From positions 1-48,504 of the forward strand of contig JAUIID010000010.1 in NCBI GenBank assembly GCA_030431615.1: DNA of 48,504 nt, read 5' to 3'. The translations under genes and the position numbers were made by a program. Each line of letters begins with the position of its first letter. The stretch's first letter is position 1. The stretch is from Alphaproteobacteria bacterium. GTDB taxonomy: Bacteria; Pseudomonadota; Alphaproteobacteria; Geminicoccales; Geminicoccaceae. The notes under the pieces are model-generated. The model had not been told where the DNA came from, searched no databases, and saw nothing but the letters and a program-made list of their open reading frames with translations. Of the stretch, positions 1 to 48,504 are shown piece by piece.

Positions 1-1
1 C

Positions 2-754
2 CTCGCCACCGGGCTGCGGCTCGTCGCCGTCAACCACCTCGAGGCGCATGCCCTGACCGCCCGGCTGACCCACGGGCTCGACTTCCCCTACACCCTCCTC
101 CTCGTCTCGGGCGGGCACTGCCAGCTCCAGCTCGTGGAGGGTGTCGGCCGCTACACGCGGCTCGGCAGCACCATCGACGACGCGGTGGGCGAGGCCTTCG
201 ACAAGGTCGCGAAGATGCTGGGGCTCGGCCATCCGGGCGGCCCGCTGGTCGAGGCCGCGGCCGAGGGCGGCCATCCCGAACGGTTCCGCCTGCCGCGACC
301 GCTCCACGGCCAGCCGCACTGCAACTTTTCGTTTTCCGGACTGAAGACCGCCGTTCGCCAGGTGATCCTGGGGGCGGAGAAGGTGGACGACCCCTTCGTC
401 GCCGATCTCTGCGCCGCTTTCGAGGCGGCCGTCGCCGACTGCCTCGCCGACCGGACGGCGCGAGCCCTGCAGCGCCTCGCGGGAACCGCCGCCGCAAACC
501 GGCTCGTGGTCGCCGGCGGCGTCGCCGCCAACCGGCACATCCGCGCCCGGCTGCAGGATCTGGCCCTGGTGCATGGCGCCGAGCTCGTCATCCCGCCGCC
601 GGCGCTCTGCGGCGACAATGGCGTGATGGTGGCCTGGGCCGGGATCGAACGGCTCGCCCTCGGCCTGACCGACGGCCTGGACGTTGCCGCCCGCCCGCGC
701 TGGCCGCTCGACCCCGAGGCCGAGCCGCTGGCCGGCGCCGGGGTCAAGGCCTGA
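2..754 (+). CDS. tsaD: tRNA N6-adenosine threonylcarbamoyltransferase TsaD, 5' end missing
   Basis: This is the C-terminal 250 residues of TsaD, which transfers the threonylcarbamoyl group to A37 of ANN-decoding tRNAs together with TsaB and TsaE. The reading frame is open from base 2, so the gene starts outside the window. Visible family marks are NHLEAH (the HxxxH metal ligands) at partial residues 11-16, [10 protein letters not shown], then [17 protein letters not shown] and the YPGGP-like block HPGGP. Near the end, [12 protein letters not shown] matches the conserved CxDNxxM segment that supplies the last metal ligand. Family identity is clear. No downstream partner on the same strand follows; the next intact genes run on the minus strand. 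Confidence 0.96.
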
Positions 755-763
755 AGCACTGGC

Positions 764-895
764 TTAAAGGAACGTCAACGCCAGGAATGCGATGACGGCC
801 AGGACGACACTGGACCCCGCCGCCGGCAGCAGCGAGTCGAAAACCAGGGGATGCAGGGAGTCGGTGTATTCGGGAGGTGGTTCGCTGTAACGCAT
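764..895 (-). CDS. Small single-span membrane protein, hypothetical (43 aa)
   Basis: An ATG at 895 opens a 43-residue frame ending in TAA at 764. The N-terminal half is polar and proline-rich (MRYSEPPPEYTDSLHPLVF). The C-terminal half is one hydrophobic helix (SSVVLAVIAFLALTFL) that runs to the last residue, the shape of a tail-anchored small membrane protein. The upstream purine stretch ACGAGAACGACC is only a fair ribosome binding site. It lies alone in the gap between tsaD, which is convergent, and the AraC-family regulator gene. No family is recognised. Support rests on composition and on the clean polar/hydrophobic split; it could still be a chance frame. Confidence 0.45.
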   Translation of the reverse strand: MRYSEPPPEYTDSLHPLVFDSLLPAAGSSVVLAVIAFLALTFL

Positions 896-1021
896 GGTCG
901 TTCTCGTGCCTGACTGCCTCGATGCAACCGATCATGCGTTGACAGGCCAAGGCCGGCTGTAGCGCCGGCTACACTCAATCGCGGATGGCAAGAAAAATCG
1001 ACCAGGCCCAACCCGGGCGGC

Positions 1022-2014
1022 TCAGGCGGCGACGTTGCGCTCGGCCCTGGGCGTGCGGCCGAACATCTGCCGGTAGCAGGTCGAGAAGTGCGAGGCGGAG
1101 ACGAAGCCGCAGGCGCAGGCGATGTTCATGATCGGCAGGTCGGTCTGGTAGAGCAGATGGCGGGCGCGCTCGAGCCGGAGCTCGAGATAGTATTGCGCCG
1201 GCGTGCGGCCCATGTGGCGACGGAACAACCGCTCGAGCTGGCGGCGGGAGAGGCCGATATAATGGGCGAGCTGCTCCTGCGGCAGCGGCTCCTCGATGTT
1301 CGCCTCCATCAGCTCGATGGCGTTGATCAGCTTGGGATGGTGCACGCCCAAGCGGATGCGGATCGGCATGCGCTGGCGGTCATGCGGCCCGCGGATGCGA
1401 TCCAGCAGGCATTGCTCGCTGACCTTGGTGGCGAGCTCCTCGCCATGGGCCGCGGCGATCCGGCTGAGCATCAGGTCGAGCGGTGCCGTGCCACCCGAGC
1501 AGGTGAAGCGGTTGCGGTCGATCTCGTAGAGGTCCGCCGCGACATCGATGTCCGGGAAGGCCTCGACGAAGCCCGGCAGGTTCTCCCAGTGGATGGTGCA
1601 GCGGTGGTCGGTGATCAGCCCCGCCTTGGCGAGGATGTGCGCACCTGTGCAGAGGGCCCCGATCGTCGCCCCGTGCCGGTCCATGCGCCGGAGCCAGGCG
1701 AAGACATCGCGGTCGGCATAGCGCTCGCCATGCAGGCCGGAAGCGACGCATATCGTCGGCAGCGACTGGCCGAAGCTCGCCGCGATCTGCTCCATCGAGA
1801 GATCGACATTGACGCTGATGCCGTTGCTGCCGCGCACCGGCCCGCCATCCTTGGAGAGGAGCAGCCAGCGATAGAGGGCCCGGCCCGAGAGGCGGTTGGC
1901 GATGCGCAGCGGCTCGACCGCGCTGGCAAAGGAGATCATGGAGAAATCCGGGACGAGAAGGAACGCGACCGTCTCGGTATCGACCGCCGCGCCCGCCGTC
2001 GTCACCACCTGCAT
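1022..2014 (-). CDS. GlxA/GbdR-like AraC-family transcriptional regulator
   Basis: A 330-residue regulator with an N-terminal DJ-1/PfpI (class I glutamine amidotransferase-like) sensor domain, roughly residues 14-180, and a C-terminal AraC helix-turn-helix pair, roughly 225-325. The sensor domain has the nucleophile-elbow stretch GALCTGAHILAKAGL. The C-terminus contains LSRRQLERLFRRHMGRTPAQYY and the second helix signature CGFVSASHFSTCYRQMFGRTP. This architecture is that of GbdR, CdhR and ArgR-type regulators, which respond to glycine betaine, carnitine or arginine derivatives. Sarcosine oxidase genes lie 3.4 kb away, so control of methylamine or betaine breakdown is a reasonable guess. The ATG at 2014 agrees with the start of the sensor domain. 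Confidence 0.9.
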   Translation of the reverse strand: MQVVTTAGAAVDTETVAFLLVPDFSMISFASAVEPLRIANRLSGRALYRWLLLSKDGGPVRGSNGISVNVDLSMEQIAASFGQSLPTICVASGLHGERYADRDVFAWLRRMDRHGATIGALCTGAHILAKAGLITDHRCTIHWENLPGFVEAFPDIDVAADLYEIDRNRFTCSGGTAPLDLMLSRIAAAHGEELATKVSEQCLLDRIRGPHDRQRMPIRIRLGVHHPKLINAIELMEANIEEPLPQEQLAHYIGLSRRQLERLFRRHMGRTPAQYYLELRLERARHLLYQTDLPIMNIACACGFVSASHFSTCYRQMFGRTPRAERNVAA

Positions 2015-2129
2015 GGCCCGTCACCATCCGCTCACATCGGCATGGCGTAACACAGTTTTTTCCCGTCAACCACAGCCGAGGCGCGCGTCGGCTCCGTCGT
2101 CACCCGTGAAAGCCGACGCGGCCCGTGGC

Positions 2130-2495
2130 TCAGAGCACGACGACCGGCTGGAAGCCGCCGTAGATCAACCGCTTGCCGTCGAACGGCATCGGGTTCTTCT
2201 CGGGGTTCATCCGGTCGTCGGTCTTCATCAGCTCTGTCAACTTGGCCATGGCGGCATCGCGGGTCGCCTTGTCGGGCCACTCGACCCAGGAGAAGACGAC
2301 CGTCTCGTCGTCCTTCGCCTTGACCGCCCGGCGAAAGTCCGTGGTCTCGCCCGTCGGCACGTCGTCGCCCCAGCATTCGAGGACGCGCGTGGCACCGAGC
2401 TCCATGAACACGGTGTTCGCGTTGTTGGCGTGATCGATGAATTTCTGCCGGTTGGCAGTCGGCACCGCGATCAGAAAACCGTCGACGTAAGCCAT
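2130..2495 (-). CDS. DUF1428 family protein (YbaA-like)
   Basis: A 121-residue small cytoplasmic protein of the DUF1428 family, a ferredoxin-like (dimeric alpha/beta barrel) fold of unknown biochemical role. Typical features are the N-terminal MAYVDGFLIAVPTANRQKF, the ECWGDDVP block and the closing MPFDGKRLIYGGFQPVV. The frame is open further upstream, but the ATG at 2495 follows a GGGGAG box 8 bases earlier and matches the family N-terminus, so it is taken as the start. It is the last gene of a six-gene minus-strand run headed by a TetR repressor, 46 bases after the preceding VOC gene. No catalytic function can be assigned. Confidence 0.9.
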   Translation of the reverse strand: MAYVDGFLIAVPTANRQKFIDHANNANTVFMELGATRVLECWGDDVPTGETTDFRRAVKAKDDETVVFSWVEWPDKATRDAAMAKLTELMKTDDRMNPEKNPMPFDGKRLIYGGFQPVVVL

Positions 2496-2541
2496 GGTCG
2501 TCGCTCCCCTTTTTCCGTTTCGGATGGTGGTCGTTGCAGCC

Positions 2542-3024
2542 TCAGTCCTTCGCCACCGCGGCCTCGAGTGCCGCAATGTCGATCTTCGTCATCGTCATCA
2601 TCGCGTCGAAGGCGCGCCTGGCCTTCGTTCGGTCGGCGCTCGTCGTCAGGTCCAGCAGCAGCTTCGGCGTGATCTGCCAGGAAAAGCCCCAGCGGTCCTT
2701 GCACCAGCCGCAGGCGCTCTCGGCCCCGCCGTTCTCGACGATGGCTTTCCAGTAGCGGTCGGTCTCCTCCTGGTCGTCGGTGACGACCATGAAGCTGATC
2801 GCCTCGTCCGGCTTGAAGTTCGGCCCGCCATTGAGGCCGATGAACCTGCGCCCCAGCACCGTGAACTCGACGGTCAGCTCGCTGCCTTCGCGGCCGCCGG
2901 GAAAGTCGCCGGGCGCCGCGTTCACGCGCCCGACCCGGCTCTCGGGAAAGGTCGCGGCATAGAACTCCGCCGCCTTCTTCGCTTCGCCGTGGTCGAACCA
3001 GAGGCAGGTGACGAGATCCGGCAT
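2542..3024 (-). CDS. VOC superfamily protein, PhnB-like (first of two)
   Basis: A 160-residue vicinal-oxygen-chelate fold protein of the PhnB-like (3-demethylubiquinone methyltransferase-like) branch. It has the standard start [21 protein letters not shown], the middle block [20 protein letters not shown], and [16 protein letters not shown], which is highly characteristic of the branch. The C-terminal tail [18 protein letters not shown] is also common there. The chosen ATG at 3024 has a GGGGAG box 8 bases upstream; the longer frame reaching 3744 overlaps neighbouring genes and is not believed. Members of this branch are often of unknown substrate. It sits between a second VOC gene and the DUF1428 gene in the same run. 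Confidence 0.92.
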
Positions 3025-3050
3025 GTCGTTGCTCCCCTGTCGGTCGCCGC

Positions 3051-3473
3051 TCAGTTCGGTGCCTTCGAGCCCGTGTAGTTGAGCATCCAGGGCGTGCCGT
3101 AGCGGTCGGTGAACATGGCGAAGCGCTCCGCCCAGAAGGTCTCGCCGGGCTCCATAGCCACCGACTGCGCGCCCCTCGCCAGCGCCGCATGGACGCGCTC
3201 GAACTCGGCGAGCGAGGAGGGCGCAATGGACACGGCGAAGCCCTGCGGCTTGGTGTACATCCCGTCGCTGTTGTCCGACGCCATGATGGTCGCGTTGCCG
3301 AGCTGCATGCTCATGTTCATGACCATGTCGTCGCCGCCCGGCATCCGGCTCTCCGGATCCGGCGCGTCGGCATTGCGGTGGATCTCGCCGATCTTGCCGC
3401 CGAGCGTCTCGGCATAGTGGGTCATCGCCTCGAGGCAGTTGCCCTTGAAGAAGAGATAGATCGTCGGTTCCAT
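3051..3473 (-). CDS. VOC superfamily protein, PhnB-like (second of two)
   Basis: A 140-residue VOC protein close to the E. coli PhnB type. Recognisable segments are [22 protein letters not shown] at the start, [17 protein letters not shown] in the middle and [21 protein letters not shown] at the end. It resembles but is not a duplicate of the adjacent VOC gene; they belong to two sub-branches commonly found as neighbours. A GGAAAGGAAACC stretch precedes the ATG at 3473, a good ribosome binding site. The gap to the next VOC start is 26 bases, consistent with one transcript. The substrate is unknown; the fold fits a metal-dependent or ligand-binding protein. Confidence 0.92.
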
Positions 3474-3571
3474 GAGGTTTCCTTTCCGGGTTCAGCATGC
3501 CTTCGCCAGCGTCGCGTGTCGGTCGCAAGCCCCTCCGCGCTCCACGGGCGAGCAAAACGACCATGAACGGC

Positions 3572-4033
3572 TCAGGGCGCAGGATCGTTCCATCGCGCCT
3601 GCCCATCCGGCGACAGATCGACGGCCGCGCGACCGGAGCCGTCCATGTAAAAGGGCGTGGAGGAGTGGTCGTGGACGATGCGCCAGCGGCCCTCCTGCTT
3701 GCGCAGGCAGATCGTCGTGCGGAACCACATGTCGACGCGCTCACCGTCGGTCTTCGTTCCGCGCATGCGGTTGAGGCCTGTCACCCAGGCGAGATCCGCG
3801 CCGATGACCAGCTCCGATTCGGCACCGTCGATGTCGATCGGGCCGTCCCAGGTTGCGAGCCACGCCTTGACCTCGTCCGGGTCCATGCCGCGGCTGCCGA
3901 GCGGCGGCGCCAGGCCGTAAATGGTGGCGTCGGGCGCGTAGCAGTCGACGATCATGGCCGCGTCCTTCGCCGCGTGGCCCATGCCGAGCCGCTTCAGGAC
4001 GGCGATCACGCCGTCCTGCTCCTGCACATTCAT
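3572..4033 (-). CDS. SnoaL-like (NTF2 fold) protein
   Basis: A 153-residue protein with the cone-shaped NTF2/SnoaL fold (DUF4440/SgcJ-like): a helix pair with [20 protein letters not shown], then the strands [22 protein letters not shown] and [16 protein letters not shown]. Such proteins are small-molecule binders or isomerase-like enzymes. Three in-frame ATGs compete (4069, 4042, 4033). The box GGGAGG touches the 4042 ATG but lies 9 bases before the 4033 ATG, so 4033 (MNVQEQDGV) is preferred. It follows the AHSA1 gene by 48 bases in the TetR-headed run. Confidence 0.85.
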
Positions 4034-4081
4034 CAGCGACATCCTCCCTTGCGTCGTCGGCCGGTGCACAGCGGGGCCCAG

Positions 4082-4525
4082 TCAGTTCTTGAGGTCGGGC
4101 TCGACCAGTCTCGCCAGGTGCCGAAGCGAATCCTGCCAGCCGAGATAGCAGGCCTCGAGCGGAATGATGTCCGGCACGCCTTCCTGCACGATGGTGATGT
4201 CGGTGCCGACGGAGACCTCCCTGAGGTCGACCGTCACCTGCATCTCGCCCGGCAGGCCCGGATCGTCGAAACGGTCGGTGTAGCGGAGGCGCTCGTTCGG
4301 CTTCAGCTCGACATATTCGCCACCGAAGTCGTGGGACTTGCCCGTCGTGAAGTTCGTGAAGCTCATCCGGTGGCCGCCGCCGACCCGGGCATCCATGGCA
4401 TGCACCCTTGCGGTGAAGCCGTTTGGCGGCAGCCAGCGGGCGAGCGCGTCGGGGTCGAGGAACGCCCGGTAGACCTTCTCGGGCGGGGCGGCGATGACCC
4501 GGTGCAAACGAACGGTATTCGGCAT
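4082..4525 (-). CDS. SRPBCC/AHSA1-domain protein
   Basis: A 147-residue START-like (AHSA1, activator of Hsp90 ATPase-like) domain protein. The opening RVIAAPPEKVYRAFLDPDAL and the run LARWLPPNGF are typical, as is the closing GWQDSLRHLARLVEP. These helix-grip proteins bind hydrophobic ligands; the exact role is unknown. Its ATG (4525-4523) overlaps the TGA of the TetR gene (4527-4525) in a TGATG junction, so translation is probably coupled to the repressor. Genes of this type are often placed directly behind ArsR or TetR regulators. Confidence 0.92.
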   Translation of the reverse strand: MPNTVRLHRVIAAPPEKVYRAFLDPDALARWLPPNGFTARVHAMDARVGGGHRMSFTNFTTGKSHDFGGEYVELKPNERLRYTDRFDDPGLPGEMQVTVDLREVSVGTDITIVQEGVPDIIPLEACYLGWQDSLRHLARLVEPDLKN

Positions 4526-5145
4526 CAGGGCCTGTCCTTCCTTGCAAATGGTGAAGCGAAAAGCAGCTCGATGTAGCGCTTGAGGTGATCCACCGACTCG
4601 CGGGCCACAGTCCTGTCGCCCGTCGCCTTGGCGAGAATGAAGGCTCCCTGCAGCACCGCCTGGCTGTGTCGGGCGAGGCTCGCCGGCGTCCAGTCGGGCG
4701 CGATGCCGCGCTGGCGCATGGCCGCCTCGATGTCCGGCTCGAGCGTTGCCGCGTGGCCGAAGATGCTGGCGGCGCAAGCGTCGCGCAGGGCAGGGTGCGA
4801 CTCGTGGATCTCCTGCGTCATGGTGCCGACGAGGCAGGTGAACTCGGCGATGTCGCCCTCGATGATCGACTTCCTGAAGTCGACATAGGCGAGGAGGCGA
4901 TCGAGCGGGTCGGCAGGCGCGTGGTAGGGCGCTTCGGCGAAGAAGCCGCCTGTCATCTCGATCCAGTGCGCCACGGCGGCCAGCGCCAGATCGTCCTTGC
5001 TCTTGAAATGATGGAAGAAGCTGCCCTTGGTGACGCCCGCCTCGGCGCAGATGTCCTCGACCCGCGTCGCGTTGTAGCCCCTGGTCCGCACGACCTTCAG
5101 CGCCGCGTCCAGAAGCCGGGTCTTCGAATCGTGCCGTGCCGCCAT
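4525..5145 (-). CDS. TetR/AcrR-family repressor
   Basis: A 206-residue TetR-family regulator. The N-terminal DNA-binding domain is clear: LLDAALKVVRTRGYNATRVE, then DICAEAGVTKGSFFHHFKSKDDL with the recognition helix. The rest is an alpha-helical ligand-binding and dimerisation domain. A TTG at 5151 is in frame two codons earlier, but the ATG at 5145 is the natural start. Upstream, two 18-bp operator-like sites sit 9 and 39 bases before the start, implying autoregulation and control of the whole downstream run (AHSA1, SnoaL-like, two VOC, DUF1428). The ligand cannot be read from the sequence. Confidence 0.93.
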   Translation of the reverse strand: MAARHDSKTRLLDAALKVVRTRGYNATRVEDICAEAGVTKGSFFHHFKSKDDLALAAVAHWIEMTGGFFAEAPYHAPADPLDRLLAYVDFRKSIIEGDIAEFTCLVGTMTQEIHESHPALRDACAASIFGHAATLEPDIEAAMRQRGIAPDWTPASLARHSQAVLQGAFILAKATGDRTVARESVDHLKRYIELLFASPFARKDRP

Positions 5146-5153
5146 CGCCAAGC

Positions 5154-5201
5154 ATACCCACTGGTCGGTATCTGCGACGATGCATACCGACTGGTCGGTC
5201 T
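5154..5201. promoter_or_regulatory. Duplicated TetR-type operator
   Basis: Two imperfect palindromes of 18 bp, ATACCCACTGGTCGGTAT at 5154-5171 and ATACCGACTGGTCGGTCT at 5184-5201, start exactly 30 bp apart, about three helical turns. Each matches its own reverse complement at 14 of 18 positions. They lie directly before the TetR start codon, so they are the likely binding sites of that protein. Binding there would block transcription of the repressor operon. Confidence 0.75.
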
Positions 5202-5376
5202 GGCGTCAAGCCTGTCCTGCGCCGTCCCCCGGTGGTGACCCTGCCGCAATCGTGGTTAATGAGGGGCATGCCGCCGCGGCTCGCCGCCCCGACGCAGGAA
5301 CGGGTCGCGCCGGGCAAAGCCCGGCCCGCGTCATGGGCTAGGTCGTCGACGGGCAGAGGGGAGCCGGCAGGGGCCG

Positions 5377-6627
5377 ATGCAACGCTACTCGATCGTCTCG
5401 CTGGCGCGGAACGCGCTCACCGGTCACCGCAACTGGCAGGAGGCCTGGCGGAGCCCCGAGCCGCGCCCCGAATACGACGTCGTCATCATCGGCGCCGGCG
5501 GCCACGGGCTGGGCACGGCCTACTATCTCGCGAAGGAACACGGCATCACCAATGTCGCCGTGATCGAGAAGGGCTGGCTCGGCGGCGGCAATACCGGCCG
5601 CAACACCACGATCATCCGCTCCAACTATCTCTACGACGAGAGTGCCGCCATCTACGACCACTCGGTCCGCTTGTGGGAAGGCCTCTCGGCCGAGCTGAAC
5701 TACAACGTCATGTTCAGCCAGCGTGGCGTCATGATGCTGGCCCACAACACCCACGACGTGCAGGTGCTGAAGCGGCACGTCCACGCCAATCGCCTGAACG
5801 GCGTCGACAACGAGTGGCTCACACCCGAGGCGGCGCAGGCCTTCTGCCCGCCCTTGTCGATCGACCGTGGCGCCCGCTACCCGGTGGTCGGCGCCGCCCT
5901 GCAGCGGCGCGGCGGCACCGCCCGCCACGACGCCGTCGCCTGGGGCTATGCGCGTGGTGCCGATGCCAGGGGCGTCGACATCATCCAGAACTGCCCGGTC
6001 ACCGGCATCCGCCGCGAGGGCGACCGGGTGGTCGGCGTCGAGACCGGCAAGGGCTTCATCCGTGCGAAGCGGGTCGGCGTCGTCACGGCCGGCCACACCC
6101 CGGTCGTCATGGCCATGGCGGGCGTGCGCATGCCGCTCGAATCCTACCCCCTGCAGGCGCTCGTTTCCGAGCCCGTGAAGCCCGTCTTTCCCTGCGTGGT
6201 CATGTCCAACACCGTCCACGCCTATATCAGCCAGTCCGACAAGGGCGAGCTCGTCATCGGCGCCGGCACGGACCAGTATGTGAGCTACAGCCAGCGGGGC
6301 GGCATCCAGATCCTCGAGCACACGCTCGAAGCCATCCTCGAGCTCTTCCCGGTGTTCTCGCGCATGGCCATGCTCCGCCAGTGGGGCGGCATCGTCGACG
6401 TCACCCCCGACCGCAGCCCGATCATCGGGAAGACCCCCCTTGAGGGCCTCTTCGTCAATTGCGGCTGGGGCACCGGCGGCTTCAAGGCGACGACCGGCTC
6501 GGCGCACGTCTTCGCCCACACCCTCGCCATCGGCGAGCCGCACAGGATCAACGCCCCCTTCACCCTCGATCGCTTCAGGACCGGCCGCCTGATCGACGAG
6601 GCCGCCGCCGCCGCCGTGGCGCACTGA
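5377..6627 (+). CDS. soxB: Sarcosine oxidase beta subunit
   Basis: The 416-residue beta subunit of heterotetrameric sarcosine oxidase, which oxidatively demethylates sarcosine (N-methylglycine) to glycine and passes the one-carbon unit to tetrahydrofolate. The N-terminal FAD fold shows VVIIGAGGHGLGTAYYLA (residues 35-52). EKGWLGGGNTGRNTTIIRSN is typical of the family. His184 in TARHDAVAWGYA is at the place of the histidine that holds FMN covalently in studied enzymes. The end WGGIVDVTPDRSPIIG and NCGWGTGGFKATTGSA completes the FAD site. Length and start agree with the family. The expected next gene, soxD, does not follow directly; a 1.4 kb insertion intervenes. Confidence 0.97.
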   Translation: MQRYSIVSLARNALTGHRNWQEAWRSPEPRPEYDVVIIGAGGHGLGTAYYLAKEHGITNVAVIEKGWLGGGNTGRNTTIIRSNYLYDESAAIYDHSVRLWEGLSAELNYNVMFSQRGVMMLAHNTHDVQVLKRHVHANRLNGVDNEWLTPEAAQAFCPPLSIDRGARYPVVGAALQRRGGTARHDAVAWGYARGADARGVDIIQNCPVTGIRREGDRVVGVETGKGFIRAKRVGVVTAGHTPVVMAMAGVRMPLESYPLQALVSEPVKPVFPCVVMSNTVHAYISQSDKGELVIGAGTDQYVSYSQRGGIQILEHTLEAILELFPVFSRMAMLRQWGGIVDVTPDRSPIIGKTPLEGLFVNCGWGTGGFKATTGSAHVFAHTLAIGEPHRINAPFTLDRFRTGRLIDEAAAAAVAH

Positions 6628-6963
6628 CGCGGCCTCTCAGGTTTTTCTGAGACGGTAATCACCTGACACCTGTGCCACACCGGTCCACGCCTTCAAGGAA
6701 GGCGTGCCCAAGCCACAACCGACGAAGGGGAAAACACACCCGCAGCCAAGGCTGCCCGAAGAGCCCGCTCAATGCGGCACTGTCAGGTCAATACCAGCTC
6801 TGTACACTTAGCTTACTACCAATTCTGCGCAAGTCATTTAATTATAGATTTAGCCATCAACGATAATCGTGCCAGAATGACAACCATATACAATATTCAG
6901 TATAGACAACTCCATCTTGGATTTGCATTGAAATACCACTTCTACTAACGAAGCATTGGTCTC
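6628..6963. other. Left part of the soxB-soxD insertion: hairpins and inverted repeats, no gene seen
   Basis: No convincing gene is seen in these 336 bases. ACCTGACA at 6661-6668 is mirrored by TGTCAGGT at 6781-6788, and GTGCC at 6672-6676 by GGCAC at 6776-6780, bounding a 128-bp segment. Inside it is a perfect 9-bp hairpin, CACGCCTTC at 6686-6694 and GAAGGCGTG at 6698-6706. From about 6790 the composition turns sharply AT-rich. ATTTAGCCATCAACGA at 6848-6863 is an inverted, 2-base-shorter match of the 18-bp tandem repeat at 7928-7963. This suggests a small mobile or recombined segment. Confidence 0.5.
6686..6706. repeat. Perfect 9-bp stem, 3-nt loop hairpin
   Basis: CACGCCTTC, loop AAG, then GAAGGCGTG. 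There is no T-run after it on either strand, so it is not a standard intrinsic terminator. It lies 58 bases after the soxB stop, inside a segment bounded by inverted repeats, and could be a structured end of a small element or a transcript-end stabiliser for soxB. Confidence 0.6.
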
Positions 6964-7380
6964 CTAATCAATATGAACGTCCATGTCTTCGTGCGTAAGT
7001 TTGTATTGATATTGTTTAAATTCGCTGAATGATAGTTTTTTATACGAGTAAAAATTTGTAATATATAAATATTCGCCCAATCCAGATTCACGCAAACGAT
7101 TGTGCATTGTACTTTCAAGGGTAATTCTATGATACATGTAAGTTATGCCACTTGTGGCGAATCCTGCCAAGATACCGCCTAATCCCAGTCCCGTGCTAAC
7201 TCCCTTTTCCCGTCTTACATTTGCTTCCACTTCAACAATCTTATCAAATATTTGAGCTGTTTCGTGATGCAAATAGACATGCTTATCCAGCCTCCTTGTA
7301 TCAGAATTATCATAGCAATATTTGCAATCCTTTCCGAATTCGCGAAGGTCATGCTCATTAAAAATATGTCTATCCCCCAT
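6964..7380 (-). CDS. Unrecognised membrane protein in an AT-rich insertion (138 aa)
   Basis: This 138-residue product has no family I recognise. The N-terminal 60 residues are charged and contain a CxxC pair (GKDCKYCYDN) and DKHVYLHHETAQIFDKIVEV. One hydrophobic, glycine-rich segment follows (GLGLGGILAGFATSGITYMY, about residues 63-82), then an aromatic-rich, lysine-containing tail. The frame is open upstream to 7425, but the ATG at 7380 has GGGGAG 7 bases ahead and is taken as the start. Codons are A/T-rich (many AAT, AAA, TAT), quite unlike the flanking sox genes, and the strand is opposite. Recent horizontal acquisition is likely. A single-span protein of this shape could be a toxin, effector or phage-type gene, but nothing proves it. 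Confidence 0.7.
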   Translation of the reverse strand: MGDRHIFNEHDLREFGKDCKYCYDNSDTRRLDKHVYLHHETAQIFDKIVEVEANVRREKGVSTGLGLGGILAGFATSGITYMYHRITLESTMHNRLRESGLGEYLYITNFYSYKKLSFSEFKQYQYKLTHEDMDVHID

Positions 7381-8009
7381 TTCTATCTCCCCGATTGGTT
7401 GATCGACGCTGCATATCAACTGCAATTCTACGCAACAAATAGTTCACACGACGTGTGTCGCGGCGTAGGAATTCCACGTCTTACATCCTGTTCATCTTTT
7501 CGATGCATGCCACCTGCCCCCTTGTGGCACAAAGCATATCGTCTCACATGAGCGTGTCCAGTACTGGCGTGGCCAACGCGGCTTGATGCATTGGCCTGAC
7601 ATTCCTGCGGACGATCTCGGGCAACCCTTTGTCGCCTTGGAACGCCGTCCGTATTGTTCCCGGCGATTCGATCCCACGTATTATCGTGTCACAACCTATT
7701 CGTCACGGAGCGTCGGTATGGCTACCGCACCGCAATTCCTGCATTTGGCTCGCCTCGGGCATCATCTCGCTGAGGTATGATCTAGTGCGATGTAGGGGCT
7801 ATTGCAGATGCATTTCGCTCGTAGCCACTTCAATGCGCCGCGGTAAAACGCAGTTACAGCGAGGCGCCGCGACCGGCGCCGATGTCGCTACGTGCATCCT
7901 TATTGTCGCCGTCAGCCATGCGGCCCCTTGTTGATAGCGCTAAATTTGTTGATGGCGCTAAATTTCCACTTACAATTTTATATCGTCACCGCGTACAAAG
8001 AGCTAGGCG
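7381..8009. other. Right part of the soxB-soxD insertion: no convincing gene
   Basis: About 630 bases with intermediate base composition. An open plus frame ending near 7780 contains HWPDIPADDLGQPFVALERRP but has no good start or family match and may be a decayed gene. The segment ends with an 18-bp tandem repeat (7928-7963), a short AT-rich stretch, and the soxD ribosome-binding region (AAAGAGCTAGGCG). GTACA at 7993-7997 mirrors TGTAC at 6801-6805. No target-site duplication was found beside these. Confidence 0.45.
7928..7963. repeat. 18-bp tandem direct repeat, two copies
   Basis: TTGTTGATAGCGCTAAAT (7928-7945) is followed directly by TTGTTGATGGCGCTAAAT (7946-7963), differing at one base. 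An inverted partial copy, ATTTAGCCATCAACGA, sits at 6848-6863 near the other side of the insertion. Subterminal repeats of this size in opposite orientation are the arrangement of transposase binding sites at the ends of Tn7-like or Tn5053-like elements, but no transposase gene is present. Confidence 0.65.
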
Positions 8010-8294
8010 ATGCTGCTGATCGACTGCCCCCATTGCGGCCCGCGCGCCGAGATCGAGTTCCGCTGCGGCGGCGAGGCGCATATCGCGCGGCCGGTCGCGC
8101 CCGAGGGCACGACCGACGCCGAGTGGCGCGACTATCTCTATCTGCGCCGGAGCCCGAAGGGCCTGCATTTCGAGCGCTGGAACCACATCCACGGCTGCCA
8201 GCGCTGGTTCAACCTGGCGCGCGACACGGTGAGCGACGAGATCCTCGCCATCTATCCCATGGGCAGCCCGCCGCCCGACCTGGGCCGCGCGTGA
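8010..8294 (+). CDS. soxD: Sarcosine oxidase delta subunit
   Basis: The 94-residue delta subunit of heterotetrameric sarcosine oxidase, a small zinc-binding structural subunit. Cys6 and Cys9 (CPHC) and His59 and Cys63 (NHIHGC) match the zinc ligand pattern of the family, and HGCQRWFNLARDT is its signature. The ATG at 8010 follows AAAGAGCTAGGCG. The TGA (8292-8294) overlaps the soxA ATG (8294-8296) in a TGATG junction. In usual soxBDAG operons soxD follows soxB closely; here it sits just after the inserted segment, so its transcription may need read-through or a new promoter. Confidence 0.96.
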   Translation: MLLIDCPHCGPRAEIEFRCGGEAHIARPVAPEGTTDAEWRDYLYLRRSPKGLHFERWNHIHGCQRWFNLARDTVSDEILAIYPMGSPPPDLGRA

Positions 8295-11197
8295 TGGCGG
8301 AGGACTTTCGTATCGCCACGGGCGGCCGGATCGATCGCGAGCGGCCGCTCCGCTTTCGCTTCAACGGCATGCAGATGCAGGGCTTCGCGGGCGACACGCT
8401 CGCCTCGGCCCTCCTCGCCAACGGCGTCCATCTCGTCGGCCGCAGCTTCAAGTATCACCGCCCGCGCGGCATCATGACCGCCGGGGCGGAGGAGCCGAAC
8501 GCGCTGCTCCAGCTCGAGCGGGGCGGCGGGTGCAGCGACCCCAACATGCGGGCCACCGTGGTCGAACTCGTCGACGGGCTGGACGCGCGGAGCCAGAACC
8601 ACTGGCCGTCTCTCGACCTCGATGTCGGCGCGGTGAACGACCTCCTCTCGCCGCTGCTCCCCGCCGGCTTCTACTACAAGACCTTCAAGTGGCCGGCCGC
8701 CTTCTGGAAGGGCGTCTACGAGCCGCGCATCCGGGCCGCGGCCGGGCTCGGCACCGCCCCGACCGGCCCCGATCCCGACCGCTATCTGCACCGCCACGCG
8801 CATTGCGACGTGCTGGTGGTCGGCGCGGGCCCCGCCGGGCTGGATGCCGCCCTCGCGGCCGGGCGGGCCGGCAGGCGCGTCATTCTGGTCGACGAGCGGC
8901 CCGAATTCGGCGGCGGCTGGCTGGACCGGCAGGACGTGCCGGCGGAGCTCGGGGGCCGGCTTGCCGAGCTCGCCACGCTCGAGGAGGTGACCTGCCTGAC
9001 CCGGACCACGGTCACCGGCTACTACGACCACGGTTATGTCGTGGCGCTCGAGCGGGTCACCGACCACCTCGCCGGTCCCGACCCGGACCTGCCGCGGCAG
9101 CGGCTCTGGCGGATTCGCGCAGGCGAGGTGGTGCTCGCCACGGGTGCGATCGAACGGCCCATCGTCTTTGTCGGCAACGACCGCCCGGGCGTCATGCTGG
9201 CGTCGGCCGCGCGCGCCTATCTCAACCGCTACGCCGTCCGGCCCGGCACGCGGGCCGTCGTCTTCACCAACAACGACACGGCCTATGTCGCCGCCCTCGA
9301 CCTCGCCGCCAAGGGTGTCGGCATCGCCTGCATCGTCGATGCGCGCGCCAACCCCGAGAGTGCCCGGGTCGCCGCCGCCCGGGCGGCCGGCATCCGGGTC
9401 GTCGCCAATGCCGTCGTCACCGGCACGGAGGGACGCCGGCGCATCACCCAGGCGGCCGTGGCGCGGCTCAATGACGAGGGCGGCCTGGCAGGCCATCTGG
9501 GCGAGCCCGTGGCCTGCGATCTCCTGCTCGTCTCGGGCGGCTGGAACCCCAATGTCTCGCTCTTCTCGCAGAGCCGCGGCCGGCTCCGCTTCGACGAGCA
9601 CCTGCAGGCCTTCGTGCCGGGCGAGGCCGTGCAGGCGACGACCTCCGTCGGTGCCTGCGCCGGGGACTTCAGCGGCTTCGAAGGTGATCCTGCCCCGCTT
9701 CGCCCGCTCTGGGCGGTGCCGGCCGACCGGCAGTCCGTCAGGGCCAAGGCCTTCGTCGACTTCCAGAACGACGTGACGGCGAAGGATCTGGGCTTGGCGC
9801 TGACCGAGGGCTTCCGCTCGATCGAGCACGTCAAGCGCTACACCACGACCGGCATGGGCACCGACCAGGGCAAGACCTCGAACGTCAACGCGCTCGCCAT
9901 CGTCGCGGAGAAACTGGCGAAGCCGGTCACCGAGGTCGGCACGACGACCTTCCGCCCGCCCTACGTGCCGCTCACCTTCGGCGCCATCGTCGGCCACAGC
10001 CGGGGTGCGCTCTTCGACGTCGTCCGCCGGACCCCGATGCACGAGATCGCCGAGGCGCGGGGGGCCGTCTTCGAGGATGTCGGCACCTGGAAGCGCGCCT
10101 GGTACTTCCCGAAGCCGGGCGAGGACATGCACGCCGCCGTCGCCCGCGAGACGGCCGCCGTGCGCCGCACCGCCGGCCTGCTCGACGCCTCCACGCTCGG
10201 CAAGATCGACGTGCAGGGCAAGGACGCCCGGACCTTTCTCAACCGGGTCTACACCAACGCCTGGTCGAAGCTCGCCCCCGGCATGTGCCGCTACGGCCTG
10301 ATGCTCGGCGATGACGGCTTCGTCATGGACGACGGCGTCACCGCCTGTCTTGACGACCGGCATTTCCACATGACGACGACCACGGGCGGTGCTGCCCGCG
10401 TGCTCGCCTGGCTCGAGGACCTGCTGCAGACCGAATGGCCCGACCTCGAGGTCTATCTCACCTCGGTCACCGAGGAATGGGCCGCCATCGCCATCAACGG
10501 CCCGCGGGCGCGCGACGTGCTGGCCCCTCTGGTCGAGGGCTGCGACCTCGCCGCCGATGCCTTCCCCCACATGGCCTGGCGCCCGGCCCGCATCGCCGGT
10601 GTCGCCGGCCGCATCTTCCGCATCAGCTTCACGGGCGAGCTCGCCTTCGAGGTCAACGTCCCGGCCGACCGGGGGGCGGAGGTCCTGGAAGCCCTGCTCG
10701 AAGCGGGCCGCCCGCACGATGCCGGCCTCTACGGCACCGAAGCCATGCACGTGCTGCGCGCCGAGAAGGGCTTCATCATCGTGGGCCAGGAGACCGACGG
10801 CACGGTCACACCCCTCGACCTCGGCATGGACTGGATCGTCGCCAGGAAGAAGGGCGACTTCATCGGCAAACGCGGTCTCGAACGGGAGGACCTCCGAAGC
10901 GCCGACCGCCGCCAGCTCGTCGGCCTGCTCACCGCCGAGCCCGAGCGCGTCCTCGAGGAGGGTGCCCAGCTCACTTTGACCCCGAACCCGGCCGTGCCGG
11001 CGCGCATGGTGGGCCACGTCACCTCGGCCTACCATAGCCCCAATCTCGGCCGCTCGATCGCCCTGGCCCTGGTCGAAGGCGGCCATGGCCGTCACGGGCA
11101 GACGCTCCACGTGCCGATGCCGGATGGTCCGTCGATCGCCGCCCTGGTGACGAAGCCCCTCTTCATCGATCCGGAGGGGAGCCGCCTGCATGGCTGA
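8294..11197 (+). CDS. soxA: Sarcosine oxidase alpha subunit
   Basis: The 967-residue alpha subunit. The N-terminal 2Fe-2S-like domain without cluster cysteines contains FAGDTLASALLANGV and GRSFKYHRPRGI. A dinucleotide (NAD+) fold follows at about residue 170 (CDVLVVGAGPAGLDAALAAG), with a second pyridine-nucleotide-oxidoreductase half to about residue 560. The C-terminal third (about 590-960) is the GcvT-like tetrahydrofolate-binding domain, with GLLDASTLGKIDVQGKDA and GTEAMHVLRAEKGFIIVGQE. The last accepts the methylene group and yields 5,10-methylene-THF. The ATG at 8294 overlaps soxD; the frame is open upstream but those codons belong to other genes. The stop overlaps soxG by 8 bases. Confidence 0.97.
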   Translation: MAEDFRIATGGRIDRERPLRFRFNGMQMQGFAGDTLASALLANGVHLVGRSFKYHRPRGIMTAGAEEPNALLQLERGGGCSDPNMRATVVELVDGLDARSQNHWPSLDLDVGAVNDLLSPLLPAGFYYKTFKWPAAFWKGVYEPRIRAAAGLGTAPTGPDPDRYLHRHAHCDVLVVGAGPAGLDAALAAGRAGRRVILVDERPEFGGGWLDRQDVPAELGGRLAELATLEEVTCLTRTTVTGYYDHGYVVALERVTDHLAGPDPDLPRQRLWRIRAGEVVLATGAIERPIVFVGNDRPGVMLASAARAYLNRYAVRPGTRAVVFTNNDTAYVAALDLAAKGVGIACIVDARANPESARVAAARAAGIRVVANAVVTGTEGRRRITQAAVARLNDEGGLAGHLGEPVACDLLLVSGGWNPNVSLFSQSRGRLRFDEHLQAFVPGEAVQATTSVGACAGDFSGFEGDPAPLRPLWAVPADRQSVRAKAFVDFQNDVTAKDLGLALTEGFRSIEHVKRYTTTGMGTDQGKTSNVNALAIVAEKLAKPVTEVGTTTFRPPYVPLTFGAIVGHSRGALFDVVRRTPMHEIAEARGAVFEDVGTWKRAWYFPKPGEDMHAAVARETAAVRRTAGLLDASTLGKIDVQGKDARTFLNRVYTNAWSKLAPGMCRYGLMLGDDGFVMDDGVTACLDDRHFHMTTTTGGAARVLAWLEDLLQTEWPDLEVYLTSVTEEWAAIAINGPRARDVLAPLVEGCDLAADAFPHMAWRPARIAGVAGRIFRISFTGELAFEVNVPADRGAEVLEALLEAGRPHDAGLYGTEAMHVLRAEKGFIIVGQETDGTVTPLDLGMDWIVARKKGDFIGKRGLEREDLRSADRRQLVGLLTAEPERVLEEGAQLTLTPNPAVPARMVGHVTSAYHSPNLGRSIALALVEGGHGRHGQTLHVPMPDGPSIAALVTKPLFIDPEGSRLHG

Positions 11198-11732
11198 CCA
11201 GTCGAAAATGCCAGGCGTCGAGCTGCAGCCCCGCCCCGGGCTCGGCAAGCTCCTGCTCCGGGCAGCCGACGAGGTGGCGAAGCTGGCGGCGAGCACTCTG
11301 GACCGCCCCTGGCCCGCCGCGATCAACCGGGCGGCGGGCGAGGCCGATGCGCGGACCATCCGCCTCGGCCCGGACGAGTATCTGATGCTCGTGCCGCGCC
11401 CGGCGGTGGCGGATCTCGTCGACCGCCTGCAACCGGTGCTCGCCGACCACCACCATGCGCTGGTCGATGTCTCGGCCCGCTTCGCCGTGCTGGAGCTCTC
11501 CGGGCCAGCGGTTCGCCAGACGCTGGCCGCTGCCTGCCCGCTCGACCTGCACGACGGCGGCTTTCCCGTCGATGCCGCGACGCGCACGGTGCTGGGCAAG
11601 GCCGAGATCGTGCTCGACCGGCTGGCGGCCGACCGCTATCGCCTCGCCGTCAACCGCTCCTTCGCACCCTATGTCGAGGCACTGCTGCACGAGGCCGGGC
11701 AGGAGTTCGGCGTCCGGATGCAGTCGCCCTGA
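11190..11732 (+). CDS. soxG: Sarcosine oxidase gamma subunit
   Basis: The 180-residue gamma subunit, structurally related to the C-terminal GcvT-like domain of the alpha subunit. Family-like segments are GPDEYLMLVP, VDVSARFAVLELSGPAVRQTLAAACPLDL and DRYRLAVNRSFAPYVEALL. The ATG at 11190 lies inside the end of soxA (8-base overlap), so the two are probably translated together. The stop codon lies within a small hairpin shared with the convergent helicase gene. This completes a full soxBDAG set; no glyA, folD or purU follows in the window. Confidence 0.93.
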   Translation: MADQSKMPGVELQPRPGLGKLLLRAADEVAKLAASTLDRPWPAAINRAAGEADARTIRLGPDEYLMLVPRPAVADLVDRLQPVLADHHHALVDVSARFAVLELSGPAVRQTLAAACPLDLHDGGFPVDAATRTVLGKAEIVLDRLAADRYRLAVNRSFAPYVEALLHEAGQEFGVRMQSP

Positions 11733-11744
11733 GCCTGCGGCTCA
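11730..11744. terminator. Shared hairpin over two convergent stop codons
   Basis: TGAGCC (11730-11735), loop TGC, GGCTCA (11739-11744): a perfect 6-bp stem whose two arms contain the soxG stop codon and, on the other strand, the helicase stop codon. No T-run follows, so it is a weak terminator candidate at best, possibly serving both directions. Confidence 0.35.
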
Positions 11745-14700
11745 GTCGGGCAGGGGGGCGAAGAGCGCTTCGATGTCGGTCTCGGAGAGGCCCATGCCGC
11801 CGCCCTTGACGCCGCCGAGCACGCCCTCGACGAGGCTCCGCTTGCGCTCCTGCAGCTCCACCATCTTCTCCTCGACGGTGCCGCTGGCGACGAGCTTGTA
11901 GACGAAGACGGTCTTGTCCTGGCCGATGCGGTGCGCCCGGTCGGTGGCCTGCGCCTCGACGGCGGGGTTCCACCAGGGGTCGTAGTGGATGACGGTATCG
12001 GCCCGGGTCAGCGTCAGGCCGGTGCCGCCGGCCTTGAGGCTGATCAGGAAGACCGGCACGTCGCCGTTCTGGAACTTCTTCACCGGCGCCTCGCGGTCGC
12101 GGGTCCGGCCGGTGAGGATGGTGTAGGCGATGCCCTGCTCCTCGAGCCCCTCGACGATCAGCTCGAGCATCTCGACGAACTGCGAGAAGACGATGATCCG
12201 CCGGCCGGTCTCGACCATGCCCTCGATCATGCTCATCAGCATCTCGTACTTGGCACTCGCCGGCGCCGCGCCTTCGCGCTTCTTCAAAAGCCTCGGGTCG
12301 CAGCAGATCTGGCGGAGCTTCAGGAGGGCCTCGAGGATGGCGATGTTGGAGCGCGCCAGGCCCCGCTGCTCGATCTCCTCGCGCACCCGCGCATGCATGG
12401 CGAGGCGCACGCTCTCGTAGAGATCGCGCTGCTCGTCGGAGAGCTCGATCTCGCGGATGAACTCGCTCTTCGGCGGCAGCTCGGAGGCGACCTCCTCCTT
12501 GGTGCGGCGCATGAGGAAGGGCCGCACGCGCTGGACCAGCAGCGCCTGGCGGTCGGTATCGCCCTCCTTCTCGATGCGCTGGCGGAAGATCCGCCGGAAG
12601 GATTCGCGGTCGCCGAGGAAGCCCGGCATCAGGAAATGGAAGACCGACCAGAGCTCGCCCAGATGGTTTTCCATGGGCGTGCCGGACAGCGCGATCTTGT
12701 GGTCCGCCTCGAGCTCGCACGACACCTTGGCGAGCTTGGTCGCCGGGTTCTTGATGGCCTGCGCCTCGTCGAGCACGACCATCCGGTATTTGCGCCGTAC
12801 CAGCTCGTCGCGATCGCGCAACATCAGCGCATAGCTGGTCAGCACGATGTCGCTGCGCTCGATGCGGCGGAAGAGGTCGCTGCGGTTGTTGCCGTGCAGG
12901 GTCAGCATGTTGAGCGACGGCGCGAAGCGCCGGGCCTCGCTTCGCCAGGTCGGGATCAGCGACGTCGGCGCCACGATCAGCGCCGGCCGCGTCAGCCGGC
13001 CGTTCTCCTTCTCGCAGAGGATGTGGGCCAGGGTCTGCAGGGTCTTGCCGAGACCCATGTCGTCGGCGAGCACGCCCGAGAGCCCGACCGAGGCCAGGAA
13101 CTGCAGCCAGCTCAGGCCCTGCTGCTGATAGGGGCGCAGCTTTGCCTGCAGGGATTTAGGCGGCTCGATCTGGGTGATGCGATCGTTGTCGCCGAGCTGG
13201 CGGGCGAGGCGCAAAATGCGCTCGCCGCCGGTCCACACCACCTCGTCCTCGGTCATCGTCCGGTCGATGACCGTGAGCCTGGACGCCTCGGCCGGGGCCA
13301 GGCGCAGCCGCCCCTGCGGGTCGACCCGGTTGTTGACGAACTGCTCGTAGAGCGCCTCCAGCATGGCCATGAGGCGGGCCGCCGGGATCGGCAGCAGCCG
13401 GCCGTCCGGCAGCGTGCCGTAGACGGGCTCCTCGCCATAGGCGGCCAAGGCCGCCGGCGTCATGTCCTCGGGCGAGCGCTGGAAGAGGTCGAGCAGCACC
13501 GGCAATAGCGGGATCCGCTCGCCGTCGAGGTCGATCCCGACATCCAGCTCGAACCAGTCGATCCCCGAATCGTTGAGGTCGATCTGCCACGATACCGGCT
13601 GGTCGATGACCTGGAAGGGATAGGTCTCGTCATAGACGACGCGCCAGCCCTCGGTGCGCAGCTTGGGCACGTCGATATGGTTGAACTCGACCCAGCGGAC
13701 GGAGACGTCGTCGTCCTCGTCCTCCTCGAAGGTGAAATCCTGGCGCAGCGGCTCCGGCGCGAAGCGGCCGAGCCCGGTCGGCCCGAGCGGCTGCAGCCCC
13801 AGCGTGTTGAGCCGCTCGATCGCCTGCACCTCGGCAATCGTGTCGCGCGGCAGGACCAGGAGGCGGTTGTTCTGGACGTGGTTGATCTCGGGCCGGCCGT
13901 CCTGCCAGCCGATCTCGGCCCCGGCATAGTCGAAGGCGACCCGGGCGAGGGGGCAGTCGACCTCCTGCTCCTCGCGCCGCCAGCCCGTGCCGCGATGCAC
14001 GACGAGGCTCGGGCAGTGCAGGAGGAGGATCGGCTGCGGCCTGGTCTCCAGCCGCTCGCGCTTCTTCAGGGGCTCGGGCAGCGGCAGGCGCTCGCCGCTC
14101 GGCACCAGGCGCTGGCGGATGATGGTGGCCGCCGCCGCCGGGATCGCCGGCGCATTGACGAGATGGCCGGCGAGCGCCGCATCGACGCCGGTCTCGACCC
14201 TGCCGACCTCGCTCGTCGAGATATCGATGTACCAGGGCTCGCCCAGCGCCACGACCACGAGGTCGTCGTGCCGGTCGTCGACCTCGCAGACCAGGTGCTG
14301 CTGGCCCTCGCTGTCGAACCGCCAGACGAACCCGCCGCGCCTGGGGTCGGCGACGTAGTGGAGCGGCGGGCTCGCCGCGTTCCGCCAGTGGCAGCGGCCG
14401 GTCTCCAGGACCCGGATCAGCGCCTCGCCATCCGCCCGCGAGCCGAGGCGGCGGCTCTGGCCGTTGCCGCCACCGAGCAGGCGGCCGATCACCTGGTCCT
14501 CGAGGCCGACATAACCAGGGGCAGGGTCGGCCAGGAGGTTGGCGATGGCGACCGGGTTCTCCCGGCCATAGGCGTTCGAGCGCAGCCGCTTGGCGCGGGC
14601 GGTGTTGATCGAGATGGGCTGGGCGAGGCTGCCGTCGCGCCAGGAGCGCTGGGCCGGCTCCAGGAGGTAGAGGACGACGTCCGCGGCATCCGCATGGCCG

Positions 14701-15107
14701 TTGCGGGTGGCGGCGTTGACGGCGGCGACCCAGCTCTCGAGCTCGGCATCGACGACGACCGAGCCGTCCTCGGGATCGAGCGTGGTCGACTGGTCGAGCA
14801 GGCCGAGCAGGGTGGCGGCGGCGTGCTCGCATTCCGGATAGAAGCAGGAGCAGGTGCTCGACAGGCGAACCCGGCCGCCGCGGCCGTTGGCGATCTTGAT
14901 CCGGGTCAGATAGGGCGTTCGCCGCCCGCCCTTGATCTGGCCGGTAATCGACTTGCCGTCGCGCTCCACGTTCACGTCGACCACCGCCCCGTCCCCGACC
15001 AGATGCTCGGCCTTGAGCCAGATCGCTTCGGAGAACAGGCGTTCGAGGTCGGTTCGATTGAAGGCGAGCATCAGTCTGTTGTTACTCTTCGTCTTATTGT
15101 TTGTCAT
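11742..15107 (-). CDS. SWIM zinc-finger SNF2-family helicase/ATPase
   Basis: A 1121-residue SNF2-type DNA translocase. Near the N-terminus is a SWIM zinc finger, Cys86, Cys88, Cys93 and His95 (CSCFYPECEH). A long middle region without clear motifs follows. The SNF2 N-lobe has ADDMGLGKTLQTLAHI (Walker A, about residue 680), APTSLIPTWRSEARRF and the Walker B VVLDEAQAIKN (about 780). The C-lobe has IIVFSQFVEMLELIVEGLEEQ, LISLKAGGTGLTLTRADTVI and the arginine-finger stretch ATDRAHRIGQDKTVFVYKLV. Such bacterial proteins act on DNA-protein complexes; the exact substrate is unknown. A later ATG at 15071 (MLAFNRTDL) is an alternative start. The gene stands alone and converges on soxG. Confidence 0.93.
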   Translation of the reverse strand: MTNNKTKSNNRLMLAFNRTDLERLFSEAIWLKAEHLVGDGAVVDVNVERDGKSITGQIKGGRRTPYLTRIKIANGRGGRVRLSSTCSCFYPECEHAAATLLGLLDQSTTLDPEDGSVVVDAELESWVAAVNAATRNGHADAADVVLYLLEPAQRSWRDGSLAQPISINTARAKRLRSNAYGRENPVAIANLLADPAPGYVGLEDQVIGRLLGGGNGQSRRLGSRADGEALIRVLETGRCHWRNAASPPLHYVADPRRGGFVWRFDSEGQQHLVCEVDDRHDDLVVVALGEPWYIDISTSEVGRVETGVDAALAGHLVNAPAIPAAAATIIRQRLVPSGERLPLPEPLKKRERLETRPQPILLLHCPSLVVHRGTGWRREEQEVDCPLARVAFDYAGAEIGWQDGRPEINHVQNNRLLVLPRDTIAEVQAIERLNTLGLQPLGPTGLGRFAPEPLRQDFTFEEDEDDDVSVRWVEFNHIDVPKLRTEGWRVVYDETYPFQVIDQPVSWQIDLNDSGIDWFELDVGIDLDGERIPLLPVLLDLFQRSPEDMTPAALAAYGEEPVYGTLPDGRLLPIPAARLMAMLEALYEQFVNNRVDPQGRLRLAPAEASRLTVIDRTMTEDEVVWTGGERILRLARQLGDNDRITQIEPPKSLQAKLRPYQQQGLSWLQFLASVGLSGVLADDMGLGKTLQTLAHILCEKENGRLTRPALIVAPTSLIPTWRSEARRFAPSLNMLTLHGNNRSDLFRRIERSDIVLTSYALMLRDRDELVRRKYRMVVLDEAQAIKNPATKLAKVSCELEADHKIALSGTPMENHLGELWSVFHFLMPGFLGDRESFRRIFRQRIEKEGDTDRQALLVQRVRPFLMRRTKEEVASELPPKSEFIREIELSDEQRDLYESVRLAMHARVREEIEQRGLARSNIAILEALLKLRQICCDPRLLKKREGAAPASAKYEMLMSMIEGMVETGRRIIVFSQFVEMLELIVEGLEEQGIAYTILTGRTRDREAPVKKFQNGDVPVFLISLKAGGTGLTLTRADTVIHYDPWWNPAVEAQATDRAHRIGQDKTVFVYKLVASGTVEEKMVELQERKRSLVEGVLGGVKGGGMGLSETDIEALFAPLPD

Positions 15108-15510
15108 TGCCGGGGCGAGCGGCGCACTGATCGGCGTAAATGGCAGAGTTTAGAACAAGCGCCAAGCGCAAATATGAAAGCCTGTGCACGCCGGGGCGTG
15201 GAGCATCGCGCAAACCAGAGGAATCGGGCTTGCGAAAGCGAAAAGCCATGACGGGCCGACGCGATTTCGCCATGTGCGCCGACGTTCCAGTATCGGCGGG
15301 CGTCGCGCTCGACGGGAACTCGTGAACGCGCAATGATCGTTGAAATAGTTCGCCGCTGCGCCACGGAACTTCATCGAAAGCATGCAAAGGCAGGGGTGAT
15401 CTTTGTCGGAACGCCGTGGGCGAAGGTTCGCCTGCCTCTGTTTTCTGCGGTTCACCTGGCGAACATTGCCCGGAGCGGCGCCGGGCACTTGCCGCGCCGC
15501 GCCGGGCCGG
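15108..15510. other. 403-base gap without a convincing gene
   Basis: Frames here are short, on both strands, and lack ribosome binding sites or recognisable domains. The AT-richer stretch near 15150-15175 directly upstream of the helicase gene could hold its promoter. No tRNA, terminator or repeat was identified. Confidence 0.4.
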
Positions 15511-15843
15511 TCAGTGAAGGCCCTGCTGTTGCAGCAGGAGATATTGCCGCACGCCCTCGATATCGACGAAGAGCCCGGCAAACAGGCTCATGGCATAGAG
15601 CGCCGCGGCGATGTCCCAGCGGGTGAAGTGGGGGGCGAAGGGCTCTTCCCGGGCGAGTAGTGCTACAGTTGCAACGATCCCGGCACCAAGTCCGGTGAAC
15701 GAGCCGAAGGATGCGGCGAAGAGAATGCCGGGCAGGGTCAGCGCGAGGGCGAGCCCGCTGCCGAAGATCCAGGCGAAACGGTAGAGGGCGCGCTGGTTGA
15801 CCATTGCCAGCGACGTTTCGTCGTGAAGTCTCGATTCCGCCAT
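15511..15843 (-). CDS. Small integral membrane protein, hypothetical (110 aa)
   Basis: A 110-residue protein with three hydrophobic segments: FAWIFGSGLALALTLPGILF (about 22-41), GSFTGLGAGIVATVALLA (about 46-63) and WDIAAALYAMSLFAGLFVDI (about 76-95). The frame is open to 15879, but the ATG at 15843 (MAESRLHDETSL) has CGGGAG about 8 bases upstream and is the better start. It ends in a glutamine-rich cytoplasmic tail (QYLLLQQQG). No family is recognised. It stands between the deaminase gene and the helicase gene with no sign of an operon. Confidence 0.65.
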   Translation of the reverse strand: MAESRLHDETSLAMVNQRALYRFAWIFGSGLALALTLPGILFAASFGSFTGLGAGIVATVALLAREEPFAPHFTRWDIAAALYAMSLFAGLFVDIEGVRQYLLLQQQGLH

Positions 15844-15913
15844 CCAGAAGCTCCCGGGTAACTGCCCGAAAGCTGCCACAAGGGAATTAAGCGTTGGTTA
15901 GCGGCGGCCCGGG

Positions 15914-17200
15914 TCAGCCGCGGGCGGCGCGGCGCGGCGAGACGCTCGCCGGCCGGTCGGGGAGGTGCAGCTGGCTGACCGGGGCCGCGGTCTCGGCGAT
16001 GACCCGGCCGCGACGGACGACGACGAGCCGCGTCGCCTTGAGGCGTATCGCCTCGATCGGATCCTCGGCATCGAGCAGGACGAGGTCGGCGTGGCAGCCG
16101 GGCTCCAGGCCGTACCCGTCGAGCCCGAGGATGCTGGCCGGCACGCTCGTCACCGCGGCGAAGGCGGCGCGCATCGCCTCGCGGCTGGTGAGCTGGGCGG
16201 CATGCACCGCCATGTGCGCCACCTCGAGCATGTCGCCCGAGCCGAGCGAATACCAGGGGTCCATGACGCAGTCATGGCCGAACCCGACCGGCACGCCGGC
16301 GGCCTGCAGCTCGGCGATGCGCGTCAGCCCGCGGCGCTTGGGATAGGTGTCGTGGCGCCCCTGGATGACGATGTTGATGAGCGGGTTGGCGATCGCCGCC
16401 ACACCCGCCTCGGCGATCAGGGGCAGGAGCTTCGAGACGTAGTAGTTGTCCATGCTGTGCATGGAGGTCAGGTGCGAGCCCGCGACCCGGCCGCCGAGGC
16501 CGAGCCTCTCGGTCTCCCTGGCGAGCGTCTCGATGTGGCGCGAATGGGGATCGTCGCTCTCGTCGCAGTGCAGGTCGACGAGGAGACCGCGCTCCGCCGC
16601 GATTTCGCAGAGATCGACGACCGACTGCCGGCCGTCCTCCATGGTACGCTCGAAATGCGGGATGCCGCCGACCACCTCGACCCCGAGGTCGAGGGCGCGC
16701 AGGAGGTTGGCCCTGGCCGTCGGGTCCCGATAGAGGCCGTCCTGGGGGAAGGCCACGAGCTGCAGGTCGAGATAGGAGGCCACGCGATCCTTGACCTCGA
16801 GCAGGGCCTCGACGCCGAGCAGGCGATCGTCGCAGACGTCGACATGGCTGCGGATCGCGCCGATGCCGCGCGCCACGGCGAGGTCGCAATAGTTGAGGGC
16901 CCGCTCGATCACCGCCTCATGGGTCAAAAGCGGCTTGAGCTCGCCCCAGAGCGCGATGCCCTCGAGCAGCGTGCCGGACTGGTTGAGGCGCGGCAGGCCG
17001 AGCGACAGCGTCGCATCCATGTGGAAATGGCAGTCGACGAAAGGCGGGCTGACCAGCCGGCCCTGGGCATCGAGCTCTTCCCTGGCAGCCGCCGGGATCG
17101 ACGGCCCGACAGCCTGGACGAGGCCCTCGGCGATGACGATGTCGCAGCCGCTCCGGCCATCCGGCAGCGTCGCGTCGCGAATGATGAGGTCCGCCTCCAA
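15914..17200 (-). CDS. CodA-like cytosine deaminase/amidohydrolase
   Basis: A 428-residue amidohydrolase, nearly the length of E. coli CodA and collinear with it. Metal and active-site residues are in place three positions earlier than in CodA: His58 and His60 (VDCHFHMD), Gln153 (VAFPQDG), His211 and Glu214 (HCDES), His243 (GSHLTSMHS) and Asp310 (FGHDC). The CodA Asp314 position, a pyrimidine-contact residue, is Cys311 here. A hydrolytic deaminase of cytosine, isocytosine or a related ring is therefore likely, with shifted specificity possible. Its start lies 10 bases after the stop of an ABC permease gene, making it the last gene of a nucleobase/nucleoside uptake operon. codA itself is not claimed because the substrate is open. 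Confidence 0.85.
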   Translation of the reverse strand: MEADLIIRDATLPDGRSGCDIVIAEGLVQAVGPSIPAAAREELDAQGRLVSPPFVDCHFHMDATLSLGLPRLNQSGTLLEGIALWGELKPLLTHEAVIERALNYCDLAVARGIGAIRSHVDVCDDRLLGVEALLEVKDRVASYLDLQLVAFPQDGLYRDPTARANLLRALDLGVEVVGGIPHFERTMEDGRQSVVDLCEIAAERGLLVDLHCDESDDPHSRHIETLARETERLGLGGRVAGSHLTSMHSMDNYYVSKLLPLIAEAGVAAIANPLINIVIQGRHDTYPKRRGLTRIAELQAAGVPVGFGHDCVMDPWYSLGSGDMLEVAHMAVHAAQLTSREAMRAAFAAVTSVPASILGLDGYGLEPGCHADLVLLDAEDPIEAIRLKATRLVVVRRGRVIAETAAPVSQLHLPDRPASVSPRRAARG

Positions 17201-17210
17201 GGCGCTTTCC

Positions 17211-18152
17211 TTATCGTTGGCCTTTGACGTAGGCGCGCATGAGGGCCTGCGGATAGGCGGCCCGGCGGGCCATGACCACCAGCGCCAATATGCTCATCAC
17301 GTAGGGCAGCATCAAGAAGAGCTGGTAGGGCACGGCCCCGCCCATCATCTGCTGCAGCCGGACCTGGAAGGCGTCGAAGGCGCCGAAGAGGAGGGCACCC
17401 AAAAGGGCCTTCCAGGGGATCCAGGACGCGAAGACCACGAGGGCGATGCAGATCCAGCCGCGGCCGCTGACCATCTCGAAGAAGAAGGCGTTGAAGGCGG
17501 AAAGCGTGAGGAAGGCGCCGCCCACTGCCATCAGGGCACTGCCGGCCATGATGGCACCGATCCGGATGGCGTAGACGTCGAGCCCCTGCGCCTCGGCGGC
17601 CACCGGGTTCTCGCCGCAGGTGCGGAGCGCCAGGCCGAGCGGGGTCCGGTAGAGGACCCAGGTGAGGAGTGGCACCAGGACCAGGGCGAGCCAGGTCAGC
17701 GCCGTCTGCTGGCCGGCCACCGGCCCGAGGAACGGCACCGCCAAGAGCCAGTCCGGTGCCCAGGGCTGGAACGGCTCGATGCGCGGCGGCGTGGCGACGT
17801 CGGGCAGGAGCACCCGATAGGTGAAGTAGGCGAGGCTCGAGGCGAGAAGGGTGATGCCGATGCCGGTCACGTGCTGGGAGAGGCCGAGCGGCACGGTCAG
17901 GATGCCGTGCAGCAGGCCGAAGGCGGCCCCGATCATGGCGGCCAGCAGGATGCCGGTCCAGAGATCGACGCCGAGATAGACGAAGAGCCAGCCTGACATG
18001 GCGCCGATGGTCATGATGCCCTCGATGCCGAGATTGAGCACGCCCGCCCGCTCGCAGATCAGCTCGCCGAGCGTGCCGAAGATCAGCGGCGTGGCGATGC
18101 GCAGCGTGGCTGCCCAGAAGCTCGCCTGGAGGAGGATGTCGAGGACGTCCAT
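17211..18152 (-). CDS. BmpA-type ABC transporter permease (second subunit)
   Basis: A 313-residue membrane permease of the BPD_transp_2 (LivH/RbsC-like) family, nucleoside-uptake branch (YufQ/NupQ type). Signature stretches are GELICERAGVLNLGIEGIMTIGAMSG and GENPVAAEAQGLDVYAIRIGAIMAGSALMAVGG, with about eight hydrophobic segments. The ATG at 18152 overlaps the stop of the EamA transporter gene (TGATG), although the frame is open further upstream. It pairs with the permease at 19075-20121, the ATPase and the BmpA-like binding protein to form an importer of nucleosides or purine/pyrimidine-like compounds. Confidence 0.93.
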   Translation of the reverse strand: MDVLDILLQASFWAATLRIATPLIFGTLGELICERAGVLNLGIEGIMTIGAMSGWLFVYLGVDLWTGILLAAMIGAAFGLLHGILTVPLGLSQHVTGIGITLLASSLAYFTYRVLLPDVATPPRIEPFQPWAPDWLLAVPFLGPVAGQQTALTWLALVLVPLLTWVLYRTPLGLALRTCGENPVAAEAQGLDVYAIRIGAIMAGSALMAVGGAFLTLSAFNAFFFEMVSGRGWICIALVVFASWIPWKALLGALLFGAFDAFQVRLQQMMGGAVPYQLFLMLPYVMSILALVVMARRAAYPQALMRAYVKGQR

Positions 18153-19078
18153 CAGCCCGGCCCCGCCAGTCGCGCGCGCCGCGCCAGCTGCCGCTCGCGG
18201 GTGAAGATGAAGATGCCGGAGACGGTGATGATGGCGGCCCCGACCAGCATCGACGGGGTCGGCCGGTCGCCGAAGACGCTCCACGAGAGCAGCACGACGA
18301 GCGGGATCGAGGAATAGCGGAAGGGGGCGAGGAACGACATCTCGCCTAGCCGGTAGGCGGCGACGACGGCGATATAGGCGGTGGCGATCAGGACCGCACC
18401 GACCACCAGCTTGGCCATGTCGACGCCGCCCGGCCAGACCCAGGGGGCGATGAGTCCCGTCCACCCCAAGGGCAGGCTGAGGCAGCCGGCCAGCGACACG
18501 GCGATCGCCGTGGTGAGTGCCACCGTGGTCGAATCGTGCTCGAGCGGCACGTAGCGGGTGATGACGTCGCGGATCGCGACGAGCGTCGCGGCGAGTAGCG
18601 GCAGCAGGGCCTCGACGCCGAGCGCCGCATTCGTCGGCCCGGCGACCAGCAGCACGCCGAGGAACCCGACCAGCACCGCGGACCAGCGGCGCACCCCCAC
18701 CTTCTCGCGAAGGACGAGCGTCGCCAGGACCGTCATGATGATCGGTGCCGCAAACAGCAGCACCGTGGCGTCGGCGAGCGGCATGAGCCTGAGGCTCAGG
18801 AAGAACGAGAGGGAAATGGCGATCTCGAGCACCGCCCGGGCGAGCGACACCGGGCTCAGCGCATGCGCCCGAACGAAGCTGCGCCGCCGCACGACCAGCA
18901 CGGCGAAAAGCAGGAGGCAGATCAGGATGCCACGCAGCCCCATGACCTGGCCCACCGGCACGGTCTGGAAGAGATGCTTCATCACCGTGTCGCTCACGGC
19001 GAAGAGCGCCGTCACGAGACAGACGAGGCCGGCGGCCCGGAGGTTGTCGCTGGTCGAGACGATGCGGGCGGGGCTCAT
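18152..19078 (-). CDS. EamA/DMT-family transporter embedded in an ABC operon
   Basis: A 308-residue drug/metabolite transporter with ten predicted membrane helices in two EamA halves. The first half starts AAGLVCLVTALFAVSDTVMKHL and includes MPLADATVLLFAAPIIMTVLATL; the second contains YIAVVAAYRLGEMSFLAPFRYSS and GDRPTPSMLVGAAIITVSGI, all typical. It overlaps its upstream neighbour by 4 bases (ATGA) and its downstream neighbour by a TGATG junction, so it is firmly inside the BmpA ABC operon rather than beside it. DMT proteins are usually exporters or exchangers; here it may export the deamination product or a by-product. That role is inference only. Confidence 0.92.
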   Translation of the reverse strand: MSPARIVSTSDNLRAAGLVCLVTALFAVSDTVMKHLFQTVPVGQVMGLRGILICLLLFAVLVVRRRSFVRAHALSPVSLARAVLEIAISLSFFLSLRLMPLADATVLLFAAPIIMTVLATLVLREKVGVRRWSAVLVGFLGVLLVAGPTNAALGVEALLPLLAATLVAIRDVITRYVPLEHDSTTVALTTAIAVSLAGCLSLPLGWTGLIAPWVWPGGVDMAKLVVGAVLIATAYIAVVAAYRLGEMSFLAPFRYSSIPLVVLLSWSVFGDRPTPSMLVGAAIITVSGIFIFTRERQLARRARLAGPG

Positions 19079-20121
19079 CGGCTGATCCGGTAGCGGGTGA
19101 CGAGTCCGGCGAGCAGCATGGTGAGGAGGGCCGTGGCGACGATCAGGTTGGCGATGTAGCTGGAGACGCCGATGGCGCGGCTCATGCTGTCGGCGCCGAC
19201 GAAGACGCCGGCGATGAAGATGGCCGACGCGATCACCGAGACCGGCCCGAGCTGGGCCAGGGTGGCGACGACGATGCCGGCATAGCCGTAGCCCGGCGAC
19301 AGGTCCTGGGTCAGGTAGCCCTTGAGCCCGGCCACCTCGCCGACCCCGGCAAGCCCGGCCATCGCACCGGAGAAGAGCGCCACCTTGAGCATCACCCGGC
19401 GCTCGGCGATGCCGGCGAAGCGGGCGGCATCAGGGTTGGCGCCGACGGCGCGGAGCTCGAAGCCGAACCGTGTCCGCTGGATGACGAGCCAGGTCAGGAT
19501 GGCTGCGGCCAGCGCCAGCACGAGGCCGAAATGGAGGCGCGTCCGCTCGACCAGCTTCGGCAGGCTCGCCTCGTCCAGCATGGGCGCACTCTGTGGCCAG
19601 CCGAGGCTCATCGGGTCCTGCAGGGGCCCTTCCAGCATCATGCCGACGAAGAGCAGCACGATGAAGTTGGAGAGCAGGGTCGTCACCACCTCGTCGACGC
19701 CGAAGCGCAGGCGCAGCCAGGCCGGGCCCAGCATCCAGAGTGCACCCGCCAGCGCCCCCGCCACCACGACCAGCGGCAGCAGCAGGAAACCCGGGACCGG
19801 CACGAAGCCGGTGCCGACCGCGACCGCGGCGAGAGCACCCAGATACAGCTGGCCCTCGGCACCGATGTTCCACAGGCGTGCCCGAAAGGCGATGGCGGCG
19901 GCGAGGCCGGTCAGGATCAAGGGAGCTGCCCGGGTCAGGGTCTCGGTGATGGCGAAGCGCGTGCCGAGGCTGCCGGCGAGCATCAACCGGTACGCCTCCG
20001 GCACGTCGGCGCCGGCGAGCGCCAGCGGCAGGGCGCAGATCACGAGGGCCAGGAGTGCGGCACCGAGCGGGGCCGCGACGTTCAGCCAGGGGCTGGCCTG
20101 CTGGCGGGGCTCAAGCCGCAT
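19075..20121 (-). CDS. BmpA-type ABC transporter permease (first subunit)
   Basis: A 348-residue permease of the BPD_transp_2 family (YufP/NupP branch). Recognisable are ETLTRAAPLILTGLAAAIAFRARLWNIGAEGQLYLG, FGVDEVVTTLLSNFIVLLF and the loop AVGANPDAARFAGIAERRV followed by GAMAGLAGVGEVAGL. The ATG at 20121 lies 11 bases inside the preceding ATPase gene, whose stop is at 20111. Together with the second permease it would form the membrane channel of a nucleoside/nucleobase importer. The EamA gene follows with a 4-base overlap. Confidence 0.94.
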   Translation of the reverse strand: MRLEPRQQASPWLNVAAPLGAALLALVICALPLALAGADVPEAYRLMLAGSLGTRFAITETLTRAAPLILTGLAAAIAFRARLWNIGAEGQLYLGALAAVAVGTGFVPVPGFLLLPLVVVAGALAGALWMLGPAWLRLRFGVDEVVTTLLSNFIVLLFVGMMLEGPLQDPMSLGWPQSAPMLDEASLPKLVERTRLHFGLVLALAAAILTWLVIQRTRFGFELRAVGANPDAARFAGIAERRVMLKVALFSGAMAGLAGVGEVAGLKGYLTQDLSPGYGYAGIVVATLAQLGPVSVIASAIFIAGVFVGADSMSRAIGVSSYIANLIVATALLTMLLAGLVTRYRISR

Positions 20122-21667
20122 CGGCTCCGGCCGGCCCCTGGCCCGCCATCTCGAGGCCGAGCCGCGCCAGCTCGATTTCGGCGCGCGGCCGGGCCGGCCC
20201 GAGCCGCCCGCGATAGAGCACGGCGACGCGATCGGCGAGCTGCATGAGCTCGTCCAGGTCCTCCGAGATCAGGAGGATGGCAGCACCCCTGGCCCGCGCC
20301 TCCAGCAGGTGCCGGTGGACCTCGGCGAGGGCGCCGATGTCCAGGCCGCGCGTCGGCTGCGCCGCGAGGATCAGCCGCGGCCCGCGCTCCAGCACGCGGG
20401 CGAGGATCAGTTTCTGCATGTTGCCGCCGGAGAGCAGCCGCGCCGGCGTCTCGCTGCCGCCACCGCGGATGTCGTAGCGTTTCCGCAGCGCCTGGGCGCG
20501 CCTTCTGAAGCTCGCGAGGTCGAGCAGGCCGAAGCGCCGGCAGGCGGGCGCGTCATAGCCCTCGAGCGCCAGATTCTCCCAGATCGTCATGTCGCCGACC
20601 ACGCCCTGGCGGTGCCGGTCCTCGGGAATGCGCCCGACCCCCTCGGCGATCAGCGCCTTGGGCCCTCCTTGGGGCCAGGCAGCACCGGCGAGCCGCAGTC
20701 TCCCCCGGTCCGGCAGGAGCGTGCCGGCGACGAGGCCGGCGAGGCTGCGCTGGCCGTTGCCCGAGACCCCGGCAATGCCGACGATCTCGCCCGCATGGAG
20801 GGTGAGGTCGACGTCGACCAGCGGCTCGACCCCCGCCGCCGGCGCCACGTGGACGCCCTCGAGCTCGAGCGCCGGTGCCCCCACCGGCTGCGGCTCGGCC
20901 TTGGGCAGCTCGACCGGGCGGTCCACCATGGCATGGGCGAGCCGCGCCTTGTCGGTGCCCGTCGCCGCCACCTCGAGCACCTTCCGCCCGTGCCGCAGCA
21001 CGGCCACGCGCCGGGCGAGGCTCAGCACCTCCTCGAGCTTGTGGCTGATGAAGATGATGCCGAGCCCGCCCTCGGCGAGGCGGCGGAGCGTGGTGAAGAG
21101 GAGGGCACTCTGCTGCGGCGTCAGCACCGCGGTCGGCTCGTCCAGGATCAGCACCCTGGCACTGCGGTAGAGCGCCTTGAGCAGCTCGACCCGCTGCTGC
21201 TCGCCGATCGAGAGGCTGCCGACCCGGGCATCCATGGGCACGGCGAGCCCGGTCGTCTCGATCAGCGCCGCCAGCTTCGCGCGCGCCGCGGCGAGATCCT
21301 GCCGCCAGGACCATAAACGCTCCGTGCCGAGGATCACGTTGTCCAGCACCGAGTGGTTCATGGCGAGCGTGAAGTGCTGGTGCACCATGCCGATGCCGGC
21401 GGCCAGCGCCGCCCGGGCCGAGCCGGGCGGCAACGGTTGCGGTGCCCCGTCCGCACCCATGACCTCGATGGTTCCCGCATCGGCCACATAGTGGCCGAAG
21501 AGGATGCTCATCAGCGTCGTCTTGCCGGCCCCGTTCTCGCCGAGCAGCGCCAGGATCTCGCCTTGGGCGAGATCGAGGTCGATCGCGTCATTGGCGACCA
21601 GGCTGCCGAAGCGCTTGGTGATGCCGCGCAGCCGCAGCAGCGGCGGCTCTTGCCCTGGCGCGGTCAC
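20111..21667 (-). CDS. BmpA-type ABC transporter ATPase, two-domain
   Basis: A 518-residue double ATPase of the RbsA/NupO type. The first half has an intact Walker A (LLGENGAGKTTLMS), the signature SIGEQQRVELLKAL and the Walker B LILDEPTAVLTPQQ. The second half has the usual altered Walker A (GVSGNGQRSLAG), LLSGGNMQKLILARVL and LILAAQPTRGLD. The reading frame is open far upstream, but a GTG at 21667 forms a GTGA overlap with the stop of the binding-protein gene and gives the expected N-terminus, so GTG is chosen. It powers import by the two downstream permeases. Confidence 0.94.
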   Translation of the reverse strand: MTAPGQEPPLLRLRGITKRFGSLVANDAIDLDLAQGEILALLGENGAGKTTLMSILFGHYVADAGTIEVMGADGAPQPLPPGSARAALAAGIGMVHQHFTLAMNHSVLDNVILGTERLWSWRQDLAAARAKLAALIETTGLAVPMDARVGSLSIGEQQRVELLKALYRSARVLILDEPTAVLTPQQSALLFTTLRRLAEGGLGIIFISHKLEEVLSLARRVAVLRHGRKVLEVAATGTDKARLAHAMVDRPVELPKAEPQPVGAPALELEGVHVAPAAGVEPLVDVDLTLHAGEIVGIAGVSGNGQRSLAGLVAGTLLPDRGRLRLAGAAWPQGGPKALIAEGVGRIPEDRHRQGVVGDMTIWENLALEGYDAPACRRFGLLDLASFRRRAQALRKRYDIRGGGSETPARLLSGGNMQKLILARVLERGPRLILAAQPTRGLDIGALAEVHRHLLEARARGAAILLISEDLDELMQLADRVAVLYRGRLGPARPRAEIELARLGLEMAGQGPAGADAA

Positions 21668-22668
21668 CGGGTCGAGGTCGGCTCCGAATCGTCGACCGCC
21701 ACGGCGAGGCTGCCGTCGCGGATGGCGGCCTCCTTCTCGGCGACCATCGCCTGGACGTCCGCCGCGACGAGCGCGTCGTCCATGGGGGCAATGGAGCAGC
21801 CGCCGACTGCCAGATGGCTCAAGGGCCCATAGTTCTCCGCCGCATACTCGCCGGCCGCCACCTTGCCGAGCGCCTGGTCGACCGTCGGCTCCATGTGCCA
21901 GAGCGCACTCGCGACGATCGTGCCCGGATATTCCTCCTGGGTGTCGATGACATTGCCGACGGCCAGCACGCCGCGCTCCTTGGCGGCGTCGGCGACGCCG
22001 TAGCGCTCGGCATAGAGGATGTCCGCCCCGGCATCGATCATGGCGAAGGCGGCCTCCTTGGCCTTGGGCGGGTCGTACCAGGAGCCGATGAAGGTGACGA
22101 GGAAGTCGATCTCCGGGTTGACCTCGAGGGCACCCGCCATGAAGGCGTGCATCAGCCGGTTGACCTCGGGGATCGGATAGCCGCCGACCATGCCGATCAG
22201 GTTGCTCTCGGTGCTGGCACCGGCCGCGAGACCGGTGAGGTAGGAGCATTCCTGGATGTAGTTGTCGAAGGTCGAGAAGTTGGGCTCCTCGGGGCCGAAG
22301 CTCGAGCCCATGACCCAGGCGACGTCCGGATAGTCCGCCGCCACCTCGCGCGCCGCCCGCTCGACGCCGAAGACCTCGCCGAAGACGACGTCCACGCCCT
22401 GCTCGGCATATTCGCGCATCACCCGCTCGTAGTCGGTATTGGCGACGTTCTCGGAGAAGCTGTAGGTGATCTCGCCCCGCTCCACGGCGGCATTAAGCGC
22501 CTTGTGGATGCGGCTGACCCACTGCTGCTCGACGGGAACCGTGTAGATCGCGGCGACCTCGAGCGGCTCCGCGGCGGCGCTCGTGGCGGTCAGCATCGCG
22601 AGGCAGAGTGCGGTGGAACCGAGCAGTGCGCCACCCATTCGACGCCGTGCCAACAAGTCTCGGGACAT
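21664..22668 (-). CDS. BmpA-family substrate-binding lipoprotein-like protein
   Basis: A 334-residue periplasmic binding protein of the BMP/PnrA family, which captures purine nucleosides or related compounds. The N-terminus MSRDLLARRRMGGALLGSTA followed by a hydrophobic stretch ending in TATSAAAEP is a cleavable signal peptide; no lipobox cysteine is visible. Family blocks include YTVPVEQQWVSRIHKAL, VDVVFGEVFG, SYLTGLAAG, NLIGMVGGYPIPEVNR and GADILYAERYGVADAAKERG. The ATG at 22668 has GGAGAAA about 7 bases ahead, better than upstream options. It heads a six-gene operon (binding protein, ATPase, permease, EamA, permease, deaminase). Confidence 0.93.
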   Translation of the reverse strand: MSRDLLARRRMGGALLGSTALCLAMLTATSAAAEPLEVAAIYTVPVEQQWVSRIHKALNAAVERGEITYSFSENVANTDYERVMREYAEQGVDVVFGEVFGVERAAREVAADYPDVAWVMGSSFGPEEPNFSTFDNYIQECSYLTGLAAGASTESNLIGMVGGYPIPEVNRLMHAFMAGALEVNPEIDFLVTFIGSWYDPPKAKEAAFAMIDAGADILYAERYGVADAAKERGVLAVGNVIDTQEEYPGTIVASALWHMEPTVDQALGKVAAGEYAAENYGPLSHLAVGGCSIAPMDDALVAADVQAMVAEKEAAIRDGSLAVAVDDSEPTSTR

Positions 22669-22738
22669 GCCAGTTTCTCCAGGGCCAGTCATTGGCCGGA
22701 GTGTGGCGCTGCCGGTCAAGGTTGCAAAGGGCTTTTCC

Positions 22739-23710
22739 TCAACCGAGGCGCGGCAGCCCTGTCGCCCGGGCCTCGATCTGCTGAAGCTGCTCGCGGACCG
22801 CCTTGCAGGGGTCGAAGCCGTAGGGCTGGCGGCGCGTGGTGAACCAGACGAAGTCATAGGGCAGGTCGATCGGCAGCGCCTCCAACTCCGGGTCGATCTC
22901 GATGAAGGCGAGGCTGAACACGCGCAGGCCCGGTGCCGACCGGCGCAGATGCAGGGGCACGCCCCAGTCGCGCCGCACATGGCCCGAGCCGGCGATCAGC
23001 ACGCTCTTGTCCCGCCCCCGGATGGCCGCCAGCCGGTCGGCCATCATCGCGTCCTGGCCCCGCTGCACCAGCAGCATGGCCGGCAGCCGCTCGGCCGGCG
23101 TCAGCCCGCAATGCGCCTCGCTGATCGTCTTCAGCATGGTCGCCTCGAGCATCGGCTCGAGCGGCTCGGTGAGCCCGGTGCGCTCGGCGAGCGCCGGGTC
23201 GAGCCCCTTGGTGCCATCGGTGAGCAGGCCCTCCACCGCCTCGCGCGGCAGGCTGCCGGCGACGATCTGGGCGTCGATCGACAGGGTGGCCGCGGCGATC
23301 GGCTCGTACATCGACCAGTCCGGCCAGCCGCTCTCGTCCCAGCCGATGGCCGGGCCGAGCCCGGCCGTATCACGCGGGTGCTGCTGCAGATACTCGATCA
23401 CGGCCTGCTGGCGGTCGGTGTCGATCATCTCGAAGACGACCCCATTGACGGCCGGGCCCATGGCTCCTACGAGCCGCGCCTGCAACAGGTGGTGATCGCG
23501 ATTGTCGTGCGTCTCGCCGAGCAGCACGATGTCGGCGGTCTCGAGCGCCGCCAGCAGGGCCGCCTCGTCGATCACGCGCTGCGAGCGGACATCGACGATC
23601 GAGCCGGCAAACGGGTGGTCCGCGCCATGCCGGTGCGTCCATTCCGCGGTATGGCAGCCGGTGACGGCCAGCGTCAGCAGGGCGAGGACGGCAAGGCGGA
23701 TGTTTGCCAA
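22739..23710 (-). CDS. ChaN-like lipoprotein with a TTG start
   Basis: A 323-residue ChaN-family (haem-regulated iron/haem-binding lipoprotein domain) protein. The hallmark is ADIVLLGETHDNRDHHLLQ near residue 60, then VVFEMIDTDRQQAVIEYL and, late, SVLIAGSGHVRRDWGVP. The N-terminus is a lipoprotein signal, LAVLALLTLAVTGC, with the lipid-attachment Cys at residue 19. The only sensible start is TTG at 23710: GGAGG stands 8 bases upstream and no ATG or GTG gives a proper signal peptide. The gene ends 70 bases before the BmpA gene. ChaN proteins are linked to haem uptake in Campylobacter, but no haem receptor lies nearby here. Confidence 0.85.
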   Translation of the reverse strand: MANIRLAVLALLTLAVTGCHTAEWTHRHGADHPFAGSIVDVRSQRVIDEAALLAALETADIVLLGETHDNRDHHLLQARLVGAMGPAVNGVVFEMIDTDRQQAVIEYLQQHPRDTAGLGPAIGWDESGWPDWSMYEPIAAATLSIDAQIVAGSLPREAVEGLLTDGTKGLDPALAERTGLTEPLEPMLEATMLKTISEAHCGLTPAERLPAMLLVQRGQDAMMADRLAAIRGRDKSVLIAGSGHVRRDWGVPLHLRRSAPGLRVFSLAFIEIDPELEALPIDLPYDFVWFTTRRQPYGFDPCKAVREQLQQIEARATGLPRLG

Positions 23711-23856
23711 GTTTCGAGCCTCCGATCTTGACCCCTCGGGCGGCGAATGCCCGAGCGGCAATGCGCCAGGAAGGCGAACTTCCATGGACCATGGTGGACA
23801 TAGCTGTATGCGTGGCCGGCGCAAGAGTTCGTCGTTCGGGTGAGGCGACGCGGAGT

Positions 23857-24363
23857 ATGAGCGGCGACGATTCCGGCGGGCCGGACATGCGCGCGGCCGG
23901 CCCCGCGGACCTCGACCGGCTCCTGGAGCTCGAGGCGCGCTTTCCCGGCGACCGCCTTTCCCGCCGCGCCCTCCGCCATCACCTCCAGAACCGCAACGCC
24001 TGCCTGATCGTTGCCGATCTGGCGGGTCGGGTGGCCGGCTACGCCCTCTTGCTGAGGCGGCGGGGCAGCCTTTGGTGGCGGCTCTATTCGCTGGTGCGCG
24101 CCCTGGAGGCGCCGCCGGGCACGGGCCAGGCCCTGGTCCGGGCCGGGCTGGACGCGGCCCGCGATGCCGGGGCACGCGGAGTCCGGCTCGAGGTCCGGCC
24201 CGACAACCAGAGGGCGATCCGGCTCTACGAGAGTAGTGGATTTCGGCTGTTCGGATCGCGTCCGGACTACTACGAGGACGGCGCAACCGCCTTACGCATG
24301 GCACTGGATTTCCATGGACAAGAAGACGTCGGCCTGGCTGATCGTCGCCGACCGCAAGGATGA
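23857..24363 (+). CDS. GNAT-family N-acetyltransferase, paired with an ATP-grasp ligase
   Basis: A 168-residue GNAT acetyltransferase. The core shows MRAAGPADLDRLLELEARF at the start of the fold, VAGYALLLRRRG in the central strand, GTGQALVRAGLDAARDAGARGVRLEV covering the acetyl-CoA-binding region and NQRAIRLYESSGFRLFGSRPDYYEDG at the end. This is RimI-like. The ATG at 23857 is favoured by GCGGAGT upstream; the frame is open from 23704. Its last 50 bases overlap the start of the RimK-like gene, an unusually long overlap that argues for coupled translation. Related proteins in other genomes carry an extra C39-type peptidase domain after GNAT; none is present here. Its substrate is unknown. Confidence 0.85.
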   Translation: MSGDDSGGPDMRAAGPADLDRLLELEARFPGDRLSRRALRHHLQNRNACLIVADLAGRVAGYALLLRRRGSLWWRLYSLVRALEAPPGTGQALVRAGLDAARDAGARGVRLEVRPDNQRAIRLYESSGFRLFGSRPDYYEDGATALRMALDFHGQEDVGLADRRRPQG

Positions 24364-25783
24364 CTTCCCGGCCATGCCGGCCGGCGCCACGGGCATCGGC
24401 ACGCGCGACTACCTGGCGCTCGGCGTTCGCACCGGCCGCGCCGTGCGCAAGGTGCTCAATCTCGCCCGGGACACGAGCTACCAGGCGCGGGGCTACTACG
24501 TCTCGCTGCTCGCCGAGGCGCGCGGCGACAAGGTGGTGCCGTCGGTGGCGACCATCCTGGCGCTGCGCCGGCGCTCCGGCTACGCCTTCGCGCTGCCGGA
24601 CCTCGAGGAGGCGCTGAACCGCACGGCGCGCCGCCTGGCCGACCCGCCGACGGAAGCCTTCCGCCTCCGGCTCTTCCTCGGCCGCGCCAGCGACCAGCGC
24701 TTCGCCCGCTTCGGCCTGCTCCTCTTCGACTGGTTTCGCGCACCCGTCCTGGAGATCACCATCCAGCCGGGCGAATGGTGGCGGATCAAGCGGGTGGCGA
24801 TGCTGGCGCTCGGTGACCTCGACGCGGACGACCGGGCCACCCTGGCCACGGCCATCGCCCGCTATGTCGACCGGCGCTGGCTCGAGCCCAGGGGCCGGAG
24901 CGAGCCGCGCTTCACCCTCGCCGTGCTCTACGATGCGAAGGACCCGCTGCCGCCGTCCGATCTCCCGACGCTCCGCCGCTTCGCCCGGATCGCCGAGGGC
25001 ATGGGGCTCGGGGTCGACCTGATCGGCAAAGACGACCTCGCGAGGCTCGCCGCCTATGACGCGCTCTGGATCCGGGTCACCACCAATATCGACCACTACA
25101 CCTACCGCTTCGCGCAGCGCGCCGAGCAGGAAGGCATGCCGGTGATCGATGACCCGCATTCCATCATGCGCTGCACCAACAAGGTCTTCCTCGCGGAGCT
25201 CATGACGGCGCACAAGGTGCCGACACCACCCACCCGGATCATCGCCGGCCGGCGCGACGTCGAGCCCGCAGCCGCGGCGCTGGGCTACCCGATCGTCCTG
25301 AAGATCCCCGACGGCTCGTTCTCGCGCGGGGTCAAGAAGGCCGACGACCGCGCCGCCCTTGACCGCCTGGTCGCCGAGATGCTGGAGGACTCGGACCTCA
25401 TCCTCGCCCAGGCCTTCATGCCGACCACGTTCGACTGGCGGGTCGGCGTGCTCAACGGCGAGCCGCTCTTCGTCAGCAAGTACCACATGGCGAAGAAGCA
25501 CTGGCAGATCGTCAAGCACGGCAGCGACGGGCGCACCGAGGCGGGCCGCTTCAACACCATGCCGATCACGGCGGCACCACCCGAGGTCATCGACATCGGC
25601 GTGCGCGCGGCCCGGCTCATCGGCCGCGGCCTCTACGGCGTCGACATCAAGGAGACACCTCAGGGTATCGTGGTGATCGAGGTGAACGACAATCCGGACC
25701 TGAATCACGGTATCGAGGATCAGGCGGAAAAGGATGCCGTCTGGCGCCAGCTTGCGGGCTGGTTCCTCGAACGGCTTCGCTGA
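24314..25783 (+). CDS. RimK-like ATP-grasp ligase with an N-terminal RLAN-type domain
   Basis: A 489-residue protein. Residues about 1-165 form the RimK-like N-terminal (RLAN) domain that precedes the ligase in one sub-branch of RimK proteins, ending in LRLFLGRASDQRFARFGLLLFDWF. The ATP-grasp fold fills about residues 265-489: IMRCTNKVFLAELMTAHKVPTPPT, YPIVLKIPDGSFSRGVKK (nucleotide lysine), VSKYHMAKKHWQIVKHG and the Mg-binding VIEVNDNPDLNHGIED. Such ligases form amide bonds between a carboxylate and an amine, for example adding amino acids to peptides. The ATG at 24314 lies inside the GNAT gene. The pair is followed by a strong terminator, so it is a complete two-gene unit. Confidence 0.9.
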   Translation: MDKKTSAWLIVADRKDDFPAMPAGATGIGTRDYLALGVRTGRAVRKVLNLARDTSYQARGYYVSLLAEARGDKVVPSVATILALRRRSGYAFALPDLEEALNRTARRLADPPTEAFRLRLFLGRASDQRFARFGLLLFDWFRAPVLEITIQPGEWWRIKRVAMLALGDLDADDRATLATAIARYVDRRWLEPRGRSEPRFTLAVLYDAKDPLPPSDLPTLRRFARIAEGMGLGVDLIGKDDLARLAAYDALWIRVTTNIDHYTYRFAQRAEQEGMPVIDDPHSIMRCTNKVFLAELMTAHKVPTPPTRIIAGRRDVEPAAAALGYPIVLKIPDGSFSRGVKKADDRAALDRLVAEMLEDSDLILAQAFMPTTFDWRVGVLNGEPLFVSKYHMAKKHWQIVKHGSDGRTEAGRFNTMPITAAPPEVIDIGVRAARLIGRGLYGVDIKETPQGIVVIEVNDNPDLNHGIEDQAEKDAVWRQLAGWFLERLR

Positions 25784-25907
25784 TCCGTCGATGGCTGGGA
25801 AAGGCGGGTCAGGTGAAGATTCGTTCGATCCTGTAACCGTCGTCACGTTCTCGATGGCCACCCCGGGCTATTGAAGGCGTGTTCTCTCCTCTCATCCTAT
25901 CGCCTTC

Positions 25908-25936
25908 GGCCGCCCCTCGGGGCGGCCTTTTCTTTT
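25908..25936 (+). terminator. Strong intrinsic terminator
   Basis: GGCCGCCCC (25908-25916), a 2-base loop, GGGGCGGCC (25919-25927), then TTTTCTTTT (25928-25936). The stem is a perfect 9 bp. GAAGGCG at 25873-25879 and CGCCTTC at 25901-25907 form a second stem just before it. It ends transcription of the GNAT/RimK-like pair; the convergent serine hydrolase gene stops 36 bases further on. Confidence 0.9.
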
Positions 25937-25971
25937 GGCGGGCGGCGTGCAGATCGAGCCCGGGCCCGGCG

Positions 25972-27612
25972 TCACTCGCGCTCGAACGTGCCGAGCCCCT
26001 GCGTGTCATAGGCCGCGAGGAGCACGCGGGCGGGCTTGCCGCCCTCGTCGCCGGAGAAGAACGCGACGGAGGGGCCGGTGCCCCCTTCGCCGATCGTCTC
26101 GAACGTGAACCTGCCGCCCTCCTCGCGCGTGAGGGCGAAGGTGACGGGCGCATCCTGCGGGCCCATCGTCGCCGCAAGCTGCTCGCCCGCGACCGCAATC
26201 TCCAAAGGACCATAGTAGTCGTTGGCGTAGGTGCCGGCGTAGTCCTCGAGCGGCAGTGCCGGGCCGGGGTCGCCGGTCGGGATCGCGGCGGCGGCGTCGG
26301 CCCGTTCGCCTTCGCGCATCGCATCGAAGACGCCACCCAGGAGTGGCAGCCAGGCCACCGTCTGCTCGCCATGGGTGGCAAGGTCGACGAAGGTCAGGGC
26401 AATGGTCTCCACCGCCCCGACCGGCATGCCATTGGAGAGGACGGCGATGCCCAGCTGCTCGCCCGGCAGCAGGGTCAGGTTGGTCGCCGTGCCGAGATTG
26501 AAAGCACCCGAATGGCTCAGCACGACGCGGCCGTCATCGTCGTAGGAAACGCCCCAGCCGAGCCCGTAGAAGCTGTCCCGCGCAGCACTCTCGGGGCGAC
26601 GGTGGCTCACCGAATGGGGCTTGTGGGTGACGGCGAGGGCCGCCGGGTCGATCCGTTGCTCGCCACCATGCATCCCGCCGGCGAGCTGGAGGCGAAGGAA
26701 CTCGGCGAGATCGGTGATGGTGCTCGAGGCGCCACCGGCCGGCGCCTCCGCGTCCGGGTCGCGCTCGAAGCGCGCTTCCCATTCACCGGCATCGTTGCGC
26801 ACGTGGATGCGCGCGCGGTTCTCGTGCGCGAGAAAGTCGGCGTTGCGGTAGCTCGTGCGCGTCATGCCCAAGGGCTGGAACAGGACCTCCTCGGCCGCAT
26901 CCTCCCACGCCTTGCCGGCCGCCCTGGCCGCCGCCACGGCGCCCGCCGTATAGCCGAAATTGCTGTAGTGATAGGTGGAGCGGAAAGCGTCGAGCGGCTG
27001 CATGTGCAGCCGGCCGAGGATCGTGTCGCGGTCGTACCCGAGATCCTCGAGGTAGTCACCGGCACCCGTTGCCAGACCGGAGCGGTGGGACAGAAGGTCG
27101 ATGAAGGTGGCGTGTTCGCTCACATAAGGATCGGCGAGCCGGAAGTCGGGATCATGCCGCGACACGGGGTCGTCCAGCGCGAACTGCTCCCTGGCCGAGA
27201 GCCCGGCCACGATGGTGGAGGTGATCGGCTTCGACAGCGAGGCGAGCAGGAAGACGGTATCCGGGTCTACCGACTCCGGCCGGCCCGCTTCGCGAACGCC
27301 ATAGCCCTTCTCGAAGATCACATCGTCCCGATAGACGACCGCGACGGCAATGCCCGGCACCCCGGTGGCCTGCATGACGTCGCCGACGATGCCGTCGAGT
27401 GCGGCGACAGCCGCATCCACCTCCGCCCGATCGATCGACGCGGCCACAGGCACCACGGGCGCCGGCAGCAGTGTTTTTGCTGTCTCCTGGGCGCTGGTCG
27501 GAGAGGATGCGGAAAGCAGGCACACCACGACCGCGGCAAGCCTGACCACAAGGCCGCGAGTGGGGAGCGAAGGCTCTGGTTCAACCGACAACAGGCTTGC
27601 CGTATGCATCAT
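25972..27612 (-). CDS. Exported serine hydrolase, class C beta-lactamase family, DUF3471-like C-terminus
   Basis: A 546-residue secreted protein of the beta-lactamase (S12/AmpC-EstB) family. After a signal sequence (LVVRLAAVVVCLLSASSPTSA) comes the catalytic domain: S-x-x-K motif SLSK near residue 125 (FLLASLSKPITS), Tyr in YHYSNFGY near 217, and the HxG box HSGAF near 365. From about residue 440 a DUF3471-like beta domain follows (LPLEDYAGTYANDYYGPLEI), common in this family. It is probably a periplasmic esterase, peptidase or D-amino peptidase rather than an antibiotic-hydrolysing enzyme. GGGGGAG 8 bases before the ATG supports the start. Confidence 0.9.
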   Translation of the reverse strand: MMHTASLLSVEPEPSLPTRGLVVRLAAVVVCLLSASSPTSAQETAKTLLPAPVVPVAASIDRAEVDAAVAALDGIVGDVMQATGVPGIAVAVVYRDDVIFEKGYGVREAGRPESVDPDTVFLLASLSKPITSTIVAGLSAREQFALDDPVSRHDPDFRLADPYVSEHATFIDLLSHRSGLATGAGDYLEDLGYDRDTILGRLHMQPLDAFRSTYHYSNFGYTAGAVAAARAAGKAWEDAAEEVLFQPLGMTRTSYRNADFLAHENRARIHVRNDAGEWEARFERDPDAEAPAGGASSTITDLAEFLRLQLAGGMHGGEQRIDPAALAVTHKPHSVSHRRPESAARDSFYGLGWGVSYDDDGRVVLSHSGAFNLGTATNLTLLPGEQLGIAVLSNGMPVGAVETIALTFVDLATHGEQTVAWLPLLGGVFDAMREGERADAAAAIPTGDPGPALPLEDYAGTYANDYYGPLEIAVAGEQLAATMGPQDAPVTFALTREEGGRFTFETIGEGGTGPSVAFFSGDEGGKPARVLLAAYDTQGLGTFERE

Positions 27613-27713
27613 GATCGCGCTCCCCCAGCTCCACGCAACCTAGGCAATGCCGCGATAGCCGGCAACGACCCGCCCCAGGGCAGCGCAGGGCAGCGAGCTT
27701 TCCCCTTGTCCCG

Positions 27714-28265
27714 TCAGGAGCCCGCCCGCGCCGCAGCGCCCGGACGGTTCCAGGGCATGACCTGGAGCAGGTTGGCCATGCCGCAGAAACCGGTGATGCC
27801 CGCCACCAGCAGGCCGGCACCGACGAACCCGCTCAGCGCGTGCCACCAGGGCGAGACCAGGGCGCCGAGGACGAATCCCAGAAGTGCCAGGCCGCCGGCG
27901 GCGATCTGCACCTGGCGCATCAGGGGCAGGGGCCCCTTGCCGCGCTCGGTCGCGAAGCCGGCACGCTTCCAGCCCTGCAGCCCGCCGGCCAGCAGCCAGA
28001 TCTCGCCGCCCGTTCCCTCGGCGATGGCCCGCGCGGCCTCGCGGGCGCGGGCACCGCTGGCACAGTGCAGCACCAGCTTTCGGCCCGGCTCGCGGGCGAG
28101 CTGATCTTGAATGGTCGCCACGTCGAAGGCGCTGAGCGGCATCGAGCGCGCCGCCTTGATGTGCTCGAGCCGGAACTCGTCCGTCTCGCGCACGTCGACC
28201 AGGGTCGCTTCGCCGGCGCCGAGCCAGTCCGCGACCACGGCCGGTTCGATGTCATGGATCGTCAT
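27714..28265 (-). CDS. Rhodanese-domain protein with a YgaP-like membrane tail
   Basis: A 183-residue protein with an N-terminal rhodanese (sulfurtransferase) domain, residues about 5-108. It has LVDVRETDEFRLEHI and the active-site loop LHCASGARA, whose Cys (about residue 67) carries the persulfide. Two membrane helices follow (VQIAAGGLALLGFVLGALVS and GFVGAGLLVAGITGFCGMANLL), as in E. coli YgaP. The frame is open to 28325, but the ATG at 28265 has GTGAGGACGG upstream and fits the family start. The region before it (28280-28310) is AT-rich with ATATTCGATAAGTGTAATG, a possible ArsR/BigR-type regulatory site by analogy; no such regulator gene is adjacent. Confidence 0.9.
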   Translation of the reverse strand: MTIHDIEPAVVADWLGAGEATLVDVRETDEFRLEHIKAARSMPLSAFDVATIQDQLAREPGRKLVLHCASGARAREAARAIAEGTGGEIWLLAGGLQGWKRAGFATERGKGPLPLMRQVQIAAGGLALLGFVLGALVSPWWHALSGFVGAGLLVAGITGFCGMANLLQVMPWNRPGAAARAGS

Positions 28266-28347
28266 GCCCGTCCTCACATGCAATATTCGATAAGTGTAAT
28301 GTATGTGCGCCAGGCGGCGGTGCAAGCGGTCGGGCTCAGCCGTCGGA

Positions 28348-29691
28348 TCAGAGCGCCTGCTCGAGCCAGGCGGCCGTGGCGAGCAGCCTCGCGTCCTCGC
28401 TGTGCCGCCCGACCAGCTGCACGCCGAGCGGCATGCCGCTCGGCCCGGATCGGAGCGGCAAAGAAACGGCCGGGGTACCGAGCAGCGACCAGAGCGTGCA
28501 GAAGCCGGGGCTGCCGGTTGAGCCGAGCCCGACCGGCGCCTCGCCGGCGGCGGCCGGGGTGAGGATGGCGTCGAACCGCTCGAAGAGCGGCAGGATGGCA
28601 GCCTGCAGGCGGCGTCGCTCCGCCAGGGCGGCGAGATAGGAGCCGGCCTCGAGGCGCTGGCCCCACTCCACCATGTCCCTGAGCCCGTCGCTCAGGCCGC
28701 CCGGATGCGCCGCGTGCAGGTCCGCGAGCTCATGCGCCAGCTCGGCCCAGGAGATGCGCTGGTGAACGTCCTTCGCCGCCTCGAACCCCGCCGGCAGCGC
28801 TGCCCGGTCGACCACGCCCGGCAGCGCCTGCGCGATCTGCGCGAAGACGGCGAGAGTGGAGGGCTCGGGCGTTTCCCAGGCGAAGCCGTCGATCAGGGCG
28901 AGGCGCGGCGCCGAGGTCCGTCCGGCGAGCGCTGCGGCGACCAGGGGAGGGGTCGCCCGCGGGCGCATCGCAGGGTCGGTGCCGTCATGGCCGGCCAGCA
29001 CCTCGACCAGCAGGGCCACGTCGGCGAGGCGCCGGGCGAAGACGCCGACATGGTCCACCGTTGGCGATTGCAGCGTCATGCCTCGCCGGCTGATCAGGCC
29101 GAACGAGGGCTTGAAGCCATGCACGCCGCAATAGCTCGCCGGCCGGATGACCGAGCCGTTGGTCTGGGAGCCGATCGCCAGCGGCACCATGCCGGCCGCC
29201 ACGGCGGCGGCGGAGCCCGAGGACGAGCCCCCGGGCGTGCGGTTCGGATCGTTGGGATTGCGCGTCGGCCCGGGCGTGAAGGCGGCGAACTCGGTGGTCA
29301 CGGTCTTGCCGAGCAGCACAGCACCTGCCGCCCTGAGCCGCTCGGCCACCGCCGAATCGGTCGCCGGCTGCCGCCCGGCATGCAGCACCGTGCCGTTCGC
29401 CGTCGGCATGTCCGCCGTGTCGAAGATGTCCTTCACGCCGACCGGCACCCCGAAGAGCCGCCCGCACGCCCCACGCGCCGCTGCCTCGTCCATCCGTGCC
29501 CGGGCCTGTTGCCGGCCATAGGCCGGGTCGATGAAGGCCCAGGCCCGAAGCTCGCTCTCGCGCTCGGCGACGATGGCGAGGCAGGCTTCGGTCAGCCGGT
29601 CGACGCCGAGGCGACCCTCGGCGATGCGGGCTGCCGCGGTTGTGGCATCCAGCCGGGCCGGCGAATCCGTGGCGAGGCTCTGGTCGGACAT
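28348..29691 (-). CDS. Amidase-signature family hydrolase
   Basis: A 447-residue amidase of the GatA/AtzF-type amidase signature family. The catalytic triad is visible: Lys87 (GVPVGVKDIF), the cis-Ser in GGSSSGS (Ser156) and the nucleophile Ser180 (GSQTNGSVIRPAS). HGFKPSFGLISRRGMTLQSPT and the C-terminal GTPAVSLPLRSGPSGMPLGVQLVG complete the fold. The ATG at 29691 is the natural start. It has no GatB or GatC neighbours, so it is a stand-alone amide hydrolase, substrate unknown. Upstream lie the palindrome array (29781-29925) and direct repeats, which may regulate it. Confidence 0.93.
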   Translation of the reverse strand: MSDQSLATDSPARLDATTAAARIAEGRLGVDRLTEACLAIVAERESELRAWAFIDPAYGRQQARARMDEAAARGACGRLFGVPVGVKDIFDTADMPTANGTVLHAGRQPATDSAVAERLRAAGAVLLGKTVTTEFAAFTPGPTRNPNDPNRTPGGSSSGSAAAVAAGMVPLAIGSQTNGSVIRPASYCGVHGFKPSFGLISRRGMTLQSPTVDHVGVFARRLADVALLVEVLAGHDGTDPAMRPRATPPLVAAALAGRTSAPRLALIDGFAWETPEPSTLAVFAQIAQALPGVVDRAALPAGFEAAKDVHQRISWAELAHELADLHAAHPGGLSDGLRDMVEWGQRLEAGSYLAALAERRRLQAAILPLFERFDAILTPAAAGEAPVGLGSTGSPGFCTLWSLLGTPAVSLPLRSGPSGMPLGVQLVGRHSEDARLLATAAWLEQAL

Positions 29692-29780
29692 TGGCGGTGC
29701 GGCTCCGTGCGCGGTCGAGGGCCAGAATGACAGGACCGCACCATCGGCCGGCGGACGCGACCTGTCGAGAGCGGCCCATG

Positions 29781-29925
29781 TGTCGCGTTTCCTGCGACAA
29801 CGCGCTCGGGTTGTCGCGTTATATGCGACAGTTGACGCTCAGCTGTCGCATTATACGCGACAGTTGCCATCAGGGTGTCGCGTATAACGCGACAGTTTTC
29901 CCGCCCTGTCGCATATTCCGCGACA
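29781..29925. repeat. Five evenly spaced 19-bp palindromes, TGTCGC-N7-GCGACA
   Basis: Five sites start at 29781, 29812, 29844, 29876 and 29907, so the spacing is 31, 32, 32 and 31 bp, three turns of DNA each. All have perfect TGTCGC and GCGACA arms around seven AT-leaning bases (GTTTCCT, GTTATAT, ATTATAC, GTATAAC, ATATTCC). Four of the five continue with GTT. All would present the same face of the helix, as expected for cooperative binding of a dimeric protein. The array starts 90 bp upstream of the amidase start codon. Operator array or transposon-end binding sites are the two main readings. Confidence 0.9.
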
Positions 29926-29930
29926 GTTCG

Positions 29931-30027
29931 CGACGAACGAACCTGCGAAATCGACGAACGAACCCGCGGATTCGACGAGCGAACCCGGCGAATCGACGAA
30001 CGAACCCAGGCTTCCGCAAACGAACCC
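29931..30027. repeat. 21-bp tandem direct repeats (four full, one partial)
   Basis: Units begin at 29931, 29952, 29973 and 29994, with the conserved core CGACGAACGAACCC followed by seven variable bases; a partial fifth (ACGAACCC) ends at 30027 after a 20-bp step. A stray CGAACGAACC is at 30118-30127. The 21-bp period equals two helical turns. The array begins 5 bp after the last palindrome. Such iteron-like repeats bind initiators or regulators; no such protein is encoded next to it. Confidence 0.85.
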
Positions 30028-30179
30028 GGGGGTCGATAACCCATTGTCTGCGTAGGGAAATTTGGCTCTGATGTGGTTCACGCCACCGGGCGAGCAAATC
30101 CGAAAAGGCGAATTTGCCGAACGAACCGGAGCCCTTGCTTTCCCGGCCATTCTGTGATAGGAATAAAGTCGGAAGATGC
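30028..30179. other. Rest of the amidase-GGDEF intergenic region
   Basis: About 150 bases without a gene, downstream of the stop of the minus-strand GGDEF-EAL gene. They contain one isolated copy of the direct-repeat core at 30118-30127. No T-tailed hairpin that would end the GGDEF-EAL transcript was seen, so its mRNA may run into the repeat arrays. Confidence 0.4.
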
Positions 30180-32894
30180 TCAGGCGGCGGTCAGGCAGAG
30201 GTCCGGAACCGCGGTGGCCGGGATCGGCCGGCTCTTGAGGAAGCCCTGCCATTCATCGCAGCCGAACTCGTGCAGCATGTCGAGCTGCTCCGTGCTCTCG
30301 ACGCCTTCGGCCACGACCCGCATGCCGAGCCCGTGGGCGAGCCCGATGATCGCCTTGGCGAGGGTCGCGTCGCGGGACCGGTTCGGCATGTTGCGGATGA
30401 AGGAGCGGTCGATCTTGACCCGCTGCACCGGGAAGCGCTGGAGATTGCTGAGCGAGGAGAAGCCCGTGCCGAAGTCGTCGAGGGCGAGGCTGACGCCCAG
30501 GCGATGCAGCGCATGAATGGTGCGCTGGCTGCGCCGGTCGGCCTCGAGCAGGGCCGTCTCGGTCAGCTCGAGCTCGAGCTGCTCGGGCTGCAGCCGGGAC
30601 GTATCGAGAAAGCGCCGGATCTGCCCGACGAGGTCGCCGCGGCGGATCTGCAGGGGCGAGATGTTGATGGCGAGCCGGTCCGGCACGAAATCGCGATGCT
30701 GCCAGCCCCTGAGGTCGGTGGTCGTGCGGTCGAGCAGGAACGTGCCGAGCTGCCCGATCATGCCGCAATCCTCGGCGAGGCCGATGAACTGGTCGGGCGG
30801 TACCTGGCCGCGCTCGGGATGGGTCCAGCGCATCAGCGCCTCGAAGCCCACCACCCGGCCGGAGCCCACCTCGACCTGCGGCTGGTAGACGAGCCCGAGC
30901 TCGGCATCGTCGACGGCGCGCCTGAGATCGCTCTCGAGCCGCACGCGCTCGGCCGTGTCGCTGTGCAGGGCCGCGTCATAGAGGCGGAACGTGTTGCGCC
31001 CCTGCGACTTCGCCCAGTAGAGCGCCATGTCCGCATGGCGCAGCAGCGTGTCGCGGTTCTCCGCATCGATCGGGTAGAGGCTGATGCCGAGGCTGGCGGT
31101 CACCCGCAGCTCGTGGCCGTCGAGGCTCATCGGCGTCTGCAGGCTGGCGAGGATCTTGCGCGCGGGGATGGTCGCATCGTGCGGCTTGCGCAGGCCGCGC
31201 AGGATCATGATGAACTCGTCGCCCCCCATCCGGGCGACCGTGTCCTCGTCGCGAACCGACTGCCGGAGGCGCTCGCCGAGCTGCACCAGCAGGGCATCGC
31301 CCATGGCATGCCCGAGGCTGTCGTTGATCGCCTTGAAGCGGTCGAGGTCGAGGAAGCCGACGGCGACCAGCTCGCCGCAGCGCTGTGCGTGCTTGAGGAT
31401 CTCGCCCAGCCGCTCGTTGAAGAGGGTGCGATTCGGCAGGCCGGTCAGGGGGTCGTGGGTCGCCTGATGGAGGATGACCGCCTGGGCCTCCTTCTGCCGC
31501 GTCAGGTCGCGCAGGGCGGCGATGTAGTAGCCCTTGCCCTCGAGCGAGGCACGATTGATCGTCAGCTCGAGCGGAAACCGGCTGCCGTCCGGCCGGTTGC
31601 CGGTCGCCTCGATGGACTGGCCATTGGCGCCCGTGAGCAGCCGCGGCATCTGGCACGTCTCTTCATCGTCGCAGGTCAGAAGCTCGGCCATCGTGCGGCC
31701 GCACAGCATCAGCCCGGTTGTCTGGAAGAGGCGCTCGGCCGCGGGGTTGGCGCTGTCGATCAGGCCGCGCTCGTCGAAGGTGACGATCGCCTCGGTGACG
31801 GAGCCCATGATCGTCCGCAGCCGGGCCTCGCTGTGATTGAGGGCGGCCTTGCGGGCGACCGCATCCGTGATGTCGGTGTAGATGCCGACCGTCCCGCCGT
31901 CCTCCATGCGCGACTCGCTGATCTCGATGCAGCGGCCGTCGAGGAAGTGGAACTGGCAGACCCCGCCCTTGCGCCGGCAGGCGAGGCGGGCCTCCCGCCA
32001 CGCGGCATAGGCCTCGTCGTCGAGGGCCAGCAGGGGGCGGATATGGCGATCCAGGAGCTCGGTGAAGCGCAGGGCGGTGGCCGCGGGGGAAACGTCCCGG
32101 AAGAACCGGCGAAAGCGGCTGTTGGACAGCACGAGGCGATCGTTCGCGTCCCAGATCGCAAACCCCTCGTTCATCGCCTCGGTCGGCAGGGTCAACCGAT
32201 CGTGGGCGAGGCGCAGCGCGCTCAGGTTGTCGGTCAGCCTGTCGAGCATCGTGTTGACCGCCCGGCCGACCCGCGCGATCTCGTCCTGGCCCTCGATGGT
32301 CGCGCGCGCCTCGTTGTCACCCAGGCTGATGCGGTCGGCCGTCTCGGCCAGGCGCTCGAGCCGATGGCTGAGGAGATGGCCGAACCAATATGCCGAGAGG
32401 GCGATGAGGATGATGCCGCCGGCGGCAATCATCGCGCCGCGCCGATAGGCATCGCGGAAGCTCGCATGGAGCGCGTCGTCGCTCAGGGTCAGGGCCAGCG
32501 TGCCGAGCTTGTGGCTGCCCGCGCTGATGTCGACGATCCGCTGGCCTTTCGCGAGCTTCGAGGTGTCCGGCTCGAAGGTGCTGCCGATGCGGTTCAGGTT
32601 CTTGGAGGCGACGATGCGCCCGGCGAGATCGACCAGCACCATGTCGGTGAACTTGCGCGAGCTCGTGGTCTCGGCGACGAACGCCTGCAGCTCCGTGTAG
32701 TCGGTGGTCAGGAGCGCGACGCGGCCGAGATCGCTCAGCAGCGTGACGAAATAGCGATCGGAACGCTCCCAGAGCTCGACCTGGCTCGCCAGATGCTGGC
32801 GCAGGGTGAAGAACAGGATAGCGGCGCAAAGTGCCAGCTGCAGGGCAAAAAGGGCAAGGGCGATGCGCCACCGCAGTGACAGCCCGCGCAGCAT
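30180..32894 (-). CDS. Membrane-bound PAS-GGDEF-EAL protein (c-di-GMP turnover)
   Basis: A 904-residue sensor. An N-terminal helix (WRIALALFALQLALCAAILFF) and a second helix (GAMIAAGGIILIALSAYWF) enclose a periplasmic domain of about 140 residues. A HAMP linker (RLERLAETADRISLGD) and two PAS-like regions follow. The GGDEF domain is intact: DPLTGLPNRTLFNERL and ARMGGDEFIMIL. The EAL domain is also intact: GFEALMRWTHPERG, LAINISPLQ, LELELTETALLE, LDDFGTGFSSLSNL, VKIDRSF, VAEGVES and CDEWQGFLKSRP. It could therefore make and break cyclic di-GMP. Its ATG overlaps the stop of the PhnD-like gene (TGATG), so the periplasmic binding protein probably provides the signal. Confidence 0.93.
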   Translation of the reverse strand: MLRGLSLRWRIALALFALQLALCAAILFFTLRQHLASQVELWERSDRYFVTLLSDLGRVALLTTDYTELQAFVAETTSSRKFTDMVLVDLAGRIVASKNLNRIGSTFEPDTSKLAKGQRIVDISAGSHKLGTLALTLSDDALHASFRDAYRRGAMIAAGGIILIALSAYWFGHLLSHRLERLAETADRISLGDNEARATIEGQDEIARVGRAVNTMLDRLTDNLSALRLAHDRLTLPTEAMNEGFAIWDANDRLVLSNSRFRRFFRDVSPAATALRFTELLDRHIRPLLALDDEAYAAWREARLACRRKGGVCQFHFLDGRCIEISESRMEDGGTVGIYTDITDAVARKAALNHSEARLRTIMGSVTEAIVTFDERGLIDSANPAAERLFQTTGLMLCGRTMAELLTCDDEETCQMPRLLTGANGQSIEATGNRPDGSRFPLELTINRASLEGKGYYIAALRDLTRQKEAQAVILHQATHDPLTGLPNRTLFNERLGEILKHAQRCGELVAVGFLDLDRFKAINDSLGHAMGDALLVQLGERLRQSVRDEDTVARMGGDEFIMILRGLRKPHDATIPARKILASLQTPMSLDGHELRVTASLGISLYPIDAENRDTLLRHADMALYWAKSQGRNTFRLYDAALHSDTAERVRLESDLRRAVDDAELGLVYQPQVEVGSGRVVGFEALMRWTHPERGQVPPDQFIGLAEDCGMIGQLGTFLLDRTTTDLRGWQHRDFVPDRLAINISPLQIRRGDLVGQIRRFLDTSRLQPEQLELELTETALLEADRRSQRTIHALHRLGVSLALDDFGTGFSSLSNLQRFPVQRVKIDRSFIRNMPNRSRDATLAKAIIGLAHGLGMRVVAEGVESTEQLDMLHEFGCDEWQGFLKSRPIPATAVPDLCLTAA

Positions 32895-33742
32895 CAACCG
32901 CCGACCAGTCCACGCAGGTGGGCGATGTCGTACTGCGTCGGCGTCGCCGGAACGAAGCCTGTCCAGCCGAAGCTGGCGAGGAGGTTGTGTCCGGCGGGGA
33001 TCCGGTCGAGCGTGAGGACCGCTTCCTGCAGACATTTGAGCGTCGGCTCGCCGAGCCGCGCGTGCGCCGCCAGGAGGATGCCGGGCACTGCCTGGGTGTG
33101 GAACTTGGGCTCCAGCTCGAATGACGTGAAGGCCTTGAGCTGGTTGAGCACGAAGCCAGGCAGAACGCAGGCTGCTGCCGATCCGTTGACGACGGCGTGG
33201 ATACAGCTCGACTTCGTCCGGTGGAACTCGACGCGCACGTCGCCGGGGCCGAGCAGGCGCCGCTCCTCGAGCTCGTGCATGGCGAGCTGGGTGACGCCGG
33301 CAAGGCGTGGTGGCATGGCGAGGACCTTGCCGCACAGGTCCTTGAAGTCCCGGCAGTTGTCCGCCTTGCCGGCAACGATGAACGCCGCCAGATCCTCGCG
33401 GATCCGACCGAGCAGCCGGAAGTCCTGGGCAGCAGCCGCATCGGCGTAGAGAAACGGGTGCATGAGGGCGAGGTCGTAGCGCCCATCGCACAGGAACCGG
33501 TGAAAGGACTCGAAATCGGTCTTGGTCTGCAGCGCCACCGGCCGCCCGAGCATTTCGGCGAGGGCGGTGCTCACCGGCCCGAAGCGTCGGCCGATCTCGA
33601 GGGCGGGCAGGAAGGGGAAGACCCCGAAGGTCAAGGGTGGCTCGACCGGCTCCAGGGTGAAGGCGGCGGCCGGGCCGGCGCCCATCGCCAGGCTGGCGGC
33701 GAGCAGGCGGAGTGCGTCACGACGGGCTGTTGCTGACCTCAT
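32894..33742 (-). CDS. PhnD-like periplasmic binding protein coupled to a GGDEF-EAL sensor
   Basis: A 282-residue exported protein of the phosphate/phosphite/phosphonate-binding (PhnD-like, type 2 periplasmic) family. A signal peptide (LRLLAASLAMGAGPAAAF) precedes FGVFPFLPALEIGRRFGPVSTALAEMLG, TKTDFESFHRFLCDGRYDLALMHPF and KSSCIHAVVNGSAAACVLPGF, all family blocks. GAGAGGAAAG ahead of the ATG at 33742 supports the start. There are no phnC or phnE transport genes; the next gene is the GGDEF-EAL sensor with a TGATG overlap. It is therefore probably a receptor rather than a transport component, comparable in plan to periplasmic binding proteins that feed membrane signalling proteins. The ligand is unknown. 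Confidence 0.9.
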   Translation of the reverse strand: MRSATARRDALRLLAASLAMGAGPAAAFTLEPVEPPLTFGVFPFLPALEIGRRFGPVSTALAEMLGRPVALQTKTDFESFHRFLCDGRYDLALMHPFLYADAAAAQDFRLLGRIREDLAAFIVAGKADNCRDFKDLCGKVLAMPPRLAGVTQLAMHELEERRLLGPGDVRVEFHRTKSSCIHAVVNGSAAACVLPGFVLNQLKAFTSFELEPKFHTQAVPGILLAAHARLGEPTLKCLQEAVLTLDRIPAGHNLLASFGWTGFVPATPTQYDIAHLRGLVGG

Positions 33743-33930
33743 GCCAGAACTTTCCTCTCTGACGGGCGGGTCAATGACACTGGCTTGGACACTCTAAAAT
33801 CGAATTCGCAATGCAGCCATAGAAACTTTCGGTTGTGCGATACCCGTTGCCGACCGATCGGCTTCAGTCTGTGGCGCGGCTGCGATATGGCATGTCCATG
33901 CAGTTCCAGGCTTGTCTCTCGGAGAATTGA

Positions 33931-34809
33931 ATGTCGGTCTCGATCCGTCCGCGCCGAAGTGTCCTCTACATGCCGGGCTCCAATCGGCGGGCTCTGGTCA
34001 AGGGGCGCGAGCTGCCGGCCGACGCCCTGATCCTGGACCTCGAGGACGCGGTGGCACCCGATGCCAAGGAGGCGGGACGCGAGGAAATAGCCGGCGCGCT
34101 CGCCGAGCGGGAAGCCTACGGGCCGCGCGAGCTGGTCGTCCGCGTCAATGGCCTCGACACGATGTGGGGCCATGCCGATCTGGCGGTGATGGCCGGTGCC
34201 GGTGCGGATGCCATCCTGCTGCCGAAGGTGGAAAGCGCCGACATGGTACGGCGCGCGGCCGCCGTGCTTGACAATGCCGGTGCGCCTGCCGGGCTGATGA
34301 TCTGGTGCATGATGGAGACACCGCGCGGCATTCTGCAGGCCGAGGCCATCGCGGACCATCCGCGGGTCGCATGCCTCGTCATGGGCACCTCCGACCTGAC
34401 CAAGGACCTGATGGCGAGGCACACGGCGATGCGCCTGCCGATGCTGCCGTCGCTCGCTCTCTGCCTGCTTGCGGCCCGCGCTGCGGGCATCGCCATCATT
34501 GATGGCGTCTATCTCGATCTCGATGATCAGGATGGGCTGGTGGCAGCTTGCGAGCAGGGGCGCGATCTCGGCTTCGACGGCAAGACGCTGATCCATCCGA
34601 AGCAGATCCCGGCCGCCAACCAGGCGTTCGGCCCGACCGACGACGCCATCGAGTCGGCGAAACGGATCATCGAGGCCTATGGCGCTGCGCTGCGCGAGGG
34701 GCGCGGGGTCACGGTTCTCGATGGCAAGCTCGTCGAGAACCTGCACGTCATGGAAGCGAAGCGCATCGTGGCTTTGGCCGAGGCCATTGCCGAACGGTCC
34801 GCTGGCTAG
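33931..34809 (+). CDS. HpcH/HpaI-family lyase, CitE-like
   Basis: A 292-residue aldolase/lyase of the citrate lyase beta/malyl-CoA lyase family. Conserved pieces are RSVLYMPGSNRRALVKG, ALILDLEDAVAP, Arg71 in VVRVNG, AILLPKVESADMV, Glu129 in METPRGI, and Asp155 in MGTSDLTKDL, followed by DGKTLIHPKQI. These are the metal and CoA-ester contacts of the family. It probably cleaves a 3-hydroxyacyl-CoA such as malyl-CoA or citramalyl-CoA. CitD and CitF partners are not present, so it is not a citrate lyase complex. GGAGAATTGA before the ATG supports the start. It is a single-gene unit converging on the DUF6134 gene. Confidence 0.93.
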   Translation: MSVSIRPRRSVLYMPGSNRRALVKGRELPADALILDLEDAVAPDAKEAGREEIAGALAEREAYGPRELVVRVNGLDTMWGHADLAVMAGAGADAILLPKVESADMVRRAAAVLDNAGAPAGLMIWCMMETPRGILQAEAIADHPRVACLVMGTSDLTKDLMARHTAMRLPMLPSLALCLLAARAAGIAIIDGVYLDLDDQDGLVAACEQGRDLGFDGKTLIHPKQIPAANQAFGPTDDAIESAKRIIEAYGAALREGRGVTVLDGKLVENLHVMEAKRIVALAEAIAERSAG

Positions 34810-34834
34810 CCCCGCGGCCTCGGCAGAGGGCACA

Positions 34835-35545
34835 TCAGGCGATGAGCTGGTAGTCCAGCTTTTCGCCGCGCACCGCCATGGTGCCCTTGACCCAGTTGCC
34901 GTCGGCATCGAACCAGATGTCGCCGCTGCGGCCCGTCTTGGCCGCGCACCTGTAACGTTCCGCCGTCACCGGCCCGTAGGGGCCGTCAATGGTCTCGGTG
35001 CCGAGCGGCTGGGCCGCGAGGTCCGTCAGCTTGACCCTCTGCGTGTCGACCAGCGCCTGCTGGCGAATGATGCCCACGTTCCAGAAGGCGAGATCGGTCA
35101 TCGTGCCGAGCGGCACCTGAATCGCCCGATTGTCCTCGCCGCCCTCGACCGCGAGCCCGTCGCCGGTTGCCCGGATGAACGTCTCGCTGACCTCGCCGTT
35201 GTCGTCGGTGCTGGCCCGGCTCTCGCGGAGCTGCCCGTCGATCCAGAGATCGTCGGCCATCTGCCTGAACTGGAAGGCCGTGAAGAACGCGATCTTGATC
35301 GCGACCTCGATCTCCGTGCGGGCCCGGAAGCCCTTGTCGGCCGGGGTGAAGCGAACCTTGTGACGGCCGATCTCGTCGCCCTCGCGAAAGATCGCGAACG
35401 TCCGATCGATCGGCATCGTCATGGCGAGGGAAGGTATCGGCAAGGCCAGGCAACCGAGGCCCGCCAAGCCGCCGACCAGAAAGTGACGGCGGCCAACCCC
35501 GTCCGCCATGCGGCATGCGGCTTCGCCAACCGGTCCCACTCTCAT
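34835..35545 (-). CDS. DUF6134-family exported protein
   Basis: A 236-residue protein with a Tat-like signal near the N-terminus (GRRHFLVGGLAGLGCLALPI). After it comes a beta-rich domain: FREGDEIGRHKVRFTPADKG, EIEVAIKIAFFTAFQFRQMADDLWIDGQL and ASTDDNGEV, matching DUF6134 as I know it. The function is unknown. The frame opens at 35569, but the ATG at 35545 has GGAG 8 bases before it and is preferred; a further ATG at 35509 would place the twin arginines closer to the N-terminus. It starts 30 bases after the acylphosphatase stop, so the two form a small operon. Confidence 0.8.
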   Translation of the reverse strand: MRVGPVGEAACRMADGVGRRHFLVGGLAGLGCLALPIPSLAMTMPIDRTFAIFREGDEIGRHKVRFTPADKGFRARTEIEVAIKIAFFTAFQFRQMADDLWIDGQLRESRASTDDNGEVSETFIRATGDGLAVEGGEDNRAIQVPLGTMTDLAFWNVGIIRQQALVDTQRVKLTDLAAQPLGTETIDGPYGPVTAERYRCAAKTGRSGDIWFDADGNWVKGTMAVRGEKLDYQLIA

Positions 35546-35575
35546 CCTGCCTTCTCCAAATTCATTCACTGCAGC

Positions 35576-35848
35576 TCAGACGGTCGGCCGCTGGACAAAG
35601 CCCCGGGTCGGGATCGAACTGTCCCGGACCTGCTCGATCCGCTCGACGCGGGCCCAAGGCGGACCCCGGTAACACTGCTCGACTACCCCTTGCACGCGCT
35701 CGGGATCACCGTGCAACAACGCTTCAACCGACCCGTCGGCCCGATTGCGCACCCAGCCCTCGACACCGCTCTCCTCGGCAATCGAGGTCAGCCAGGCTCG
35801 ATAACCCACGCCCTGCACCCGGCCGAAAATGCACAGGCGAACCGCCAT
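35576..35848 (-). CDS. acyP: Acylphosphatase
   Basis: A 90-residue acylphosphatase, which hydrolyses acyl phosphates such as 1,3-bisphosphoglycerate or acetyl phosphate. The signature CIFGRVQGVGYRAW carries the phosphate-binding Arg17, and GWVRNRADGSVEALLHG carries the catalytic Asn35. Length is normal. The region ahead of the ATG has only TTAAGAG as a weak ribosome binding site. The DUF6134 gene follows closely on the same strand. A phosphotransacetylase-family gene lies 3 kb away, but no link is shown. Confidence 0.95.
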   Translation of the reverse strand: MAVRLCIFGRVQGVGYRAWLTSIAEESGVEGWVRNRADGSVEALLHGDPERVQGVVEQCYRGPPWARVERIEQVRDSSIPTRGFVQRPTV

Positions 35849-36021
35849 CTCTTAACCATGAAGACCTACTGACCGTGAAATCTGGCATGGGAACCGCAAA
35901 ACGCAATGCGGGATCATGACACATTGGTTACAGCTACCGAAATTGAGGGTGAGTTGTGTCACGCCTGCAACCGCCGCCTGACGGTTGTGTTGCAACCCAC
36001 TGACAATCGGAAATCGCGCAC

Positions 36022-37482
36022 GTGCAAATCCAACCTCCCTCACTAGCGGCCTGGCTGGAGCGCGACGGTCCACTCCCGTGGCGCGAGGCGGCGGGATTGA
36101 CGGCCGAGATCGCCCGCCTGCTGGACCGGCTTCACGCCAAAGGCAGGGTGCACGGTGGTGTGGAGCCGCTGGCCGTCCTCTTCGTTGGCGGCGCCTTGCG
36201 GCTCGCCGACCCCCTGCCGTCCGCGAAGGGTGCGCGGGCGCAGCAGCCTCGTGTCCCGAAAGCAACGGCTGCATCGCTGCCGAGCGGCCGGCAGCGTGAC
36301 TTCTCGTCGCTCGGCGCGACGTTTGCCCGGATGCTCGGCGGGGCGGGCGAAGTCGAGAAACTGCCTGCTCCGGTGCGCCACGTCCTGGCGCGCTGTGCGA
36401 CGACCGATCCGGCGAGGGTCTTCCGCTCCGGCAACGAGATTGCCGAGGCCCTCGAGCTGGCACTGGCCGCGAGCGAGGCACCGCCAGCGGTCGAACGGCG
36501 GGCAGCCCCCGATGCCGAGGATCTGCGGGTGCAACGTGCTGCACCGCCGCCACCGCCAAAGGTCTCGCCCGTCCCCGTGCGGCAACGCGGCGCGAACGTC
36601 GGTCATCGCTGGATGCTCTTGCTGCTGTGCGGCATGCTGCTGCTCGGCGGTGCCGCGATCTATCATTTGCGCCCGGCATCGCAACCCGGTCCGCCTGCCG
36701 GGTTGGCGGAAGGTGAACCGGACGCGCCGGCAGTGCCAGTCGAGGAGACAGAGGCCCTCGTCGAGCTGCTCGCGGCACTGCCGGAGCAGCCGCTGACGGA
36801 AGAGCCGCCGCGACCCACGGCCGAGGCGGTGCTGCGTGCGATCCTGGCCAGGGCCGGGGGGCAGCCCTGCCAGCGGCTCGAGGTCGAGCGGATCGGCCCG
36901 GACCTGCGCCTGGTCGGGCGAATACAGAGCGCCACGGACCTGGCCCCGATCCTGGCGATGCTCGACCCGCTGGAGGAAGCGGTCGACGTGGCCATCGACG
37001 TCGACGGGCCCGACCGCTTCTGCGCGCTCTACGACGTCCTGAGCAGGCGAACGACGACTGCCATGCCCCGTCTGGCGAATCTCTATCCGCGTCGCACCAG
37101 CCACCGCCTGTCCTATGGCGAGGCGCTGATGATTCAGGTGCAGACACCGGCTGAGCCCAGCTATCTGACGGTCGACTACTTCACCGCGGACGGCATGGTC
37201 CTGCATCTCAGTGCTGCCGACAGCGACGAAACGGCCTTGTCGCCGCTCACGGAGGTCGTGGTCGGCAATCCGCTCGATGGGCCATCGCTGCAGATCGGCG
37301 CGCCATCCGGCGATGAGCTCATTCTCGTGCTGGCCACCGCGGCACCGCTCTTTTCCGGATCGCGCCCGCCAGCAGAGAACGCGGACGTCTATCTGGCAGC
37401 CCTCGACACGGCGCTCGGTCAGGCGGCGACGAGGCCGCTCGCCTCGACCCTCAGGATCGAGACCGTACCCTCGGCAGACTGA
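36022..37482 (+). CDS. N-lobe-less kinase-like domain fused to a membrane helix and DUF4384
   Basis: A 486-residue membrane protein. Residues about 18-150 resemble only the C-lobe of a bacterial Ser/Thr kinase: LTAEIARLLDRLHAKGRVHGGVEPLAVLF stands where HRDLKPxN normally is, LRLADPL replaces DFG, and DFSSLGATFARML matches the DxxSLG helix. The N-lobe with the ATP lysine is absent and the catalytic Asp is lost, so it is a pseudokinase. A proline-rich linker and a membrane helix (WMLLLLCGMLLLGGAAIYHL, about 197-216) follow, then a periplasmic part ending in a DUF4384-like domain (YGEALMIQVQTPAEPSYLTV). The GTG at 36022 is the first possible start because TGA stands in frame at 36001. Confidence 0.75.
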   Translation: MQIQPPSLAAWLERDGPLPWREAAGLTAEIARLLDRLHAKGRVHGGVEPLAVLFVGGALRLADPLPSAKGARAQQPRVPKATAASLPSGRQRDFSSLGATFARMLGGAGEVEKLPAPVRHVLARCATTDPARVFRSGNEIAEALELALAASEAPPAVERRAAPDAEDLRVQRAAPPPPPKVSPVPVRQRGANVGHRWMLLLLCGMLLLGGAAIYHLRPASQPGPPAGLAEGEPDAPAVPVEETEALVELLAALPEQPLTEEPPRPTAEAVLRAILARAGGQPCQRLEVERIGPDLRLVGRIQSATDLAPILAMLDPLEEAVDVAIDVDGPDRFCALYDVLSRRTTTAMPRLANLYPRRTSHRLSYGEALMIQVQTPAEPSYLTVDYFTADGMVLHLSAADSDETALSPLTEVVVGNPLDGPSLQIGAPSGDELILVLATAAPLFSGSRPPAENADVYLAALDTALGQAATRPLASTLRIETVPSAD

Positions 37483-37571
37483 GCCTGTTCCGGGCTCCGC
37501 CTGCGAGCTTGAAAGTGAAGGTTGAAGTATCTACTGGATTCTTTCCCCTTGTGGCTGCGGACGGCGCCCTG

Positions 37572-38684
37572 ATGATGGACGAGGAGAGGCAGGACCAGCG
37601 CGCCCACCTCGACCAGGCTCTTGCCGCTGGGGACATGAGCCATTTCACGCTCGACCTGGCAGCGGGGTGCATCGCTGGGGGCCCGCTGGTCGAGCGTCTG
37701 CTCGGTGAGCCGGACTGCAGCGACACGTTCAGCGTCGCAAGGCTGTTCAATGCGCTCGACGACAGGACCGGCCGGCAACTCGCTGCCGTTCTCGCCGACC
37801 CGCTGCGGCCTGACGACACCGTCGATCTGGAGCTTGTTGTCGCCGATCCCGGGGCGATCGAGGCCTTCAGGCTGGTCGGGCGGATCCAGGCTGGTCCGAT
37901 GCCGATCCTCGCCGGCGTCATGGTCGATGAGACTGCGCGACGGGACGAGGCAGGACCGGCGCGACGACGCGCCAGTGACCACGCTGCCGCGAACCGACAG
38001 CTCGAGCAGTTTACCGAGATCGTCCGCCACGATCTGAAGGCGCCGCTGCGTGGCGTCCGTCACCTGGCGCGCTTCCTGCGGGCGGATCTCGCGGACGCGG
38101 CCAGCCCGCAGGTGCTCGGGCATCTGGACAAGCTCGACCGGCAAGTGGCGAGAATGAGCCGGATGCTCGATGACATCGGGGCCTATGTGCGTGTGGATGG
38201 CAGGGGGGGGAAAATCGAGACGGTGGATCTCCAAGCGCTCGGTGTGGAACTGGGTGAGCTCGTCGGCCTGCCGGACGACTTCACCCTGGATATCGACGTC
38301 GAGCCCCTACGGGTCGAGACCGATCGAGCCGCCCTGTCGCTGGTGCTGCGCAATCTGCTCGACAACAGCTGCAAGCATCATGACCGAACTGCCGGCACGC
38401 TGCGCCTCGAAGCCCGGCCAGACGGCGATGGCCGGCTGGTATTCATTGTCGGCGATGACGGACCGGGCATCCCGCGAGGCTACCGCAAGCGCTTGTTCGA
38501 GCAATCTGGCCGGCCGAGTGACACGGCAGCCGGCTCGGGAACAGGCCTCGCCCTGGTGAAAGGCGCCGTGCAGCGTCAGGGCGGGCGCATCTGGATAGAG
38601 GACGAGCCCAGGGGCAGTGCAGGTCGCGGGGTGGCCTTCCGCTTCACCTGGCCCCTGGTCCGAAGTGGCGCGCCGGCCGGCTGA
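37572..38684 (+). CDS. Soluble sensor histidine kinase
   Basis: A 370-residue cytoplasmic histidine kinase. An unassigned PAS-like N-terminal region (about 1-125) leads to the HisKA helix FTEIVRHDLKAPLRG with phospho-acceptor His153. The ATPase domain has LRNLLDNSCKHH (N box), GDDGPGIPRGYRKRLFEQ and GSGTGLALVKGAVQRQGG (G boxes). It resembles phytochrome-like or bacteriophytochrome-type kinases in this part. The frame opens with TTG at 37509, but those 21 codons are AT-rich unlike the rest, so the ATG pair at 37572/37575 is preferred. It follows the pseudokinase gene by 89 bases. No response regulator is adjacent. Confidence 0.88.
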   Translation: MMDEERQDQRAHLDQALAAGDMSHFTLDLAAGCIAGGPLVERLLGEPDCSDTFSVARLFNALDDRTGRQLAAVLADPLRPDDTVDLELVVADPGAIEAFRLVGRIQAGPMPILAGVMVDETARRDEAGPARRRASDHAAANRQLEQFTEIVRHDLKAPLRGVRHLARFLRADLADAASPQVLGHLDKLDRQVARMSRMLDDIGAYVRVDGRGGKIETVDLQALGVELGELVGLPDDFTLDIDVEPLRVETDRAALSLVLRNLLDNSCKHHDRTAGTLRLEARPDGDGRLVFIVGDDGPGIPRGYRKRLFEQSGRPSDTAAGSGTGLALVKGAVQRQGGRIWIEDEPRGSAGRGVAFRFTWPLVRSGAPAG

Positions 38685-38692
38685 AGGCCGGC
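38676..38692. terminator. Hairpin around the histidine kinase stop codon
   Basis: GCCGGC (38676-38681), loop TGAAG, GCCGGC (38687-38692), with the TGA stop in the loop. No T-run follows. It could slow or stabilise the transcript end between the convergent kinase and phosphotransacetylase genes. Confidence 0.3.
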
Positions 38693-38722
38693 ACGGATCC
38701 CGTTCGCGACGGGCCGCCTCGT

Positions 38723-39673
38723 TCAGCTGGCCACAGGCTGCTTCGCCTTGCGGTACTCGGCGAAGAGCACGGCCAGCGCCGCCGATGCCATGCGGGCCCG
38801 GAGCGCGTCGGCGCGACTGGTCAGCACCACCGGCACGCGGGCGCCGAGCACGACGCCGGCCGCGTCGGCATTGGCGAGGAAGGTCAGGTTCTTGGCGAGC
38901 ATGTTGCCGGCCTCGAGATCGGGCACGACGAGGATGTTGGCCTGCCCGGCGACGGGCGAGACGATACCCTTGATTCTCGCGGCTTCCGGGCTGATCGCGT
39001 TGTCCAGGGCCAACGGGCCGTCGAGCAGACCACCGGTGATCTGGCCGCGATCAGCCATCTTGCAGAGGGCCGCCGCATCGATGGTCGATGGGATCTTGCT
39101 GGTCACCGTCTCCACCGCCGAAAGGATGGCGACTTTCGCCTCGAGCTCCAGGGCAACGACCAGATCGATGGCGTTCTGGACGATGTCGCGCTTGGCATCG
39201 AGATCGGGAAAGATGTTGACCGCCGCATCGGTGATGAAGAGCGGTTGCGCGTAGGTCGGCACCGCCATCGCGAAAACATGGCTGATGCGCCGCTCGGTCC
39301 GCAGGCCCGTGTCGCGATGCGTCACCTCGGCCATCAGCTCGTCGGTGTGCAGGCTGCCCTTCATCAGGAGTTCGCCCTTGCCGGCGCGAATGAGCTTCAC
39401 GGCCTCGGCGGCCGAGGCATGGCTGTGCGGGGTATCGACGATCGCGAGGCCATCCAGCGACCTGCCAAGCTCCTCCGCCACGGCCTCGATGCGGGCGCGG
39501 GGGCCGACCAGGAGCGGCTCAATGATGCCGCTGGCGCGCGCTTCCAGCGCCCCTTCGAGCGAGACCGTATCACAGGGATGGACGACGACGGTCGGCGTCG
39601 GCGCGAGCCGTTCGGTCGACCGGACCAGTCGATCATAGGCCTCGTGCCGCTGAGTGTCCTTGGCTGCTGTCAT
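38723..39673 (-). CDS. Phosphate acetyl/butyryltransferase family enzyme
   Basis: A 316-residue enzyme of the PTA/PTB family, which moves an acyl group between CoA and phosphate. Typical stretches are ELLMKGSLHTDELMAEV, HVFAMAVPTYAQPLFITDAAVNIFP, KVAILSAVETVTSKIPSTIDAA, GGLLDGPLALDNAISPEAARIKG and ANILVVPDLEAGNMLAKNLTFLA. This pattern is nearest to the phosphate acetyltransferase half of bifunctional proteins and to PTB enzymes. An earlier start at 39766 is possible, but the ATG at 39673 has AGAAGGACG before it and fits the family. The usual partner acetate or butyrate kinase gene is absent from the window. Confidence 0.92.
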   Translation of the reverse strand: MTAAKDTQRHEAYDRLVRSTERLAPTPTVVVHPCDTVSLEGALEARASGIIEPLLVGPRARIEAVAEELGRSLDGLAIVDTPHSHASAAEAVKLIRAGKGELLMKGSLHTDELMAEVTHRDTGLRTERRISHVFAMAVPTYAQPLFITDAAVNIFPDLDAKRDIVQNAIDLVVALELEAKVAILSAVETVTSKIPSTIDAAALCKMADRGQITGGLLDGPLALDNAISPEAARIKGIVSPVAGQANILVVPDLEAGNMLAKNLTFLANADAAGVVLGARVPVVLTSRADALRARMASAALAVLFAEYRKAKQPVAS

Positions 39674-39874
39674 CGCTTCGTCCTTCTGAATGCCGGCCGA
39701 TCGGGGTGGCCTATCAGGCGGCATCTGATCGAGATAGATGCGCCCTTGCCGCATTGCAGCTTGCACCCGTCAGTCCGCTGCCCGGGGCGGAACCCAATGG
39801 ATCGCTTCGTTTCGATCGTCTAAGACGATCACCGGCCGCCGCGGCCAATTAGGCTCCAATGGAAGGGTTCAGTC

Positions 39875-39961
39875 ATGCGCCTCTACGATCTCGGCTTCCT
39901 GCTTATCGCCGCGGCCGTCTGCGCGGCCGTCGCCCTGGTCGTGGCCGGGCAGGTCGCCTGA
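39875..39961 (+). CDS. 28-residue single-span membrane peptide, hypothetical
   Basis: A 28-codon frame with a strong ribosome binding site: GGAAGGG 7 bases before the ATG. The product starts MRLYDLGF and is then almost wholly hydrophobic (LLIAAAVCAAVALVVAG), one membrane helix with a one-polar-residue end. It is too short for standard gene finders. It stands between the convergent/divergent phosphotransacetylase and aminotransferase genes. No family is recognised; small hydrophobic peptides of this kind often modulate membrane proteins. Confidence 0.5.
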   Translation: MRLYDLGFLLIAAAVCAAVALVVAGQVA

Positions 39962-40028
39962 ACGAGACACAACGCGATTGGCCGACCCACATCGGCCGGC
40001 AGTTGACGAGACCCTTCATGCAGCGTGA

Positions 40029-41309
<1,281 letters not shown>

Positions 41310-41319
41310 AGCCGGCCCG

Positions 41320-41868
41320 CTACTGCTCGAAATGCGGGTGATGGACGGTGTCGCCCACGGCGATGCCGAGCCGTTCGGCCTCGCCACCGCGAATCTCGAG
41401 CACCCCTGCTACCGGCCCGTTCGAGGCGAGCACGGTTTCTGAATAGGGGGTCGTGCGGGCGGCGACCTTCTGGACGACGCCTGCCTGGTCGATGAACAGC
41501 ATGTCGAGGCTGGTTGGCGTGTTCTTCATCCACATGGCGACGGGCCGCGGCCGCTCGTGGAGGAAGAGCATCCCGGTGCCGTCCGGCACCTCGACGCGGA
41601 ACATCAGCCCTTTCGACTGCTCCGCCGGCGAACGGGCCATCTCGACCAGGAAATGCACGGTCCCGCCCTTCGTGCGGATGGCCAGAGGCTCGACCGCCAG
41701 GCGTTCCTGAGGCACGCCAGCCGGTTGCTGCGCCAGAGCCACGTTCGGCGCCACGGGCATCAATGCCGCAATGGCGAGCGCCGCCATGCCCGCCAGGGTG
41801 CCGCGACGCCCGTGCGCTGACCAGGGGCGTGGCGCGCGTCGACGCCGGGCATTCCACATGCCGCTCAT
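41320..41868 (-). CDS. DUF192-family exported protein
   Basis: A 182-residue protein with an arginine-rich signal sequence and a hydrophobic stretch ([22 protein letters not shown]), then a DUF192 domain: [50 protein letters not shown] and [18 protein letters not shown], all diagnostic. The function is unknown; members are often periplasmic. Its ATG at 41868 overlaps the stop of NAD kinase in a TGATG junction, so translation is coupled. The stop is 10 bases from that of the convergent aminotransferase gene. Confidence 0.9.
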
Positions 41869-42623
41869 GGGATGAACTGCTCCTTCAAGATGCGTTCCTC
41901 CAGATTGTGCTCGGGATCGAACAGCAACCGAAATCCATGGGTCTTGTCTTCCCAGATCTCGATGACCATCACGTCGCGCACCTCGGTGAAGTCGGCGACT
42001 GCGCTCACGGGACGCTTGATCGGGTCGAGTACCTGAATGCGGAAGCGCGTTCGACTCCCGAGCAAGGCGCCACGCCATCGGCGGGGCCGAAAGGCGCTGA
42101 TCGGCGTCAGCGCCAGGATATTTGAGCCGAGGGGAATGATCGGCCCATGGGCCGAGAGATTGTAGGCGGTCGACCCCGCCGGGGTCGCCACCATGACGCC
42201 GTCGCAGACCAGTTCCGGCAATCGCTTGACGTTGTCGATCTCGATGCTGAGCGCTGCGGCCTGCCGGGTCTGGCGAAAGACCGAGACCTCGTTGATGGCG
42301 AGCCCACGCACCTCGCCACCGCTGGCTCGTTCAGCGCACATGCGCAGGGGATAGAGGTCGACCGCGATCGCCCCGGTGATGCGGCGGAGGAGGTCGTCCG
42401 GCGTGTAGGCATTCAGGAGGAAGCCGACCGTGCCGAGATTCATGCCGTAGATCGAGACGTCGCGATCGATGAACCGATGCAGCACTTCCAGCATGAAGCC
42501 GTCGCCGCCGAGCGCCACCACGACATCGGCCGAATCCGGGTCCACCGACGCGTAGCGGGCCATCAGATCGTTCCGCGCACGTCCGGCATCCGGCGTGTCG
42601 GCGGCGAGGAACCCGAGCCTCAT
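41865..42623 (-). CDS. nadK: NAD kinase
   Basis: A 252-residue NAD kinase that makes NADP+ from NAD+ and ATP. The GGDG motif is at residues 39-42 ([18 protein letters not shown]), followed by [21 protein letters not shown] and the strongly conserved [30 protein letters not shown]-type text continues to the C-terminus. The frame is open to 42695, but the ATG at 42623 fits the family's short N-terminus and has AAGGG about 11 bases ahead. It shares a TGATG junction with the downstream DUF192 gene and diverges from moaA. Confidence 0.96.
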
Positions 42624-42782
42624 GCGATATGCGCCCTTTCGGGTGACAGGCTGGCGGAATTGCCGCGGGCGGCGTCCGCGCGAAAGTTGCTCCATTCACA
42701 AGTGGGGTGGAGCGTATTAGCTTTAGGCACAATGCGTAAGCCGGGAATGCCGGCCAACTGGCGCTCGAGTTCGGAGGACAAC

Positions 42783-43781
42783 ATGCTCGTCGACGGCTTC
42801 GGCCGGCAGATATCCTATGTCAGGGTGTCGGTCACCGACCGCTGCGATTTTCGCTGCGTGTACTGCATGGCCGAGAACATGACCTTCCTGCCGAAGCGGG
42901 ACCTGCTCAGCCTCGAGGAGCTGGAGCGGTTGTGCGACGCGTTCATCGCGACCGGCGTTCGCAAGATCCGGCTGACCGGCGGCGAACCGCTGGTCCGGCG
43001 TGGGGTGATGTCGCTGATCGAGGCGCTCGGCCGTCGCCTGGGTTCGGGGCCCGGGACGCTCGGCGAGCTGACGCTGACCACCAATGGCAGCCAGCTCGGG
43101 CGCCATGCCGAGGGGCTGTTCGCCGCCGGCGTGCGCCGCATCAACGTGTCGCTCGATACGCTCAGGCCCGGCCGCTTCGAGGCGATCACCCGCTGGGGTC
43201 GCTTCGATCAGGTGATGCAGGCCATCGCGGCCGCGCGCGCCGCCGGGCTCGCCATCAAGATCAACATGGTGGCGCTCAAGGATGTCAACGAGGACGAGTT
43301 CGACCAGATGCTCGCCTGGTGCGGTGCGGAGGGCTACGACCTCACCCTGATCGAGACCATGCCGCTCGGCGACATCGATGGCGACCGTACCGACCAGTAT
43401 CTGCCGCTGTCACTGGTTCGCGCCCGCCTGCAGCAGCGCTGGAAGCTCACCGAGCTCGATCACTCGACCGGCGGCCCGGCCCGCTATGTCAGGGTCGAGG
43501 AGACCGGCGGACGGCTCGGCTTCATCACGCCGATGAGCCACAATTTCTGCGAGTCCTGCAATCGCGTCCGGGTCACCTGCACCGGCACGATGTACATGTG
43601 CCTCGGTCAGGAGGATGCCATCGACCTGCGCACACCCTTGCGCGGTGCGGAGGACAACGGCGCGGTCATCGCGGCCATCGAGGCCGGCATCGAGCGCAAG
43701 CCCAAGGGCCACGACTTCGTCATCGACCGTCGCCGCAAGCGCCCGGCGCTGGCGCGCCACATGAGCGTGACGGGCGGCTGA
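42783..43781 (+). CDS. moaA: GTP 3',8-cyclase MoaA
   Basis: A 332-residue radical-SAM enzyme that starts molybdenum cofactor synthesis by cyclising GTP to 3',8-cyclo-GTP. The N-terminal 4Fe-4S cysteines are Cys21, Cys25 and Cys28 (CDFRCVYC). [14 protein letters not shown] and [14 protein letters not shown] follow. The C-terminal cluster cysteines appear in [12 protein letters not shown] and MYMCLG, and the chain ends in the functional Gly-Gly pair (SVTGG). GGAGG stands 6 bases before the ATG at 42783. No other moa or mob gene is in the window, so the gene stands alone. Confidence 0.97.
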
Positions 43782-43801
43782 ACGAGCCGAGTGACACCGG
43801 T

Positions 43802-46282
43802 CTAGTCGACCACGCGGCCGGACAGCGTCATCTGGCGGCTGCCGAGCACGAGTTTGTAGGCCTCCTCCGCCGGAATCGGCCGGCTGAACAGGTAGCCCTG
43901 CAGCTCGTGGCAGCCGCAGCCACGCAGGATCTCGTACTGCTCCGGTGATTCGACGCCCTCGGCGACGATCTTGAGGCCGAGCGCCGAGCCGAAGGCGATG
44001 ATCGCGCGGGCGATCGCGGCGCTCGATTCGTTGTGCGCGATGTCGCGGACGAAGGAACGGTCGACCTTGAGCGAGCGGATGGGAAAGCGCTTGAGGTACG
44101 AGAGCGACGAGTAGCCGGTACCGAAGTCGTCGACGGCGAGGCTGATCCCGAGCTCGTCGAGTTCTCCCAGGCGGCGCGTGGCGTCGATCACGTCCTCCAT
44201 GATGACGCTCTCGGTGAGCTCGAACTCGAGCAGGCGCGCCGGAAACCGCGTGGCCTGGAGCGTCTGGCGGACATGCGGCACGAGATTGCGGTTGTTGTAT
44301 TGCTTCCCGGAAATGTTGATCGCGAGCCGCAAAGGGGCGATGCCGGCGTCGAACCAGGTCTGGAGCTCGCGGCAGGCGGCCTCGAGCACCCATTCGCCGA
44401 TGGCGATGATGGCGCCGGTTTCCTCGGCCAGCGGAATGAACTCCGCCGGCGGGATCATGCCCAGCTCCGGGTGCTGCCAGCGGATTAGCGCCTCCATGCC
44501 GACGATGCGCGAGGAGGCGAAGCTGAGCTGCGGCTGGTAGTGCAGGAGGAACTCGCCGCGTTCCACGGCCTCGACCAGCTGTCGCTCCAGCATCAGGCGA
44601 TCGAAGGAGACGGCATTCATGGCATTGCTGAAGAACTGGAAGGTCGGGCCGCGCCCGGCCGGGATCCGGTCGAGCGCCGCTTCGGCGTTGTCGAGCAGGG
44701 TTTCCGCCTGATCACCGTCGGTCGGGAAGACGGCGATCCCGACCATACCGCTGACGGCGATCTCCCGGCCTTCCACCGTTACGGGCTGCCGCAGCCCGTC
44801 CAGCAGCGCGCGGGCCAGCCTGGTGGCGCCGTCGGCACCCTCGGGACCGAAGGCGAGAACCGCAAAGCGCATCTCGTCGGTGCGTGCCAGGGTGTCGAGA
44901 CTGCCGATCGCCTGTTCGAGGCGGTGCGCGACGATCGTCAGGAGCCGGTCGATGGCCGCCCGGCCGAAGGAGCGCTCGACGAGGTTCAGCCGGTCGATGC
45001 CGAGGACCATGACGGTCAGCCCCGAGCCCTTCAGGGCGGCCCTCGCCACGGCCTGCCGCAGGCGGTCGAGGAAGAGGAAGCGGTTGGGCAGGGCGGTGCC
45101 CGGGTCGTGATAGAGCGTGTCGCGCAGCGAGCGCAGGGGTGAGCCGTCGCCAGCCGACGTCAGCAGCACATGCTCCTCGTCGCACAGCGACAGGCGCCGC
45201 AGCACGAGTCGCGGTGCGGCATGCGCCGGGGTGCCGGCCGGCACCGTCAGTGATGGCTCGGTTGCCGGGTCGGCGCTGCCGGCGACGAACCTTGCGATCG
45301 CGGTGGCATCCGGCAATGGGAGCGAGTGGACCGGCTGTCCGATGTCCGGTTGGGGTGATTGACCAAGCACCGCAGCGAGATCGCCGGCGTAAGCGGCGAC
45401 GTGGCCGGCCGCATCGACGAGGATTGCCGGCACGCCCAGTGCCGCGAGCGCTTCGACGACTGCCGTCCGCGCGCCGGTCAGTGTGCTGATGTCCGCCTGC
45501 GCGGCGGTCGTCCGCGCGGTCGCTCCGTCGGGCAAGGGTTCTGGCGGCGGGTCGACGATCCGGACGCTGCCCTGGATGCCAACCACTTCGCCACTGACCG
45601 GATGCAGCACGGGCAGCGCCGTGTCGTGCAGCGTGACCCTGCTTCTGGCCGAGCGGCGCAACCGATAGGTGGTGGATTGGGCTACCCCTTTCAGGAGCTC
45701 CAGATGGCGCTGCCGCAGCGCCGGGCGGGCCGCGCGCTCGGCGAGGTGCAGCCAGCCGTCGCCCGTGGCCGCGATGCCCAGCACCCGGCTGAACTTCGGC
45801 TCGCAGGCGAGGATGCGCCACTGTCCATCGGGCGCCAGCTCGGCGAAGTAGCGAAACGACGTGGGCGGTGGTCCTGACTCGGCACCCGGCCACGCTTCTG
45901 CCAGCGTGTCCGGGTCCTCGACCGGTGCTGCGGTCATCAGATAGGCGGGACCGGCCGGCTGGCCGTGCAGCCGCAGGACGGAGGGACCGCCGCAATCGAG
46001 CGCCACCTCGCGATCGAAGACGCGCCGATCGGCGATGTGGGCGGCTGCATCGGTGAAGTCGGTGGCGGTTACGAAGCCGGTTTCGCGTTGGGCGGCGGGC
46101 CCTGTCTCGATGGCGAGGGCGCTGTCCTGCCAGAGGTCGAGCCAGGCAGCGTTGGCTGCAACCACCCGGACGCTGCCGGGCGAAGCAGCGTCGCTCTCCA
46201 GAAGAGCGGCCGCGATGGGCAGGGCATCGAGCAGCGACTGAGCCGACGGCAGCAGGCTCGGCGGTTCAGACACCAGCGACAC
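43802..46282 (-). CDS. GGDEF-EAL protein with a degenerate GGDEF motif
   Basis: An 826-residue cytoplasmic protein without a clear membrane helix. A long PAS-like N-terminal part (about 1-375) leads to a GGDEF domain (YHDPGTALPNRFLFLDRL) whose signature is ARTDEMRFAVL, so GGDEF is lost. The EAL domain is intact: GMEALIRWQHPELG, LAINISGKQ, LEFELTESVIMED, VDDFGTGYSSLSYL, LKVDRSFVRD, VAEGVES and CHELQGYLFSRP. It is therefore probably a phosphodiesterase, possibly GTP-regulated by the dead GGDEF domain. The start codon is GTG at 46282 with a poor ribosome binding site, and an in-frame GTG three codons on is possible. It is adjacent to moaA (convergent) and follows nnr on the same strand. Confidence 0.92.
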   Translation of the reverse strand: MSLVSEPPSLLPSAQSLLDALPIAAALLESDAASPGSVRVVAANAAWLDLWQDSALAIETGPAAQRETGFVTATDFTDAAAHIADRRVFDREVALDCGGPSVLRLHGQPAGPAYLMTAAPVEDPDTLAEAWPGAESGPPPTSFRYFAELAPDGQWRILACEPKFSRVLGIAATGDGWLHLAERAARPALRQRHLELLKGVAQSTTYRLRRSARSRVTLHDTALPVLHPVSGEVVGIQGSVRIVDPPPEPLPDGATARTTAAQADISTLTGARTAVVEALAALGVPAILVDAAGHVAAYAGDLAAVLGQSPQPDIGQPVHSLPLPDATAIARFVAGSADPATEPSLTVPAGTPAHAAPRLVLRRLSLCDEEHVLLTSAGDGSPLRSLRDTLYHDPGTALPNRFLFLDRLRQAVARAALKGSGLTVMVLGIDRLNLVERSFGRAAIDRLLTIVAHRLEQAIGSLDTLARTDEMRFAVLAFGPEGADGATRLARALLDGLRQPVTVEGREIAVSGMVGIAVFPTDGDQAETLLDNAEAALDRIPAGRGPTFQFFSNAMNAVSFDRLMLERQLVEAVERGEFLLHYQPQLSFASSRIVGMEALIRWQHPELGMIPPAEFIPLAEETGAIIAIGEWVLEAACRELQTWFDAGIAPLRLAINISGKQYNNRNLVPHVRQTLQATRFPARLLEFELTESVIMEDVIDATRRLGELDELGISLAVDDFGTGYSSLSYLKRFPIRSLKVDRSFVRDIAHNESSAAIARAIIAFGSALGLKIVAEGVESPEQYEILRGCGCHELQGYLFSRPIPAEEAYKLVLGSRQMTLSGRVVD

Positions 46283-46380
46283 ACAGAGGTCCGGCGCGAG
46301 GGGAGGTCATGGCAGCTTCGAGACGCGGCCGATCCGGTAGAATCCACTACTTATGCGTGAAAATAATTGCGCATATTAGC

Positions 46381-47889
46381 TTAGAGCGCAAGTGGCCTGC
46401 TTTCATCCGTGCGGCTTGGCGCAGTGCTTGCCGCCAGCTCGCCGAGGACTTGCGGGACCCGGCTCGCCAGATCGGTGGCCAGCATTGGCGTCGGACACCG
46501 CTCGGCAGCCCTGGCGTGCAGCCAGGCGGCGGCTGATGCCGCATCGAAGGCAGGCAGGCCTTGCGCCATCAGGCCGACGATCAGACCGGCCAGGACATCG
46601 CCCGTCCCGGCGGTCGCGAGATTTGGCGGGGCGGTGGCATTGATGCGGGCCCGGCCATCGGGTGCGGCGATGACGGTATCGGCGCCCTTGAGGAGGACGA
46701 CGCAACCGGCGCTGGCAGCGGCCCATCCGGCCCGCTCGAGGCGGTCGCCCGCCATCTGGAAGAGGCGCTCGAACTCGCCGTCGTGAGGGGTGAGCACGGC
46801 GCTCGCCGGCAGCTTCCGCTCGTGGATCGGGCGGCCGGACCGGCCGAGCGCGGTCAGGGCATCGGCATCGAGGACGCAGGGCCGATCGGCGGCGAGCACG
46901 CGCTCAACCATGGCGAGGGTTTGCCGACCCAGGCCGAAGGCCGGCCCCACCAGAATGGAGTTGAAGCGGCGATCCGCCAGGAGGTGTGCCAGATCTGTCG
47001 CGTTCTCCATGGGGCGCGTCAGCAGGGTCGGCGCATGGCCGGCATAGAGCGAAAGCGCATCCCGCGGGGCCGCGACGGTGACGAGACCGGCGCCGACCCG
47101 GGCGGCGGCGATCGCCGCCATGCTGGCGGCACCGGTCGAGGTGGCGCCGCCGCCGAGCACCAGCGCATGGCCATGGCTGTATTTGTGCCCCTGCGCCGTG
47201 CGCCGGGGCAGCCGGCCGAGCCATTCGGCGGGCCCGTTGACGCGCAGACCGGCGTCGTGAGCCGCCACGACCGACGCCGGTATGCCGATGTCGACGCAAC
47301 GGATCTCGCCCATCAGGGAGCGAGCCGGCTCCAGGAGATGGGCCGGCTTCGGGCAGGCGAAGGTGACGGTGAGATCGGCCTGCAGGGTGCCGGGCGACAC
47401 GGTTCCCGTCGTGCCGTCGACACCGGAGGGCACGTCGACCGCGACCACGTGCGGGTGGCCGGTGGCGAGCTCGCGCAGCCGCTCGCCGAGCGCCGGATCG
47501 AGCGGCCGGTCGAGGCCTGCGCCGAGGAGCGCGTCCACGAGGATGTCGAACGTTCCGGGCACCGGGTCGGAGAGCTGCCCGATCGGCCCGGTCCAGCGGC
47601 CGGCGGCCAGCGCCGCATCGCCCCTGAGCCGGGTCGGATCGCCCAGGGCCGCAACCCTGACCGGCCAGCCGGCCAGCGCCAGCCGGCGGGCGATGACATA
47701 GCCGTCGCCGCCATTGTTGCCGGGTCCGCAGAGCACGAGGACACGGCCCGGCGGCAGTCGTTCGGTGATGGCGCGAACGACCGCGGCACCGGCGTTCTCC
47801 ATGAGCCGGTCGCCGGCGATGCCGGAGGCGATCGTCGCGCGATCGACTTCGGCCATGGCGCGGGTGGTGAGGACCGTTCCGGAGAGCAT
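46381..47889 (-). CDS. nnr: Bifunctional NAD(P)H-hydrate epimerase/dehydratase
   Basis: A 502-residue fusion that repairs hydrated NAD(P)H. The N-terminal YjeF_N epimerase half (about 1-215) has MENAGAAVVRAI, LCGPGNNGGDGYVIARRLA, DALLGAGLDRPLD and AVDVPSGVDG. The C-terminal ADP-dependent dehydratase half (about 225-490) has HKYSHGHALVLGGG, VLTPHDGEFERLF, VVLLKGADTVIAAPDG and PNLATAGTGDVLAGLIVG. The frame is open to 47946 via TTG, but the ATG at 47889 has GGAGCGACC before it and fits. The divergent HPt gene starts shortly after. The stop is 98 bases before the GGDEF-EAL gene, which may share the transcript. Confidence 0.95.
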   Translation of the reverse strand: MLSGTVLTTRAMAEVDRATIASGIAGDRLMENAGAAVVRAITERLPPGRVLVLCGPGNNGGDGYVIARRLALAGWPVRVAALGDPTRLRGDAALAAGRWTGPIGQLSDPVPGTFDILVDALLGAGLDRPLDPALGERLRELATGHPHVVAVDVPSGVDGTTGTVSPGTLQADLTVTFACPKPAHLLEPARSLMGEIRCVDIGIPASVVAAHDAGLRVNGPAEWLGRLPRRTAQGHKYSHGHALVLGGGATSTGAASMAAIAAARVGAGLVTVAAPRDALSLYAGHAPTLLTRPMENATDLAHLLADRRFNSILVGPAFGLGRQTLAMVERVLAADRPCVLDADALTALGRSGRPIHERKLPASAVLTPHDGEFERLFQMAGDRLERAGWAAASAGCVVLLKGADTVIAAPDGRARINATAPPNLATAGTGDVLAGLIVGLMAQGLPAFDAASAAAWLHARAAERCPTPMLATDLASRVPQVLGELAASTAPSRTDESRPLAL

Positions 47890-48026
47890 GGGTCGCTCCA
47901 GGCTGCCAAGGTGGCCGGCTGCGGCCCGGCGGGCCGCGTTAGCCAAGCGTTAAGACCTCGATGATAGACCGGGCAGAAGTTGCCGGCGACCGCTTCGCCG
48001 GCGCCAAGGCAGCAGGACGAGAGCTG

Positions 48027-48347
48027 ATGAGCGCAATCTTCGACTTCGCCCGACTGGCGTCGTTCGCCGAGGACGACCGGGCACTCGAGCAGGAGTTGTG
48101 CGGCATGTTCCTCCTGACCGCCGACCGCTATCTCGGCGAGATGCACCGGGCGATGGGCTGTGCCGCCACCTGGGCGGCGGAGGCGCATCGCCTCAAGGGC
48201 GCGGCCGCGAATATCGGTGCCGATTCGCTGGCCGAGCTGGCGCTGGTCGCGGAGCATGGCGACCCGGACCCGGCCCGGCTCGCCCAGCTCCAGGCGGCAC
48301 TGACGATGACGCGGCAGTTGCTGGAGAAGCACCTCGGGCGCAGCTGA
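48027..48347 (+). CDS. Histidine phosphotransfer (HPt) protein
   Basis: A 106-residue four-helix HPt protein that relays phosphoryl groups in phosphorelays. The phospho-acceptor is His54 in AEAHRLKGAAANIGADSLAE, the family hallmark. The frame is open from an ATG at 47961; the ATG at 48027 (MSAIFDFARL) is preferred because AGGACGAGAG precedes it and it starts where related proteins do. The N-terminal extension would otherwise be 22 residues. It diverges from nnr. No hybrid kinase is adjacent, though a histidine kinase lies at 37572-38684. Confidence 0.85.
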   Translation: MSAIFDFARLASFAEDDRALEQELCGMFLLTADRYLGEMHRAMGCAATWAAEAHRLKGAAANIGADSLAELALVAEHGDPDPARLAQLQAALTMTRQLLEKHLGRS

Positions 48348-48504
48348 TAGGCAGCGCCGCGCCCGGTGATCGGGGGGCGGGCGTCATGGTGCGAACCTGC
48401 GGCAAAGCTGTCGAATTCTGTCGTCCGATCGCCCTGACGTTGGATCGTGGCAACACCACAGGTTCAACATCTCCGGGCGCCAGAATTCCCTTGATTGAGC
48501 CATC
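48348..48504. other. End of window, no gene seen
   Basis: The last 157 bases hold no open frame of note. The stretch after 48400 is less GC-rich and may be the promoter of a gene beyond the window. Confidence 0.3.

Follow-up and report, generated by a model that had tools for sequence, protein, structure and literature searches.

Five palindromes with the arms TGTCGC and GCGACA stand at a regular pitch upstream of an amidase gene in the window, i.e., the whole stretch of 48,504 nucleotides analyzed here. The question raised by this locus is whether such an array is an operator tied to the adjoining gene or an end of a Tn7/Tn5053-type transposon, the two options considered in the earlier note, or a part of something else.

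The array in the window and its surroundings

The coordinates of the five exact palindromes (dyads) and their spacings of 31, 32, 32 and 31 bp were all reproduced, as was the GTT reported to follow four of them, which comes after sites 2–5, with ACG after site 1. From base composition, about 0.006 exact sites would be expected in the window, and no further exact TGTCGC-N7-GCGACA was found in the rest of it. Loose sites with up to three mismatches numbered 42 vs. 53.5 expected, which is at or below chance; therefore, the significance is limited to the exact array. The array is one part of a composite non-coding unit of up to ~445 bp, to which a second array, a lone site and a promoter-like end also belong, all three missing from the earlier note. 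The parts of this copy and its neighboring genes are as follows:

28348–29691, minus strand: left neighbor, amidase (PF01425, E 2.5e-83), with its start codon 90 bp from the first dyad
29781–29925, no strand assigned: five 19-bp dyads TGTCGC-N7-GCGACA (29781–29799, 29812–29830, 29844–29862, 29876–29894 and 29907–29925) at a pitch of 31/32/32/31 bp, about three helical turns
29932–30029, plus strand: five direct CGACGAACGAACCC-like repeats at a 21-bp pitch, two helical turns, with cores at 29935, 29956, 29977, 29998 and 30019, the last one reading GCAAACGAACCC; conserved in two congeners
30116–30127, plus strand: lone GCCGAACGAACC site, directly upstream of the promoter-like end
30135–30163, plus strand: outward sigma70-type promoter-like end, TTGCTT-N17-TAGGAA
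30180–33491, minus strand: right neighbor, HAMP/PAS/GGDEF/EAL protein (Pfam), with its stop codon ~17 bp past the promoter-like end

The promoter-like end of this copy is a weak, degenerate form of the family promoter described below and points toward the convergent GGDEF/EAL gene from its 3′ side.

Copy number, dispersal and signs of mobility

The genome-wide search for TGTCGC-N7-GCGACA proposed in the earlier note was run on the own genome (5.33 Mb in 314 contigs) and returned 169 exact sites vs. none for the reversed-pattern control, with about 0.6 expected by composition. These form at least 37 arrays of about five sites (36 including the window, plus one on contig C302). Roughly 30 immediate neighbors were surveyed, with gene calls checked by Pfam, and they are functionally unrelated: peptidase S49, MatE, glutamine synthetase, lactate dehydrogenase, TauE, isochorismatase, RACo and others. 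Functionally related targets downstream of the arrays, as one regulon would have, were not found in this survey. The position of the array, 90 bp ahead of the amidase start, is what speaks for an ordinary operator of that gene or of one regulon, albeit the other arrays adjoin unrelated genes, the promoter is directed away from the amidase, and the amidase and EAL loci of the congeners carry no array. A private amidase operator is refuted by these three observations, the amidase is not a conserved partner of the element, and we give next to no credence to the operator option in its wider form.

The copies share more than the dyads. Indeed, the loci L049 and L055 have 87% identity over positions −84 to +360, counted from the first dyad, with unrelated flanks on both sides, and the pairs L049/L057, L066/L067, L059/L069 and L053/L063 behave similarly. 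The element has been copied as a discrete unit into unrelated intergenic sites, as are Correia and MITE-like repeats, and judging by these alignments its copies seem to move or convert as a unit. The element is probably mobile. Terminal inverted repeats were not found, the left end (a 17-mer) being different from the right end (TAGGNTATAATNCCTA), and no target-site duplications were seen at 12 junctions. No transposase genes occur among the roughly 30 Pfam-named immediate neighbors; a profile search for PF09299 (TnsB/TniA) gave no match, the control searches being likewise empty. Single arrays without an inverted partner occur on contigs as long as 77 kb. Where two arrays are paired, those on contigs C218 and C239 have the same orientation and those on C296 have their promoter ends facing each other.

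These results bear on the second option of the earlier note. The end of a Tn7/Tn5053-type transposon would account for multiple phased sites starting with TGT, for an end adjoining gene stop codons, and for low-GC cargo on one side, including GmrSD and AAA genes. However, no inverted partner array was present on any contig examined, no transposase adjoins the arrays among the neighbors sampled, the sites are full dyads rather than directly repeated transposase sites, and a promoter and other arrays lie inside. Hence we consider a transposon end very improbable.

Anatomy of the element family

Once the copies were oriented by the second array, the order of the modules from left to right was constant: an outer 17-mer (in about 15 copies), the five dyads, the CGACGAACGAACCC repeats (about five per copy at a 21-bp pitch), ~100 bp of variable DNA, the lone GCCGAACGAACCC site and the promoter. 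The 17-mer CATMASGAWTCSTKATG is followed by the first dyad after ~82 bp, and in the same copies the 17-mer recurs 164 bp further on, between the third and the fourth dyad. It is nearly element-specific, with 28 of 29 matches inside elements in the 0.6 Mb searched, mostly at −82 and +82; the window copy has neither 17-mer. The dyad pitch is 32/32/32/31 in 23 of the 38 arrays compared, the window differing in the first interval.

The family promoter, TTGAC/TTGC-N17-TATAAT, is of an outward sigma70 type and set in TAGGNTATAATNCCTA. As a sequence pattern, the spacing of 17 bp between the −35 and −10 boxes is kept in 47 of 50 instances. Upstream of the −35 box, the start of the lone site is mostly at a distance of ~19–26 bp; in a few copies the distance is 28–33 bp, longer by about one turn of the helix. 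Boxes 17 bp apart with an activator-like site placed by helical turns are, on the level of sequence, the pattern of an activator-dependent sigma70 promoter.

Several copies deviate from the common plan. In L049 (9200–9550), L055 (12950–13260) and L057 (9800–9900), half of the GAACGAACC repeats are inverted, and these three apparently represent one variant lineage. The copies L066 (9752–9907) and L067 (9750–9905) have in common an altered dyad pitch, with a 42-bp gap at the outer end; they are 14 kb apart on one contig and 81% identical, with low-GC DNA beside both.

Occurrence in relatives and change of the dyad

Exact sites were searched for in 59 related genomes, of which at most eight had one or two chance sites, and arrays of exact dyads were present in none. 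The GAACGAACC array was recovered from 3 of 31 family genomes, all three of the own genus, and among 385 genomes of the class only from the own genome, the congeners not being in that draw. The element family is restricted to one genus. All modules of the unit recur in the congeners G001 and G002 (the same 17-mers ~164 bp apart, five sites at a pitch of 31–32 bp, the repeats at 21 bp, the lone site, the promoter), and its dyad differs, reading TGMGTC-N7-GACGCA or similar. At two apparently orthologous positions, the 3′ ends of the MatE gene (L080_13612 and L096) and of the peptidase S49 (SppA) gene (L049_9544 and L099), each species has its own dyad type. From these comparisons, the dyad sequence has changed across the whole element set between species. 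The element is absent from the 3′ end of the GGDEF/EAL gene in both congeners and also at the right neighbor of L080_837. The shared MatE and SppA positions, together with the element-free EAL and L080_837 sites, imply that some positions are old and others have been gained or lost.

In several congener copies (left flanks of L099, L102, L107 and L092), a strong GGGGAGGCGCTGCCTCCCC-type hairpin adjoins the outer 17-mer and may be either a host terminator or a part of the element.

Beyond the genus, the search of genome contigs yielded only two carriers of the same element, L024 (2701–2846) and L025 (353–435), and an unrelated repeat. The two contigs belong to MAGs labeled as Chloroflexia (JAUIIK010000209.1) and Myxococcales (JAGQIT010000410.1); since each is the sole carrier of the element in its MAG, both are probably misbinned. 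The unrelated repeat, a tandem hairpin unit of 31–32 bp (GGAGTGTCGCCTTCAAGGCGACATGACGGAGC), lies at the ends of contigs of Akkermansia-labeled MAGs (L023, L026 and L027). No similar array was found in viral contigs, nor a similar element in plasmids or phages, and the literature searched contained no match to the motif and no similar element.

Constraint on the putative binding sites

Both arms are exact in 160 of 179 dyads, whereas the 13-bp spacers between dyads are on average only 39% alike. Perfect arms next to free spacers indicate that selection or gene conversion acts on the putative binding sites. The seven central bases are statistically dyad-symmetric as well (G/A 105/55 at one end, C/T 104/56 at the other), which would suit recognition of the DNA by a dimer. 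An RNA hairpin was also considered and rejected, because the core bases are dyad-symmetric and the arms in the congeners are not perfectly complementary; a search of Rfam gave only two microRNA-family matches, far below the gathering scores. The earlier note had proposed a phased, cooperative, high-occupancy protein-binding site. The symmetric cores, the fixed pitch of 31/32 bp, the difference between arms and spacers and the species-level switch of the dyad all lend support to such a site.

Orientation, replication and foreign DNA

The GC skew at four-fold sites, taken in the orientation of the element and controlled for gene strand, was negative for 28 of 37 copies (z-scores below −2 in 19 and above +2 in 2; sign-flip p = 1e-5). 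If the leading strand is G-rich, as usual, the promoter would face the incoming fork. The two sides of the element also differ in what lies beyond them: low-GC bins of 500 bp made up 35 of 261 on the dyad side vs. 1 of 258 on the promoter side. Low-GC loci on the dyad side were noted at L072 (11538–14218), L063 (5617–7566), L066 (10126–12993) and L075 (10748–14077); genes in such DNA include a GmrSD-type endonuclease, AlbA_2, AAA_21, a NifS/DndA-like aminotransferase and trypsin-like proteases, and they look like acquired defense or cargo DNA.

On the other side, 17 of 37 promoters (and 7 of 17 in the congeners) have a convergent gene whose stop codon lies no more than 45 bp ahead. The former count is above the per-base null (0.126) and marginal against the per-region null (0.319, p = 0.05), which weakens the first impression that a convergent stop codon adjoins almost every promoter. 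The predicted transcript would often run antisense into the 3′ end of the neighboring gene.

Such polarity raises the possibility of an element that organizes the chromosome or orients forks, i.e., a polar nucleoprotein structure pausing or guiding replication or segregation, with the promoter toward the fork. It would explain the skew and the dispersal over the genome with irrelevant neighbors. However, the leading strand follows here only from the usual G-rich rule, there is no gene-strand bias to support it, and the origin and terminus could not be placed because the assembly is in 314 contigs. A bias of insertion would give the same pattern, and a fork-orienting element has no need for a promoter. 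On balance, it is an improbable explanation.

Orientation bias with replication is also expected for mobile elements using the single-stranded lagging-strand template, such as IS608 (PMC6006769), and thus for a selfish miniature element, a non-autonomous repeat moved in trans whose arrays would be sites of the enzyme or an accessory protein and whose promoter would be incidental. Its copying as a discrete unit between unrelated flanks, its intergenic copies, its absence from the orthologous EAL and L080_837 sites of the congeners and the foreign genes on one side all agree with this. Nevertheless, neither terminal inverted repeats nor, at the 12 junctions, target-site duplications were found, the Pfam-named neighbors included no transposase, and selfish spread does not require that the arms remain exact at loci common to congeners or that an activator-like site stands whole turns from a promoter. 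A selfish element is therefore unlikely, albeit a serious alternative.

Comparison with known systems

MalT/CRP-type enhanceosomes are multi-site activator promoters, each a single regulatory region of a defined operon. The element resembles them in its helically phased arrays, predicted to serve different proteins, upstream of a sigma70 promoter, and departs from them in being portable, with at least 37 copies beside unrelated genes. In Neisseria, the Correia repeat enclosed elements (CREE) have inverted repeats at their termini around a conserved core (PMC2649163). In common with CREE, the element has many intergenic copies, a promoter at an end, a protein-binding site inside (predicted here) and positions mostly common to close genomes with some differences (PMC2649163). 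Unlike CREE, it has no inverted termini, three or four phased arrays, a promoter on one end only and a dyad changing between species. REPINs, in which short REP hairpins form inverted doublets, are tied to RAYT genes, and REP/BIME/REPIN elements are thought to be copied in trans (PMC3116915, PMC2817692), with REP-related enzymes using lagging-strand DNA (PMC6006769). More than 100 extragenic palindromes in regular composite units are a shared trait (PMC3116915, PMC2817692), whereas five dyads of the same pitch, direct repeats and a promoter differ from inverted doublets. Moreover, the dyad arms of the congeners are no longer perfectly complementary, so a hairpin is not what is kept. Correia elements and REPINs are the closest described kinds, and the inverted structures defining them were not found here.

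Proposed function and meaning for the genus

With a probability of about one half, the array in the window is one copy of a dispersed, genus-specific, non-coding promoter-enhancer cassette, portable and activator-controlled, of up to ~445 bp. This reading takes the architecture, copy number, discrete copying, site constraint, dyad change and replication-linked orientation bias as observed; we infer that binding proteins exist and act on the promoter of the element. All five dyads, facing the same side of the helix, would be occupied by a dimeric protein. A second protein would bind the GAACGAACC array (five repeats at a 21-bp pitch) and also the lone copy beside the −35 box, from where it would activate the outward sigma70 promoter. 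The two 17-mers, 164 bp from each other in about 15 copies, would be bound by a third dimer. Activation of the outward promoter by proteins assembled on the arrays is favored by that promoter itself and by the spacing of the lone site in whole turns. Discrete copying, polarity and one-sided foreign DNA suggest mobility or some link with replication; these are not mutually exclusive. Some points count against the cassette. In about half of the copies the promoter stands at a convergent stop codon, so that no sense product is evident; the window copy has a degenerate promoter and lacks the 17-mers; and a plain promoter cassette does not predict the replication-linked orientation.

Somewhat more tentatively, we suggest a new class of polar, replication-oriented nucleoprotein cassettes at dozens of loci, whose main DNA-binding protein may have changed its specificity within the genus with all sites changing in step, and which may mark the border of foreign-gene insertion. 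Dispersed bacterial repeats are usually short and simple; this element has a full promoter together with as many as four kinds of phased sites, and its grammar is kept in two congeners with different letters. If confirmed, it would be a natural record of how a regulator and its multi-site targets, at least 37 of them, changed in concert. Moreover, with its replication-linked orientation and one-sided foreign genes, the placement of mobile cargo in the genome would become directly testable.
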